Assembly (NCBI GenBank): GCA_030430535.1
Contig: JAUIKY010000001.1
Span: 62,001 to 126,000, forward strand
Direction of reading: 5' to 3'
DNA length: 64,000 nucleotides
Source of the DNA: Bacteroidia bacterium
GTDB taxonomy: Bacteria; Bacteroidota; Bacteroidia; Flavobacteriales; Flavobacteriaceae
Part shown: positions 1-64,000 of the stretch, piece by piece
Layout of the letters: each line of letters opens with the position of its first letter
Position numbering within the stretch: position 1 is the first letter of the stretch
Position numbers and translations under genes: made by a program
The notes under the pieces: generated by a model
Database searches by the model: none
Seen by the model: the letters and a program-made list of their open reading frames with translations, nothing else
What the model was told of the DNA's origin: nothing

Positions 1-846
1 CATGCCACCCACGTTAAACAAGCTTTATTACATGGCAAACATGTGGTTTGCACCAAACCTTTTATAGATGATTTGGCCGATGCCAAAGAATTGCTTGAAT
101 TGGGTAAAAAAACAGGAAAAAAGGTGTTTATTGGGCAAAGTTCCCGTTTTTCTGAGCCCATGGTGAGGCAAAAGAAGGATTTCGATAAGGGGTTAATAGG
201 AAACCTAATCACGGTCGAGGCTCATTATCATGCCGATAACCGCTGGTTTTTAAAGAAAGATTGGTCGCTGCTCAACTCCTTTAAATGGCTTTATGGCGGT
301 TTAAGCCACCCGGTTGATTTTGTGCGTTGGTATTTAAAAGATATTGAGGAGGTGATGGGTTATGGTATGATAAGCGAAAATGGATATTCGGCTGGACTTA
401 AAAATGAAGATGCCATGCACTTTATTTTTAAGGCTAAAAACGGACATATTGCTCGCGTTAGTGGGGTGTATTCTTCGCCAACACAACCCACAAAACGCGA
501 TAGTACGTTAACGTGCATTTTGCGCGGTACTTTAGGGGCTAGTCAAGGCGATTACCACGAGCTGCGCTATTCAATTACTTCAAAAGACGGCGAAGAAAAA
601 GTGGTGTATTGGGGCGATGAAAAACTTAAATATTATTACCGCTTTGAAGGGCAATCGCACCACGCCGGAGAATATCAAAACTACTTGGAATATTTTGCCG
701 ATAGCATAGAAAATAATTTCACCGCTTACCCCAACATGGAAGAAGGTATTGGTACAGTGGCTTTGTTGCAGGCAATGGACCGAAGTTTGCAAACCGGAAA
801 GCCAATAAAAATAGCTGAAATAAAAGCAGAGTACGGTATTGGTTGA
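1..846 (+). CDS. Gfo/Idh/MocA family oxidoreductase (5' truncated by window start)
   Basis: Frame 1 is open from base 1 (HATHVKQALLHGKHVVCTKPFIDD...). The 'GKHVVCTKP' motif (EKP/TKP active-site region) and C-terminal 'GIGTVALLQAMDRSLQTGKPIKI' are typical of the Gfo/Idh/MocA family. Confidence 0.88.
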   Translation, partial: HATHVKQALLHGKHVVCTKPFIDDLADAKELLELGKKTGKKVFIGQSSRFSEPMVRQKKDFDKGLIGNLITVEAHYHADNRWFLKKDWSLLNSFKWLYGGLSHPVDFVRWYLKDIEEVMGYGMISENGYSAGLKNEDAMHFIFKAKNGHIARVSGVYSSPTQPTKRDSTLTCILRGTLGASQGDYHELRYSITSKDGEEKVVYWGDEKLKYYYRFEGQSHHAGEYQNYLEYFADSIENNFTAYPNMEEGIGTVALLQAMDRSLQTGKPIKIAEIKAEYGIG

Positions 847-1082
847 TTATCTTTATAAAATTGACCAACGCTTAAAAGTTACATTGTTTTTGGCTTAAAT
901 TATAAATATTAGCTATTTGTAAAAAGTAGCATGATGTTTAGTGCTATTTTTTCATTAAAAATCAGCCTCAAAGTTTCGTGATTTCATTATTGAATAAGCA
1001 ATTTTTGTTGTTTTATATGGTCACCAATTGGCATGTATTTGCAAAACCAACTAACTAAGTTTTTTTAGATATTAAATTAAAA

Positions 1083-3581
1083 ATGAAGATTAATTATAGG
1101 TTTAGTCCAAAAATATATCTACTCTTTTTATTGACAGTTTGTTCTGTTGATGCTCAAGAAATATGGGTGAGCAACAAAGGTGCCGATGCCAATTTGGGAA
1201 CAAAGGAAAGTCCGTTGGCAACCGTTAATATGGCTTTAAGAAAAGTGCGTAACATGCGTAGGCTGAACGATCCCGCTGTAAAATCGGGAGTACGCATACT
1301 ATTAGCAGGCGGAACTTATAATCTTAACGAGCCTATTTTTATAAGACCTGAAGATTCTGGAACGGCCGAAAGTCCAACAACTATTGAAGCGGCCGATAAT
1401 GGAACGCCAATTTTGAGCGGAGGAGTTGAAATCAATAAATGGAAAAGAGCAGGAAAAATTAACGGCTTGAAATCTGGCGACGTTTGGGTTGCCGATGCAC
1501 CAAAAAAGGCAGGGGCCATTTTAGATTTTAGACAGCTTTGGGTGAACGGAAAAAAAGCTGTTAGGGCAAAAAGTACCTCTGGCGATAAAATGGAAAGAAT
1601 TTTGTCGTGGGACAAAGCCTCTGAAACTTGTTGGATTCCATTTAAAGACAAATCGGTTCAGTTCGAGCCAGGCATGGAGATGTTTATCCAGCAGTGGTGG
1701 GCCATTGCCAATCTCCGTATTAAAAAAATGGAAGTGAAGGGCGATAGTGCCAAGTTGTATTTCCATCAGCCCGAAAGCCGTATTCAAAGTGAGCACCCTT
1801 GGCCAGCGCCGTGGATTTCAGAAAAAACGGGAAATTCGGCCTTCTTTTTAAACAACGCTAAATCACTGTTAAACGAACCTGGTGAGTGGTATTTGGATAA
1901 GACAAACGCCAAAATTTATTACTACCCCAAAAAAGGGGAGCGTTTAAATTCATCCACTGTAATAGCTCCTGTTTTAGAAAACTTGGTTGAAATTAAAGGA
2001 ACGGTTGATTACCCAGTTAGCCATGTGTATTTTAAAGGTATTTCGTTTCAGTACAGCAATTGGTTGCGCCCATCTCAACAAGGGCACGTGCCCATTCAAG
2101 CGGGAATGTATCTCTTGGACGCCTATAAATTAAAGGAACCGGGAACACCCGATAAAGCCGGATTGGAAAATCAAGCATGGATTGGCAGGCCCCGTTCGGC
2201 TGTTGAAGTCAATTTTTCCAACCATATTAAGTTTCAAGAATGCTCGTTTCAGCATTTAGCGTCAACCGGGTTGGATTTGCATAAAGGCAATAGTAACAAT
2301 TTGGTTCAAGGCAACTTGTTCAAGGATATTGGCGGAAGTGCTATAAACGTGGGCGTGTTTTCAGATGAAGCCTTTGAAACGCATTTGCCATACAATCCAA
2401 AAGACGTGCGTGAGGTTTCAACCAACGAAACTATCGTAGATAATTTGATTACCGATGTGACTAACGAAGATTGGGGATGCGTAGGCATTAGCGCCGGTTT
2501 TGTAAAAAACATTACGATTGCGCACAACGAGATTTCAGAAGTATCTTATACTGGTATTGGTTTGGGCTGGGGCTGGACCAAAACCATCAATGCCATGTCG
2601 GGTAACAAAGTTATAGCCAATAACATTCATCACTACGGAAAACATTTGTACGATACCGCTGGTATTTACACGCTTTCTGCCCAACCGGGAAGTGTGATAA
2701 AGGAAAATGTAATTGATAGTATCTACTTCAATCCGTATGCCCACGATCCATACCATTGGTTTTATTTGTACACCGACGAAGGTTCGGCGTATTTTACGGT
2801 AAAAGATAATTGGGTGCCTGCTGAAAAGTTCCTTCAAAATGCAAACGGCCCCAACAATTTATGGACTAATAACAATGCTTTTGTTAGTGAAACTATTAAG
2901 GAAAATGCAGGAATCCGGAGTCCTTATAAATCATTGTTAAGTGAAGTTGTTGTAGATAAAAATTGGCCATTACAGGAAGTGCCACACTTTGCAGCGGTTG
3001 AATTGATTGGACAAGATTTCGATGCTACCAAAATCAAAAAAATAGCCAAAACCAATGGTGTGATTGACGCACAGTTATATCAATGGAAAAACCACACGGT
3101 ACTGTATGCCAAATTAAATCATATTGAGCATTTAAAAAATGAATTGGCTTTGGAATATCCTAATGCCACCATACAAACATACAACACACCGGTATATAAT
3201 TTTAACAAGTTTGAGCATTGCAAAGACAATCAGTTGGCTGATGAGTGGGAACATGTACTGCTTACCGCCAATTTAGTAGAAGACGAGAAACTTCAACAGG
3301 AATATTTGCAATATCACGACACCCAATTTGAAGAATGGCCAGAAGTAGCCCAAGGTTTCTGTAATGCCAATTTTCAACAGTTGCAAGTGTTTAAAAATGG
3401 GCGTCAGCTCATGTTGGTCATCAGTATTCCAAAGGGGTCGAGTTTAGACGAATTGAATCCTAAAACAAAAGAAAATAATCCGCGTGTAAACGATTGGAAC
3501 GATATAATGAAAAAATACCAAACAGGAATTGAAGGTACAAATCCAGATGAAACTTGGGTGTTTTTAGAGAAAATAGACTAA
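1083..3581 (+). CDS. Secreted right-handed parallel beta-helix glycosidase (GH141-like) with C-terminal L-rhamnose mutarotase (RhaM)-like domain
   Basis: N-terminal signal peptide (YLLFLLTVCSVDAQ). Beta-helix N-terminus 'WVSNKGADANLGTKESPLATVNMALRKVR...LLAGGTYNLNEPIFIRPEDSGTAESPTTI...PILSGGVEI' is typical of GH141-type proteins. The last ~111 aa match RhaM (EYLQYHDTQFEEWPEV..., NPRVNDWNDIMKKYQ, WVFLEKI). Confidence 0.78.
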   Translation: MKINYRFSPKIYLLFLLTVCSVDAQEIWVSNKGADANLGTKESPLATVNMALRKVRNMRRLNDPAVKSGVRILLAGGTYNLNEPIFIRPEDSGTAESPTTIEAADNGTPILSGGVEINKWKRAGKINGLKSGDVWVADAPKKAGAILDFRQLWVNGKKAVRAKSTSGDKMERILSWDKASETCWIPFKDKSVQFEPGMEMFIQQWWAIANLRIKKMEVKGDSAKLYFHQPESRIQSEHPWPAPWISEKTGNSAFFLNNAKSLLNEPGEWYLDKTNAKIYYYPKKGERLNSSTVIAPVLENLVEIKGTVDYPVSHVYFKGISFQYSNWLRPSQQGHVPIQAGMYLLDAYKLKEPGTPDKAGLENQAWIGRPRSAVEVNFSNHIKFQECSFQHLASTGLDLHKGNSNNLVQGNLFKDIGGSAINVGVFSDEAFETHLPYNPKDVREVSTNETIVDNLITDVTNEDWGCVGISAGFVKNITIAHNEISEVSYTGIGLGWGWTKTINAMSGNKVIANNIHHYGKHLYDTAGIYTLSAQPGSVIKENVIDSIYFNPYAHDPYHWFYLYTDEGSAYFTVKDNWVPAEKFLQNANGPNNLWTNNNAFVSETIKENAGIRSPYKSLLSEVVVDKNWPLQEVPHFAAVELIGQDFDATKIKKIAKTNGVIDAQLYQWKNHTVLYAKLNHIEHLKNELALEYPNATIQTYNTPVYNFNKFEHCKDNQLADEWEHVLLTANLVEDEKLQQEYLQYHDTQFEEWPEVAQGFCNANFQQLQVFKNGRQLMLVISIPKGSSLDELNPKTKENNPRVNDWNDIMKKYQTGIEGTNPDETWVFLEKID
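3246..3578 (+). other. RhaM (L-rhamnose mutarotase)-like domain at the C-terminus of the GH141-like protein
   Basis: Residues 722-832: 'WEHVLLTANLVEDEKLQQEYLQYHDTQFEEWPEV...NPRVNDWNDIMKKYQTGIEGTNPDETWVFLEKID'. Compare the E. coli RhaM motif EYxxxHxxIWPEL (remembered). Conserved Tyr, His and WPE are present. Confidence 0.8.
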
Positions 3582-3588
3582 ATAATTA

Positions 3589-5853
3589 ATGAAGCAGACT
3601 AACCATCAGTTTTTCGACTTTCTGGATTTTGATACCGACCTCACCAAAGAGGAAGGGGTTTCAAAACTTTGGAAAGCCTGTAAGCCCACCAATATAGGTG
3701 AATCTGGCTTGGGTGTGGTATTAACCGTGCCTTTCCAATGCCAATTGTTATCAAACGAAATAGCACCCGATAAAGCCATTCCGCAAAAAGACTTTTACCT
3801 TTTTGTGAGAGCTTTTGGCGATAAAATTTTAAGAGTAAGTATTGGTTTCGAAAAAGATATTGACGAAACTTCGCCAATGATTGATATGGCTGATGATATT
3901 CAAGAAATGAAATTGAATATCGAAAAGTCAGAATTAAAATGGACGGTAAAAGATGTGAACGGAATTACCCGTGCGTTTTTCGATTTGTCGGATCCTGAAA
4001 TTGACCATTGGAGCGATTTATTGCCATGCCCCGAGGAGTCTATGCAAGCCACATTTTTCCCCGATGGTAAAAAAGCGATAACGGTGAGTGCGTACGACCA
4101 GTTTTTTCCTGGCAGGATGGATGCGATGTGTTTGTCGTTTATCGAACAAAATGGTGCGCCGGGCAAGGCTTCCATTTCGTTCCATGCCAAGCCCGACGAA
4201 AAGTTTGTTGGCACGGGAGAACGCTTCAGCAAGATGGACTTATCAGGAAACACCTTCCAAATGAAAAACCAAGATGGGCAAGGGGTTAACAATAAACGTA
4301 CTTATAAAAACATTCCGTTTTACTTATCTAGTGAAATGTACGGTCTGTTTTTACACACATCAACCTATTGTAAGTTTTCAATGGCTGATTTTTCGACCCG
4401 ATCGGTACAATTGTTGGCAGAAGAACCCATTTTGGACCTCTTTTTAATAGGCGCTGATACTCCCGAAAAAATCATCCATCAATATAAAAAAATAACTGGT
4501 TTTCCAACGGTGCCACCACTGTGGAGTTATGGTGTTTGGATGAGTAGAATGACCTATTTTTCAGAAGAAGAAGTCAATACCATTTGCAACAGATTGAGGG
4601 ACGAAGATTATCCTTGTGACGTGATTCATTTGGATACTGGCTGGTTCAAAACCGATTGGTTGTGCGAATGGAAATTCAACGCAGAGCGTTTTCCAGACCC
4701 GAAGCGTTTTGTTTCAAATTTAAAGAAAAACGGTTACCGCGTTAGTTTGTGGCAAATGCCATATATATCGGAAGATGCCGAGCAATACGAAGAGGCAAAA
4801 GCTAATAATTATATAGGAAAGTTAAATGCTGAAGTAATGCGTGGCGGGTCCAATTTTAGTAACCTCGACTATGCCGGAAGTATTGATTTTACGTACCCTA
4901 AGGCGGTAGAATGGTATAAAAATTTGTTACGTGAACTTTTAGAAATGGGCGTAACCTGTATTAAAACAGATTTTGGTGAAGAAATCCATTTAGATGCCAG
5001 TTACCATAATATGTCGCCCGAAAAACTCAATAACCTTTACGCTTTATTATACCAAAAGGCAGCCTTTGAGGTAACTAAAGAAGTTACAGGTGATGGTGTT
5101 GTATGGGCCCGTGCCGGATGGAGCGGTTGCCAGCGTTACCCCATACATTGGGGCGGCGATGCAGCAGCCTCGTGGGATGGCATGGCGGGCTCGCTTAAAG
5201 GAGGCTTGCACTTAGGTTTGTCCGGGTTTGGGTTCTGGAGCCACGATGTACCTGGATTCCACGGTGTGCCCAATTTTATGAATTCGGTGATTCCGGACGA
5301 TTTATATGTGCGTTGGACGCAGTTTGGCGTGTTCACTTCCCATATCCGTTACCATGGTACATCAAAACGTGAGCCATATTATTACCCGAAAATTTCGAAC
5401 ATTGTCCGTAACTGGTGGAAGTTAAGGTATGCGCTGTTGCCGTACATTTTGCAGGAAAGTGAAAAAACCACTAATTCGGGGTTTCCGGTTATCAGAGCGT
5501 TGTTAATGCACCACCCCAACGATAAGATGGTTTGGCATATTGATGACCAATATTATTTTGGAGATGACTTTTTGGTAGCGCCAATGATGAATTCAGAAAA
5601 TAAGAGAGATGTTTACTTGCCCGAAGGTAATTGGGTTAACTTCTTCACCGGAGAAAAAAGTAAAGGAGGCCGTTGGCTGAATGATTTTGAATCACCCATG
5701 GAAAACATGCCAGTTTGGGTAGTTGAAGGTGCCAAGATTCCTTTGTATCCAGAGCATGTAAATTGTACCGACGATATGGATTTAAACAAAACAGTTAAAC
5801 TAAACATAGATGGTAATTTCAAAGGTATTTGGAGACATCTTGATTTCATATAA
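3589..5853 (+). CDS. GH31 family glycoside hydrolase, probable alpha-xylosidase; no obvious signal peptide
   Basis: 754 aa. 'PPLWSYGVWMSRMTYFSEEEV', nucleophile region 'CIKTDFGEEI', acid/base region 'HWGGDAAASWDGM', C-terminal 'DDQYYFGDDFLVAPMM'; all GH31 hallmarks. Confidence 0.9.
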   Translation: MKQTNHQFFDFLDFDTDLTKEEGVSKLWKACKPTNIGESGLGVVLTVPFQCQLLSNEIAPDKAIPQKDFYLFVRAFGDKILRVSIGFEKDIDETSPMIDMADDIQEMKLNIEKSELKWTVKDVNGITRAFFDLSDPEIDHWSDLLPCPEESMQATFFPDGKKAITVSAYDQFFPGRMDAMCLSFIEQNGAPGKASISFHAKPDEKFVGTGERFSKMDLSGNTFQMKNQDGQGVNNKRTYKNIPFYLSSEMYGLFLHTSTYCKFSMADFSTRSVQLLAEEPILDLFLIGADTPEKIIHQYKKITGFPTVPPLWSYGVWMSRMTYFSEEEVNTICNRLRDEDYPCDVIHLDTGWFKTDWLCEWKFNAERFPDPKRFVSNLKKNGYRVSLWQMPYISEDAEQYEEAKANNYIGKLNAEVMRGGSNFSNLDYAGSIDFTYPKAVEWYKNLLRELLEMGVTCIKTDFGEEIHLDASYHNMSPEKLNNLYALLYQKAAFEVTKEVTGDGVVWARAGWSGCQRYPIHWGGDAAASWDGMAGSLKGGLHLGLSGFGFWSHDVPGFHGVPNFMNSVIPDDLYVRWTQFGVFTSHIRYHGTSKREPYYYPKISNIVRNWWKLRYALLPYILQESEKTTNSGFPVIRALLMHHPNDKMVWHIDDQYYFGDDFLVAPMMNSENKRDVYLPEGNWVNFFTGEKSKGGRWLNDFESPMENMPVWVVEGAKIPLYPEHVNCTDDMDLNKTVKLNIDGNFKGIWRHLDFI

Positions 5854-6052
5854 TGAACTCATCTTGGCTTTTTGATTGAAGTGAAAATTAGCCATTTTGA
5901 GTCTGATTGAAGGTGTTTTTGAGTTGCATAGCAGGGCTACGGAAAGAAAAAATAACGAAGAGCAGGCTCAAAAAGAGCAATTTTTTAACCAATTGAAAAA
6001 GTAAAGAGGAGTTCAATAAACCAATTAAGTAAAACAATTAAAAACTAATAAA

Positions 6053-6802
6053 ATGAGTGCAGTTATAACCGATGAGCAATTAGCCCAGTTTAAGGAAGAT
6101 GGGTTTTGCATTGTAAAAAACGTGATTCCGCAAGAACTTATCGAGCGTTTGCGTGACGAGTGCCAAAGATTCATAAAAGAGAAAGATGATGAAATGGATA
6201 GAAAAGGCGTTGAGGTTGACGAAATAAACCATAAAGGAAAACGCTATTTTATTGCCCTTCGTTATAAAGACAGCGAAACCATGCAAGACCTTATTTTTGG
6301 TAAGGAAATGGAAGAAATTACCCGAAAAATATTAGGAGAGGAAGTATATTTGTTTTTAGAGCAGTTTGTGGTTAAAGCGGCCGATAAAGGTATGACGTTT
6401 TCTTGGCACCAAGATTCAGGTTATTTAGATTTTGACCATAAGCCTTATTTATCGGTTTGGTGCCCATTAGACGATGTTACCGAAGAAAACGGAACAGTTT
6501 ATCTGTTGCCTTACAAAGATGCCGGAACGGAAAAGCGAATAGACCATGTTTTACAGGAAGGCACTAACGATAAAATAGGATACTTTGGAGACAACCCAGG
6601 AGTGCCGGCGGTTTTAAATGCTGGTGATGTGGCTTTGTTTTCAAGTACGTGTTTCCACCGCAGTGGATCGAACACCACAAATAAATCCAGACGTGTATTG
6701 TTGATTCAGTATTCGGCCGAGCCTATTTTAAAAAATGGAAATGAGCCACTTTATTGGGCCGAGCCTTTTCTAAAAAAGGGTGAAAAAATAAGTGCATACT
6801 AA
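6053..6802 (+). CDS. Phytanoyl-CoA dioxygenase (PhyH) family Fe(II)/2-oxoglutarate-dependent oxygenase
   Basis: 249 aa; HxD motif in 'FSWHQDSGYLDF', distal His in 'STCFHRSGSNTTNKSRRVL'; PhyH-type N-terminus 'QFKEDGFCIVKNVIPQELIERLRDE'. Confidence 0.87.
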   Translation: MSAVITDEQLAQFKEDGFCIVKNVIPQELIERLRDECQRFIKEKDDEMDRKGVEVDEINHKGKRYFIALRYKDSETMQDLIFGKEMEEITRKILGEEVYLFLEQFVVKAADKGMTFSWHQDSGYLDFDHKPYLSVWCPLDDVTEENGTVYLLPYKDAGTEKRIDHVLQEGTNDKIGYFGDNPGVPAVLNAGDVALFSSTCFHRSGSNTTNKSRRVLLIQYSAEPILKNGNEPLYWAEPFLKKGEKISAY

Positions 6803-6918
6803 ACTTTTTCTTTATGAAAATTGAATTGCTCAGAGTGTTTTAATACGCTCTGGGTAATTCTGTTTTTATGAAGCATGCAACTTTAAAGTTGTAAACCAAC
6901 CAACATTAAGCTATAAAA

Positions 6919-8511
6919 ATGAACATTTACGACCAACTAAACTTTCTCGATTTTGCCGTAGTAGGCCTGTATTTAATCGTACTGGTGGGACTAGGGGCTT
7001 GGTTCAGTTTAAGAAACAAAAGAAGAGACGATGAAAACTATTTCTTGGCAGGAAACTCCCTGAGTTGGAAAAGTATTGGGTTTAACATGTGGGGTACCAA
7101 TGTGGGGCCGTCCATGTTAATTGCAAATGCCAGTATTGGCTATACAACAGGCATTGTAGCTGGAAACTTTTCGTGGTACGCTTTTATTTTTATCTTTTTA
7201 TTAGCGATAGTTTTTGCGCCAAGATATTTAGGAGCAAGGGTTCAAACCTTACCGGAATTTATGGGGAAGCGCTTCGGAAATTCTACCCAAAACATTTTGG
7301 CGTGGTACACTATAGTTACGGTACTATTGAGTTGGTTGTCGTTGACATTATTTGCGGGAGGTATTTTGATTCAGCAGATATTGAATTTACCCATGTGGCT
7401 GTCTGTAATAGTGCTGTTGCTTATTGCAGCATTTTTTACTTTGGCAGGAGGGTTGAAAACCATAGTTTACACCAACGTCATCCAAATGGTACTATTGATT
7501 ATTGTATCGTTTGTATTGATGTGGGTAGGTTTGGATAAAGTAGGCGGATTTGGCCAATTGGTAAGCGAAACGCCATCCAATTACTGGAATTTATTTTTAC
7601 CAGCCGATGATGCCAGTTACCCATGGATAGCCATTTTATTGGGTTATCCTGTTATGGGCGTTTGGTTTTGGTGTACAGATCAATCGATGGTACAATCGGT
7701 TTTGGGCGCCAAAAGTGTAAAAGAAGGTCAGTTGGGTGCGAACTTTACGGCTTGGTTGAAAATTATTGATGTGCCATTGTTTATCCTTCCGGGGATTATG
7801 TGCTTTGTATTGTTTCCAACGTTGGAAAATCCAGATGCCGCTTACATGACTATGGTTACCGAACTCTTTCCAACGGGAATGAAGGGCTTGGTTATGGCCG
7901 TTTTGATAGCGGCTCTAGTGAGTACTATCGATTCTTCATTAAACGCATTAAGCACTGTTTTTACAATGGATGTTTATGTGAAAAAATTTAATCCGAAGGC
8001 AAGTCAAAAACGCATTGTTAAAGTGGGACATATCGTAACGGTTGTTGGGGCTATTATTTCCATTTTTATCACCCTCGCCATCGATAGTATAAAAGGTTTA
8101 AATCTGTTTGATGTATTTCAATCGGTGTTAGGGTTTATTGCACCGCCTATGTCGGTGGTGTTTTTATTCGGTGTACTTTGGAAAAAAACCACGGCCAAAG
8201 CCGCCAATAGTATTTTGGTTTTCGGAACCTTGTTCAGCTTAACCGTTGGAATCCTTTACTTGTGGGTATTTCCGAACGACCCCGAAAGTGCCGTAAAAAT
8301 ATGGCCGCACTTTTTACTACTGTCGTTTTACATTTTTGTGATTTTATCTGTAGCCATTGTAGTGGTATCGCTGCTAGATAAAAGAAGTGAGTCATTTAAA
8401 AGCACCTTAGATTTTAGTGGATTGACCAAAGTGGCGCCAAAAGTGAAATTGTTGTGGGCAACACTATTTGTAACCATGATATGCTTGTACTTGTATTTTA
8501 ATGGAAATTAA
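6919..8511 (+). CDS. Sodium:solute symporter (SSS) family transporter
   Basis: 530 aa, multi-TM; 'DFAVVGLYLIVLVGLGAWFSLRNKRRDDENYFLAGNSLSWKSIGFNMWGTNVGPSMLI', 'AALVSTIDSSLNALSTVFTMD' typical of SSS/SGLT-type sugar transporters. Confidence 0.92.
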   Translation: MNIYDQLNFLDFAVVGLYLIVLVGLGAWFSLRNKRRDDENYFLAGNSLSWKSIGFNMWGTNVGPSMLIANASIGYTTGIVAGNFSWYAFIFIFLLAIVFAPRYLGARVQTLPEFMGKRFGNSTQNILAWYTIVTVLLSWLSLTLFAGGILIQQILNLPMWLSVIVLLLIAAFFTLAGGLKTIVYTNVIQMVLLIIVSFVLMWVGLDKVGGFGQLVSETPSNYWNLFLPADDASYPWIAILLGYPVMGVWFWCTDQSMVQSVLGAKSVKEGQLGANFTAWLKIIDVPLFILPGIMCFVLFPTLENPDAAYMTMVTELFPTGMKGLVMAVLIAALVSTIDSSLNALSTVFTMDVYVKKFNPKASQKRIVKVGHIVTVVGAIISIFITLAIDSIKGLNLFDVFQSVLGFIAPPMSVVFLFGVLWKKTTAKAANSILVFGTLFSLTVGILYLWVFPNDPESAVKIWPHFLLLSFYIFVILSVAIVVVSLLDKRSESFKSTLDFSGLTKVAPKVKLLWATLFVTMICLYLYFNGN

Positions 8512-8530
8512 TTAGAAAATATATTTTAAA

Positions 8531-9403
8531 ATGATAAAAAACACAAACGATGGTACTAATAATCCACCATCATTGCGTATCGATATAAACTACGGAACAT
8601 GCGAAGACTTACCAGCGTTTTCAACGGGGCCAAAAGGAAATGACCGTGAAAAGCATGAAGCCATTGCGAAGGCTGGTTTTAAAGGAATTCAAGATGGCGA
8701 CCCAAATCTATGTGAAGAATTCAATTTGGAATTAACGGCACACGCCCGTATCAACAAAGTAGGCGATTTGGATAACCTAATGCCCGTTTGGAAAAGTGGA
8801 AACTATAATTGTGCTTCCATCCATTTAGGTTGGGGCATGGAAAGTGATGCCGAAATGGATGCTTTGGTGCAATATGTGATGGAAACTTCAGAAAATTTCG
8901 ATTTTCCTATTTACATTGAAACCCATCGTGCCACGATAACGCAAGATTTGTTCAGAACGGTGGAATTGACCAAGCGTTTCCCCGAAGTGCGGTTCAATGG
9001 CGATTTTTCACATTGGTACACGGGGCAGGAAATGGTGTATGGTGGTATTGAAAACAAGTTGGAATTCATTCAACCCGTGTTCGATAGGGTGCGTTTTATG
9101 CACGGAAGAATCGGTAACCCGGGCTGCATCCAAGTGGATGTAAAGGATAAAAATGCAGATTACGTTCAGCATTTTAAGGAAATGTGGAAACGTTCGTTTT
9201 TAGGCTTTTTAAAATCGGCAGAACCGGGCGATTACATCTGTTTTACGGTAGAGCTGCTTAAAGCCGAAATATTTTATGAAAGAACCATCGTTTCAGATAA
9301 CGGTTCAGAAATTGAGGAAGGCGACCGTTGGCAACAAGCTTTGTTATACAAAGAAATTATTGAGGAGTGCTGGGAAGCAGCTCAAAAGGAAATAGGTAAA
9401 TAG
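8531..9403 (+). CDS. Xylose isomerase-like TIM barrel / sugar isomerase-epimerase family protein
   Basis: 290 aa. 'HEAIAKAGFKGIQDGDP', 'FPIYIETHRATITQDLFRTVELTKRFPEVRFNGDFSHWYTGQEM', 'FDRVRFMHGRIG'; Glu/Asp/His metal-ligand pattern of AP_endonuc_2-type barrels. Confidence 0.75.
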   Translation: MIKNTNDGTNNPPSLRIDINYGTCEDLPAFSTGPKGNDREKHEAIAKAGFKGIQDGDPNLCEEFNLELTAHARINKVGDLDNLMPVWKSGNYNCASIHLGWGMESDAEMDALVQYVMETSENFDFPIYIETHRATITQDLFRTVELTKRFPEVRFNGDFSHWYTGQEMVYGGIENKLEFIQPVFDRVRFMHGRIGNPGCIQVDVKDKNADYVQHFKEMWKRSFLGFLKSAEPGDYICFTVELLKAEIFYERTIVSDNGSEIEEGDRWQQALLYKEIIEECWEAAQKEIGK

Positions 9404-9467
9404 TTTCAAAACGAATTTGATAAAACAATCATATAGCTGTGAAAAAGCGTATTCATAATTAAGAAAA

Positions 9468-10841
9468 ATGGAACAAAAAAAAGGAAGTTTAAAAAGTACG
9501 ATAACGGTATCGCTTACTAATTATTTAGATGCAGGCGCGATTGTAGCTGGGGCAAGTGGATTAACGCTTTGGCAAAATTATCTTGGACTTACAGAAGGGC
9601 ATCTTGGTTGGCTAAATGCCATTAGTGCCAACGCTTTTGGAGCTGCCATAGGTGCGATTATTGGCGGTTTTCTTGCCGATAAATATGGGAGAAAAAAGAT
9701 TTATACCTACAACATGTTGGTATACATGTTGGGCGTGGCCATTATCATATTCACTGTAAACTTCCCGATGTTGTTGTCAGGGTTTTTAATTACCGGAATA
9801 TCCGTAGGGATTGGTGTTCCGGCGTCATGGACCTATATTTCCGAAAATTCCGAGGTTAGAAATCGCGGCCGTAACATGGGTATTTCGCAATTTGCATGGG
9901 GTGTAGGGCCAACCATCATTTTAATTTTAGGCATGTTGCTCGCTCCGGGTATAGATGATGCTTCAGCGGGTGTTTTATTCAAATATGTAAAAGATATTGC
10001 TGCATTGTTCATAGGAAGTGATGCGAGTATTGAGGCTGTTAACGTATTCAGTAGCCGCCTTATTTTTGGTTCGTTGTTCATTGTAGCTTTTATAGCTTGG
10101 AACCTTCAGCGTAAGCTCGAAGAATCTAAAGAATGGTTAGAGGCCAAAGAAAAGCAAAAGCAAAGCAAAGAAAAAGTGCCCAGTGTTTTTGCGTCTTTTG
10201 GAACACTGCTCACCAACAAAGTAAATATTAGAACCATGCTTTTTTTAGCAGGAATTTATGTCACTTGGAATATGGTGGCTTCCGTAATGGGCTTTTTTCA
10301 ACAACACATTTATGAAACGGCAGGTGGACTTTCCAATGAAGATGCCAATATGGTATCGGCCATTCAATGGCTCATCATTATTGCAGTGACGTATTTTGGT
10401 TTTTCAATGCTTATCGATAAAGTCAATCAACGTATGTTATATTTTATCGGTACGGGAATAGGGATTGTAGCATGGGGCATCCTTATTTTTATAGGTATCA
10501 AAAATTACATTGCTTTGTGGGCCTTTACTATTTTGTGGGGCGTACATGCAGGAATAAGCGTTCAGGCTTTTTATGCTCTGTGGGCTTCAGAACTGTTCCC
10601 AGCCAAATACCGTGCTGCAGCTCAAGGAATCATGTTTTTTGCGGTTAGGGCTATAGCCGCCATCTGGGGATTTGGCTTTGTCTTCATTTATGGGGAACAC
10701 GGCGAAGGGTTCCACACAGCAGCTTATGTTATGATTGGCTTGCTCATTGTGGCTTTAATAATAGGAACGATTTGGACGCCAAAAACACAAGGAAAAACAT
10801 TAGAGCAAATTACAGAAGAACGTTACGGAGACGATATTTAA
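9468..10841 (+). CDS. MFS sugar transporter
   Basis: 457 aa, ~12 TM; 'GGFLADKYGRKKIYTYNMLVYMLG', 'WASELFPAKYRAAAQGIMFF' typical of the sugar porter group. Confidence 0.9.
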   Translation: MEQKKGSLKSTITVSLTNYLDAGAIVAGASGLTLWQNYLGLTEGHLGWLNAISANAFGAAIGAIIGGFLADKYGRKKIYTYNMLVYMLGVAIIIFTVNFPMLLSGFLITGISVGIGVPASWTYISENSEVRNRGRNMGISQFAWGVGPTIILILGMLLAPGIDDASAGVLFKYVKDIAALFIGSDASIEAVNVFSSRLIFGSLFIVAFIAWNLQRKLEESKEWLEAKEKQKQSKEKVPSVFASFGTLLTNKVNIRTMLFLAGIYVTWNMVASVMGFFQQHIYETAGGLSNEDANMVSAIQWLIIIAVTYFGFSMLIDKVNQRMLYFIGTGIGIVAWGILIFIGIKNYIALWAFTILWGVHAGISVQAFYALWASELFPAKYRAAAQGIMFFAVRAIAAIWGFGFVFIYGEHGEGFHTAAYVMIGLLIVALIIGTIWTPKTQGKTLEQITEERYGDDI

Positions 10842-10879
10842 AACAATATTCATATAATTAAAAAAAGAAATTGAAACAG

Positions 10880-13009
10880 ATGGAAAAATCAAAATTACCG
10901 CATACCGATTCTAATGCAACATGGATTTGGTATCCGGGCGATTTCGAAATTTGGTTGAGTAATAAAATGCAAGTACGGCGTACCGAGCGTGAAGCGGTTT
11001 TTCCACCGCTTTGGCGTTATTATAGTCCGTACCCTTTAGTAACTTTTCAAACAGAGGTGGATTTGCCCGAGGAAGACGATGTGAAAATACATTCCGAAGG
11101 GCCTTTTCAATTATTGATTGATGATGTTCAGATTTATGGACAACCCAAATCGATTAAAATTTCTGCCGGAAAACATAAAATTTCCTTTAAAGTATATAAC
11201 CAAGAAGTGTTACCAGCCATTTATATCGATGGCAAATACGTGAAATCGAATGCGTCTTGGAACGTAACTAACGAAGATAAACTTTGGATTGACGAAGAAG
11301 GTAAAGCGCAACAATCTGGTACACCATGGGTGCCAGTTGGGTCGTGGAACTTTGATGAACCAGAAGCCAAACCTTCCGAATTTCAACTGGCTACAGAACC
11401 TTGGGAAGCCAAGAGTACTGAAAAAACCGAAGGTGGTGAACTGATTGATTTTGGAAAAGAAACCTTCGGCTACATCAAATTACACGGATTAAAAGGCAAG
11501 GGTAAATTAACATTGTATTACGGCGAATCTCGCGAAGAAGCTTTGAGCACTGATAAATGCGAAACTTTAGACAATTTGTATTTTGACGGTAGCCAGTCCG
11601 AAACCTATATATTAGATAATTCAAAAGCATTTCGTTACGTGCAGGTACAAAAAGATGCTTCGGTGGAGTACGATTCCATTTCCATGTTATACGAATACCT
11701 GCCGTTGGAGTACCGTGGCAGTTTTAAATCTTCTGATGATTTATTGAACCAAATCTGGGATGTTTCAGCATACACCATGCACCTCACCACGCGTGAATTT
11801 TTTATCGATGGCATAAAACGCGACCGATGGATTTGGGCTGGCGATGCCTACCAAAGTTATTTGATGAACTATTACTTGTTCTTCGATTCGCCTTCGGTAG
11901 AGCGCACAATAGCAGCCCTTCGTGGAAAAGAACCGGTTACGGCACACATCAACATCATTATGGATTATTCGTTGTATTGGTTTATTGGCATTTACGATTA
12001 CTACTTGTACACTGGCGACACCAAGTTTATCAAAACGTACTATCCGCGCATGAAAACCTTAATGGATTATTGTCTGGGAAGACGAAACGAAAACGGGTTT
12101 TTAGAGCCTTTGGAAGGCGACTGGGTATTTATCGATTGGGCCGACGGTTTACCAAAAACGGGCGAAGTAAGTTTTGAACAGTTGTTATTGGCTAAAAGTT
12201 TAGAGGCCATGGCGGTAAGCGCAAAAATTGCTGGTGAGATTGAAGATGAGAAGGGATACGAGCAGTTGGCAGCCGATTTAAAAGCAAAACTCTTCGATGT
12301 GTTTTGGGATGAAGATAATCAAGTGATGAAGCACCAACGCATCGGTGGTGAAATTCAAGATATCGTTACTCGCTACGCTAATATGTTTGGTATCTTTTTT
12401 GATTATTTCAACGAAGCCCAAAAGCAAAGTGTAAAAGATAAAGTGTTGCTAAATGATGATATTTTAGAAATCACAACCCCATATATGCGGTTTTACGAAT
12501 TGGAAGCCCTTTGTGCCATGGGCGAACAAGCGTTTGTTTTAGGTGAAATCCGTGATTATTGGGGTGGTATGTTAGATTTGGGAGCGACTTCATTTTGGGA
12601 AAAGTACGACCCTAAACAAAAGGGCACCGAGCATTTGGAAATGTATGGAAGACCTTACGGAAAAAGCCTTTGCCATGCTTGGGGGGCAAGCCCAATTTAT
12701 TTATTCGGTAGGTACTATTTAGGTGTTGAGCCAACCGCGCCAGGCTATTCAGAATATACCGTTAAACCCAATTTAGGCGGATTGGAATGGATAGAAGGAC
12801 AAGTGCCAACACCAAATGGAACGGTAGAATTATACATAAACACAAGCGAAATAAAAGTAAAGGCCTCAGAAGGTGAGGGCACGCTAATTTTCAACAGTGA
12901 AACTCAGCCTTCTACAAATCACGGAACGGTATCGGCATGTGGTGAAAATAAATATCAACTCACCATTAAACCAAACACCGAATATGCAATCAAATATAAA
13001 GCACTATAA
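10880..13009 (+). CDS. GH78-like alpha-L-rhamnosidase, no signal peptide
   Basis: 'DGIKRDRWIWAGDAYQSYLMNYYLFFD...', 'LCHAWGASPIYLFGRYYLGVEPTAPGYSEYTVKPNLGGLEWIEGQVPTPNG' are GH78 hallmarks. The ORF track begins at TTG 10871; ATG at 10880 (MEKSKLPHTD) is the more likely start. Confidence 0.87.
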   Translation: MEKSKLPHTDSNATWIWYPGDFEIWLSNKMQVRRTEREAVFPPLWRYYSPYPLVTFQTEVDLPEEDDVKIHSEGPFQLLIDDVQIYGQPKSIKISAGKHKISFKVYNQEVLPAIYIDGKYVKSNASWNVTNEDKLWIDEEGKAQQSGTPWVPVGSWNFDEPEAKPSEFQLATEPWEAKSTEKTEGGELIDFGKETFGYIKLHGLKGKGKLTLYYGESREEALSTDKCETLDNLYFDGSQSETYILDNSKAFRYVQVQKDASVEYDSISMLYEYLPLEYRGSFKSSDDLLNQIWDVSAYTMHLTTREFFIDGIKRDRWIWAGDAYQSYLMNYYLFFDSPSVERTIAALRGKEPVTAHINIIMDYSLYWFIGIYDYYLYTGDTKFIKTYYPRMKTLMDYCLGRRNENGFLEPLEGDWVFIDWADGLPKTGEVSFEQLLLAKSLEAMAVSAKIAGEIEDEKGYEQLAADLKAKLFDVFWDEDNQVMKHQRIGGEIQDIVTRYANMFGIFFDYFNEAQKQSVKDKVLLNDDILEITTPYMRFYELEALCAMGEQAFVLGEIRDYWGGMLDLGATSFWEKYDPKQKGTEHLEMYGRPYGKSLCHAWGASPIYLFGRYYLGVEPTAPGYSEYTVKPNLGGLEWIEGQVPTPNGTVELYINTSEIKVKASEGEGTLIFNSETQPSTNHGTVSACGENKYQLTIKPNTEYAIKYKAL

Positions 13010-13018
13010 ATTTTTATA

Positions 13019-15874
13019 ATGAATACGTTTTTAAAAAAGTTATCTTTTCTATTAGTTTTTACGGGGGTGACCGCATTAGCGCAAAACACCGAAATTCAAT
13101 ACTTATCGGGTACGGGATACCAAGACACCAAAGAGTGGGAGTTTAAAGTGTCTGACGGACGAAAAAGTGGTGAGTGGTCAACCATCAATGTGCCATCAGT
13201 TTGGGAGCAAGAAGGTTTCGGAACATATCAATACGGTATCCGTTTTTACGGAAAGCCGTTTCCCGATGGTATTGCCGACGAGGTAGGCTATTACAAATAC
13301 ACTTTTGAAGTGCCTAAAGCATGGGAAAACAAACGCGTTAACATTGTCTTCGATGGGTCGATGACCGATACCGAGGTGCGAATCAACGACCGCTCGGTTA
13401 CAGGAGACATACACCAAGGTGCCTTTTACCGATTTCAATACGAAATTACCGATTTATTAAAGTACGGTAAAGAAAACTTGCTTGAAGTTACAGTAAGTAA
13501 GGAATCTAAAAATGCCAGTGTTAATCTAGCTGAACGCCGAGCCGATTATTGGAATTTTGGCGGTATTTTCCGTCCGGTATTTTTAGAAGCGCTTCCTGCA
13601 ACACATATTGATTATGCGGCTTTAAAGGCTGAAGCTGATGGTGCTTTTGAAGCTAACTTATTTTTAGGAAGTGGAGCAAAAAACATTTCAGCTGAAATCA
13701 CAATTACTGACGAAAATGGAAAAAAATTAGGAGCAACCGTAAAAGCTAAAGGTGTTGATGGTGCCGATAAAATTCATTTAGAGGAAAGCTTTAAAAATGT
13801 TAAGCAGTGGACGGCTGAAACACCTAATTTATATAAAGCAGAAATTAAACTTCTGAAAGATGGCGAAGTCGTTCATCAAATTACCGAAACCATCGGGTTT
13901 AGAACTATTGAAATCCGTAAAGGTGATGGCATTTATGTAAACGGTCAGCGTGTATTGATGAAAGGCATTAACCGCCACAGTTTTTGGCCAGAATCCGGTA
14001 GAACGTTAAACAAAGAGTTGAATTATGCCGATGTGCGTTTAATCAAAGAAATGAACATGAATGCGGTACGTCTATCGCATTATCCGCCAGACCCGGAATT
14101 TCTGCAAGCTTGCGACGAGTTGGGCTTGTATGTGATGAATGAATTGGCCGGATGGCACGGACATTACGATGATGCCGTTGGAAAAAAACTAGTAAAGGAA
14201 ATGGTAACGCGCGATTTAAACCATCCGAGTATCATTTTCTGGTCTAACGGAAATGAAGGTGGTTGGAATACCAATTTAGATGATCAATTCGATATTTGGG
14301 ATTTACAAAAGCGTCCGGTTTTACATCCACAACAAGAACACAATGGCGTGGAAACCATGCACTACCGTTCGTATGGCGAAACCTTGGAATATTTTAGAGA
14401 CGATAATATATTTATGCCTACCGAGTACCTTCACGGGCTTTACGATGGCGGGCACGGTGCTGGTTTTGACGATTACTGGGAGGTAATGCGCAAGCACCCA
14501 CGTAGCGGTGGCGGTTATCTTTGGGTGTTCGCTGATGAAGGTATAGCACGTACCGACCAAGATGGGCGCATCGACAACCAAGGAAACTATGGAGCCGATG
14601 GCATCGTTGGCCCACATCACGAAAAGGAAGGCAGTTTCTTTACCGTAAAAGAAGTATGGTCGCCCGTAATGATTATGGAAAAACCAGAATTGCCAAACGA
14701 TTTTGAAGGTACCTTCACCATCGAAAACCGCTACGATTTTACCAATACCAATACTTGTACTTTTGAATGGGAATTAGTGAATTTTGCTTCTCCACTAGAC
14801 GGAAAAGAAGGCAGAAAATCCTTTAGAAAAGGAACGGTAAAAGCGCCAAATATAGAACCGCACGGCAAAGGCAAGTTAAAACTGGATTTACCAAACAGTT
14901 GGCAAGATGCCGATGTGCTTTACGTAAAAGTTACGGATAAAAACGGCCACGAATTATGGACTTGGGATTTCACTTGGGATAAAAAAGTAGGAAGAAAATT
15001 AAATTCTGGTAAAGTGAAATTGGAAGAAACCGATGAAGCCTACACCGTATCAGCGGCAAAAACTGAAGTGAAATTTGATAAAGCTTCCGGAAAATTAGTT
15101 GAAGTTAAACAAAATGGAAACACTATCAGTTTAACTAATGGACCAAAAATCATCATGGCACGTCGTGGCGATAGAACATTGGACGGAACGGTTAACCCTG
15201 ATTTCCTAAAAGGTGAAGACCGTATTTATAAGGAATTCGATTGTTGGGATGAAGAGGTAAACTGTTCAGAAAATTTATTGAATATTTCTGCAAAAGAGGA
15301 AAAAGGTAAAGTAGTGGTTGAAGCTAACTATCACGGCATTCTTCAAAAAGTGGTTTGGACGATTGATGCTGAAGGTTTAATCCAGCTAGATTATGAATAC
15401 GAATACAACGGTGTGGTAGATTTGGCCGGTGTATATTTCGATTATCCCGAAGAAAAAATGCAGTCTAAAAAATGGTTAGGAGACGGACCATACCGTGTGT
15501 GGCAAAACCGTTTGAAAGGCACCACTTTAGATATTTGGGAGAATGATTATAATGACCCGATTCCTGGAGAGTCATTTAATTACCCGGAGTTTAAAGGCTA
15601 TTTCAATAACTGGCAATGGGCAGAATTCACCACTGAAGAAGGACAGATTTACATTGAAAATAAAGGAACGGATACCTACTTAGGGGTGTATTCGCCTCGT
15701 GATGGCCGTGATGCTCTGTTGTACACCATTCCAAATACAGGAATTGCAGTATTGGATGTTATTCCGCCAGCTAGAAATAAGGTAAATGCTACCGATTTAG
15801 TGGGACCATCATCGCAACCAAAATGGCTAAACGGATTGCAAAAACGTACGGTGTATTTAAAGTTTGATAAATGA
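13019..15874 (+). CDS. GH2 family glycoside hydrolase (beta-galactosidase/beta-glucuronidase-like), secreted
   Basis: 951 aa. Signal peptide 'FLVFTGVTALAQ'; 'GFRTIEIRKGDGIYVNGQRVLMKGINRHSFWPESGRTL', 'DLNHPSIIFWSNGNEGGWN', 'MPTEYLHGLYDGG' (putative nucleophile region). Confidence 0.9.
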   Translation: MNTFLKKLSFLLVFTGVTALAQNTEIQYLSGTGYQDTKEWEFKVSDGRKSGEWSTINVPSVWEQEGFGTYQYGIRFYGKPFPDGIADEVGYYKYTFEVPKAWENKRVNIVFDGSMTDTEVRINDRSVTGDIHQGAFYRFQYEITDLLKYGKENLLEVTVSKESKNASVNLAERRADYWNFGGIFRPVFLEALPATHIDYAALKAEADGAFEANLFLGSGAKNISAEITITDENGKKLGATVKAKGVDGADKIHLEESFKNVKQWTAETPNLYKAEIKLLKDGEVVHQITETIGFRTIEIRKGDGIYVNGQRVLMKGINRHSFWPESGRTLNKELNYADVRLIKEMNMNAVRLSHYPPDPEFLQACDELGLYVMNELAGWHGHYDDAVGKKLVKEMVTRDLNHPSIIFWSNGNEGGWNTNLDDQFDIWDLQKRPVLHPQQEHNGVETMHYRSYGETLEYFRDDNIFMPTEYLHGLYDGGHGAGFDDYWEVMRKHPRSGGGYLWVFADEGIARTDQDGRIDNQGNYGADGIVGPHHEKEGSFFTVKEVWSPVMIMEKPELPNDFEGTFTIENRYDFTNTNTCTFEWELVNFASPLDGKEGRKSFRKGTVKAPNIEPHGKGKLKLDLPNSWQDADVLYVKVTDKNGHELWTWDFTWDKKVGRKLNSGKVKLEETDEAYTVSAAKTEVKFDKASGKLVEVKQNGNTISLTNGPKIIMARRGDRTLDGTVNPDFLKGEDRIYKEFDCWDEEVNCSENLLNISAKEEKGKVVVEANYHGILQKVVWTIDAEGLIQLDYEYEYNGVVDLAGVYFDYPEEKMQSKKWLGDGPYRVWQNRLKGTTLDIWENDYNDPIPGESFNYPEFKGYFNNWQWAEFTTEEGQIYIENKGTDTYLGVYSPRDGRDALLYTIPNTGIAVLDVIPPARNKVNATDLVGPSSQPKWLNGLQKRTVYLKFDK

Positions 15875-15879
15875 CTTTT

Positions 15880-15990
15880 GTCAACCTGAAATGTCACACT
15901 GAGCGGAGCCGAAGTGTTTTTCAGGTTCTCATTAAGTTTATAGGATTGAGTATTATGAGATTCCGAAATAAATTTGGAATGACATAAAAA
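15880..15990 (+). repeat. Intergenic REP-like palindromic repeat region (GTCAACCTGAAA...TTTCAGGTT; GTCACACTGAGCGGAGCCGAAGTGT; ATTCCGAAATAAATTTGGAAT)
   Basis: Several short nested inverted repeats in non-coding DNA; related to the GTCACCCTGAA..TTTCAGGGT elements at ~25311 and ~30222. Confidence 0.65.
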
Positions 15991-16004
15991 AATAGAATTT
16001 TAAA

Positions 16005-17144
16005 ATGAAAACGAAAAACATAATACAATTTGTTGCTGTAATCGGGCTTTTAGCTTCAGTAATTGGATGCGCTTCAAAAACTGAAAAGTTAAAGAAACGT
16101 GAGATTACCGATGCCGTAATGCAAGAAATCTACGAAGAGATTAAAACGCCGTATAAGTATGGATTGGTCATGGTGCCTACCGACAATTCATATAAAATGG
16201 ATTGTCCGAGTATCTTCCGAAAAGATGGAAAATGGTATATGACATATTTGATTTTTGAGGGGCGCGGTTACGAAACTTGGTTGGCCGAAAGTGATGATTT
16301 GTTAAACTGGAATCACTTAGGAAAAGTGATGTCATTTTCAAAAGACACCACTGAGTGGGACGTCAACCAAAAAGCGGGATATATTGCTTTGCAGGACCCG
16401 ACTTGGGGCGGTTCGTACAAATGGAACACGTACGACGATAAATATTGGATGAGTTATTTTGGTGGAAATACCACGGGCTATGAGGCTGGAATTTTATCCA
16501 TGGGCATGGCTTACACTGAAAAGTCGCCAACCGAACCACACGAATTTAAAAGACTACCAGAACCGGTTTTAAGACCAAATGACGATAAGGCCAAATGGTG
16601 GGATAACAGCACAATGTACAAAAGTTCTGTAATTCGTGATGTTGAAAATGAAACCGGTCATGAATTCATCATGTATTACAACGCCCGTGGCGATAGTATC
16701 AATCCAGCTAAAGGAGCAGAGCGCATTGCTATGGCGGTATCAAACGATATGAAAAACTGGAAACGTTACGGCGACGCCCCGTTAATCAATCATCATCGAG
16801 GCATTTCGGGTGATGCGTATATCCAACGTATCAACGATACTTGGGTGATGTTCTATTTTGGAGCGTTTTGGACGGGTTGGGACCAAGGGGCTTTCAATCG
16901 CTTTGCCGTTTCTAACGATTTAATCCATTGGAAAGACTGGGAAGGCGATAATTTAATTGAGTCTTCTGAGCCTTTTGATGAGCAATTTGCACATAAATCC
17001 TTTGTAGTGAAACATGATGGCATCGTGTATCATTATTATTGTGCCGTAAATAAAGCTGGGCAACGCGGTATAGCATTGGCGACCTCAAAAGACATAGGAA
17101 AAAGCGATTTGCATTTTGTGGCAATCGAATCGGATAAAAAATAG
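16005..17144 (+). CDS. Lipoprotein, GH43-like 5-bladed beta-propeller glycosidase family protein
   Basis: 379 aa; lipobox 'LLASVIGCAS'; 'YKMDCPSIFRKDGKWYMTYLIFEGRGYETWLAESDDLLNWNHLGKVM', 'AMAVSNDMKNWKRYG', 'ISGDAYIQRINDTWVMFYFGAF'; propeller repeats of GH43/GH117/GH130-type folds. Confidence 0.7.
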   Translation: MKTKNIIQFVAVIGLLASVIGCASKTEKLKKREITDAVMQEIYEEIKTPYKYGLVMVPTDNSYKMDCPSIFRKDGKWYMTYLIFEGRGYETWLAESDDLLNWNHLGKVMSFSKDTTEWDVNQKAGYIALQDPTWGGSYKWNTYDDKYWMSYFGGNTTGYEAGILSMGMAYTEKSPTEPHEFKRLPEPVLRPNDDKAKWWDNSTMYKSSVIRDVENETGHEFIMYYNARGDSINPAKGAERIAMAVSNDMKNWKRYGDAPLINHHRGISGDAYIQRINDTWVMFYFGAFWTGWDQGAFNRFAVSNDLIHWKDWEGDNLIESSEPFDEQFAHKSFVVKHDGIVYHYYCAVNKAGQRGIALATSKDIGKSDLHFVAIESDKK

Positions 17145-17189
17145 AAGAAAAGATTGTCACCTAGGCATGACAATAACTCAATATTTTAA

Positions 17190-20482
<3,293 letters not shown>

Positions 20483-20483
<1 letters not shown>

Positions 20484-23400
20484 TGCGTTTCAAAATAAAA
20501 TATTTCAGCCTGTTTTTTGTGTTATTCTTGGTCATGTCTTGTAAGGAAGAACAAAAGGAAACAACTGCATTTTTTCAGCCCACGGAAGACAGTGCCAAGC
20601 CATGGGTTTACTGGTATTGGATGAAAAGTGCCTATTCCAAGGAAGGCATTACGGCCGATTTGGAAGCGATGAAACAAGCAGGCATTCGTGGGGCATATTT
20701 AATGACCATTAAAGGGCCGGGTGAAGAACCATTAATGAACCCACCAGTGATTCAATTAAGTAAAGAGTTTTGGGAATTGGTGCGATGGGCATTGCTGGAA
20801 GCCGACCGATTAGGCTTGAAAATTGCGTTCCATCCTGCTGATGGGTTTGCAGTAGCTGGTGGGCCTTGGATTACCCCAGAATTATCCATGCAAAAAGTGG
20901 TTTGGGCCGATACCGTGGTGAATTCATCTGAAGTGAAGGACTTAAAATTACCCGTTCCTGAGCATTATAAAGATTATTATAATGACATTGCTACATTTGC
21001 GATTCCTGTTGAAAAAGCGTTTAAAACTTCAGTGGAAGTGCAACCAAAAGTGACTGCTTCAAACCATGAAAAAGCCGATTTTTTAACGGACAATTCAACA
21101 CACAATACACAGTTTAGAATGCGAGAAGCAGGTTATATTCAGTATGAATTTAATAAAGCTTTTGATTGTAAATCCATTCAAATTGAAACCCAAGGGAATA
21201 ATTATCAAGCCCACCGATTATTAATTGAAGTGAGCGATGATGGCGAAAACTTTAAAAGTTTAGGACGATTGGAAACCCCACGTTCTGGGTGGCAAGATAC
21301 AGACGTAAACTATACGCATAGCGTTTCAGCGAAAGCGAAATATTTCCGATTTATTTACAACCCAGAAGGCTCTGAGCCTGGTGCCGAAGATTTGGATATG
21401 GCGAAATGGAATTCGTATTTAAAAGTCACTAAAATCATCCTTTCCGAAGAACCGCTTATAGATAACTACCAAGGGAAATCTGGGGCAGTTTGGCGCATTA
21501 GTTCAAGAAATACCGAAAAACAAATTCCAGATGCCGATTGTATAAATACCGAACAAATGGTGAATGTGTCGCAATTTGTTGATGAAAGTGGTGTTTTGAA
21601 TTGGGAAGCTCCGCAAGGGCAATGGCGTATTTTACGCTTCGGTCATACCTCTACAGGGCATGAAAATGCCACTGCTGGTGGTGGCCGTGGTTTGGAAGTC
21701 GATAAATTTAATGCCGAAGCCGTGCGCTTTCAACTAGACCATTGGTATGGCAAAATGCGACGTGTGGCGGGCGAAGATTTGGCGAGTAAAGTGGTGGAGA
21801 TTTTGCACATGGATAGTTGGGAATGCGGTAGCCAAAATTGGTCGCCCGTGTTTCGTGAAGCTTTTAAAATGCGACGTGGTTACGATATTATTGATTATTT
21901 GCCTGTGATGGCTGGAATTCCATTGGATTCTGCGGCAAAGACGGAACAGATTTTATACGATGTTAGAAAAACCATCACCGAATTAACAGCCGAAAATTTC
22001 TTCGGAACTTTAAAAGAAGAAGCCGAAAGAACAGGGGTGAAATTCAGTACCGAAAATGTCGCCCCAACCATGACCAGTGATGGGTTGCTGCATTTTAAAT
22101 ATGTGGATTATCCTAGTGGCGAATTTTGGTTTAGAAGTCCCACACACGACAAACCTAACGATATGTTGGATGCCATTAACGGCGGACATATTTACGGTCG
22201 AGATATTATTCAAGCCGAAGCGTTTACACAACTTCGAATGGATTGGGACGAGCATCCGGGGAATTTAAAAACCATGGCAGATAGAAATTATGCTTTGGGC
22301 ATTAATCGTTTTTTCTATCATGTGTTTATGCACAATCCGTGGTTGGATAGAAAACCGGGAATGACTTTAGACCCAATTGGAACGTTTTTTCAACGTGACC
22401 AAACGTGGTGGGAGCCTGGGCGAGCGTTTTTTGAATATTGTAAAAACATCCAGTTTCAGTTACAAAAAGGACAACCGGTTATCGATTTTGCAGTGTTCAC
22501 TGGGGAAGATATCCCGTCGCGTTCGGTGTTGCCCGACAGATTATTGCCGTTTATACCAAATGTGTTTGGGGCAGAGCGTGTGGCTTCAGAAAACATCCGA
22601 TTAGCCAACGAAGGACAACCCTCGGCCCGTATGCCTAAAGAAGTGAAATACACTAAAAACAGCACTGATTTATCGGAGTGGGTGAATGCCCTGAACGGAT
22701 ATAAATACGATTCGTTTAACAGCGATGTGTTGTTAAATGCCGAAGTAAAGAATGGGAAAGTGGTGTTTAAGGATGCCTTGGCTTACAATTTTTTGGTGTT
22801 CCCGGATGCCAGAAAAATGATGCCAACTAATATTTTATCTCTGGAAGTAGCAGAAAAAATGGTGGATTTGGTAAAAGCTGGAGCAACCATTTTTGTGGGT
22901 GAAAAACCGACAAGCATAGCCAATTTAAAAACCGATAAAGCCAAATGGCAACATTTGGTAGATGAATTATGGGCTGGAGCTAATCAAAAGCAATGGACTT
23001 TAGGAAAAGGGAAAGTCATCCAATTACCATATTTAGGCAATGATTTTTCAGAATTGGGCGTAGAACCCAATGTGTTGGTCGATGAAAATATCGCTTGGAC
23101 GCAACGTGAATCAGCCGATGAAAGCATTTACTTTTTATCCAATCAAAAAGAAGAAAAGCGGATTTTAGACGTGTCGTTTAGAGTTTCTGGCAAACAACCC
23201 GTCTTGTATCATCCCGTTTCAAATGAAACTACAGTTATAGAAAACTGGAAAGTTGAAAATGGACGAATCATTATGCCGTTGCAGTTTCTGCCAAACGAAG
23301 CCTTTTTCATCATTTTTAAAGATGGGATTGATGAAAATATTTCTGAAGGTGCATTAAACTGGTCAACTTTTAAAACTGAAAAAGTATTGGATGAAAGTTG

Positions 23401-23863
23401 GGCACTTGAGTTCGATGCAGCTTATCATGGACCTTCCAAAGCGATGAAAATTAGTAAACTTTTTGATTGGACAACTTCAGAAAATGATAGTATAAAATAC
23501 TATTCGGGAACAGCGAGTTACACCAAAATTTTTCAGTGGGATTCTCAAGAAACAGATGATTTATATCTGGATTTTGAGGAAGTGAACTGCATTGCTGAAG
23601 TATTTGTAAATGGAATAAACTGCGGTGTGGTTTGGACCTATCCGTATCACGTAAACATTTCCGAAGCTATAAAAGAAGGAGAGAATACAATAGAAATAAA
23701 AGTCACTAACACTTGGGCAAATCGTTTGATTGGCGATGAAAAATTGCCTCAGGAAGACCGCTTAACTTGGACTACCGCTCCGTTTAGGTTAGACGATACT
23801 ATGATGGTGAAATCTGGGCTTTTAGGAAGCATTCAAATTAAAAAGAAAATAAATGAAAAATAG
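20483..23863 (+). CDS. GH106 alpha-L-rhamnosidase, lipoprotein
   Basis: 1126 aa; lipobox 'FLVMSCKEE'; 'SAKPWVYWYWMKSAYSKEGITADLEAMKQAGIRGAYLM', 'HMDSWECGSQNWSPVFREAFKMRRGYD', 'TWANRLIGDEKLPQEDRLTWT'; start codon overlaps the upstream stop (TAATG). Confidence 0.92.
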
Positions 23864-25283
23864 AATTTTATTAGCGATAGTCTGTGTTTTTAGTGTGTTA
23901 AATTTACATGCCGAAATTAAATTACCGGCATTGTTTGGAGATAACATGCTACTGCAACAAAACATGGAAGCACCCATTTGGGGTTGGGCTTCTAAAAATG
24001 AAACTTTGACCATTTCCACCTCTTGGGATAATAGAACTTATAGCGTAAAAGCCGATAAACAGGGGCAATGGAAAACAAAGCTGCAAACACCATCTGCAGG
24101 TGGGCCTTACAGTATTTCGGTTTCAAATGGAGGTGAAACCAAAGCCATAAAGAATGTTTTGATTGGTGAAGTTTGGCTGTGTTCTGGGCAATCGAATATG
24201 GAAATGCCGTTAAAAGGATTTCCTGGGCAACCGGTTAAAGGCGGAAACGATGCCATAGTGCGCTCAGCAAACAATCACATTCGTTTTATAAGTGTGCCCC
24301 GTGCTACGGTTTTAGAACCCAAAACCGATTTTGAAGGCCAATGGGAAATCGCTTCACCAAAAACAACCGGAAATTTTAGTGCAACGGCTTGGTATTTCGG
24401 TTCGTTATTGCAAGAGGTTTTAAACGTTCCTGTGGGATTAATTGAAGTGTCGTATGGCGGTTCGAATGTGGAAGCTTGGATGAACGAAGAAATGTTAAAG
24501 GATTTCGATTTAGAATTGAAATTACCGAAAACCGAAGCCGATTTAAAGAGTAGTCCAAACCGCGTGCCGACCACTTTGTTTAAAGGGATGTTGTCACCAG
24601 TGATTGGTTACGGAATTAAAGGCGCCATCTGGTATCAAGGGGAATCAAATTACGAACGCCCGTTTCAGTATGATGATTTATTCAAAAAAATGGTGACCTC
24701 TTGGAGAACGTTATGGAATCAAGGCGAGTTTCCATTCTATTTTGCACAAATCGCTCCGTTCGATTATGCCCGTTTTCACCCAAACGATAACAAACCTGAA
24801 TATAATTCGGCCTATTTAAGAGAAGCCCAATTAAAAGCTTCCAAAGCAATTCCTAATGCAGGAATGGCAGTGCTACTGGATGTAGGTGAATTTGGAAATA
24901 TCCATCCTGCCGATAAAGAAAAAGGTGGGGAGCGTTTAGCATATCAAGCATTGGCAAAAACTTACGGTATTGATGGTTTTGAATATGAGAGTCCGGAGTT
25001 TAATGCCATGGAAATTAAGGGCAGTACGGTTACAGTGTCGTTCAATAATGTACCGAACGGCATTACAGCATACGACAAAGAAGTGACTGGATTTGAAATT
25101 GCAGGAGAAAATAAAGTGTTTTATCCAGCCCAAGTACAATTGAGAAGAAAGTCGGTAGTATTATCGGCGCCTCAAGTTGAAAAGCCCGTGGCGGTACGTT
25201 ATTTATTTAAAGATTTTACCAAAGCGGAAATTTTTAGTACTGGAGGTTTACCGATGTCGTCGTTTAGAACGGATGATTGGTAA
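23853..25283 (+). CDS. Sialate O-acetylesterase (SASA)/SGNH-like carbohydrate esterase, secreted
   Basis: 476 aa; signal peptide; 'LPALFGDNMLLQQNMEAPIWGWA', 'GEVWLCSGQSNMEMPLKGFP', 'KGAIWYQGESNYERP'; typical SASA-family motifs. 11-nt overlap with the upstream gene. Confidence 0.92.
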   Translation: MKNRILLAIVCVFSVLNLHAEIKLPALFGDNMLLQQNMEAPIWGWASKNETLTISTSWDNRTYSVKADKQGQWKTKLQTPSAGGPYSISVSNGGETKAIKNVLIGEVWLCSGQSNMEMPLKGFPGQPVKGGNDAIVRSANNHIRFISVPRATVLEPKTDFEGQWEIASPKTTGNFSATAWYFGSLLQEVLNVPVGLIEVSYGGSNVEAWMNEEMLKDFDLELKLPKTEADLKSSPNRVPTTLFKGMLSPVIGYGIKGAIWYQGESNYERPFQYDDLFKKMVTSWRTLWNQGEFPFYFAQIAPFDYARFHPNDNKPEYNSAYLREAQLKASKAIPNAGMAVLLDVGEFGNIHPADKEKGGERLAYQALAKTYGIDGFEYESPEFNAMEIKGSTVTVSFNNVPNGITAYDKEVTGFEIAGENKVFYPAQVQLRRKSVVLSAPQVEKPVAVRYLFKDFTKAEIFSTGGLPMSSFRTDDW

Positions 25284-25310
25284 GTTTTTGTGACAGCAAT
25301 AAAAGGGTTA

Positions 25311-25386
25311 TTGTCACCCTGAATTTATTTCAGGGTCACAGATAGCTTGTTCAGAAATAAAAAGATGCCGAAACAAGTTCGGCATG
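25311..25386 (+). repeat. REP-like palindromic elements: TTGTCACCCTGAATTTATTTCAGGGTCACAG and ATGCCGAAACAAGTTCGGCAT
   Basis: Two adjacent inverted repeats (ACCCTGAA...TTTCAGGGT and ATGCCGAA..TTCGGCAT) in a short gap; same family as at 30222. Confidence 0.7.
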
Positions 25387-25409
25387 AAAAAAAACAGTTA
25401 ATAAGAAAA

Positions 25410-27722
25410 TTGAAAAATTTAATATCTAATATATTTCTTTTAGTAGCGTTTTTCTCTGTAAAAGCACAAATCCCTACGCTCAAAAATTACAATCAAATTT
25501 GGACGACCCAAAGCAAAAACGCTTCAGAATCCATGCCCTTAGGTGGTGGTGATATGGGTTGTAATGTGTGGGTTGAAGAAGGGAGCTTATATTTCTATTT
25601 TTCAAAAAGTGGTACGTTCGATGAGCACAATACCTTGTTGAAATTAGGACGTGTAAAAGTAGAATTGACGCCCAATCCGTTTAGAGATAACGAAGGCTTT
25701 AAACAGGAATTGCATTTGGAAGATGGCTATATTTTAGTATCGCAAAACCATACAGAACTTAAACTGTGGGTCGATGTGTTTCACCCGGTAATTCATATTG
25801 ATGTAAAAAGCAAAGAGGCTTTAGAATTAAAAGCGTCTTATGAAAGTTGGCGCTATAAAAACCGAAAAGTAGAAGGGCGAGCCAATAATGCCAATTCTTA
25901 TAAATGGGCGCCACAAGGTGATATTATTACTTATCAAGACTCTATTTCCTTTAAAGATAACGCAGTTGAATTCTATCATCAAAATCGAGAACATACCGTG
26001 TTTGATGTAGTGGTAAAACAACAGCAAATGGAATCGGTAAAGGAGCAAATGATGAATCCCTTAAAACACCTCACTTTTGGAGGTGTCATGCAAGGAAAAA
26101 ACTTGATTTCAGATGGAACGTATCAAGGTATTTATCAAGATACCGATTTTAAAGGTTTTAGTTTAAAGAGTAAAAAACGGAGTAAACATCACAGTGTAGA
26201 ATTGTATTTGCACACGGTTCAAAATGAAAATATTGCCGTTTGGGAAAAAGGCTTACAAAACTTGATGTCGTCTTACAAACCAAAGGAAAAGAACACTAAA
26301 GATTGGTGGAATAATTTTTGGAAACGCAGTTTTATTTTTACGAAAGCTGAAAACGATTCGGTCAATCAAATTGGGCAAAACTATCAACTGTTCCGATATA
26401 TGCTAGGGGCAAATGCCTACGGAAAATACCCAACAAAATTCAATGGCGGTTTGTTTACAGTTGACCCTGTTTACACCAAAGAAGACCACAGATTCACTCC
26501 TGATTTTAGAAATTGGGGTGGTGGAACCATGACCCAACAAAATCAACGTTTGGTCTATTTTCCCATGTTTAAAAGTGGCGATTTCGATATGTTGCCATCG
26601 CAATTGGATTATTATTTAACGCTTCAAAAAAATGCGGAGTTGCGTAGCCAAGTATATTGGAATCATACGGGGGCCGCTTTTACAGAGCAATTGGAAAATT
26701 TCGGTTTACCTAATCCCGCCGAATATAGTTGGAAACGCCCAAAAGATTACGACCCAGGCATGCAATACAATGCTTGGCTGGAGTACCAATGGGACACCGT
26801 TTTCGAGTTCTGTAAAATGATGCTGGAGCAACAGGAATATGCCAACATAGACGTTAAAAAATACAATGGCTTTATTTTAAGTTGTTTACGTTTTTTTGAC
26901 GAACACTACCAATATTTAGCTAAAAAACGCGGCCGAAAAGCATTGGATGCCAACGGTCATTTGGTGTTGTATCCGGGTTCGGCGGTGGAAACATATAAAA
27001 TGGCATATAATGCCAATAGCACCATTTCAGCATTAAAAGTAATTAGCGAAAAATTATTGAAAGTGTCTTCAGATGATTTAAGAGAAGAAGAAGTAGAATA
27101 TTTGAAAGGTTTTCAAAAACGCATTCCGCCGTTAAACTTTAGGGAAATAGACAATCAAAAGGTATTATCTCCTGCAAAATCGTGGGAACGCATCAACAAC
27201 ACCGAAGCGGCTCAATTGTATCCAGTTTATCCGTGGAAATTATATGGTTTGGGCAAACCCGATTTAAAAGTGGCTCAAAACACTTATTTTTTAGATGAAG
27301 ATTTGCTGAAATTTAGAAGTCACGTAGGGTGGAAGCAAGCTAACATTATGGCGGCTCGATTGGGCTTAACCGAAGAAGCGGCAAAATATACTTTGTTGAA
27401 AATGTCAAATTCCGAAAGGCGCTTCCCGGCCTTTTGGGGACCTGGTTTTGATTGGGTGCCCGACCATAACTGGGGCGGTTCCGGTATGATAGGCATGCAG
27501 GAAATGTTGCTGCAAGAAGTTGATGGGAAATTATTGTTGTTTCCGGCATGGCCAAAACATTGGGATGTTCATTTTAAATTACATGCCAAGCAAAACACTA
27601 CTGTTGAAGCGAAACTTGAAAACGGAAAAGTAGAGATTATAAAAGTATCACCAGAACACAGAAAAGAGCATATTCTAAATCTGTTGGAATATTCGTTAAA
27701 CGATAAATTAAATTTGAATTAA
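25410..27722 (+). CDS. DUF5703-type protein, GH95-like (alpha/alpha)6-barrel candidate glycosidase, secreted
   Basis: Mature N-terminus 'QIPTLKNYNQIWTTQSKNASESMPLGGGDMGCNVWVEEGSLYFYFSKSGTFDEHNTLLKLGRVKVEL'. ORF track start 25347 is TTG inside a REP-like repeat; TTG at 25410 gives MKNLISNIFLLVAFFSVKAQ, a clean signal peptide. C-terminal 'MIGMQEMLLQEVDGKLLLFPAWPKHWDVHFKLHAK' resembles GH95 C-termini. Confidence 0.75.
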   Translation: MKNLISNIFLLVAFFSVKAQIPTLKNYNQIWTTQSKNASESMPLGGGDMGCNVWVEEGSLYFYFSKSGTFDEHNTLLKLGRVKVELTPNPFRDNEGFKQELHLEDGYILVSQNHTELKLWVDVFHPVIHIDVKSKEALELKASYESWRYKNRKVEGRANNANSYKWAPQGDIITYQDSISFKDNAVEFYHQNREHTVFDVVVKQQQMESVKEQMMNPLKHLTFGGVMQGKNLISDGTYQGIYQDTDFKGFSLKSKKRSKHHSVELYLHTVQNENIAVWEKGLQNLMSSYKPKEKNTKDWWNNFWKRSFIFTKAENDSVNQIGQNYQLFRYMLGANAYGKYPTKFNGGLFTVDPVYTKEDHRFTPDFRNWGGGTMTQQNQRLVYFPMFKSGDFDMLPSQLDYYLTLQKNAELRSQVYWNHTGAAFTEQLENFGLPNPAEYSWKRPKDYDPGMQYNAWLEYQWDTVFEFCKMMLEQQEYANIDVKKYNGFILSCLRFFDEHYQYLAKKRGRKALDANGHLVLYPGSAVETYKMAYNANSTISALKVISEKLLKVSSDDLREEEVEYLKGFQKRIPPLNFREIDNQKVLSPAKSWERINNTEAAQLYPVYPWKLYGLGKPDLKVAQNTYFLDEDLLKFRSHVGWKQANIMAARLGLTEEAAKYTLLKMSNSERRFPAFWGPGFDWVPDHNWGGSGMIGMQEMLLQEVDGKLLLFPAWPKHWDVHFKLHAKQNTTVEAKLENGKVEIIKVSPEHRKEHILNLLEYSLNDKLNLN

Positions 27723-30179
27723 ATGAGAGTTATAAAGCGTTCATTAGGTTGTTTGTTGTTATCAGCCGTAACTTTTTTAAATGTGCAATGCCAGGGCAAC
27801 GAGCAAACAGAAAAGCAAACCCTAAAAGTGGATTTCGATTTTTCGGGAAGACGATTGTCCGAAGTACACGACCCACTTTACCAATCTTGGGTGATTAATG
27901 AAGGCATGGAAGACGAAAAAGCCTTTGAAGATGTTACCGTAAAAGTTAAAGGAAATTTCAATTCCAGTTGGGTGAAAATAGGTATGAGCGCTCCACATTA
28001 CGCGCAATTGATAAGTGATGGTTTGGTAAGCCAAGAACCTTTGGAGTTTGTGATTAGCGGACTAAAACCCGGCGAACATTCGTTGTTGACATTTCACAAC
28101 ACGTTCAGTAATTTAAGAGAGCGCACCGTAACGCCTATTAAAATTTATGTGAATGATGAATTGGTTGAAACTTTAAGCCAAAGCAACAGAGCCTTTGCTA
28201 AAATTGATGCCGCCACGGCTTATTTAACATTTAAAGCTGAAGCGAATAAAGAGGTTATCATTCGTTTTGAAGGTGAAACAGGTTATGATATTTCGGAATT
28301 TGTTATCAACGGATTTGAAATTGATACCCCCGATTTAAAGAAGCAAGCCCATTCGCCTCTCCCAGAAAATGCCGATGAACATGTGGTAGTTGAAGAAGAT
28401 TTGAATTTGAAATGGGAATCGCCAAAAGGGACTTCAGCATATCATGTGTATTTTGGTGAAGATAAAGAAGCTGTAAAAAATGCCAGTGCTTCAAGTGAAT
28501 TATACAAAGGCAAGCAAACGGAAAACCAATTTTCGGTGAACGATTTATATAGTATGAATACCTACTATTGGCGCGTGGATGCCGAAGATGCCAACGGAAA
28601 AATAACCCAAGGCAATGTATGGTCGTTTAGGCCAGCGCAATTGGCATTTCCCGGCGCTGAAGGCTATGGGCGTTTCGCTATTGGTGGACGTGGTGGAAAA
28701 GTAGTAGAGGTTACCAATTTGAATGATGATGGCCCAGGAAGTTTTCGTGAGGCGGTTACCAAAGATATCGGTCCAAGAACGGTTGTATTCAACGTTTCTG
28801 GTAATATCGAATTAAAGTCGAGGTTGGTTATAGGTCACCCTTACATCACTGTTGCAGGTCAAACAGCTCCCGGCGATGGTATTACGATAACCCGAGCTCC
28901 CGTGGGCTTAACGGGCGATGATGGTATTGTTCGTTTCTTAAGGGTAAGAATTGGCTCAGGAACCACTTTTGATGGCATGGGCCTTACAGGGGCGAATTTC
29001 AGTATTATCGACCATTGTTCCATCAGTTGGACCATTGATGAATCGTTCAGTTCACGAGGGGCGCATCATATTACCTTACAGCGCACCTTAATTTCCGAAG
29101 CCTTAAATGTGGCTGGTCACGATAAATATGAAGGCGGAAAAATGCACGGTTATGCCGCGACCATTGGGGGTGACATTGGTAGTTTCCATCATAATCTTTT
29201 GGCGCACAACTATGGAAGAAACTGGAGTATGGGTGGCGGATTAAACGGAGACGGATACTACTCTGGTCGATTGGATATTCGAAATAATGTGGTTTATAAT
29301 TGGGGTCACCGCACTACCGACGGCGGGGCGCACGAGGTAAATTTTGTAAACAATTATTACAAACCAGGTGGCGCTTCCGATATTTTTGTCGCCCTTACAG
29401 CTGACCACGAAGGGGTTGGAAAAGGAAGCCAACGTTATTTTTTTGAAGGTAATGTGATGCCCGGTTATTTCGATGTCGATACACAGGAAAAAGGAAGACG
29501 TTCAAAAATTAAAAATAACGAAATCGTAGATTACGAAACCTTTGTTGACGAACCGTTTTTTGAATCGTATGTTGAAACGCAATCGGCCGTTGGTGCATAC
29601 AAGAATGTGTTGAGCGATGTCGGGGCGAACCAACCTAAATTGGACGACCACGATAAAAGAATTATTGACGAAACCCTAAAGGGTACCTACTCCCGAAAAG
29701 GTAAAAGAAGTAAGCTTCCCGGAATGATTGATACCGAAATGGATTCAGGCGGATTTCCAGAATACACTAGCGAAACCAGACCAACCAATTGGGATACCGA
29801 CCATGACGGATTGCCTAATTGGTGGGAAGAAGCCCATGGCTTAAACATAAGTTCTTCAAATGGTGATTTTTCAGATGCTAATAAAGACGATGACAAAGAT
29901 GGCTTTACGCAATTGGAAGATTATTTAAACTGGATGGCACAACCGCATTATTTTGTTTCCGCAGGAGAACCATTGACGTTAAACGTTGCTCAATATTTTA
30001 AAGGCTACGAAAAGAATCCAGTTTACAGCCTTTCAGAAATTAAAAATGGCGAAGCTAAATTGAATGGAAATGATGTTGAGTTTAAAGCTTCGGAAAAAGG
30101 GTTGGCATCATTCAAAATATCTGTAAAAGATGCAGACGGCGATAGTATGACAAGGTTGATAAATGTATTTGTAAAATAG
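27723..30179 (+). CDS. PL1-like pectate lyase with N-terminal beta-sandwich/Fn3-like region and C-terminal Ca-binding repeat and Ig-like tail; lipoprotein
   Basis: 818 aa; lipobox 'VTFLNVQCQG'; PL1 core 'AFPGAEGYGRFAIGGRGGKVVEVTNLNDDGPGSFREAV...TVVFNVSGNIELKSRLVIGHPYITVAGQTAPGDGITI'; 'DTDHDGLPNWWEEAHGL...DANKDDDKDGFTQLEDYLNWM'. Confidence 0.88.
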   Translation: MRVIKRSLGCLLLSAVTFLNVQCQGNEQTEKQTLKVDFDFSGRRLSEVHDPLYQSWVINEGMEDEKAFEDVTVKVKGNFNSSWVKIGMSAPHYAQLISDGLVSQEPLEFVISGLKPGEHSLLTFHNTFSNLRERTVTPIKIYVNDELVETLSQSNRAFAKIDAATAYLTFKAEANKEVIIRFEGETGYDISEFVINGFEIDTPDLKKQAHSPLPENADEHVVVEEDLNLKWESPKGTSAYHVYFGEDKEAVKNASASSELYKGKQTENQFSVNDLYSMNTYYWRVDAEDANGKITQGNVWSFRPAQLAFPGAEGYGRFAIGGRGGKVVEVTNLNDDGPGSFREAVTKDIGPRTVVFNVSGNIELKSRLVIGHPYITVAGQTAPGDGITITRAPVGLTGDDGIVRFLRVRIGSGTTFDGMGLTGANFSIIDHCSISWTIDESFSSRGAHHITLQRTLISEALNVAGHDKYEGGKMHGYAATIGGDIGSFHHNLLAHNYGRNWSMGGGLNGDGYYSGRLDIRNNVVYNWGHRTTDGGAHEVNFVNNYYKPGGASDIFVALTADHEGVGKGSQRYFFEGNVMPGYFDVDTQEKGRRSKIKNNEIVDYETFVDEPFFESYVETQSAVGAYKNVLSDVGANQPKLDDHDKRIIDETLKGTYSRKGKRSKLPGMIDTEMDSGGFPEYTSETRPTNWDTDHDGLPNWWEEAHGLNISSSNGDFSDANKDDDKDGFTQLEDYLNWMAQPHYFVSAGEPLTLNVAQYFKGYEKNPVYSLSEIKNGEAKLNGNDVEFKASEKGLASFKISVKDADGDSMTRLINVFVK

Positions 30180-30221
30180 AGCAGTTATGTGGTTCTGAAT
30201 ATCAGAACCACATAACTGCTC
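30179..30221 (+). other. Perfect 20-bp inverted repeat (hairpin, 3-nt loop) starting at the stop codon
   Basis: GAGCAGTTATGTGGTTCTGA-ATA-TCAGAACCACATAACTGCTC; left arm begins with the last base of the TAG stop codon; no T-tract follows. Confidence 0.9.
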
Positions 30222-30325
30222 GTCACCCTGAACTCGTTTCAGGGTCTCATCTGGAAATATGATATGTAAATATTTGTGACGCTGAAATAATCCCGATAAC
30301 CATAAGGGCAGCATGACGAATTAGG
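30222..30325 (+). repeat. REP-like palindromic repeat (GTCACCCTGAACTCGTTTCAGGGTCTCAT...TGTGACGCTGAAATAAT...)
   Basis: CACCCTGAA-CTCG-TTTCAGGGT inverted repeat; homologous in form to elements at 15880 and 25311. Confidence 0.65.
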
Positions 30326-30369
30326 CACCATAACTGAAAGAGACAAACAATTATTAAAAAAATAAACAC

Positions 30370-32385
30370 ATGAAAAATAAAATTCTAATTTCAATTTTTA
30401 GCCTCTTTGGCGTTGTGATATTCGCACAAAACAAAGGACTTACTGCTAATTCAGATAGTCCGCATGCCAAACTAAAAAGTTTGGATTTACACGATGTGGT
30501 TTGGACCGATGGCTTTTGGAAAGAACAGTTTGATGTAGAAACTCAAAACACATTGCCTTACATGTGGGAGCTCTATCATAACGATAGCGTGAGCCACGCT
30601 TATGCTAACTTTAAGATTGCAGCAGGTTTGGAAAAAGGCAAACATGCCGGACCTTCTTTTCATGATGGTGATTTTTATAAAATTATGGAAGGTATGGCTT
30701 CGGCGTATGCCATAACCAAAGACCCAAAATTGGACAAACAAATGGATGAGGCCATTGCGATGTTCGATAAAGTTCAGCGTGCCGATGGCTACATCAATAC
30801 CCCTGTTTTAATTGAAGAACGCTGGGGGACTTTAGGACCCGAAGAATTAAAAAAACAATTGGGCTTTGAAAAATACAACATGGGTCATTTAATGACGGCA
30901 GCCTGCGTACACCACCGTGCTACGGGAAAAGATAATTTTTTAAACGTAGCTAAAGGTGTTGCCGAATTTTTATACGATTTTTATAAAAAAGCTTCACCAG
31001 AGCTGGCCAGAAATGCCATTTGTCCTTCGCATTATATGGGCATTGTAGAAATGTACCGCACGGTAAACGACCCGAGATATTTGGAATTGGCGAACAATTT
31101 AATCGATATCCGTGGAACCACAAATGATGGCACCGACGATAACCAAGACCGCATTCCGTTTAGGCAACAAACCACAGCCATGGGGCATGCCGTTCGCGCT
31201 AATTACTTATATGCGGGCATAGCCGATTTATATGCCGAAACAGGAGAGGAAAAACTCATGGAAAATCTCAAATTGATTTGGGAAGACGTGGTTTATCGTA
31301 AAATGTATATCACCGGCGGTTGTGGTGCTCTGTATGATGGTGTGTCGCCTGATGGCACGGTTTACGACCCGTCTATTGTTCAAAAAATACATCAGGCTTA
31401 TGGACGTCCGTATCAATTGCCAAACGCCACGGCACACACTGAAACTTGTGCCAACATCGGTAACGTTCTTTGGAACTGGCGTATGCTCCAACTTACGGGC
31501 GATGCCAAATATACCGATGTGATGGAGTTGGCTTTTTATAATAGTGTACTTTCGGGCGTGAGTTTACAGGGTACGGAGTTTTGTTATAATAATCCGCTAA
31601 ACGTTTCTGATGATTTGCCTTTCGAGCAACGCTGGGGACATGAACGGGAAGGCTACATTGCTTGGTCCAACTGCTGTGCGCCTAACGTTACCCGAACTTT
31701 GGCCCAGGTGAATAATTATGCCTATAATATTTCAGAAGCAGGTTTGCATGTAAACCTTTACGGTAGCAACCTTTTAAAAACGGAAACTTTAAATGGGGAC
31801 AAATTAGAAATTGAACAAAAAACAAATTACCCTTGGGAAGGCCATGTAGCGCTTAATATTAAAAAAGCTCCAAAGAAAGAATTTTCAATTTTTGTAAGAA
31901 TTCCGGGGTGGAGTGAAGGAGCAACCATTAAAATAAATGGAGAGGCTTATGCTGAAAAAATAGTATCGGGAAGTTATGTTGAATTGAACAGAAAATGGAA
32001 AAAACGAGATGTTATTGAAATTGACATGCCTATGCCAGTAAAGTTGATGCAAGCCAATCCTTTGGTAGAGGAAACCAAAAGCCAGGTGGCTGTAAAACGT
32101 GGACCGATAGTGTATTGTTTGGAAACTGCCGACCTTCCGGTTGAAGCTAATATCAATAACGTCGCATTGGATGTCAATTCAGAATTTTCTACCGAAAAAT
32201 TCAACCTAAAAGGCAAAGAAGTCATAGCGGTAAAAGGCAAAGCATTTGTGGAAGATACAAACTGGGAAAAAGCCCTTTACAAACCTTTAAATCAAGATAA
32301 GAAACAAATAGACATTCAACTGGTGCCATATTTCACTTGGGGAAATAGAACCGATGGCGAAATGACCGTTTGGATGCCGTACTAA
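30370..32385 (+). CDS. GH127-like beta-L-arabinofuranosidase, secreted
   Basis: 671 aa; signal peptide; 'VVWTDGFWKEQFDVETQNTLPYMWEL', 'YITGGCGAL', 'AHTETCANIGNVLWNWRMLQLTGDAKYTDVMELAFYNSVLSGVSLQGTEFCYNNPL', 'SNCCAPNVTRTLAQ' (Glu and paired Cys typical of GH127). Confidence 0.92.
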   Translation: MKNKILISIFSLFGVVIFAQNKGLTANSDSPHAKLKSLDLHDVVWTDGFWKEQFDVETQNTLPYMWELYHNDSVSHAYANFKIAAGLEKGKHAGPSFHDGDFYKIMEGMASAYAITKDPKLDKQMDEAIAMFDKVQRADGYINTPVLIEERWGTLGPEELKKQLGFEKYNMGHLMTAACVHHRATGKDNFLNVAKGVAEFLYDFYKKASPELARNAICPSHYMGIVEMYRTVNDPRYLELANNLIDIRGTTNDGTDDNQDRIPFRQQTTAMGHAVRANYLYAGIADLYAETGEEKLMENLKLIWEDVVYRKMYITGGCGALYDGVSPDGTVYDPSIVQKIHQAYGRPYQLPNATAHTETCANIGNVLWNWRMLQLTGDAKYTDVMELAFYNSVLSGVSLQGTEFCYNNPLNVSDDLPFEQRWGHEREGYIAWSNCCAPNVTRTLAQVNNYAYNISEAGLHVNLYGSNLLKTETLNGDKLEIEQKTNYPWEGHVALNIKKAPKKEFSIFVRIPGWSEGATIKINGEAYAEKIVSGSYVELNRKWKKRDVIEIDMPMPVKLMQANPLVEETKSQVAVKRGPIVYCLETADLPVEANINNVALDVNSEFSTEKFNLKGKEVIAVKGKAFVEDTNWEKALYKPLNQDKKQIDIQLVPYFTWGNRTDGEMTVWMPY

Positions 32386-32403
32386 ACTAAAAAATCAAAA
32401 TAA

Positions 32404-34185
32404 ATGAAATTCAAAACATTAATTGGCGAACTGCCCAAAATAGGAATCCGTCCCGTAATTGATGGCCGTTTGGATGGTGTTCGCGAATCGTTGGAAGATA
32501 CTACGATGAATATGGCCAAAAACGCCGCCAAATTTTTAACCGAAAATTTACGTCACGCCGATGGTAGCCCGGTGGAATGCGTTATTTCAGACACCTGCAT
32601 TGGTGGAGTGGCCGAGGCTGCGGCTTCAGCTGACAAATTTTCAAGAGAAGGCGTTGGTGTTAGTTTAACCGTTACGCCATGTTGGTGTTATGGTACGGAA
32701 ACCATCGATATGGACCCTACCATGCCTAAAGCCATTTGGGGATTTAATGGTACTGAACGTCCGGGAGCGGTGTATTTAATGGCGGCATTGGCGGGCCATA
32801 ACCAAAAAGGTATTCCGGCGTTTAGTATTTACGGAAAGGATGTTCAAGATAGTGACGATACCACCATTCCTGAAGACGTTCAGGAAAAACTATTGCTTTT
32901 CGGAAAAGCGGGATTGGCCGTGGCCACTATGAAAGGCAAATCGTATCTCTCGATGGGCTCGGTATCTATGGGAATTGCAGGTTCCATTATTGACGCCGAT
33001 TTCTTCGAAAGTTATTTAGGCATGCGTTGCGAAAACGTCGATATGTCTGAATTCATAAGAAGAATTGAACAAGAAATTTACGATAAAGACGAATACGAAA
33101 AAGCCTTAGCTTGGACGAAAGAAAAATGCAAGGAAGGCAAAAACTATAACCCTTCAGAAAAAGTAAAATCACGGGAAGAATTAGATAAAGACTGGGAGTT
33201 TGTTGTGAAAATGGCCTTGATTGGTCGCGATTTAATGATAGGCAATCCCAAGTTAAAGGAAATTGGTTACGCCGAAGAAGCACAAGGTAAAAACGCCATT
33301 TCAGCCGGATTCCAAGGGCAGCGCCAATGGACCGATTATTTCCCCAATGGCGATTTTATGGAAGCCATTTTAACCTCGTCTTTCGATTGGAACGGCATCC
33401 GCCAACCGTTTATGTTAGCTACCGAAAATGACAGTCTTAACGGTATTTCCATGTTGTTTGGGCATTTGCTAACGGGTGCGGCACAAATCTTTAGCGATGT
33501 ACGTACCTATTGGAGCCCAGAGGCAGTAAAACGAGTAACCGGCCATACCTTAACCGGTGACGCCGCTCATGGATTTATTCATTTGATTAATTCTGGAGCG
33601 TCGGCTTTAGATGGTACTGGCCAGCAAACCATCGACGGTAAACCAGTCATGAAACCTTGGTGGGACATTACGGAAAACGAAGTAGAAAAATGTCTGGAAC
33701 ACACCACTTGGGGACCCGGTATGCGGGAGTATTTTAGAGGCGGAGGTTATTCGTCAACCTTTAAAACCAAAGGTGGCATGCCCATTACCATGTGCCGTAT
33801 CAATTTAGTGAAAGGCATTGGTCCGGTGTTGCAAATCGCCGAAGGGCAAACCATCGAGTTGCCAGAAGAGGTACATAATACATTAAACGAACGTACCAAC
33901 CCGACTTGGCCGACCACTTGGTTCGTGCCTAATTTAACGGGCAATGGACCGTTTAAGGATGTGTACAGCGTCATGGCCAATTGGGGCGCCAATCACGGTG
34001 CGTTTACTTATGGGCATATTGGGGCCGATTTAATCACTTTAGCATCCATGTTGCGTATTCCTGTGAATATGCATAACGTTTCGGAAGATAAAATTTTTAG
34101 GCCAAGTGCTTGGGCATCCTTCGGAATGGATAAGGAAGGTGCCGATTATCGCGCCTGTGCGACTTATAAAGCGCTTTATGGGTAA
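32404..34185 (+). CDS. fucI: L-fucose isomerase
   Basis: 593 aa; '[35 protein letters not shown]', '[16 protein letters not shown]', '[41 protein letters not shown]', '[15 protein letters not shown]'; full-length FucI pattern. Confidence 0.95.
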
Positions 34186-34251
34186 AATTATCTGTGGGAC
34201 GTTGTGGGCGTTACCAAAAGTGTCGGGTTTTTCCACTGCAATTCCTAACGC

Positions 34252-34293
34252 AAAAAAAGAGGTTTTCAATTATTTTGAAAGCCTCTTTTTTAA
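34252..34293 (+). terminator. Rho-independent terminator downstream of fucI
   Basis: AAAAAAAGAGGTTTTCAA-TTAT-TTTGAAAGCCTCTTTTTT hairpin followed by T-run. Confidence 0.75.
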
Positions 34294-34422
34294 TTGTCAC
34301 TCATAGGTATTTTAAAAATGTAAAGAATCAATTTACTTGTTCATGTCGTAAGCTTGTCGTAAAAGTGACATGCATAGAAAACAATAACTTAATGTATCTT
34401 TATATTGAAATTAAAAATAAGT

Positions 34423-35031
34423 ATGGAAAACAAAGAGTTCAGTAGAAAACTGAAAAAACTTAGAGAAAGGAAGGGTTTGTCTCAAGAAGAATTAGCTAAT
34501 CTTTCTGGCTTAAGTTTAAGGACAATTCAACGTATGGAAAAAGGTGAAACAAAACCACATGGTGATACGAAAAGAAAAGTTGTTGAAATTCTAGAGTCGC
34601 ATCCAGATATAGACATAGATAATGAATTGAAGACAGATAAAGAGAAAGACATTTTTCAAAAAATGATTATAAAATTTGAATATCCTTTTATCCTTTATAT
34701 CTTATCATTATTTCTATTTTTTATAGGGGTATCAGGAATTAAAGGAATGATTTATTTTGGCTTAATAATTGGATTTCTGTCTATTATATTTCTTGTTATT
34801 TCTACCAAATACCAATTAAAAAATAAGGGTTTTAAAAAGGGGGGTAAATATTTAGTGACAGCTTTTTTCTCTGCTTTTATTTATCTTTTTTTAATAATCT
34901 TATTTATTCCAGGAAAAAGGGTGAGTGTTAGAATAACTAATGGTATACCTACAAGGATTGAAACAAATTTTATCACAGGAAGATCAGATACAACAATTAC
35001 CGTAAAAAAACTATACAAGCATGCTGATTAA
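34423..35031 (+). CDS. XRE-family HTH protein with C-terminal membrane-spanning region
   Basis: 'FSRKLKKLRERKGLSQEELANLSGLSLRTIQRMEKGETKPHGDTKRKVVEIL' HTH_3; three or four hydrophobic segments follow. Start chosen at ATG 34423 (MENKEFS) rather than 34405. Confidence 0.85.
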   Translation: MENKEFSRKLKKLRERKGLSQEELANLSGLSLRTIQRMEKGETKPHGDTKRKVVEILESHPDIDIDNELKTDKEKDIFQKMIIKFEYPFILYILSLFLFFIGVSGIKGMIYFGLIIGFLSIIFLVISTKYQLKNKGFKKGGKYLVTAFFSAFIYLFLIILFIPGKRVSVRITNGIPTRIETNFITGRSDTTITVKKLYKHAD

Positions 35032-35051
35032 ATCCTTGCTTGAAATATTAG

Positions 35052-36521
35052 TCATTTTTTCGGTTTCATTAAAGAAGACACTAAAAATCCCACCAAGAAA
35101 ATAGCAATCGTACCAAAAACAATGGTTAAATAGGTGTGAAACGAGGCACCAAGGCTATCGGGACCAAAAATGCGTTCGGAAACCGTTAACCAAAGAATGA
35201 CTAAAATACCCGCTATCATACCAATAATGGCTCCTGTAGCATTTTTAGTTTTCGAGAACATTCCCAATAAAAACAGCCCCAGCATACCACCACTGAAAAT
35301 GGAAGATAGCTTCCACCAAGCATCCAATGCACTTTTTACATTAATCATGGCAATGGCTATGCTAATCCCGATAATACTGATAATGATGGATGATATATAA
35401 AGCACTTGCATACGCTTTTTATCCGAAGCATCCTGTTTAAAATATTTGTTGTAATAATCGGTTAAAAATACCGTGGCCGAACTGTTAAAACTGGTTGAAA
35501 TGGTACTCATTCCGGCAGCAAAAATAGAGGCAATTAGCAACCCCGTAATTCCTGCAGGTAGGGCGTTTACAATAAAATGCGGAAAAACACGATCGGCTTT
35601 ACTGATGTCCTGCAAAGCTTCAGGCAACACTTCAGCCGAATTATAATACGCGAAAAGTGAGGTGCCGATAAAAAGAAACAGGGCAGAAATGGGTAAGTAG
35701 ATTAAACCACCAATTAATGCCGAACGTTGAGCTTCCTTATCCGATTTTAAAACCATATAGCGTTGCACATAGTTTTGATCGATACCGTAATTTTGAAGGT
35801 TAATAAAAACACCGTAAATTAATACCACCCAAAAGGTGGTTTTATCCCATTCTAAGCTAAAACTTCCTAAGCTGAACTTATTGTTTTCGGCAGCAATTTT
35901 AAAAATTTGTGATGGCCCTTCCGGCATACTAAAAAGCATAAAAACAATACAGGCCAAAGCACCAACTATTAGAATGATACCCTGAATGGCATCGGTCCAT
36001 AGTACGGCCGAAATCCCGCCCAACATAGAATAGGCGGCCACCACCAAGCCTGTAAAAACAATAATGGTGGCGATATCCCATCCGGTTATGGCGTTCAGCG
36101 TAAGCGCCAATAAATATAAAATGGTGCCTATGCGCATCAATTGCGTCAATAAATAACAGAGCGACACATAAATGCGTGCCCACGACCCAAACCGTTGTTC
36201 CATGAATGTGTATGCCGACGGACTATTGATTTTTCGATACAGCGGTACAAAATATTTCACCGCAATAATGGTGGCTATGGGTAGCGACAAACTAAAAACG
36301 AGTGCATTCCAATTACTTTGAAAGGCATTTCCCGGTAAAGCCAAATAACTAATACTACTGACAAAAGTGGCGAAAATGGACATAGTGACCACCCAGCTGG
36401 GTATGTCTTTATTTCCTAAGGTGTAAGATGATGATGTTTTGTTTTTTTTGAAGAAAGAACCGCCAAAAAGGGCAATGCCTCCTATGTAAACAAAAAACAC
36501 TATAATGTCAAGAGTATTCAT
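35052..36521 (-). CDS. SSS family sodium:solute symporter (sialic-acid/sugar-type)
   Basis: 489 aa; 'TLDIIVFFVYIGGIALFGGSFFKKNKTSSSYTLGNKDIPSWVVTMSIFATFVSSISYLALPGNAF', 'LLIASIFAAGMSTISTSFNSSATVFLTDYY'. Confidence 0.9.
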   Translation of the reverse strand: MNTLDIIVFFVYIGGIALFGGSFFKKNKTSSSYTLGNKDIPSWVVTMSIFATFVSSISYLALPGNAFQSNWNALVFSLSLPIATIIAVKYFVPLYRKINSPSAYTFMEQRFGSWARIYVSLCYLLTQLMRIGTILYLLALTLNAITGWDIATIIVFTGLVVAAYSMLGGISAVLWTDAIQGIILIVGALACIVFMLFSMPEGPSQIFKIAAENNKFSLGSFSLEWDKTTFWVVLIYGVFINLQNYGIDQNYVQRYMVLKSDKEAQRSALIGGLIYLPISALFLFIGTSLFAYYNSAEVLPEALQDISKADRVFPHFIVNALPAGITGLLIASIFAAGMSTISTSFNSSATVFLTDYYNKYFKQDASDKKRMQVLYISSIIISIIGISIAIAMINVKSALDAWWKLSSIFSGGMLGLFLLGMFSKTKNATGAIIGMIAGILVILWLTVSERIFGPDSLGASFHTYLTIVFGTIAIFLVGFLVSSLMKPKK

Positions 36522-36577
36522 TAATAATGGGCGTTTAGTTTAGTTGGTAAATTGTAACAAAGAGTGGTGGTGGCACT

Positions 36578-37495
36578 CTATAGCACTTCTGCTATTTGAG
36601 CTTCAATGTCTTTAATATTTTGTTTTACGGCATTGAATTCCTTTTCGTCAAAGCAATGGAAGGGCGGGGCAATATGCTGGTCAATAATCCCCAAAGCTGA
36701 AAGTCCGGCTTTCATACCTTTTAGGTAGCTTGAACCAAAAGCTCCTAAGCTGTAAATCTTTGTTGATACTTCCATAACTAAGTGCTGAAGCTTGGCGATG
36801 CGCTCAAAATCTTTAGCGATAGTGGCATTGTAAAGTTCTACGTAAAGTTTAGGGAACATATTGGCTCCTCCGTTTACGCCACCATGCCCGCCCATTAAAA
36901 CGGTTTGGGCGGTGACTTCTTCTGGTCCCACCAAGAGCGTGAAATCTTTGTGCTTTAATAAATGACACAGTTTTTGAAAATATACAATATTGGCCGAACT
37001 GTCTTTTAAGCCTATAATATTGGGGTGCTCGGCAAGTTTAACGGCAGTATCAATTTCTATGTTTATTTTAGTGTGCGAGGGCATGTTATAAAGGAAAAGG
37101 GGGAGTGGTAGTTGGTCGGCCAAACTCCAATAATATTTGTGAAGTTCTATTTGCCCCATGCCGTAATAAAAAGGAGGCGCTGCAACTACAGCAGAAGCTC
37201 CGGCTTCTTTAGCAATATTTGCCAGATTTAAGCTCTCTTCAATCGAGGTGTCTGAAATACCCACAAATAGCGGTACCCTTCCCTCAACAATTTTGGCACT
37301 TTCTACAATAAATTGCGCTCTGGTTTTATAGCTCAAACTAGTAGCTTCACCAGTTGTGCCCAGAATAAAAAGACCGTGAACGGCGCCTGAAATAATGTGG
37401 TTTATTAAATTGTGAACACCCTTTACATCCAGTGAAAGATTGTCTTGTAACAAAGGTGTTACCATTGGTGGAATAATTCCGTTTACCATGCTCAA
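36578..37495 (-). CDS. Dihydrodipicolinate synthase/N-acetylneuraminate lyase (DapA/NanA) superfamily class I aldolase
   Basis: 305 aa; 'GIIPPMVTPLLQDNLSLDVKGVHNLINHIISGAVHGLFILGTTGEATSLS', 'PLFLYNMPSH', Schiff-base Lys region 'NIIGLKDSSANI', 'GHGGVNGGANMFP'. Confidence 0.9.
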   Translation of the reverse strand: MSMVNGIIPPMVTPLLQDNLSLDVKGVHNLINHIISGAVHGLFILGTTGEATSLSYKTRAQFIVESAKIVEGRVPLFVGISDTSIEESLNLANIAKEAGASAVVAAPPFYYGMGQIELHKYYWSLADQLPLPLFLYNMPSHTKINIEIDTAVKLAEHPNIIGLKDSSANIVYFQKLCHLLKHKDFTLLVGPEEVTAQTVLMGGHGGVNGGANMFPKLYVELYNATIAKDFERIAKLQHLVMEVSTKIYSLGAFGSSYLKGMKAGLSALGIIDQHIAPPFHCFDEKEFNAVKQNIKDIEAQIAEVL

Positions 37496-37733
37496 ATTTT
37501 ATTAGATAGTGAATAGTTGAAATGTACAGACGGTAACTGATTTATAATTAGGCGTTGCCGTGTTTTTCCAAATTTCAATAATTAAACAAAAAGGACTTTA
37601 TAAAATTGATCGGCGTTCAAAAATTACATTGGATAATTGCTAATTTCTTGATATTAGCTTAATATTAACTTTTCGTTAAGAAAGGTTTTGGTTAATACCA
37701 TTGCTAAAAATTAATTAAACTAAATAAAAACGT

Positions 37734-40700
37734 ATGAAAAAAGCAATTTCCAATGCTTTATTTTTGCTGCTTTTCGGTGTGTTTGCACTTTCGGGCTTCT
37801 CTCAAACAGGCGGTAAAAAGGTGGTTTCAGGTACAGTGTTAGATAATTCTAGTGTGCCGTTGCCAGGTGTAAATGTTATTGAAAAGGGAACTAATAATGG
37901 TGCGGTAACCGATTTTGACGGTAATTACAGTATCAGTGTCAATGAAGGGAGCACAATAGTGTTTACCTTTATTGGTATGAAAACTGCCGAAAAGGTAGTG
38001 GGTGATAAAAGTACTATAAATGTAACGCTACAAGAAGATACAGAATCTTTAAGTGAAGTGATTGTAGTGGGGTATGGTGCTCAAAAGCGTGAAGCTGTTA
38101 CTGGTGCCGTTGAAAGTATAAAGGGGGAGGAAATTGAAGACTTACCTGTTGGAAATTTAGCCTCAGCCCTTGTAGGCCGAGTTCTGGGGGTTAGTGTTTC
38201 TGGAGGTCAATCTAGACCTGGTGCTCCCGCACAGATAACTATTCGTAACCCGGTTTCGGGTAATAATATTAGAGCCAAGGACATGTTTGCTACAGATCCA
38301 CTTTATGTTATTGATGGTGTTGTTCAGATTGACCCTAATACAGGTCAAAGTGACCCCACAAGATTTAATAATTTAGATGCTTCGGAGGTAGAAAGTATAT
38401 CTTTCCTTAAAGATGCCTCGGCAGCTATTTATGGCTCAAGAGCAGCACAAGGTGTGGTTTTAGTTACAACTAAACAAGGAAAAAAGGGGCCAGCTAAATT
38501 TTCCTATTCTGGGAACTTTTCGGTTTCAGATGAAACTTATCGTCATGAGATGTTGAACGCTTATGATTTTGCTCGTGTAACTAATATTATTAACGGACCT
38601 AATGGTTTGGGAGCAACTTACGACCCTGCAGACCCCAACCCTGGGGCTACTAATGATGGTGTTTTTTTCTCACCTGCTGAACTTGAGTTTTTTAAAACGA
38701 ATAGTTATAATGCTTTAGATCAATATTGGTCTTCAGCCAGTACGCAGCGACACAACTTGAATGTTAGCGGAGGTAGTGAAGATGCCACATATTTTGGAGG
38801 TATTTCCTATTACACCCAAGATGGTAACTTAGGAACGTTAAACTACGATAGGTGGTCGTTTAGAGCAGGTTCAAATATTAACTTGGCAAAAGGCTTTAAG
38901 GCTGATTTTCAGGTGTCTGGGTATTTTACTGATGAAAGCAAAACAACCAGTAAAGTTGGAAGTGAAAATGTAGAGAACGATTTCAGACAACTTCAAAATA
39001 GAGCGCCCTATTTACCGATGTATATTAATGGGTTACCGGCTGTACAAAATGGATCGTTAGCTGCAGACCTTAGTGGATATCATTATGGTGAAATACAACG
39101 CTTGCAAAATTTAGCTGTTAATACCGATCATAATGTAGCGGTAAACTTAAACGTAGAGTATGAGGTGCCCTTTATAAAAGGGTTAAAATTAAAAGCTAAT
39201 TATGCTCGTCAAATGGCAGCTGGTGGAGGAAACCAAATAGGAGGGAAGTTTTATTTGTATGACTTCTATGGAGCGAATCCAGATGCTGATACAAGTGGTC
39301 CAAACAACGGATTCGGACAAACCTATATCTATTACAGAGATGGTAGCGGTCCTTTGGGAGTAAATGATGTAAAGAGTGAATATTTGGTAGAAAATGGTGA
39401 TAGATTATTGTTGGATAACACTAGAAGCCAAAATGAACAAATACGTTTTCAAACCTCATTCGATAGAGATTTTGGTAAACACAGTGTTTCTGCATTGTTT
39501 GCTGTGGAAAGGGCTGAAAGATACCAAACCAAAGAGCGCATTATTAAATCTGGTGTTCCAGATTGGGCAGATGGAATGCTTTGGCAAGCTACAGGAACAC
39601 TTGATGAACAGAATACATACAATTGGAAATATGAATCTGGGGACTTAGGGCTTATAGGTAGACTTAATTATAATTATGATGGTAAATATTATGCAGAGCT
39701 CTTATTTAGAAGTGATGTTTCTGCCAAATTTGCGCCAGAAAACTATTGGGGAAATTTTTACTCCATTTCAGGAGGTTGGATTATCTCTAAAGAAGATTTC
39801 TTTAAGTCCAATACTATTGATTTTTTAAAGTTTAGAGGTTCGGTTGGTTTTGTAGGTAAGGACGATACTAGAGCATGGCAATGGCGACAAAGTTTTGAAT
39901 ATGATCCTTTGGATTTTAATGGAGCGGTTTTTGGAGGTAATGGTTCATTGTCTGGAGGTTTGGAGCCATCTAGAGCAGCAAATCCAGATATTCGTTGGGG
40001 AAAGGAGCTTAAAACCAATTTTGGACTTGAAGCCCGCTTTTTGGATAACAGGCTATCAGCAAGTGCTGAAACTTTTTATAACATCGGTACAGAATTACTC
40101 GTAAATGTGAATTCAGGAGTGCCTTTTACAGTAGGAGGATCTTCGGCAGCCTCTAATTCTGGTCGTGCAGATACTTGGGGTACAGAGATATCTTTAGGTT
40201 GGGACGATTCAGTTGGTGACGATTTTAGTTATGGTGTTAATTTTAATATAGGTTGGTACCAAAATAATATTATTGAAGGTAATTTTTCAAATGAAGCAAA
40301 CTGGTATCCTTGGCAATCTAATAAGCCCGGTCCTTCAGATATTGGTAAATGGGGTTACGATTACTTAGGCATGTTTAGAACGCAAGGCGATATAGACAGT
40401 TATATTGCTGAAACAGGTGTTACTGAAATTTTGGGTATTGCAGCCGCAGATTTAAAACCAGGTATGTTGTATTATCGAGATGTTCGTGGGGCTTGGGATC
40501 CTGAAACCAGAACGTTTGCACCAAAGGATGGAATTATAAACCAATTTGATCAAATTCAATTACAAAAGCGGGCTAAGGGGCCACAAGGTTTTGATTCAAG
40601 CATTCGTTTACGATACAAACAGTTGAGCTTAAACACTGTTTTAAGCGTTGGTTGGGGCGGTTACCGAGAAGTAGGTAGTGCTAAAACACCATTTATAAGC

Positions 40701-41090
40701 AGTAATATTATTTCAAATTATGAGAATAGGCCAGCATTTTGGGCAAATATGTATGACCCAGAACAAAACCCTACAGGAACTATACCTAACCTTCAAAGAG
40801 CTATAAACCAGGGGTCTCCAGATAGTGATGGTGGAATAAACACTGTGAGTTCTAGTTTTTGGCAAGTTAGTAGCTTTAGTATGATGATGAGGAATATAAA
40901 TTTAAGTTATAGTTTGCCTAAAACACTAACGGACAAAGTAGGTGTAGGAAACTTTAGATTGAATTTGGTAGCAATGAATCCATTCATTTTGTTTAACCCA
41001 TATAAAAAGTATGGATTAAGCCCTTACGGTTCATATAACAGCTATCCGGTATTGAGAACCTATTCCTTGGGTGTTAACATAGGGTTTTAA
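37734..41090 (+). CDS. SusC-like TonB-dependent outer-membrane transporter
   Basis: 1118 aa; signal peptide; 'VVSGTVLDNSSVPLPGVNVIEKGTNNGAVTDFDGNYSI' (CarboxypepD_reg-like), 'LSEVIVVGYGAQKREAVTGAVESIKGEEIEDLPVGNLASALVGRVLGV' plug; 'SISFLKDASAAIYGSRAAQGVVLVTTKQGKKG'. Confidence 0.97.
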   Translation: MKKAISNALFLLLFGVFALSGFSQTGGKKVVSGTVLDNSSVPLPGVNVIEKGTNNGAVTDFDGNYSISVNEGSTIVFTFIGMKTAEKVVGDKSTINVTLQEDTESLSEVIVVGYGAQKREAVTGAVESIKGEEIEDLPVGNLASALVGRVLGVSVSGGQSRPGAPAQITIRNPVSGNNIRAKDMFATDPLYVIDGVVQIDPNTGQSDPTRFNNLDASEVESISFLKDASAAIYGSRAAQGVVLVTTKQGKKGPAKFSYSGNFSVSDETYRHEMLNAYDFARVTNIINGPNGLGATYDPADPNPGATNDGVFFSPAELEFFKTNSYNALDQYWSSASTQRHNLNVSGGSEDATYFGGISYYTQDGNLGTLNYDRWSFRAGSNINLAKGFKADFQVSGYFTDESKTTSKVGSENVENDFRQLQNRAPYLPMYINGLPAVQNGSLAADLSGYHYGEIQRLQNLAVNTDHNVAVNLNVEYEVPFIKGLKLKANYARQMAAGGGNQIGGKFYLYDFYGANPDADTSGPNNGFGQTYIYYRDGSGPLGVNDVKSEYLVENGDRLLLDNTRSQNEQIRFQTSFDRDFGKHSVSALFAVERAERYQTKERIIKSGVPDWADGMLWQATGTLDEQNTYNWKYESGDLGLIGRLNYNYDGKYYAELLFRSDVSAKFAPENYWGNFYSISGGWIISKEDFFKSNTIDFLKFRGSVGFVGKDDTRAWQWRQSFEYDPLDFNGAVFGGNGSLSGGLEPSRAANPDIRWGKELKTNFGLEARFLDNRLSASAETFYNIGTELLVNVNSGVPFTVGGSSAASNSGRADTWGTEISLGWDDSVGDDFSYGVNFNIGWYQNNIIEGNFSNEANWYPWQSNKPGPSDIGKWGYDYLGMFRTQGDIDSYIAETGVTEILGIAAADLKPGMLYYRDVRGAWDPETRTFAPKDGIINQFDQIQLQKRAKGPQGFDSSIRLRYKQLSLNTVLSVGWGGYREVGSAKTPFISSNIISNYENRPAFWANMYDPEQNPTGTIPNLQRAINQGSPDSDGGINTVSSSFWQVSSFSMMMRNINLSYSLPKTLTDKVGVGNFRLNLVAMNPFILFNPYKKYGLSPYGSYNSYPVLRTYSLGVNIGF

Positions 41091-41108
41091 ATTTAAAAAA
41101 GATTTAGC

Positions 41109-43097
41109 ATGAAAAATATAAAAATAAATAACCTGTTTTTACTTTTAAGCTTGGTGTTTTTAAGTAGTTGCAGTACAGATTTTATTGAAGAGAAGAAAAA
41201 TTATCAACAAGTTGAAGCAGAGATTTACCAAGATGAATTTTTAGCCAACTTGTATGTGAATAATTTATATTACCTGTTTTTGCCAGATGGAGATACCAAC
41301 ATGACCATGTGGTCTAAATCTGCGGATGATAATTCTGATATTGCAGGTAGAGGAGATGTGACATTGTTTGCCAAAGCTACTGATGAAGTGGCAGGAAGGG
41401 TTGATATTAACAGAGAGTGGGCTACTATTTCTCCTGTAAATGCTCATTGTTTGTTGAGTTTAGGTCAACCAATTGAAACAAATCCGCAGAATGATGCTTG
41501 GACAAGAATAAGATATTGCAATATATATATCAATAATGTTGACAAGTACGATGGTCTAGAAGAAGATTTTAAAAACCAAGTTAAAGGACAACTTTATTTT
41601 TGGAGAGCATGGCAATATTTTGAATTGTTGAGATTATATGGAGGGATTCCAATTGTTTTAGAAGAACAACCATTAACGGCAAATTCTTCAGTAAACCAAA
41701 CACCAAGAAGTTCAGCAGCAGATGTAGTAAATCAAATTGCAGCTGATTTAGATATGTCCAAAAACTTGTTGGAAAACGCAAGGCCTTATACAGCTGATGA
41801 AGCTGGTAAAATAACAGCTGCTGCTGCAGCTGCTCTTAAGGGGCGTGTATTGCTAACATGGGCGAGTCCGCAATTTAATAGAAATGATGATCAATCGAGG
41901 TGGCAAAGGGCTTATGATGCTAATTTAGAGGCTTACAACTTTTGTTTAGCAAACGGAAAAGGCTTAGACCCAGATTGGCAAAACATGTGGTTTAATGATA
42001 ATGGAATGGAATCCATTTTTGCTTTTGGGTTTAATAATTATAACGATAATGTTGGAGGCATTTCTAAAAATAATAATACAGAGTTCCAATCAAGACCAGA
42101 AGAGCAGGGAGGAAATGCTACTATTTCACCTACAAAAAGTATTGTAGATGCTTTCCCAATGGCAGATGGAACTCCTTATAATCCGAATGGAAATTTAAAT
42201 CACTTTTATAGAAATAGAGATCCTCGTTTCTATCATACATTTGCTTATAATGGTAGCATATGGCCTTACAGGCAAAATCCGAATTATAAATTTTGGACTT
42301 ATAGGTGGTATCCATTAACAGCAGGTGAAGGTAGGCCAGTACTAAGAACAAATAATAGAAACACCAATAATAGGTCGGGTATTTTCTTGAAAAAATTTAC
42401 TAACGATAATTCAAGTAATGTGAATAACTTTACTGATAGTGGAGCTGACTACATGGAAATCCGTTTTGCAGAAGTTGTACTTAATTTAGCCGAATCAGCC
42501 ATTGGTATTAATAATTTATCCGAAGGAAAGAGCTATATTCAAGAGGTGAGAGAAAGAGCAGGTATCCAAAATTTAGATGGGCAATATGGTTTATCTTCAG
42601 TGAATACTAGGGATGAACATTTTGAAGTAGTTATTAACGAAAGAAAAGTCGAATTTGCTTATGAGAATAAACGTTTTCACGATTTAAGACGCTGGTTACT
42701 CTATAATGATTCTTTTGGTACTTGTACTCGTTTAAACCAGACTCCAATCGAGGGTATGAGAAGAAAAGGCTTCTTCATTTTTGCTAAGTCAGATGCGGAT
42801 ACTTATTATGAAAACGGGAGAGCTGTCGATCCATTTTTAGGTAGTGATGCACCAATAATAAACAGAGATACCACATCATACCCATCAGGAGTGAATAGTT
42901 ATGAAGAGTTTGTTGATTATTTGTACGATAACCATTTTGAAGTTGTTGTTAGAGATAACGTTGAATCTCAAGATGATTTTACTTTTAAATGGTACAATGA
43001 GTATTATTTCTTTGGTGTTTATCAAGATTTGGTTGAATCAGCACCTTATTTACAACAAACACAGGGTTGGGGCGGTTCATTTGTGCCTTATAACTAG
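41109..43097 (+). CDS. SusD/RagB-like outer-membrane glycan-binding lipoprotein
   Basis: 662 aa; lipobox 'LVFLSSCSTD'; 'GQLYFWRAWQYFELLRLYGGIPIVLEEQPL', 'AAAAALKGRVLLTWASPQFNR', 'YMEIRFAEVVLNLAESAI', 'VINERKVEFAYENKRFHDLRRW'. Confidence 0.97.
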   Translation: MKNIKINNLFLLLSLVFLSSCSTDFIEEKKNYQQVEAEIYQDEFLANLYVNNLYYLFLPDGDTNMTMWSKSADDNSDIAGRGDVTLFAKATDEVAGRVDINREWATISPVNAHCLLSLGQPIETNPQNDAWTRIRYCNIYINNVDKYDGLEEDFKNQVKGQLYFWRAWQYFELLRLYGGIPIVLEEQPLTANSSVNQTPRSSAADVVNQIAADLDMSKNLLENARPYTADEAGKITAAAAAALKGRVLLTWASPQFNRNDDQSRWQRAYDANLEAYNFCLANGKGLDPDWQNMWFNDNGMESIFAFGFNNYNDNVGGISKNNNTEFQSRPEEQGGNATISPTKSIVDAFPMADGTPYNPNGNLNHFYRNRDPRFYHTFAYNGSIWPYRQNPNYKFWTYRWYPLTAGEGRPVLRTNNRNTNNRSGIFLKKFTNDNSSNVNNFTDSGADYMEIRFAEVVLNLAESAIGINNLSEGKSYIQEVRERAGIQNLDGQYGLSSVNTRDEHFEVVINERKVEFAYENKRFHDLRRWLLYNDSFGTCTRLNQTPIEGMRRKGFFIFAKSDADTYYENGRAVDPFLGSDAPIINRDTTSYPSGVNSYEEFVDYLYDNHFEVVVRDNVESQDDFTFKWYNEYYFFGVYQDLVESAPYLQQTQGWGGSFVPYN

Positions 43098-43115
43098 TAG
43101 ATAATTACATATATG

Positions 43116-43155
43116 AAAATACCTGTGTTTATTATAAACACAGGTATTTTTTTTA
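43116..43155 (+). terminator. Rho-independent terminator after susCD
   Basis: AAAATACCTGTGTTTA-TTA-TAAACACAGGTATTTTTTTT: perfect stem with T-tract. Confidence 0.92.
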
Positions 43156-43311
43156 AAATTTTATTAAACTATCTAGGGATTTTACAGTCTAAATAATAAG
43201 TGTTAAAAAAACATTTATTTCAAAATATTTTGTTTTAGGCAAGGTATTTGTAATCATTATGCCCTCTGAGATATTTCATGGGGGAAACAACAAAAAAATT
43301 ACGAAAACAAC

Positions 43312-45015
43312 ATGAAAAAGTTAAGTTTATCTATTTTCTTTCTAACCATTTTAGGTATGTGCAATGCTTTTGCACAATACCCATCGTTAACAGATGAAGA
43401 TAGAGCTAAAGAAAAAGCTATAAAGGAAGAGGCCTACAAGCACTCTGACGAAGCTTGGGAAAAAGCTAAAATCATAGTTGATCAGGAAGCTAGAGAAGGT
43501 AAGCCCTATATTCCTTGGGCTGGACGTCCAACAGATTTACCTCAAGCAGAAATACCATCTTTTCCTGGAGCTGAAGGTGGCGGCATGTATTCCTACGGAG
43601 GTCGTGGCGGTAAAGTAATCACCGTAACTAGTTTAGAAGACGACGGCCCCGGAACTTTACGTGAGGCTTGCGAAACTGGTGGGGCAAGAATAATTGTATT
43701 CAACGTTGCCGGTATTATAAGGTTAAAAACGCCATTAATTATACGAGCGCCTTATGTTACCATAGCTGGGCAAACAGCACCCGGAAATGGAGTTTGCATT
43801 GCAGGCGAATCTGTTTGGATCGATACACATGATGTTGTGATTCGCCACATGCGTTTTAGAAGGGGCGAAACATTTGTCGGTCGTCGGGATGACGCCATAG
43901 GTGGTAATCCAGTGGGGAATATTATGCTCGATCACATTTCTGCCACTTGGGGCTTGGATGAAAACATGTCCATTTACCGTCACATGTACAGCCCAGGAGC
44001 CAATTATAAAGACAAAAAACTACCAACAGTTAACATCACAATTCAAAATAGTTTGTTTGGAGAAGCTCTAGATACATACAACCATGCATTTGGTAGCACT
44101 TTAGGTGGAGAAAATTGTTCGTTTATGAGAAATATGTGGGCCAACAATGCCGGTAGAAACCCATCTATTGGATGGAACGGTATTTTTAATTTTGTTAATA
44201 ATGTGATGTTCAACTGGGTACATCGTTCAATTGATGGTGGTGATTACACTGCCAAATACAACATCATTAACAATTATTTTAAGCCAGGCCCGTTAACTCC
44301 ACTTGATCAACCGGTAAGTTACCGTATTTTAAAGCCTGAAGCTGGTAGAAGTAAACTCGATACCATGGTTTATGGTCGTGCTTATGTTAAAGGAAATATT
44401 GTTCATAAAAACCCGAAAATCACGCAGGATAACTGGGCAGGTGGTGTTCAAATTGAAGGAAAAGATGGTGAGTTGCTGGATTTTGATGACGCTAAGCCCT
44501 ATTTCTATTACATGAACTCCAACAGACCTTTCCCTATGCCACATATCGGAAAAATAATGCCTGCCGAAGAAGCTTTCGATTATGTTGTAAAAAATGTGGG
44601 GGCCACTTTACCAGTTAGAGACGCCGTTGACGAACGTATTGTAAGAACTGTAAAAACTGGTCAGCCAGAATATGTTGAAGGATTAGACCCGGAGTCGTTC
44701 TATCATTTCAAGCATAGACGTTTACCGCGAGATTCATACAAAAAAGGCATCATTACCGATATCGCTCAAGTAGGCGGTTATCCAGAATACAAAGGCAAAT
44801 CTTACAAAGATTCAGATAACGATGGTATGCCAGACAGTTATGAAAAGAAACATGGTTTCGACCCAAAAGATCCTTCCGATGCCAATGAAGATTCAAACAA
44901 CGATGGCTACACCAATATTGAAGGTTACATCAATGGTATTGATCCGTCTAAAACCATCGATTGGAAAGATCTTTCAAACAACAAGGAAACGCTTACCGAA
45001 CCATTGTTGAAGTAA
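43312..45015 (+). CDS. PL1-like pectate lyase with C-terminal calcium-binding (TSP3/EF-hand-like) repeats
   Basis: 567 aa; signal peptide 'GMCNAFAQ'; 'FPGAEGGGMYSYGGRGGKVITVTSLEDDGPGTLREACETGGARIIVFNVAGIIRLKTPLIIRAPYVTIAGQTAPGNGVCI'; 'DSDNDGMPDSYEKKHGFDPKDPSDANEDSNNDGYTNIEGYING'. Confidence 0.9.
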   Translation: MKKLSLSIFFLTILGMCNAFAQYPSLTDEDRAKEKAIKEEAYKHSDEAWEKAKIIVDQEAREGKPYIPWAGRPTDLPQAEIPSFPGAEGGGMYSYGGRGGKVITVTSLEDDGPGTLREACETGGARIIVFNVAGIIRLKTPLIIRAPYVTIAGQTAPGNGVCIAGESVWIDTHDVVIRHMRFRRGETFVGRRDDAIGGNPVGNIMLDHISATWGLDENMSIYRHMYSPGANYKDKKLPTVNITIQNSLFGEALDTYNHAFGSTLGGENCSFMRNMWANNAGRNPSIGWNGIFNFVNNVMFNWVHRSIDGGDYTAKYNIINNYFKPGPLTPLDQPVSYRILKPEAGRSKLDTMVYGRAYVKGNIVHKNPKITQDNWAGGVQIEGKDGELLDFDDAKPYFYYMNSNRPFPMPHIGKIMPAEEAFDYVVKNVGATLPVRDAVDERIVRTVKTGQPEYVEGLDPESFYHFKHRRLPRDSYKKGIITDIAQVGGYPEYKGKSYKDSDNDGMPDSYEKKHGFDPKDPSDANEDSNNDGYTNIEGYINGIDPSKTIDWKDLSNNKETLTEPLLK

Positions 45016-45044
45016 ACAAAAATCAAATTAAAAAAGACACAACT

Positions 45045-45713
45045 ATGTTTTCAAAGAAAATAACCTTGGGTTTATTGTTATTAATATCCATTGTGGCCAA
45101 CATTAACGCGCAACAGCATTTAGACCCTGAATACATAAAAGTGACGGAGCAAAGAGCTTCTAAAATTGTAGACCAAATTGAAATTTCAGATTCTGGAAAA
45201 GCCAATGTGGTCACCCAAATTATAGCCAAGCAATACCAAAATCTAAGCAGATTGCATGACGAAAGAGATGCAAGCGTTGATGCCATAAAGGCAAAAGGTT
45301 TTGAAGATGCCAAAGAAGAAAGAAAAATAGCCAAGGCAAAACAGAAGTCTGTAAAAAAAATCAGTAAATTACATAAAGCTTATCTAAACCAATTGGATAA
45401 GCATTTAACTGAGCAGCAAATTGATGCCGTAAAAGATGGCATGACCTATGGCGTTTTGCCTAAAACCTATGCGGCTCATTTAGAGATGATTCCAAGCTTA
45501 ACCGAGCCCCAAAAACAATATATTTACAATAACCTGAAAGAAGCACGTGAGCGTGCTATGGATGCAGGTTCTTCAAAAGAAAAGCATGCTTGGTTTGGTA
45601 AATATAAAGGGCGAATCAATAACTATCTTTCAGCCGAAGGTTATGACCTTCAAAAAGAAAGGGAAGGTTGGTACAAGCGCATCGAAGAAGAAAAAAAACA
45701 AGCTAAAGAATAG
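45045..45713 (+). CDS. DUF3826-like secreted protein
   Basis: 222 aa from ATG 45045; signal peptide 'MFSKKITLGLLLLISIVANINAQ'; Lys/Glu-rich helical body 'RASKIVDQIEISDSGKANVVTQIIAKQYQNLSRLHDERDASVDAIKAKG'. The ORF track start 44961 overlaps the upstream gene. Confidence 0.7.
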   Translation: MFSKKITLGLLLLISIVANINAQQHLDPEYIKVTEQRASKIVDQIEISDSGKANVVTQIIAKQYQNLSRLHDERDASVDAIKAKGFEDAKEERKIAKAKQKSVKKISKLHKAYLNQLDKHLTEQQIDAVKDGMTYGVLPKTYAAHLEMIPSLTEPQKQYIYNNLKEARERAMDAGSSKEKHAWFGKYKGRINNYLSAEGYDLQKEREGWYKRIEEEKKQAKE

Positions 45714-45750
45714 ACTGCCTTATTCAAATTAAAAACTTCAATTTCATAAT

Positions 45751-47439
45751 ATGCAATTTTCAAAAGTGAGTTTATTAAAGAAATCCATCGTGCTTGCTGC
45801 TTTAGTGGGAAGCTTTCAAACGGCATGGGCACAATACCCCGAAATTCCAAAAGAGTTACAGGACAAAACCGATGCGTTTTTGGCTGAAGAAGACGCCCGA
45901 CTACAAAAAATCTGGGACGAGAATTACCATATTATTCAAGCTGAGGCTAAAGAAGGTAAACCCTATATTCCATGGGCAGCATATCCAGCCGATTTAATAA
46001 AAGCTGATATTCCCGCTTTTCCAGGTGCCGAAGGTGGTGGAGCATTTACTCCCGGCGGAAGAGGCGGAAAAATATTCGTAGTAACCAGTTTGGAAGACAG
46101 TGGCGAGGGCACTTTAAGGCAAGCTTTGGAGGCTGTTGGAGCGCGTACCATTGTGTTCAACGTTGCCGGAATTATTCAACTGGAAAAACCAATCAGTATC
46201 CGTGCGCCTTATGTTACCATCGCCGGACAAACCGCTCCGGGTGATGGCGTTTGCGTAGCTGGCGAATCTATTTTAATCGATACGCATGATGTCATCATTC
46301 GCCACATGCGTTTCCGTAGGGGAGCGACAGATGTTACCCGTAGAGACGATGCCCTTGGCGGAAACGCCGTGGGAAACATTATTATAGATCATTGTTCGGT
46401 GAGTTGGGGGTTGGATGAAAATATTTCGCTTTACCGACACATGTTCCAAGCCAATGAAAGGTCTAAAAGAGAAAAATTACCAACGGTAAATATTACGATT
46501 CAAAATACCATTTCTTCTGAAGGCTTAGATACTTATAACCACGCTTTTGGAAGTACCATAGGGGGTTTAAATAGTACGTTTGCTAGAAACCTTTGGGCCA
46601 ATAATATTTCCAGAAATCCATCAATTGGGATGTACGGCAGTTTCAATTTTGTGAATAATGTATTATTCAATTGGTGGAACCGCTCTATCGATGGAGGCGA
46701 TTACCGTTCCATGTTCAATATTATCAACAATTATTTTAAACCCGGCCCAATGACCCCTGCCGATAAGCCAATAAGCTACCGTATTTTAAAACCGGAAACG
46801 GGCTATTTGGAGCCGAAAAGTTATGGTCGTGCTTATGTATCAGGAAACATTACCGAGGCCAACTCCGATGTGACTGCCGATAACTGGAATGGCGGTGTGC
46901 AAATTGGAGAAGAAGAAAAGTTGGTTTACATTAAACAGGACAAACCGTTCGAAATGGCTCCTGTTAGTATTATGGATGCCCAGAAAGCTTACGATTTTGT
47001 ATTACAAAATGTAGGCGCTACTTTGCCCAAACGTGATGATGTTGATAAGCGTGTAATCAAGCAAGTAAGAACTGGTGAAATTAATTATCCGGATGGATTG
47101 GAAAATACTATCGGACAAGAGTTTATAAACAGAAGACTTCCAATAGATTCTTATAAAAAAGGAATTTTAACACACCCAGACCAAGCGGGTGGTTATCCGG
47201 AATATAAAGGGAAGCCATATAAAGATTCTGATGGCGATGGTATTCCAAACAAATGGGAGAAAAAATATGGGTTAAACCCTAAAGATGCTTCAGATGCCAA
47301 CCAAGATTTAAATGGCGATGGCTATACGAATATTGAAGCGTATTTCAACAATATTGACCCGACAAAAAAAGTTGATTGGACCAATCTTGAAAACAACACC
47401 GATACTTTAGCGGAATTGGAAAGCGGATTGTTGCAATAG
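45751..47439 (+). CDS. PL1-like pectate lyase, paralog of 43312..45015
   Basis: 562 aa; signal peptide ending 'FQTAWAQ'; 'FPGAEGGGAFTPGGRGGKIFVVTSLEDSGEGTLRQALEAVGARTIVFNVAGIIQLEKPISIRAPYVTIAGQTAPGDGVCVAGE'; collinear with the upstream PL1. Confidence 0.9.
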   Translation: MQFSKVSLLKKSIVLAALVGSFQTAWAQYPEIPKELQDKTDAFLAEEDARLQKIWDENYHIIQAEAKEGKPYIPWAAYPADLIKADIPAFPGAEGGGAFTPGGRGGKIFVVTSLEDSGEGTLRQALEAVGARTIVFNVAGIIQLEKPISIRAPYVTIAGQTAPGDGVCVAGESILIDTHDVIIRHMRFRRGATDVTRRDDALGGNAVGNIIIDHCSVSWGLDENISLYRHMFQANERSKREKLPTVNITIQNTISSEGLDTYNHAFGSTIGGLNSTFARNLWANNISRNPSIGMYGSFNFVNNVLFNWWNRSIDGGDYRSMFNIINNYFKPGPMTPADKPISYRILKPETGYLEPKSYGRAYVSGNITEANSDVTADNWNGGVQIGEEEKLVYIKQDKPFEMAPVSIMDAQKAYDFVLQNVGATLPKRDDVDKRVIKQVRTGEINYPDGLENTIGQEFINRRLPIDSYKKGILTHPDQAGGYPEYKGKPYKDSDGDGIPNKWEKKYGLNPKDASDANQDLNGDGYTNIEAYFNNIDPTKKVDWTNLENNTDTLAELESGLLQ

Positions 47440-47462
47440 TCAAAACCAAAAAATAAACCACG

Positions 47463-50400
47463 TTGAATTTAGTAGCAGTAAAAAATAACGTTCGTCGAGT
47501 AGCCGATAAATTTTTTTTGTCGGGTTTAGCATTTTTTTTGTTCGTTTTAAGCGGCGTTTCACAAACTAATTATCCAGATATTAAGAAAAATAAGCACGGA
47601 AAAATTGAGCGTGTTGCCGACAATTTAGGAAACCTCATCCCTGATTTTTCTTATGCCGGATATAAGGCTTCAGAAAAAGCCATTCCCAATGTGGAGGCCA
47701 AAATATTTGTGCCAAAACAAGATGGGGATGCTACCGAAACCATACAAAAAGCTATAGACTATGTCGGTCAACTTAAGCCCGATAAAAACGGATTTAGGGG
47801 GGCTGTTCTTTTGGATAAAGGGACTTTCGAAATCAACGGAACGCTTTACCTAGAAAATTCGGGTGTGGTGCTTCGAGGAAGCGGAAACGCTGAAAACGAA
47901 ACACTTATTTTAGGAACGGGAATAAAGCGTGAAGCGATAATTCGTGTTTTAGGAAAAAACGACATAACATACTCTGATACTTTGGCATTACGAGATGAAT
48001 ATGTTCCATTAGGTACGAAAACTCTTTATTTGGAAAGTGCCGCACAGTTACAGGTTTCCGATGAAATTATCATCAAAAAACCATTAACAAAAAAATGGTT
48101 GGAAACTCTAAATACTGAATATTTTGGTGGGGAAAGTGGTTGGATTGGTTGGAAAACCCGTGATTGGGACATTCGAGCCAATCGTGTTGTTTCCAATATT
48201 GAAGGCAATACTATTACTTTGAACGCCCCGTTGACGTTTGTGTCCGACGATTACAGCCAAATTGAAGTTATAAAATATAGTTGGGAAGGCAGAATCAATC
48301 AGGTCGGCATCGAAAATTTAAGTATTCAATCTACTTTTGATGCTGCAAATGAGAAAGACGAACAGCACCGCTGGTTTGGTATTACCATGCAAAATGTTAA
48401 GGATGCTTGGGTGCGCCAAATTAACTTTAAACATCTGGCTGGCGGAGCAGTTTCACTTCTAAAAACTGCTCAACAAATTACGGTTGAAGATTGTATTTCA
48501 ACAGAGCCCGTTTCAGAAATTGCTGCACACCGAAGACAAACCTTTTATACTGAAGGTCAACAAACCTTATTTCAGCGCTGTTATTCCGAATTTGGGTATA
48601 ACGATTTTACCATAGGAGGTTACGGTACTGCTGGACCCAATGCGTTTGTTCAATGCGAATCTTATTCATCCTATAACAGTAGTGGGGCCATAGGAAGTTG
48701 GGCAACGGGTGTGTTGTTTGATGTGGCTTATATTGATGGAGCCAGCATCAATTACAACAATAGAGAACAAGCTGGAAGAGGTGCAGGATGGACCGCAGCG
48801 AATAGCGTTATTTGGGAGTCATCGGCTTCAAAAATTGCGTGCTATAATCCGCCAACAGCTCAAAATTGGGCGTTCGGCGTTTGGGGAGGTATCATGACGG
48901 GTAATGGCCATTGGAAAGATGTAAATAACCACATCACACCAAGGAGTTTGTTTTATGCGCTTTTGGAAAACCGATTGGAAAAATTACCATTTAATCCATT
49001 TGTGTACGATATGGGATCCGAGCCAACCTCTAGCCCAACGGTTGAGCAAGCCCAGCAATTAACACAGGAGGCGATGGCACCTAAAACAACCACAAAAGAT
49101 TGGATTCATGAGGTTTCAAAAGAAAATAAAATTCCTGTTGATGTAAAAAAAATAAAATCCATTCACGAATTAAAAGATAAATCATTCCGCGGAAGCGAAA
49201 GCAAAAAACAATCGAAAGTTGAAATCACAAACGGTTGGTTAACCTTTAACGGAAAAGTGATAACAGGTAAAAAAGCCCCGGTTATGTGGTGGCGTGGCAG
49301 TTTGCGCGATCACGATGTAAACCGTGCTTCGGCTCACGTTACACGATTTGTTCCCGGAAAAACAGGGAAGGGATATACCGATAATTTAAATGAAGTAGTA
49401 GCAGAATTTAAGGAAAATAATGTAGCGGCTTTAGACCATAATTATGGTTTATGGTACGAGCGCAGAATGGACGACCACGAGCGTGTTAGAAGAATTGATG
49501 CCGATGTTTGGGCGCCATTTTACGAACAGCCTTTTGCACGAACAGGAACCGATTTGGCATGGGACCATTTAAGCAAATACGACTTGACAAAACCCAACCA
49601 ATGGTATTGGCAACGCTTGGGAGCATTTGCCGATTTGGCCGAAAAAGAAGGTCAACTACTCATCCAACAGCAGTATTTTCAGCATAATATTTTAGAGGCC
49701 GGAGCACATTGGTCGAGTTCGCCTTGGCGCTCGGCAAATAATGTAAACGCTACCGATTTCCCCGAACCAGTTCCGTATGCGGGTGACAAGCGTATTTTTA
49801 TGGCCGAACAGTTTTACGATGTTACCCATCAGCATAGAAGAAAATTGCACCAACAATTCATAAGGCTGTCCTTAGAAAATTTTAAAAACAACAGTAATGT
49901 TGTTCATTTCACCAGTGAAGAATACACCGGACCACTTCATTTTATGGAATTTTGGCTGGATGAAGTTAAAAAGTATAAAGACGAAACTTCAGCAAATGGC
50001 ATTATTGGTTTAGGAGCAACAAAAGACGTGCAAGATGCTATTTTGAATGATAATAAAAGAGAAGCTGTTGTTGATTTGATTGATATCAAGTACTGGCATT
50101 ACAGGGAAGACGGGTCGGTTTACGCTCCTGAGGGCGGAAAAAACTTAGCGCCAAGGCAGCATGCCCGTAAAATGGAAACAGGTAAAGAAACCGAAGAACA
50201 GATTTATCGTGCCGTTCGGGAATACCGTCAAAAATTTCCAGAAAAAGTTGTATTTTATTCTACCCATGCGGCGCCACGCTTTGGTTGGTCTATTTTAATG
50301 GCGGGAGGGTCTTTGGCTAATATTCCGGAAATTGATATTTCTGGATTTTACGAGGCCTTAACTTCCATGGAAATGGATAAAAACGAAACCCACAAAAGTG

Positions 50401-50627
50401 CGCGTTGGACTTTAAAAAACGATGGTAATTCATATTTGATTTACCTAAAGAACACTGATGCTGTTACCCTGGATTTATCAAACTACAACGGTAAGTTTGA
50501 CGCTTACTGGATAAAACCAAGCGATGGAAAAGTAATAACGACGGACACCCTAAGCGGAAAATCTAAACACACGCTTTCGAGCCCAAATGGTAACAAAGCG
50601 ATTCTATTTATACAAAAGAAAAATTAA
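47463..50627 (+). CDS. DUF4955/DUF6298-like protein: pectate-lyase-superfamily beta-helix N-terminus plus a second C-terminal domain
   Basis: 1054 aa; TTG start; signal peptide; 'DGDATETIQKAIDYVGQLKPDKNGFRGAVLLDKGTFEINGTLYLENSGVVLRGSG' beta-helix; C-terminal half 'WLTFNGKVITGKKAPVMWWRGSLRDHDVNRASAHVTRFVPGKTG...' contains TIM-barrel-like catalytic-looking segments (FTSEEYTG, WSSSPWRSANN). Confidence 0.68.
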   Translation: MNLVAVKNNVRRVADKFFLSGLAFFLFVLSGVSQTNYPDIKKNKHGKIERVADNLGNLIPDFSYAGYKASEKAIPNVEAKIFVPKQDGDATETIQKAIDYVGQLKPDKNGFRGAVLLDKGTFEINGTLYLENSGVVLRGSGNAENETLILGTGIKREAIIRVLGKNDITYSDTLALRDEYVPLGTKTLYLESAAQLQVSDEIIIKKPLTKKWLETLNTEYFGGESGWIGWKTRDWDIRANRVVSNIEGNTITLNAPLTFVSDDYSQIEVIKYSWEGRINQVGIENLSIQSTFDAANEKDEQHRWFGITMQNVKDAWVRQINFKHLAGGAVSLLKTAQQITVEDCISTEPVSEIAAHRRQTFYTEGQQTLFQRCYSEFGYNDFTIGGYGTAGPNAFVQCESYSSYNSSGAIGSWATGVLFDVAYIDGASINYNNREQAGRGAGWTAANSVIWESSASKIACYNPPTAQNWAFGVWGGIMTGNGHWKDVNNHITPRSLFYALLENRLEKLPFNPFVYDMGSEPTSSPTVEQAQQLTQEAMAPKTTTKDWIHEVSKENKIPVDVKKIKSIHELKDKSFRGSESKKQSKVEITNGWLTFNGKVITGKKAPVMWWRGSLRDHDVNRASAHVTRFVPGKTGKGYTDNLNEVVAEFKENNVAALDHNYGLWYERRMDDHERVRRIDADVWAPFYEQPFARTGTDLAWDHLSKYDLTKPNQWYWQRLGAFADLAEKEGQLLIQQQYFQHNILEAGAHWSSSPWRSANNVNATDFPEPVPYAGDKRIFMAEQFYDVTHQHRRKLHQQFIRLSLENFKNNSNVVHFTSEEYTGPLHFMEFWLDEVKKYKDETSANGIIGLGATKDVQDAILNDNKREAVVDLIDIKYWHYREDGSVYAPEGGKNLAPRQHARKMETGKETEEQIYRAVREYRQKFPEKVVFYSTHAAPRFGWSILMAGGSLANIPEIDISGFYEALTSMEMDKNETHKSARWTLKNDGNSYLIYLKNTDAVTLDLSNYNGKFDAYWIKPSDGKVITTDTLSGKSKHTLSSPNGNKAILFIQKKN

Positions 50628-50633
50628 GCAAAC

Positions 50634-52061
50634 ATGATTAAAACCAATCAAATTTTAAGTGTTTTAGCATCATTATCTCTTTTAGTGGGTGTGGTGTCTT
50701 GTAAGGAATCAAAAAAAGAACAGGTACAAGAAGAACGTATCGATAAGGCCGGAATGCCAAAGATTGAAGTCTCTGAAAACGGACATTATTTCCAAACGGA
50801 TGACGGAAAACCGTTCTTTTGGTTGGCCGATACGGGTTGGTTGGCCTTCAACAAATTAAACAGAGATGAAATAAAAACCTATTTTAAAGACAGGAAAGAG
50901 AAGGAATATAACATCATTCAAATCATGACGGTGCACTCGTTGGGTGTGGCAAACGTTTACGGCGATTCGGCTTTGGTTGCTAAAGATTTATCGAAACCAT
51001 TGGTAACCGAAGGCAACGATTTTAATGACGAAGAGGCCTACGATTTTTGGGACCATGTAGATTACGCTTTAGATGTAGCCGAGGAGGAAGGACTGTTTTT
51101 GGCCATGGTGCCTGTTTGGGGCTCACCCGTAAGTGCTGGCGAAGTAACTTTAGAGCAAGCAAAAGCTTATGCTAATTTTTTAGCAGAGCGCTATAAAGAC
51201 CGTGAAAATATTATTTGGCTTAATGGTGGTGATACCTTCGGAAACGAAAATACCGAAATATGGAAGGCCATTGGTAGTATTTTAAAAACAGCCAACCCAG
51301 AACGAATGGTCACATTCCACCCAAGGGGTAGAACCGATTCATCTGATGATTTCCATAATGAAACTTGGTTGGATTTCAACATGTTCCAATCTGGCCACCG
51401 TCGTTACGACCAAGACGACACCGAGCGTGCTTACGGTCAAGATAATTACAAGTATGTGCAAGTCGATTTTGATTTAAAACCAACAAAGCCAACGGTTGAT
51501 GGCGAGCCGTCTTATGAAGGTATTCCACAAGGATTGCATGATACCTTACAACCCCTTTGGAATGACGATGATTTACGTCGCTACGCCTATTGGTCGGTTT
51601 TTGCAGGGGCGGCTGGTTTTACATACGGTAACAACCACATTATGCAAATGCATGAAAATCATAATAAACCGGAGGCTTACGGAAGTAAAAAATATTGGGT
51701 TGAGGCTTTGGACGACCCTGGAGCGGGACAAATGAAGCATTTAAAAAACTTGATTTTGGAGTTCCCTTATTTTGAGCGCATTCCAGACGAAAGTTTGGTC
51801 GCCAATCAAGGTGAAAAATACGATTACAAAGCAGCCACACGAGGCGAAAACTATGCCTTGATTTACGTTTACAACGGAAAACCTGTATCCGTAAATATGG
51901 GTAAAATAAAAGGCGATGAAGTAGATGCAACTTGGTTTAACCCGAGAAACGGTGAGAAAACCAAAATAGGCGCATTCAAAAACGAAGGGGTTCAGGATTT
52001 TAAACCTTCAGGCGAGGAAGTTGACGGTAACGATTGGGTATTGATTTTAACATCTAAATAA
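50634..52061 (+). CDS. GH140-like (apiosidase family) glycoside hydrolase; DUF4038-type, lipoprotein
   Basis: 475 aa; lipobox 'LLVGVVSCKES'; 'VSENGHYFQTDDGKPFFWLADTGWLAFNKLNRDEIKTYFKDRKEKEYNIIQIM', 'NIIWLNGGDTFGNENTEIWKAIG', 'YWSVFAGAAGFTYGNNHIMQM', C-terminal 'VDATWFNPRNGEKTKIG'. Confidence 0.87.
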   Translation: MIKTNQILSVLASLSLLVGVVSCKESKKEQVQEERIDKAGMPKIEVSENGHYFQTDDGKPFFWLADTGWLAFNKLNRDEIKTYFKDRKEKEYNIIQIMTVHSLGVANVYGDSALVAKDLSKPLVTEGNDFNDEEAYDFWDHVDYALDVAEEEGLFLAMVPVWGSPVSAGEVTLEQAKAYANFLAERYKDRENIIWLNGGDTFGNENTEIWKAIGSILKTANPERMVTFHPRGRTDSSDDFHNETWLDFNMFQSGHRRYDQDDTERAYGQDNYKYVQVDFDLKPTKPTVDGEPSYEGIPQGLHDTLQPLWNDDDLRRYAYWSVFAGAAGFTYGNNHIMQMHENHNKPEAYGSKKYWVEALDDPGAGQMKHLKNLILEFPYFERIPDESLVANQGEKYDYKAATRGENYALIYVYNGKPVSVNMGKIKGDEVDATWFNPRNGEKTKIGAFKNEGVQDFKPSGEEVDGNDWVLILTSK

Positions 52062-52064
52062 GTT

Positions 52065-53651
52065 GTGATAATTATGAAAAAGATAAATTTATTATTGTTT
52101 TTAGGTCTGTTTTCAGCATTTGTTTCTACCAGTTCAGCAAACAATGGTTGGTTTAATGTTTTGGAGCATGGCGGAAACAACAAAGGAAAGTTGTGTACAG
52201 AGTCGATTCAGGGGACTATCGATAAGGCTGCCAAACAAGGCGGAGGCACTATTTATTTTCCAGCAGGTGAATATTTAACGGGGGCCTTAGAATTGAAAAA
52301 CAATATTGTTTTACATATTGAAGCGGGAGCGCTTTTAAAATTTTCAACAAATTTCGACCATTATTTACCATTTACCGAAGTGCGTTGGGAAGGTACGGTT
52401 ATTCAAACCTTTAAACCTTTATTGCATGCCCGTGATGCTGAAAATATTACCATTACCGGAAGAGGTACTATTGACGGTCAAGGTGAAGCTTGGTGGAAGG
52501 AAATTTGGAGAATAGAATCGGCTAAGGAAAAATTGGAACTCACGAAGTACCAAAAAATGACACAAGAGGCCAATAAAGATGTAAAAACCGCCGATTATTA
52601 CAAGCGAACCAGAAGTTATCTATTCCACAGGCCGCCATTGTTCCAAGCTTTTAAGTGTAAAAATATAACCATTGAAGGCGTTACGATTCAAAATTCACCA
52701 TTTTGGACAATCAATCCAGCATTCTGTGATAACATCACCGTGGATAATGTGACGATTTTTAATCCGTATTCACCAAATACCGATGGTATAAATCCAACGT
52801 CATGCAAAAACGTGCATATTTCAAATTGCCACATCAGCGTGGGTGATGATTGTATTACCATTAAATCGGGTCGTGATGCCGATGGTAGAAAATGGGCTAC
52901 GCCAACCGAAAACGTTACCATTACCAACTGTACTATGTTAAGTGGTCACGGCGGTGTGGTTATTGGTAGTGAAATGTCTGGAAGCATAAAAAAAATTACC
53001 ATTGCCAATTGCGTTTTCGATGGCACCGATAGAGGCATTCGCTTAAAAGCGGCCCGTGGTCGAGGTGGAGTGGTTGAAGATATTCGTGTAAGCAATGTAG
53101 TGATGAACAACATTCAAAAGGAAGCCTTTATGATGAATTTGTTTTACGACAAAAACACGGTTGAAGGCCCTGTTACCGAAGAAACACCTATTTTCAGAAA
53201 CATCCATATCAGCAATGTAACGGCAACCAACGTAAACACAGCCGGACGTATTTTGGGAATTCCAGAAATGCCTATTCACGATATCACCTTTTCAGATGTA
53301 GATATTGATGCCAAAGAAGGATTTTCAGTACATACGGCAAAAAACATTGAATTTCACGATGTAAAAATCAATACGACTTTAGGTTCCGCCTTTAAAGTGG
53401 AAGATACCGAGCAAATTATTTTAGATAACGTGGGCACCTCAAAACCAATTGATGGAAAAGCCGTAGTGCATTTTAAAAATGTAAAAACAGCTTTGTTGAG
53501 CAACAATTTCCCTATGGTTCCAACCGATACATTTTTGCATGTTGAAGGTGATGAAACCGAAAATGTCTATTTGAAAAATAACGTGTTTAAGCACGTTACG
53601 TTCCATGTAAAATCTACAAGCGCCATTCAAGGTAAAATAACCGAAGAATAA
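52065..53651 (+). CDS. GH28 polygalacturonase family protein, secreted
   Basis: 528 aa; 'FNVLEHGGNNKGKLCTESIQGTIDKAAKQGGGTIYFPAGEYLTGALELKNNIVLHIEAGA', 'NTDGINPTSCKNVHISNCHISVGDDCITIKSGRD', 'GHGGVVIGSEMSG', 'DRGIRLKAARGRGG'. Alternative start ATG 52074. Confidence 0.93.
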   Translation: MIIMKKINLLLFLGLFSAFVSTSSANNGWFNVLEHGGNNKGKLCTESIQGTIDKAAKQGGGTIYFPAGEYLTGALELKNNIVLHIEAGALLKFSTNFDHYLPFTEVRWEGTVIQTFKPLLHARDAENITITGRGTIDGQGEAWWKEIWRIESAKEKLELTKYQKMTQEANKDVKTADYYKRTRSYLFHRPPLFQAFKCKNITIEGVTIQNSPFWTINPAFCDNITVDNVTIFNPYSPNTDGINPTSCKNVHISNCHISVGDDCITIKSGRDADGRKWATPTENVTITNCTMLSGHGGVVIGSEMSGSIKKITIANCVFDGTDRGIRLKAARGRGGVVEDIRVSNVVMNNIQKEAFMMNLFYDKNTVEGPVTEETPIFRNIHISNVTATNVNTAGRILGIPEMPIHDITFSDVDIDAKEGFSVHTAKNIEFHDVKINTTLGSAFKVEDTEQIILDNVGTSKPIDGKAVVHFKNVKTALLSNNFPMVPTDTFLHVEGDETENVYLKNNVFKHVTFHVKSTSAIQGKITEE

Positions 53652-54580
53652 TGATGAAGCTAAAAAACGTATTGGCTATAGCTATTTTGGTGGTTATATT
53701 CAGTTGCGCTCCAAAAAAAGAGGCGTATTTGTTTACGTCGTTTAGGGAGCCCGCAACAGATGGTCTGTATTTAGCATACAGCGAAGACGGCTACCATTGG
53801 AAAGATTTAAAAGGCCCGTATTTAAAACCCGAGGCGGGAGCGAGCAAAATTATGCGCGACCCTTCCATTGTTCGGGGTAAAGACGATACCTACCACATGG
53901 TTTGGACCACCGATTGGCGTGGTGGCAACGGGTTTGGTTATGCAAGTTCCAAAGATTTAATTAACTGGAGTGAGCAACAGTTTATTCCCGTAATGGCACA
54001 CGAGCCAGATGTGGTCAATGTTTGGGCACCGGAGATTTTTTATGATGAAGATAAAGACCGATACATCATTATTTGGGCATCTACCATTCCTTTTCGATAT
54101 GAAAAAGGGGAGGAAGACGAGAAAAATAACCACCGGATGTATTATACAACCACAAAGGATTTTAAAACTTTCAGCGATACGAAATTGTTTTTAGAACCTG
54201 GTTTTAGTGTTATTGATTGTGTTATTGTAAAGCGGGGTGAAGACGATTATGCTCTAATTATTAAGGATAACACCCGCCCGAATAGAAATTTAAAAGTCGG
54301 TTTTGGAACATCACCATTAGGGCCTTTTAAAAATATATCAGAACCTTATACCGGGTTTCTTTCCGAAGGACCAACGGTAATAGAAAATGATGGGAAGTAT
54401 GTTATCTATTACGATAATTACGGTGAGAAAAACTACAAAGCGGTTCGTACTTCAGACTTTAAAAATTTTGAAGATGTATCAGATGAAATTTCACTTCCCG
54501 AAGGACATAAGCACGGTACAATAACCACCATTTCACAAGATGTTTTGAATGGTTTAATTGAAAAAAGTAAAGAAAAATAA
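53651..54580 (+). CDS. GH43-like glycosidase, lipoprotein
   Basis: 309 aa; lipobox 'VVIFSCAPKK'; 'EAGASKIMRDPSIVRGKDDTYHMVWTTDWRGGNGFGYASSKDLINWSEQQFIPVM', 'NVWAPEIFYDEDKDRYIIIWAS', 'FLSEGPTVIENDGKYVIYYDNY'. Confidence 0.82.
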   Translation: MMKLKNVLAIAILVVIFSCAPKKEAYLFTSFREPATDGLYLAYSEDGYHWKDLKGPYLKPEAGASKIMRDPSIVRGKDDTYHMVWTTDWRGGNGFGYASSKDLINWSEQQFIPVMAHEPDVVNVWAPEIFYDEDKDRYIIIWASTIPFRYEKGEEDEKNNHRMYYTTTKDFKTFSDTKLFLEPGFSVIDCVIVKRGEDDYALIIKDNTRPNRNLKVGFGTSPLGPFKNISEPYTGFLSEGPTVIENDGKYVIYYDNYGEKNYKAVRTSDFKNFEDVSDEISLPEGHKHGTITTISQDVLNGLIEKSKEK

Positions 54581-54591
54581 AAGATAAAAAT

Positions 54592-56442
54592 ATGAAGCTA
54601 GGTTTCAAATCATTAATAATAACAGCCTCTTTCTGTGTGGTTTCAGTTTTGAATGCACAACAGGATACCATAAAGTATGTCGGTAAAACTTTATCGAACA
54701 TCGACTACCACCACGGTATGCTGGCACCAGCCGTTGGGGTACATGCCACACAAATTATGCGGGCTAGCCGTGAGCATCCTAATAAATCCGATGGATATGG
54801 GTGGACTTACAACCACGCACCCAACATCGCGTATTGGAACGATACTTTTTTTGTTCAGTATTTAAGCGACCCTGTTGGGGAGCATATTCCGCCTAGCCAA
54901 ACCTTTATGTTAACTTCAAAAGATGGTGAAAACTGGAGCTTTCCGCAGGTTAGTTTTCCTATTTACAGCATCCCGGATGGCTATCAAAAAGAAGGCGTTG
55001 AAGGCGTTGCCAAAAACTTAAAGGCCACCATGCACCAACGTATGGGCTTTTTCACGTCTTCTGACAATCGCTTTTTTACTTTGGCCTTTTATGGCATTTC
55101 GATGAACGAAAAGGATAGCCCCAACGACGGAAACGGCATTGGCCGCGTTATTCGCGAAATTTATAAAGATGGCAGTTTAGGACCTATTTATTTTATTCGT
55201 TATAACCACGGTTGGAATGAAAAAAACACCAATTACCCATTCTATAAAAGCAGCAAGGATAGAGGCTTTAAAAAGGCTTGTGAAGAATTGATGTCGCAAC
55301 CATTGTTGATGCAACAATGGGTTGAGGAAGCCGATAGAGACGACCCGTTAATTCCGTTGAAAAAACAATACAAAGCGTTTAGTTATTACGAAATTCCTGG
55401 TGGCCGAACCGTGGGTTTATGGAAACATGCGTTGACTTCAATAAGTAACGATGGCGGAAAAACATGGGAATACGACCCATTGAGAGCGCCCGGTTTTGTA
55501 AACAGCAATGCCAAAATTTGGGGACAAAAAACTTCCGATGGTCGTTATGCCACGGTTTATAATCCTTCGGAATTCCGTTGGCCATTGGCTGTTTCAACGA
55601 GTGAAGACGGGTTGGTTTATGATAATCTGTTTTTGGTACACGGCGAGCTTTCACGAATTCGTTATGGTGGTAATTATAAATCGCACGGACCGCAGTATGT
55701 GCGCGGCATTATTCCGGGCAATGGCACGCCTCCAGATGGCAACATGTGGTTGACTTACAGTGTGAATAAGGAAGATATTTGGGTGGCTTCGGTACCTGTT
55801 CCAGTAAAAAGCACCGTAGAAGAGGATGTAAACGATGTGTTCAACAATTTACCTGATGGTGAAGAATTAAAACTATGGAACACCTACGATTTGCAGTGGG
55901 CCACAGCCAATATCGAAAAGAAAGACGGCGAAAAATGGTTAACGTTGCGAGACCAAGACCCTTACGATTATCCTCGTGTGGAGCGTGTAACGCCATTTGC
56001 CGAAAAAATGGAAGTAACCTTTACGGTAAAACCTGAGCAAAACGACCATGGGATGCTTCAAATTGAATTGCAAAATGCACAAGGTTTACCTTCCCTAAGG
56101 TTGATTTTTGATGAAGAAGGTAATTTGAAGCAAAAAATGGGCTACCGATTAAGAAATATTATGCCGTACGAAGCCGGGAAAGAATATACCATCAAACTAA
56201 CGGTGGATGCCAGTACGCGTTTATATGATATAAACATAAACGATGAAAAAGAAACTAGAGGTATCTTCTTTATGCCCACTGACGGTATTTCTCGTGTGAT
56301 GTTCCGTACCGGAGAGCAACGCCATTACCCGAACGTAGATACACCGGTAGATACACCCAATTATGACGATGTGCCGTTTACGGGAAAACCCATTCCAGAG
56401 GCGGTATTTCATATAAAATCATTGATTACAAAAAAACTTTAA
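54592..56442 (+). CDS. Secreted sialidase-like (BNR/beta-propeller) glycosidase of uncertain family
   Basis: 616 aa; signal peptide; 'GYGWTYNHAPNIAYWNDTFFVQYLSDPVGEHIPPSQTFMLTSKDGENWSFPQVSFPIY', 'TSISNDGGKTWEYDPL', 'AVSTSEDGLVYDNLFLVHGE', plus C-terminal beta-sandwich region. Confidence 0.6.
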   Translation: MKLGFKSLIITASFCVVSVLNAQQDTIKYVGKTLSNIDYHHGMLAPAVGVHATQIMRASREHPNKSDGYGWTYNHAPNIAYWNDTFFVQYLSDPVGEHIPPSQTFMLTSKDGENWSFPQVSFPIYSIPDGYQKEGVEGVAKNLKATMHQRMGFFTSSDNRFFTLAFYGISMNEKDSPNDGNGIGRVIREIYKDGSLGPIYFIRYNHGWNEKNTNYPFYKSSKDRGFKKACEELMSQPLLMQQWVEEADRDDPLIPLKKQYKAFSYYEIPGGRTVGLWKHALTSISNDGGKTWEYDPLRAPGFVNSNAKIWGQKTSDGRYATVYNPSEFRWPLAVSTSEDGLVYDNLFLVHGELSRIRYGGNYKSHGPQYVRGIIPGNGTPPDGNMWLTYSVNKEDIWVASVPVPVKSTVEEDVNDVFNNLPDGEELKLWNTYDLQWATANIEKKDGEKWLTLRDQDPYDYPRVERVTPFAEKMEVTFTVKPEQNDHGMLQIELQNAQGLPSLRLIFDEEGNLKQKMGYRLRNIMPYEAGKEYTIKLTVDASTRLYDININDEKETRGIFFMPTDGISRVMFRTGEQRHYPNVDTPVDTPNYDDVPFTGKPIPEAVFHIKSLITKKL

Positions 56443-56443
56443 A

Positions 56444-59227
56444 TTGAAAATTCTAAAAAGTATATTCATTTTTGTTTTGGTGTTTTCGGCGTGTCAATCT
56501 GCTGAAAATACTAATACTGTTTCGGTATCCAGCCTAACGTGCAACATGGCAACTAATCCGTTGGCCGTTCATGAAGCGCCGCGTTTTAGCTGGAAAATAC
56601 AATCGGACGGATTTAATATTTCGCAAAATGCCTATCAAATTTTGGTGGCTTCTTCCGAAGAAAAGTTAAAAAACAATGAAGGCGATATTTGGGATAGTGG
56701 AAAGGTAGATTCCAGCCAAAGTCATTTAGTAAATTATGGCGGTTCCGATTTAAAAAGTGAAACCAAATATTTCTGGAAGGCTAAAATTTGGAACCAAAAT
56801 AATACGGCATCGAACTGGAGTGAGACGGCTTTTTTTAGAGTTAAACCAAAGACAGAAAGTTTAAATCCTACTTGGATTGGTGCCATTACCAAAGCCGAGA
56901 GTAATTTGCCCGAGGGCAGACATTACCACACGGCATCGTTTAAAAAATCGAGACGACAGGAAATTATTGACGCTTCGCATCCGTTATCGCGCCAAAGTAT
57001 TATGCTTCGTAAACCGTTTTCGGTTGGCAAACCTATAAAGGAAGCTGTGGTTTATATTTCTGGATTGGGACATTACGAACTCACCATTAACGGTGAAAAA
57101 ATAGGAAACAGTGAATTTGCACCACTGTGGACCGATTATGATAAATCGGTAAACTTTAACACTTACGAAATTCCCGAGGACCTTTTGAATGAAGGCGACA
57201 ACGCCGTTGGTGTTATGCTGGGTAACGGTATGTACAATACGGTTCAGGGGCGTTACACCAAATTTTTCGTGAGTTTTGGTCCGCCAACATTGTTTTTCAA
57301 AATGAAACTGACTTTTGAAGATGGTTCGGAAGAAATTGTGCAATCTGACGATTCATGGACGTACAGCGAAAGCCCAATTACCTACAATGGGATGTTTGGT
57401 GGTGAGGATTACGATGCCAGTTTAGAACAGCCCGGTTGGAATACCCCTTATTTCATTGAAGAAAATTGGAAATCCGTTGTAGTTCAAGAAGCTCCAAAAG
57501 GCGCTTTAAAGGCACAATCGGCACCGCCTGTTACTATTCAAAAGAAGTATGAGGTTAAGGAAGTGACCAAACCCAATGAAAACACTTATGTGTTCAATAT
57601 GGGTCAAAATTTATCAGGTTTTCCAACGATAAAAGTAAAAGGCGAAAAAGGACAAAAAATTAAACTTTGGACGGCCGAAAGTTTAAAAGAAGATGGTACC
57701 ATTCGCCAAGGCCGCTCTGGAAAACCTTATTATTTTGAATATACTTTGAAAGGCGATGGGGTTGAGGAATGGCAGCCAAAATTCAGTTTTTACGGTTACC
57801 AATATATTCAAGTGGATAGCATCAACTATAAAGAAGTAAAGAACGCTAAGTTTCCAACACTTTTGGAGGTGACTTCAAATTTTGTTTATAATTCAGCGGG
57901 AGAGGCCGGTTCTTTTGAAAGCTCAAACGAGATTTTCAATAAAGCCCACGAGTTGATTAATAATGCGATAAAAAGTAATTTTCAAGCGGTATTGACCGAT
58001 TGTCCACATCGTGAAAAATTAGGTTGGCTGGAAGAAGCCCATTTAAATGGTCCGGGGTTGATGTTCAATTATAACATGCAAACCTTTATCCCCAGCATCA
58101 TGGAAAACATAGAGGACGCCCAGCGCGACAATGGTATGATTCCAACTATTGCTCCCGAGTATGTGGTGTTCGGAGGCGATTTTACCGATTCACCGGAATG
58201 GGGAGTTTCAGGCGTTATATTGCCATGGATGTATTATAAATATTATGGTGATGATACCTTGATTTCAGAGTATTATTCCGTAATGAAACGCTATGTGGAT
58301 TACCTCACTTCAAAATCCGATAATTATATTGTATCTTATGGTTTGGGTGATTGGTACGATTACGGCGAGCATGCAGCAGGTTATTCAAAAAATAGCCCGA
58401 TAGCCCTTTCTGCAACCAGTCACTATTATTTTGCAGCCAAATTATTCGCAAAGGCAGCCGAGCATTTGGGCAAAACCGAAGACATTTCAACGTACAATGC
58501 GTTGGTTTCAAACATAAAAAAAGCGTTTAACGACGAATTTTTTAATGCAGACACCAAACAATACGGTACCAATAGTCAGTTTAGTAATGCCGTTGCCGTT
58601 TTTATGGATATTGTTGAGCCAGAGCATAAAGCGGCGGTGATGCAAAACCTGTTGGACGACATTAAAAATAGGGGATACCGATTAACCACGGGTGATGTGG
58701 GCAACCGCTACTTGTTCCAAACTTTAGCTAGAAACGGTGAGAATGAGGTGATGTACAGAATGAACAACCATTACGATACGCCGGGGTACGGCTTTCAAAT
58801 TAAATTCGGATTGACCACACTAACTGAGCAGTGGGACCCCAGAAAAGGAAACTCTTGGAACCATTTTATGATGGGGCAAATAGAGGAGTGGTTTTACAGA
58901 AGTTTAGCGGGAATAGTGCCCGATACGGAGAACCCGGGGTTCAAGCACTTTTATATTCAACCAGAGGTGGTGGGCGATTTATCGTTTGTTAAGGCTGATT
59001 ACGAATCGGTTTACGGCACCATCGTTTCGCATTGGGAAAGAAAAGAAGATACATTCGTTTTAAAGATTGAAATTCCTGCCAATACAACGGCTACTGTAAA
59101 ACTTCCAACGGATAAAGCTGAAAGCATTTCGGTAAATGGTTCAGCTTTTAATGATGTTACTTTAGAATCAGGGAAATCATCGTTCAGTCTCGGCTCAGGA
59201 GTTTATACGATTGAGTGTTCTCTATAA
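56444..59227 (+). CDS. GH78 alpha-L-rhamnosidase, lipoprotein
   Basis: 927 aa (TTG start); lipobox 'FVLVFSACQSAE'; 'VSSLTCNMATNPLAVHEAPRFSWKIQSD', 'GLGHYELTINGEKIGNSEFAPLWTDYDKSVNFNTYEIP', 'LTDCPHREKLGWLEEAHLNGPGLMFNYNM', 'TLTEQWDPRKGNSWNHFMMGQIEEWFYRSLAGI'. Confidence 0.94.
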   Translation: MKILKSIFIFVLVFSACQSAENTNTVSVSSLTCNMATNPLAVHEAPRFSWKIQSDGFNISQNAYQILVASSEEKLKNNEGDIWDSGKVDSSQSHLVNYGGSDLKSETKYFWKAKIWNQNNTASNWSETAFFRVKPKTESLNPTWIGAITKAESNLPEGRHYHTASFKKSRRQEIIDASHPLSRQSIMLRKPFSVGKPIKEAVVYISGLGHYELTINGEKIGNSEFAPLWTDYDKSVNFNTYEIPEDLLNEGDNAVGVMLGNGMYNTVQGRYTKFFVSFGPPTLFFKMKLTFEDGSEEIVQSDDSWTYSESPITYNGMFGGEDYDASLEQPGWNTPYFIEENWKSVVVQEAPKGALKAQSAPPVTIQKKYEVKEVTKPNENTYVFNMGQNLSGFPTIKVKGEKGQKIKLWTAESLKEDGTIRQGRSGKPYYFEYTLKGDGVEEWQPKFSFYGYQYIQVDSINYKEVKNAKFPTLLEVTSNFVYNSAGEAGSFESSNEIFNKAHELINNAIKSNFQAVLTDCPHREKLGWLEEAHLNGPGLMFNYNMQTFIPSIMENIEDAQRDNGMIPTIAPEYVVFGGDFTDSPEWGVSGVILPWMYYKYYGDDTLISEYYSVMKRYVDYLTSKSDNYIVSYGLGDWYDYGEHAAGYSKNSPIALSATSHYYFAAKLFAKAAEHLGKTEDISTYNALVSNIKKAFNDEFFNADTKQYGTNSQFSNAVAVFMDIVEPEHKAAVMQNLLDDIKNRGYRLTTGDVGNRYLFQTLARNGENEVMYRMNNHYDTPGYGFQIKFGLTTLTEQWDPRKGNSWNHFMMGQIEEWFYRSLAGIVPDTENPGFKHFYIQPEVVGDLSFVKADYESVYGTIVSHWERKEDTFVLKIEIPANTTATVKLPTDKAESISVNGSAFNDVTLESGKSSFSLGSGVYTIECSL

Positions 59228-59237
59228 ATGAAAAATT

Positions 59238-60665
59238 ATGGGAAGAATAAAGATGAACATAAAATTCGGTTTGTTGCTTTTAGTGTTTTCGATTGCAAAA
59301 CTAGGGGCTCAAACTTCAGATACCAATTTTACCGTTCCGGTTACGGAAACCATCAAAAAAATTGAAACCATCTTTAATATAAAAGTTAAGGATAACGACC
59401 AACTGCTTAAAGATAAAGTTTTGGAATACGGCGATTGGCGCATTCAGCAAAGTAGTTTGGAGGTGAGCCTAGCCAATGTGTTGGCACCTTTCAATCTAGT
59501 GGCATTTAATGATGGTGATGGGGTTTATGAAATTAGAAAATTCCAAGTCCACCGGGTTTCGGAAGACGTGGCCGAAGAACGATTATCATATTTATCGCAT
59601 TTGTACCACGACAAGGAAGAATGGGAAGCCCGTAAAACCGAACTCAAACAGTGCATGATAAGTGCCTTTGGTTTGGATAAAGCTCCTCCTGCACCGAATT
59701 CAGACCCTATATTAACGGAAAAGAGAATTTATGACGGCTATAGTGTTGAAAACATAGGTTTGGAAATTCTTCCGGGCGTTTACACCACGGGTTCTATTTA
59801 TAAACCTTATCCGCAGATTGAAAAATCAGCTATTGTGATTACTCCGAACGGACATTTTGGAAATGGACGTTACCGGGATAGCCAGCAAATACGCTGTGCG
59901 ATGTTGGCCAAAATGGGTGCCATTGTGATTAATTACGACTTGTTTGCTTGGGGCGAATCGAGGTTGCAGTTTCCGTCGTGGGCGCATCGAAACAGTATTG
60001 CGTCAACAGTTCAGGTGTTGAGCGGTATGCGTTTATTGGATTATGCTACAACATTAGAACTTGCCGATAGTACACGAGTAGGCGTTACCGGAGGTTCTGG
60101 AGGTGGTTCGCAAACCATGTTTTTATCGGCCTTGGATGATAGGGTTTCCGTTTCGGTGCCCGTAGTTATGGTGTCGGCTAATCATTCGGGCGGGTGCCCT
60201 TGTGAAAGCGGGCGTGGTATTCATTTATGTGGAAACGGAACCAATAATGCCGAAGTGGCTGCCATGGCCGCACCAAAGCCCCAATTGATTGTTTCCGACG
60301 GAAAAGATTGGACAAAAAACGTACCCAAGGTAGAGTTTCCTTTTATTGAAAGAATTTATGAGTTTTACAATAAAAAGAAGGTTTTAAAAAATGCCCATTT
60401 TAAAAATGAAGGTCATGATTACGGCCTTTCAAAACGTATGGTCATGTATTATTTTATGGCCGAACATTTGAAATTGGATTTACATGAAATTAAAAACGAA
60501 CAGGGTAAAATTGATGAATCAACTTGTGTGATTGAGCCTTATGAAAACCTATATGTTTTTGGGAATAAAGAAGAAAATCTGCCTAAAAACGCCATAAAAG
60601 ACATTGATAAATTATACACGCTATTTGGAGAGAAAAATTTACGAGAACATGACAAAAAGGACTAA
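59238..60665 (+). CDS. Alpha/beta-hydrolase (acetylxylan/pectin esterase-like) with N-terminal STN-like domain
   Basis: 475 aa; signal peptide; STN-like 'VPVTETIKKIETIFNIKVKDNDQLLKDKVLEYGDWRIQQSSLEVSLANVLAPFNLVAFNDGDGVYEIRK'; nucleophile elbow 'VGVTGGSGGGSQT'; catalytic His region 'NEGHDYGLSKR'. Confidence 0.78.
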   Translation: MGRIKMNIKFGLLLLVFSIAKLGAQTSDTNFTVPVTETIKKIETIFNIKVKDNDQLLKDKVLEYGDWRIQQSSLEVSLANVLAPFNLVAFNDGDGVYEIRKFQVHRVSEDVAEERLSYLSHLYHDKEEWEARKTELKQCMISAFGLDKAPPAPNSDPILTEKRIYDGYSVENIGLEILPGVYTTGSIYKPYPQIEKSAIVITPNGHFGNGRYRDSQQIRCAMLAKMGAIVINYDLFAWGESRLQFPSWAHRNSIASTVQVLSGMRLLDYATTLELADSTRVGVTGGSGGGSQTMFLSALDDRVSVSVPVVMVSANHSGGCPCESGRGIHLCGNGTNNAEVAAMAAPKPQLIVSDGKDWTKNVPKVEFPFIERIYEFYNKKKVLKNAHFKNEGHDYGLSKRMVMYYFMAEHLKLDLHEIKNEQGKIDESTCVIEPYENLYVFGNKEENLPKNAIKDIDKLYTLFGEKNLREHDKKD

Positions 60666-63120
60666 GCTATTTTTTTATTTATTCATATTCACTTTAGGAA
60701 TCCACACGGTTTCCGCACAGTTATCTAAAGATTTAAAACTTTGGTACGACGAGCCGGCCGAAATTTGGAATGAAGCCCTGCCATTAGGTAACGGTCGATT
60801 GGGAGCCATGGTTTTCGGAGACCCGGCGATAGAACGATTACAGCTCAACGAAGAAACTATTTGGGCGGGTTCGCCAAACAGTAACGCACACGAAAAAGCT
60901 TTGGTGGCGCTCCCTAAAGTGCGCCAATTAATTTTTGATGGAAAATACGCCGAAGCACAGGCCTTGGCCACTTCCGATATTCGTTCGCAAACCAACAACG
61001 GGATGCCCTACCAAACCTTTGGCAGTGTGTTTATTTCCTTCCCGGGGCATCAAGATTATACCAATTATTATCGCGATTTAAATATTGAAAATGCCACAGC
61101 CAAAGTAAAATACACCGTTGATGGTGTTACGTTTACACGCGAAATTTTAACGGCTTTTGAGGATGACGTGGTTGTGGTTAGATTGAGTGCCGATAAACCC
61201 GGACAGATTACCTTCAATACCTTTATGAATAGTCCGTTTGATAAAACCTTAACCACCACCGAAGACAATCAAATTACCCTTTCGGGCGTTAGCAGCACTG
61301 TTGAAGGTCAAAAAGGACGTGTTAAGTTTCAGGGGCGTATGACTGCCAAAAACAAAGGCGGCAAAATGGCGGTTAGAAACGGTATTTTAAGTGTTGAAAA
61401 CGCAGATGAAGTCACGTTATATATTTCAATCGCCACCAATTTTGTAAACTACAAAGACATATCAGCAGATTATGTGGCTAAAAGCAAATCGATTTTAGAT
61501 AAAGCCATTAAGAACGATTTTGAAAGTATAAAAAAGGCGCATGTAAGTTATTATCAAAAATTCTTCAATCGCGTAACGCTGGATTTAGGAATTACAGAAG
61601 TTTCAAAAGAAACGACCGATAAGCGCATCAAAAAATTCGATAGACAATTCGACCCACATTTGGCGGCGGTGTATTTCCAATTTGGACGTTATTTATTGAT
61701 ATCTTGTTCGCAACCCGGCGGGCAACCCGCCAATTTACAGGGTATTTGGAATGATATGTTGTTTCCGCCATGGGAAAGCAAATACACGATGAATATTAAT
61801 GCTGAAATGAATTATTGGCCAGCGGAATTGACCAACTTAACCGAAATGCACGAGCCGTTTATTCAATTGGCACGCGAAGTGGCCGAAACAGGAAAAGAAA
61901 CGGCAAGAATTATGTATGATGCCGATGGTTGGGTATTGCATCACAATACCGATATTTGGCGAATTACGGGACCGATTGACATGGCAGCATCGGGCATGTG
62001 GCCAACAGGAGGCGCGTGGTTATGCCAAGATTTATGGGAGCGTTATTTGTACACCGGAAATAAAGATTATTTAAAAGAGATATTTCCCATTTTAAAAGGT
62101 GCGGCTGAGTTCTTTTTGGATTTTATGATTGAAGACCCCAATTCAGGGTATTTGGTGATTGTGCCTTCTAATTCTCCGGAGAATACCCATGCTGGCGAGG
62201 ACGGAAAATCCACTATTGCAGCTGGAACCACTATGGACAATCAGTTGGTTTTTGATTTGTTTACGAATATTATGAAGGCCACTGAAATTCTGGATGAAGA
62301 TAAAGATTTCACCAAAAAACTTCAGAATGCCTTAGATAATATGGCGCCTATGCAAATTGGTAAACACGGTCAGTTACAAGAGTGGCTCATCGATTGGGAC
62401 GACCCCAAAGATAATCACCGCCACATTTCGCATTTGTACGGTTTGTTTCCGAGCAATCAAATCTCACCGTTTAAATCTCCAGAATTGTTTCAGGCAGCTA
62501 AAACCTCTTTAATGTTTAGAGGTGACGAATCCACAGGCTGGTCTATGGGCTGGAAAGTAAATCTTTGGGCACGTTTATTGGATGGCGACCATGCCTACAA
62601 ACTGCTTCAGGATCAGTTGCATTTGGTTACTGCTGACCAGCGAAAGGGTGGAGGTACCTATCCAAACATGCTCGATGCACACCAACCATTTCAAATTGAT
62701 GGCAACTTTGGTTGCACGGCTGGCATCGCCGAAATGTTGATGCAAAGCCATGAAGATGCCATCCATTTATTGCCCGCTTTACCGAGCGTTTGGAGCGAGG
62801 GCGAAATTACGGGCTTAAAAGCACGCGGTGGTTATGAGTTGGATTTATCATGGAAAAAGAATAAAGTTTCAGTGTTGAAAATCACCTCGAAATTTGACGG
62901 TAATTGCCGTTTGCGTTCTGAAAATCCGTTGATATTTTCAAACGGAAAATCGTTGAAACGCGCCAAAGGAAAAAATCCGAATCCATTGTTTTTTGAAATT
63001 GAGGTAAAAAAGCCAATCGTTTCAGAACAAGCCGATATCGAAAAACTAAAATTACCGAAATACTATGAGTACGACGTGCCTATGAAGGCAGGTGAAACGT
63101 ACACATTTTACGGAAAATAA
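60649..63120 (+). CDS. GH95 alpha-L-fucosidase/alpha-L-galactosidase family protein, secreted
   Basis: 'LWYDEPAEIWNEALPLGNGRLGAMVFGDPAIERLQLNEETIWAGSP', 'YTMNINAEMNYWPAELTNLTEMHEP', 'PFQIDGNFGCTAGIAEMLMQSHEDAIHLLPALP' are canonical GH95. Start chosen at ATG 60649 (signal peptide MTKRTKLFFYLFIFTLGIHTVSAQ). Confidence 0.95.
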   Translation: MTKRTKLFFYLFIFTLGIHTVSAQLSKDLKLWYDEPAEIWNEALPLGNGRLGAMVFGDPAIERLQLNEETIWAGSPNSNAHEKALVALPKVRQLIFDGKYAEAQALATSDIRSQTNNGMPYQTFGSVFISFPGHQDYTNYYRDLNIENATAKVKYTVDGVTFTREILTAFEDDVVVVRLSADKPGQITFNTFMNSPFDKTLTTTEDNQITLSGVSSTVEGQKGRVKFQGRMTAKNKGGKMAVRNGILSVENADEVTLYISIATNFVNYKDISADYVAKSKSILDKAIKNDFESIKKAHVSYYQKFFNRVTLDLGITEVSKETTDKRIKKFDRQFDPHLAAVYFQFGRYLLISCSQPGGQPANLQGIWNDMLFPPWESKYTMNINAEMNYWPAELTNLTEMHEPFIQLAREVAETGKETARIMYDADGWVLHHNTDIWRITGPIDMAASGMWPTGGAWLCQDLWERYLYTGNKDYLKEIFPILKGAAEFFLDFMIEDPNSGYLVIVPSNSPENTHAGEDGKSTIAAGTTMDNQLVFDLFTNIMKATEILDEDKDFTKKLQNALDNMAPMQIGKHGQLQEWLIDWDDPKDNHRHISHLYGLFPSNQISPFKSPELFQAAKTSLMFRGDESTGWSMGWKVNLWARLLDGDHAYKLLQDQLHLVTADQRKGGGTYPNMLDAHQPFQIDGNFGCTAGIAEMLMQSHEDAIHLLPALPSVWSEGEITGLKARGGYELDLSWKKNKVSVLKITSKFDGNCRLRSENPLIFSNGKSLKRAKGKNPNPLFFEIEVKKPIVSEQADIEKLKLPKYYEYDVPMKAGETYTFYGK

Positions 63121-63135
63121 ATTTTTAAAAAAGCT

Positions 63136-64000
63136 ATGACGTTTAATTCTATTTATACCAAATTATCATTTTTAATTTTTACAATCGCTTTGGTGGGTTG
63201 TGGTTCAACTTCAACAAAAAATGACCACTCCGCACAAATTCTTAACGTTGAAGATTACAAGCATTACGTGGATTATTTCAACCGAATGGAAGACGAAAAC
63301 ATCGCTAAAGCCGTGCCAAATGATAGTGCTTGGAGTTGGATGAAGAAAAACATTCCGCTGTTTGAATGTCCACAGGATAATTTCGAGGAAATGTACTATT
63401 TCCGTTGGTGGAGTTTGCGTAAGCATATTACCGATACGCCGCAGGGTTACGCCATTACCGAGTTTTTGGTAGAGCGTTCGTATGCCGATAAATACAACCT
63501 GATTGCCTGTGCTTTGGGGCATCATATTTATGAATTCCGATGGGTGCACAATCCAGAATATATTGAGCAAAATGTGCACTTGTGGTATCGCGGAAACGAC
63601 GGTGGCCCCATGGAGCGTTTGCACAAATTCAGTAGCTGGACACCCGATGCCCTTTATAACCGGTATTTGGTAAATAAAGACGAAGATTATTTGCTGGATA
63701 TGTATCCCGATTTGGTTGAAGATTATGCTAAATGGGAAGAAGAACGCCAACGACCCGATGGATTGTTTTGGCAGCACGATGTTAAGGATGGGATGGAAGA
63801 ATCCTTAAGTGGTGGTCGTCACGTAAAAAATGCACGACCCACCATTAACAGTTATATGTTCGCCAATGCCGAAGCTTTATCAACAATGGCTGAAATGAAA
63901 GGTGATGCCGATAAAGCAGCCTATTTTGATGCCAAAGCCGATACGCTTAAAACCTTAGTAGAAACGAAATTATGGAATAAAGGTGATGCTTTTTTCGAAA
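63136..64000 (+). CDS. Lipoprotein, MGH1/GH63-like (alpha/alpha)6 glycosidase (3' truncated by window end)
   Basis: Open frame from ATG 63136 to window end, absent from the ORF track because it lacks a stop. 'LIFTIALVGCGSTST' lipobox; 'FECPQDNFEEMYYFRWWSLRKHITDTPQGYAITEFLVERSY', 'WQHDVKDGMEESLSGGRHVKNARPTINSYMFANAEALSTMAEMKGD'. Confidence 0.72.
   Translation, partial: MTFNSIYTKLSFLIFTIALVGCGSTSTKNDHSAQILNVEDYKHYVDYFNRMEDENIAKAVPNDSAWSWMKKNIPLFECPQDNFEEMYYFRWWSLRKHITDTPQGYAITEFLVERSYADKYNLIACALGHHIYEFRWVHNPEYIEQNVHLWYRGNDGGPMERLHKFSSWTPDALYNRYLVNKDEDYLLDMYPDLVEDYAKWEEERQRPDGLFWQHDVKDGMEESLSGGRHVKNARPTINSYMFANAEALSTMAEMKGDADKAAYFDAKADTLKTLVETKLWNKGDAFFE

Follow-up and report, generated by a model that had tools for sequence, protein, structure and literature searches.

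A GH141 glycosidase joined to a two-lobed RhaM-family module is common across Bacteroidota and carries predicted export signals

Why should a glycoside hydrolase that begins with a signal peptide end in a domain from a family of sugar mutarotases? The question is raised by a gene in the window (the whole 64,000-nucleotide stretch of Flavobacteriaceae DNA that was analysed), in which a first, sequence-only reading had seen a GH141-like beta-helix enzyme fused to an L-rhamnose mutarotase (RhaM) in one uninterrupted 832-residue frame. The frame is indeed intact, running on the forward strand from an ATG at position 1083 to a stop codon that ends at position 3581, and both halves belong to the families proposed, as judged from their Pfam scores and from the match to BT_1002. 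The N-terminal part is a GH141 member by sequence match and by its catalytic Asp pair (Table 1): residues 23–618 align end to end (2e-209) with BT_1002 (PDB: 5mqp), the founder of GH141 and an alpha-L-fucosidase acting on chain A of RG-II, and counterparts of its catalytic residues D523 and D564 (PMC10154630) are kept, once an offset of 5 between the 5mqp chain index and the published BT1002 numbering is allowed for. A hydrophobic N terminus is also present in relatives of the fusion protein. The likeness to BT_1002 extends to the surroundings, where the gene set of the window (GH106, GH127, GH140-like, GH28, BT_1020-like, GH78, GH95, and L-fucose isomerase [FucI]) is RG-II-type, and on the basis of this genomic context the predicted target of the GH141 domain is the fucosyl bond of RG-II chain A. 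Unlike the window fusion, however, BT_1002 ends at residue 624, without a mutarotase module. A 1054-residue protein with a DUF6298 match (775 bits; window positions 47463–50627) also lies inside the pectin cluster, and in the f11 genomes GH141-like domains that are ∼42% identical occur in frames of 1233–1782 residues, fused to other regions (L215, L216, and L217).

Table 1. Coordinates in the window of the parts of the fusion protein and of the neighboring genes
Feature	Position	Strand	Basis or remark
Gfo/Idh/MocA oxidoreductase, 3' part, without signal peptide	1..846	+	PF01408
Sec signal peptide (MKINYRF...SVDAQ), residues 1-25	1083..1157	+	read from sequence
GH141 beta-helix glycosidase, residues 25-618	1155..2936	+	BT_1002 match, PF21231
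GH141 insertion domain, residues 132-283	1476..1931	+	PF21231 (GH141_M), 237.9 bits, 5.6e-71
Asp524, counterpart of BT1002 D523, putative nucleophile	2652..2654	+	alignment with BT_1002; invariant in aligned relatives
Asp565, counterpart of BT1002 D564, acid/base	2775..2777	+	alignment with BT_1002; invariant in aligned relatives
Lobe 1, divergent ferredoxin-like fold without Tyr/His/Trp set, residues 634-708	2982..3206	+	structure prediction
Lobe 2, PF05336 mutarotase-family domain, residues 722-832	3246..3578	+	Pfam, structure prediction, Foldseek
Candidate active-site residues Tyr741, His745, Trp752	3303..3338	+	conservation, 36 diverse members
GH31 without signal peptide	3589..5853	+	5f7c (an alpha-glucosidase by annotation) and YicI are the closest solved structures
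PhyH-family Fe/2OG dioxygenase	6053..6802	+	PF05721
Sodium:solute symporter (SSS)	6919..8511	+	PF00474; conserved neighbor
290-residue protein, TIM-barrel-like by eye, no Pfam match	8531..9403	+	conserved in a subset of loci
MFS sugar transporter	9468..10841	+	PF07690, PF00083

The appended part had been taken for a domain of ∼111 residues. It is in fact a module of ∼210 residues (620–832) with two lobes, which we call RHAM2, and the two lobes in the structure prediction rule out a single 111-residue domain. PF05336 (rhaM) matches residues 735–831 (3.1e-11; 43.8 bits against a cut-off of 23.4) and is found in 38 of 38 aligned relatives (E ≤ 0.1). AlphaFold, run on residues 621–832 with a 38-sequence alignment, predicts two ferredoxin-like lobes (mean pLDDT 87.9, pTM 0.84), and Foldseek places the predicted model in the dimeric alpha/beta barrel class, with several tandem proteins among the matches; the L-fucose mutarotase 7byu, at rank 27, gives a TM-score of 0.77 (target-normalized; rmsd 3.1 over 112 columns, E 5e-3), superposing on one lobe. 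Profile searches of the PDB with the module alone gave no match, whereas Pfam and Foldseek did. The two lobes of RHAM2 are likely to form a pseudo-dimer. Mean column conservation is 0.44 in lobe 1 versus 0.78 in lobe 2, and among 36 divergent RHAM2 sequences Tyr741, His745, Pro753, Trp805, and Trp825 are fully conserved and Trp752 is conserved in 97%; in one member (L191) FPG replaces WPE. The motifs quoted earlier, including the Tyr/His/WPE pattern of E. coli RhaM, are there; between His745 and WPE, RHAM2 has a 3-residue insertion that is absent from that enzyme. By HMM score, fold, and the Tyr/His/Trp set, RHAM2 is a member of the RhaM family, with a mutarotase activity that is putative. It shares PF05336 and the Tyr...His...Trp-Pro signature with the L-fucose mutarotase (FucM) of Acidovorax avenae (7byu/7byw) and with E. 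coli RhaM (1x8d), but these are stand-alone proteins of ∼105–120 residues with no second lobe, and RHAM2 differs from both in its predicted export, its two lobes, the 3-residue insertion, two conserved Cys residues, and its clade. The latter residues, Cys713 and Cys760, are at least 95% conserved in RHAM2 and absent from the cytosolic single-domain proteins that were looked at, and a disulfide between them would be in keeping with export.

Two findings had been named as fatal to the proposed fusion: the lack of a PF05336 match or of the fold, both of which are there, and an assembly error. A scan of named GTDB genomes disposes of the second: among 228 relatives found, the best 80 were inspected, and all 80 of these loci, on independent contigs, carry the whole fusion in a frame of ∼840 residues, while a congener has a module 82% identical to that of the window. 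We found no point that speaks for an assembly or annotation artefact and regard one as next to impossible. The fused proteins among the best 80 come mostly from Flavobacterium and also from Tamlana, Aestuariibaculum, Wenyingzhuangia, Mariniflexile, Pelobium, and Paludibacter. In an even sample of the phylum (399 genomes), a long fused frame is present in 15 of the 17 GH141 carriers, and PF05336 frames longer than 350 residues are fusions only. In a second family (f4), 15 members are fused and 8 are not, and no GH141-RHAM2 fusion was seen in the loci examined of the Bacteroidales-type family f11. The architecture is thus common across Bacteroidota. Each of the domains was known before, and public genomes contain the fused proteins; the literature searched held only incidental co-mentions of GH141 and mutarotases and no description of the pairing, which is not proof of absence.

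In a tree of the RhaM family, built from few columns with long branches such that finer placement is uncertain, fused and separate RHAM2 modules fall together in a clade, single-lobe lipoprotein RhaMs join it at 100/99, and a 98/95 branch divides all of these from A. avenae FucM and RhaM sensu stricto. RHAM2 does not group with the RhaM proteins of E. coli, Rhizobium, or 6hhn in this short alignment; it sits on its own long branch on the Bacteroidota FucM-like side, which also holds the single-domain proteins of fucose-type operons, A. avenae FucM being on the RhaM side. The specific label of L-rhamnose mutarotase given by the sequence-only reading is therefore not supported by the tree position. 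An AU test rejects a single clade for the GH141 cores of the fused proteins (p = 1.5e-8) and with it a single fusion event, which suggests that fusion or domain shuffling apparently happened at least twice. The GH141 domain of Paludibacter nests among unfused Bacteroidales proteins, whereas its module clusters with flavobacterial modules, identities to the window being 51–53% for GH141 and 63–65% for the module; members of f4 show the reverse. A separate copy of the module (L183) nests inside the fused clade, implying that fission or loss also occurs. The pairing of glycosidase and putative mutarotase thus has apparently at least two origins and is also found split into two proteins, both with predicted export signals.

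RHAM2 is predicted to work outside the cytoplasm, on the strength of export signals in both fused and separate copies. In eight loci that were checked, the module is encoded by a gene of its own, and every copy carries a signal peptide or a lipobox; this rules out that the module is merely carried along by the signal peptide of GH141 and strengthens the extracytoplasmic location proposed from the sequence. Separate copies lie directly before Gfo/Idh/MocA in the same cluster in the f9 genomes and one f4 genome and outside the GH141 cluster in genomes G1031 and G857, and one (L231; G1031) is part of an operon-like run with Gfo/Idh/MocA and an SSS symporter. Single-lobe RhaM proteins with lipoprotein-type signals are encoded directly after an SSS gene and near enolase-like and aldo/keto-reductase-like genes at L045:7689-8138, L046:7564-8013, L233:5076-5531, and L234:5836-6276; in L233 the start of the RhaM gene overlaps the end of the SSS reading frame. 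They share the putatively exported clade and the SSS neighbor with RHAM2 but are single-lobed and unfused, with other catabolic neighbors, and would make up another type of cassette with an exported RhaM. Altogether, these RhaM-family proteins look like a clade that works outside the cytoplasm. Two-lobed RhaM proteins also occur alone, at 211–232 residues and with no signal peptide, in FucP/dehydrogenase-type operons (L039, L040, L043, and L044), and these are apparently cytosolic double mutarotases. In genome G062, the signal peptide region of the fusion is out of frame beside a T run (L037:6900-7050), perhaps because translation starts elsewhere or because of an error in sequencing.

A location outside the cytoplasm had been called unusual for a mutarotase, yet periplasmic ones are known, such as the sialic acid mutarotase NanM, which is co-transcribed with the transporter SiaPQM (PMC4646407). 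The logic would be alike, in that an extracytoplasmic mutarotase provides a co-encoded transporter with the anomer that it imports, RHAM2 being likened to NanM by export signals and linkage rather than by family. The sugar is another one, no glycosidase fusion is involved in the NanM case, and the folds of NanM and RHAM2 differ.

Such linkage is seen for RHAM2. A gene for Gfo/Idh/MocA adjoins nearly all fused loci (the full gene beside the window fusion is L047:11780-12847), and Gfo/Idh/MocA together with a nearby SSS or MFS transporter is found in 108 of 112 loci with RHAM2 versus 5 of 23 without it (Fisher 2e-14, a p value that is too small given that the genomes are related). Of the four exceptions, three fall short by no more than a Gfo/Idh/MocA match in the stretch examined; in the remaining one (L090) the contig is short and stops too early for a transporter to show. 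The unfused Bacteroidales-type loci that were checked, unlike the fused ones, have no Gfo/Idh/MocA neighbor and mostly no SSS. In five loci the module is missing although GH141, Gfo/Idh/MocA, and SSS are all there; RHAM2 is therefore dispensable, and a strict dependence of these neighbors on it is rejected.

In the mechanism that we infer, and to which we give a probability of about one half, an exported GH141 enzyme and a tethered, FucM-like mutarotase of the RhaM family would, by analogy with NanM, set the anomer of a reducing-end fucose for the SSS symporter. Outside the cytoplasm, the GH141 domain would cleave side chain A of RG-II at its alpha-L-fucosyl bond and release a sugar with L-fucose at its reducing end, most likely 2-O-methyl-Xyl-a1,3-Fuc. 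RHAM2, acting as a FucM-like rather than L-rhamnose-specific enzyme in which lobe 1 may take the place of the partner subunit in the homodimers that RhaM proteins usually form, would interconvert the anomers of this reducing end; the co-encoded symporter would thereby obtain the anomer that it imports, and cytosolic Gfo/Idh/MocA and, in some loci, GH31 would process the imported sugar. Against this reading stand the five loci that lack the module and the FPG of L191; a RhaM-type pocket may not accept a 3-O-substituted fucose, the 3-residue insertion between His and Trp could alter or end the activity of RHAM2, and spontaneous mutarotation might suffice. The clade and the pairing make a concrete case, open to test, for a role of extracytoplasmic anomer exchange in the uptake of glycans by Bacteroidota.

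The earlier assumption that a free 6-deoxy-L-sugar is released is probably wrong, as BT1002 frees the disaccharide 2-O-Me-Xyl-a1,3-Fuc and not free fucose (PMC10154630 and PMC7939467). BT1002 is the only characterized close relative, and its product counts against the idea, put forward in the sequence-only reading, that RHAM2 is an exported mutarotase for free periplasmic L-fucose (or L-rhamnose), merely co-localized by its tether with fucose release. The fold match to 7byu, the presence of L-fucose isomerase and GH95 in the window, and the modules that are separate from GH141 all fit this idea, but in several loci it is GH31, not genes of fucose catabolism, that recurs with SSS, and we consider the idea unlikely. 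The insertion close to the active site, the divergence of lobe 1, and the frequency of binding modules on glycosidases could also mean that RHAM2 is catalytically dead and serves as a fucose-recognizing carbohydrate-binding module or substrate holder. Near-invariance of the Tyr/His/Trp set argues otherwise, as do the separate copy with an export signal in L231, which adjoins a transporter and not a glycosidase, and its kin encoded directly after SSS genes, making a pure binding role improbable. RhaM-fold proteins dimerize, and the two lobes could make an internal pseudo-dimer, but a role in dimerization or stability only is very improbable in view of the concentration of conservation, active-site residues included, in lobe 2, the ability of BT1002 to work without the module, and the occurrence of the module as a separate gene with its own export signal.

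If the released sugar is the disaccharide, the neighbors of the fusion offer a candidate route for its use, as a lead and not a result. GH31 is the immediate neighbor of GH141 in the window and in eight flavobacterial-type loci (L034–L037, L053, L055, L057, and L065), usually with SSS, and beside an unfused Bacteroidales GH141 paralog in seven of eight loci (L218, L235–L239, and L241), again usually with SSS; PhyH is next to GH31 in the flavobacterial loci, and the Bacteroidales GH31 proteins are 61–66% identical. It is conceivable, though we hold it rather doubtful, that the fusion frees 2-O-Me-Xyl-a1,3-Fuc and flips its reducing-end fucose, that SSS imports the disaccharide, and that the cytosolic YicI-like GH31 cleaves it; PhyH might remove the methyl group. 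B. thetaiotaomicron cuts every linkage of RG-II except one (PMC12282258). Were this route real, the locus would supply an enzyme for the linkage that B. thetaiotaomicron reportedly leaves uncut, and the linked SSS and GH31 genes would be candidates for the use of the residual 2-O-Me-Xyl-Fuc of RG-II. Since BT1002 leaves 2-O-Me-Xyl-a1,3-Fuc, the uncut bond would be the one inside the disaccharide, where the 2017 work of Ndeh et al. reportedly helps to place it. We dropped the explanation that this bond stays uncut through the lack of a GH31 in B. thetaiotaomicron, as 5f7c, the closest solved relative of the window GH31, is presumably a protein of that species. In genome G690, the GH31 gene is split into two frames (L218:6557-8807), and its homologues in the same genus are intact.
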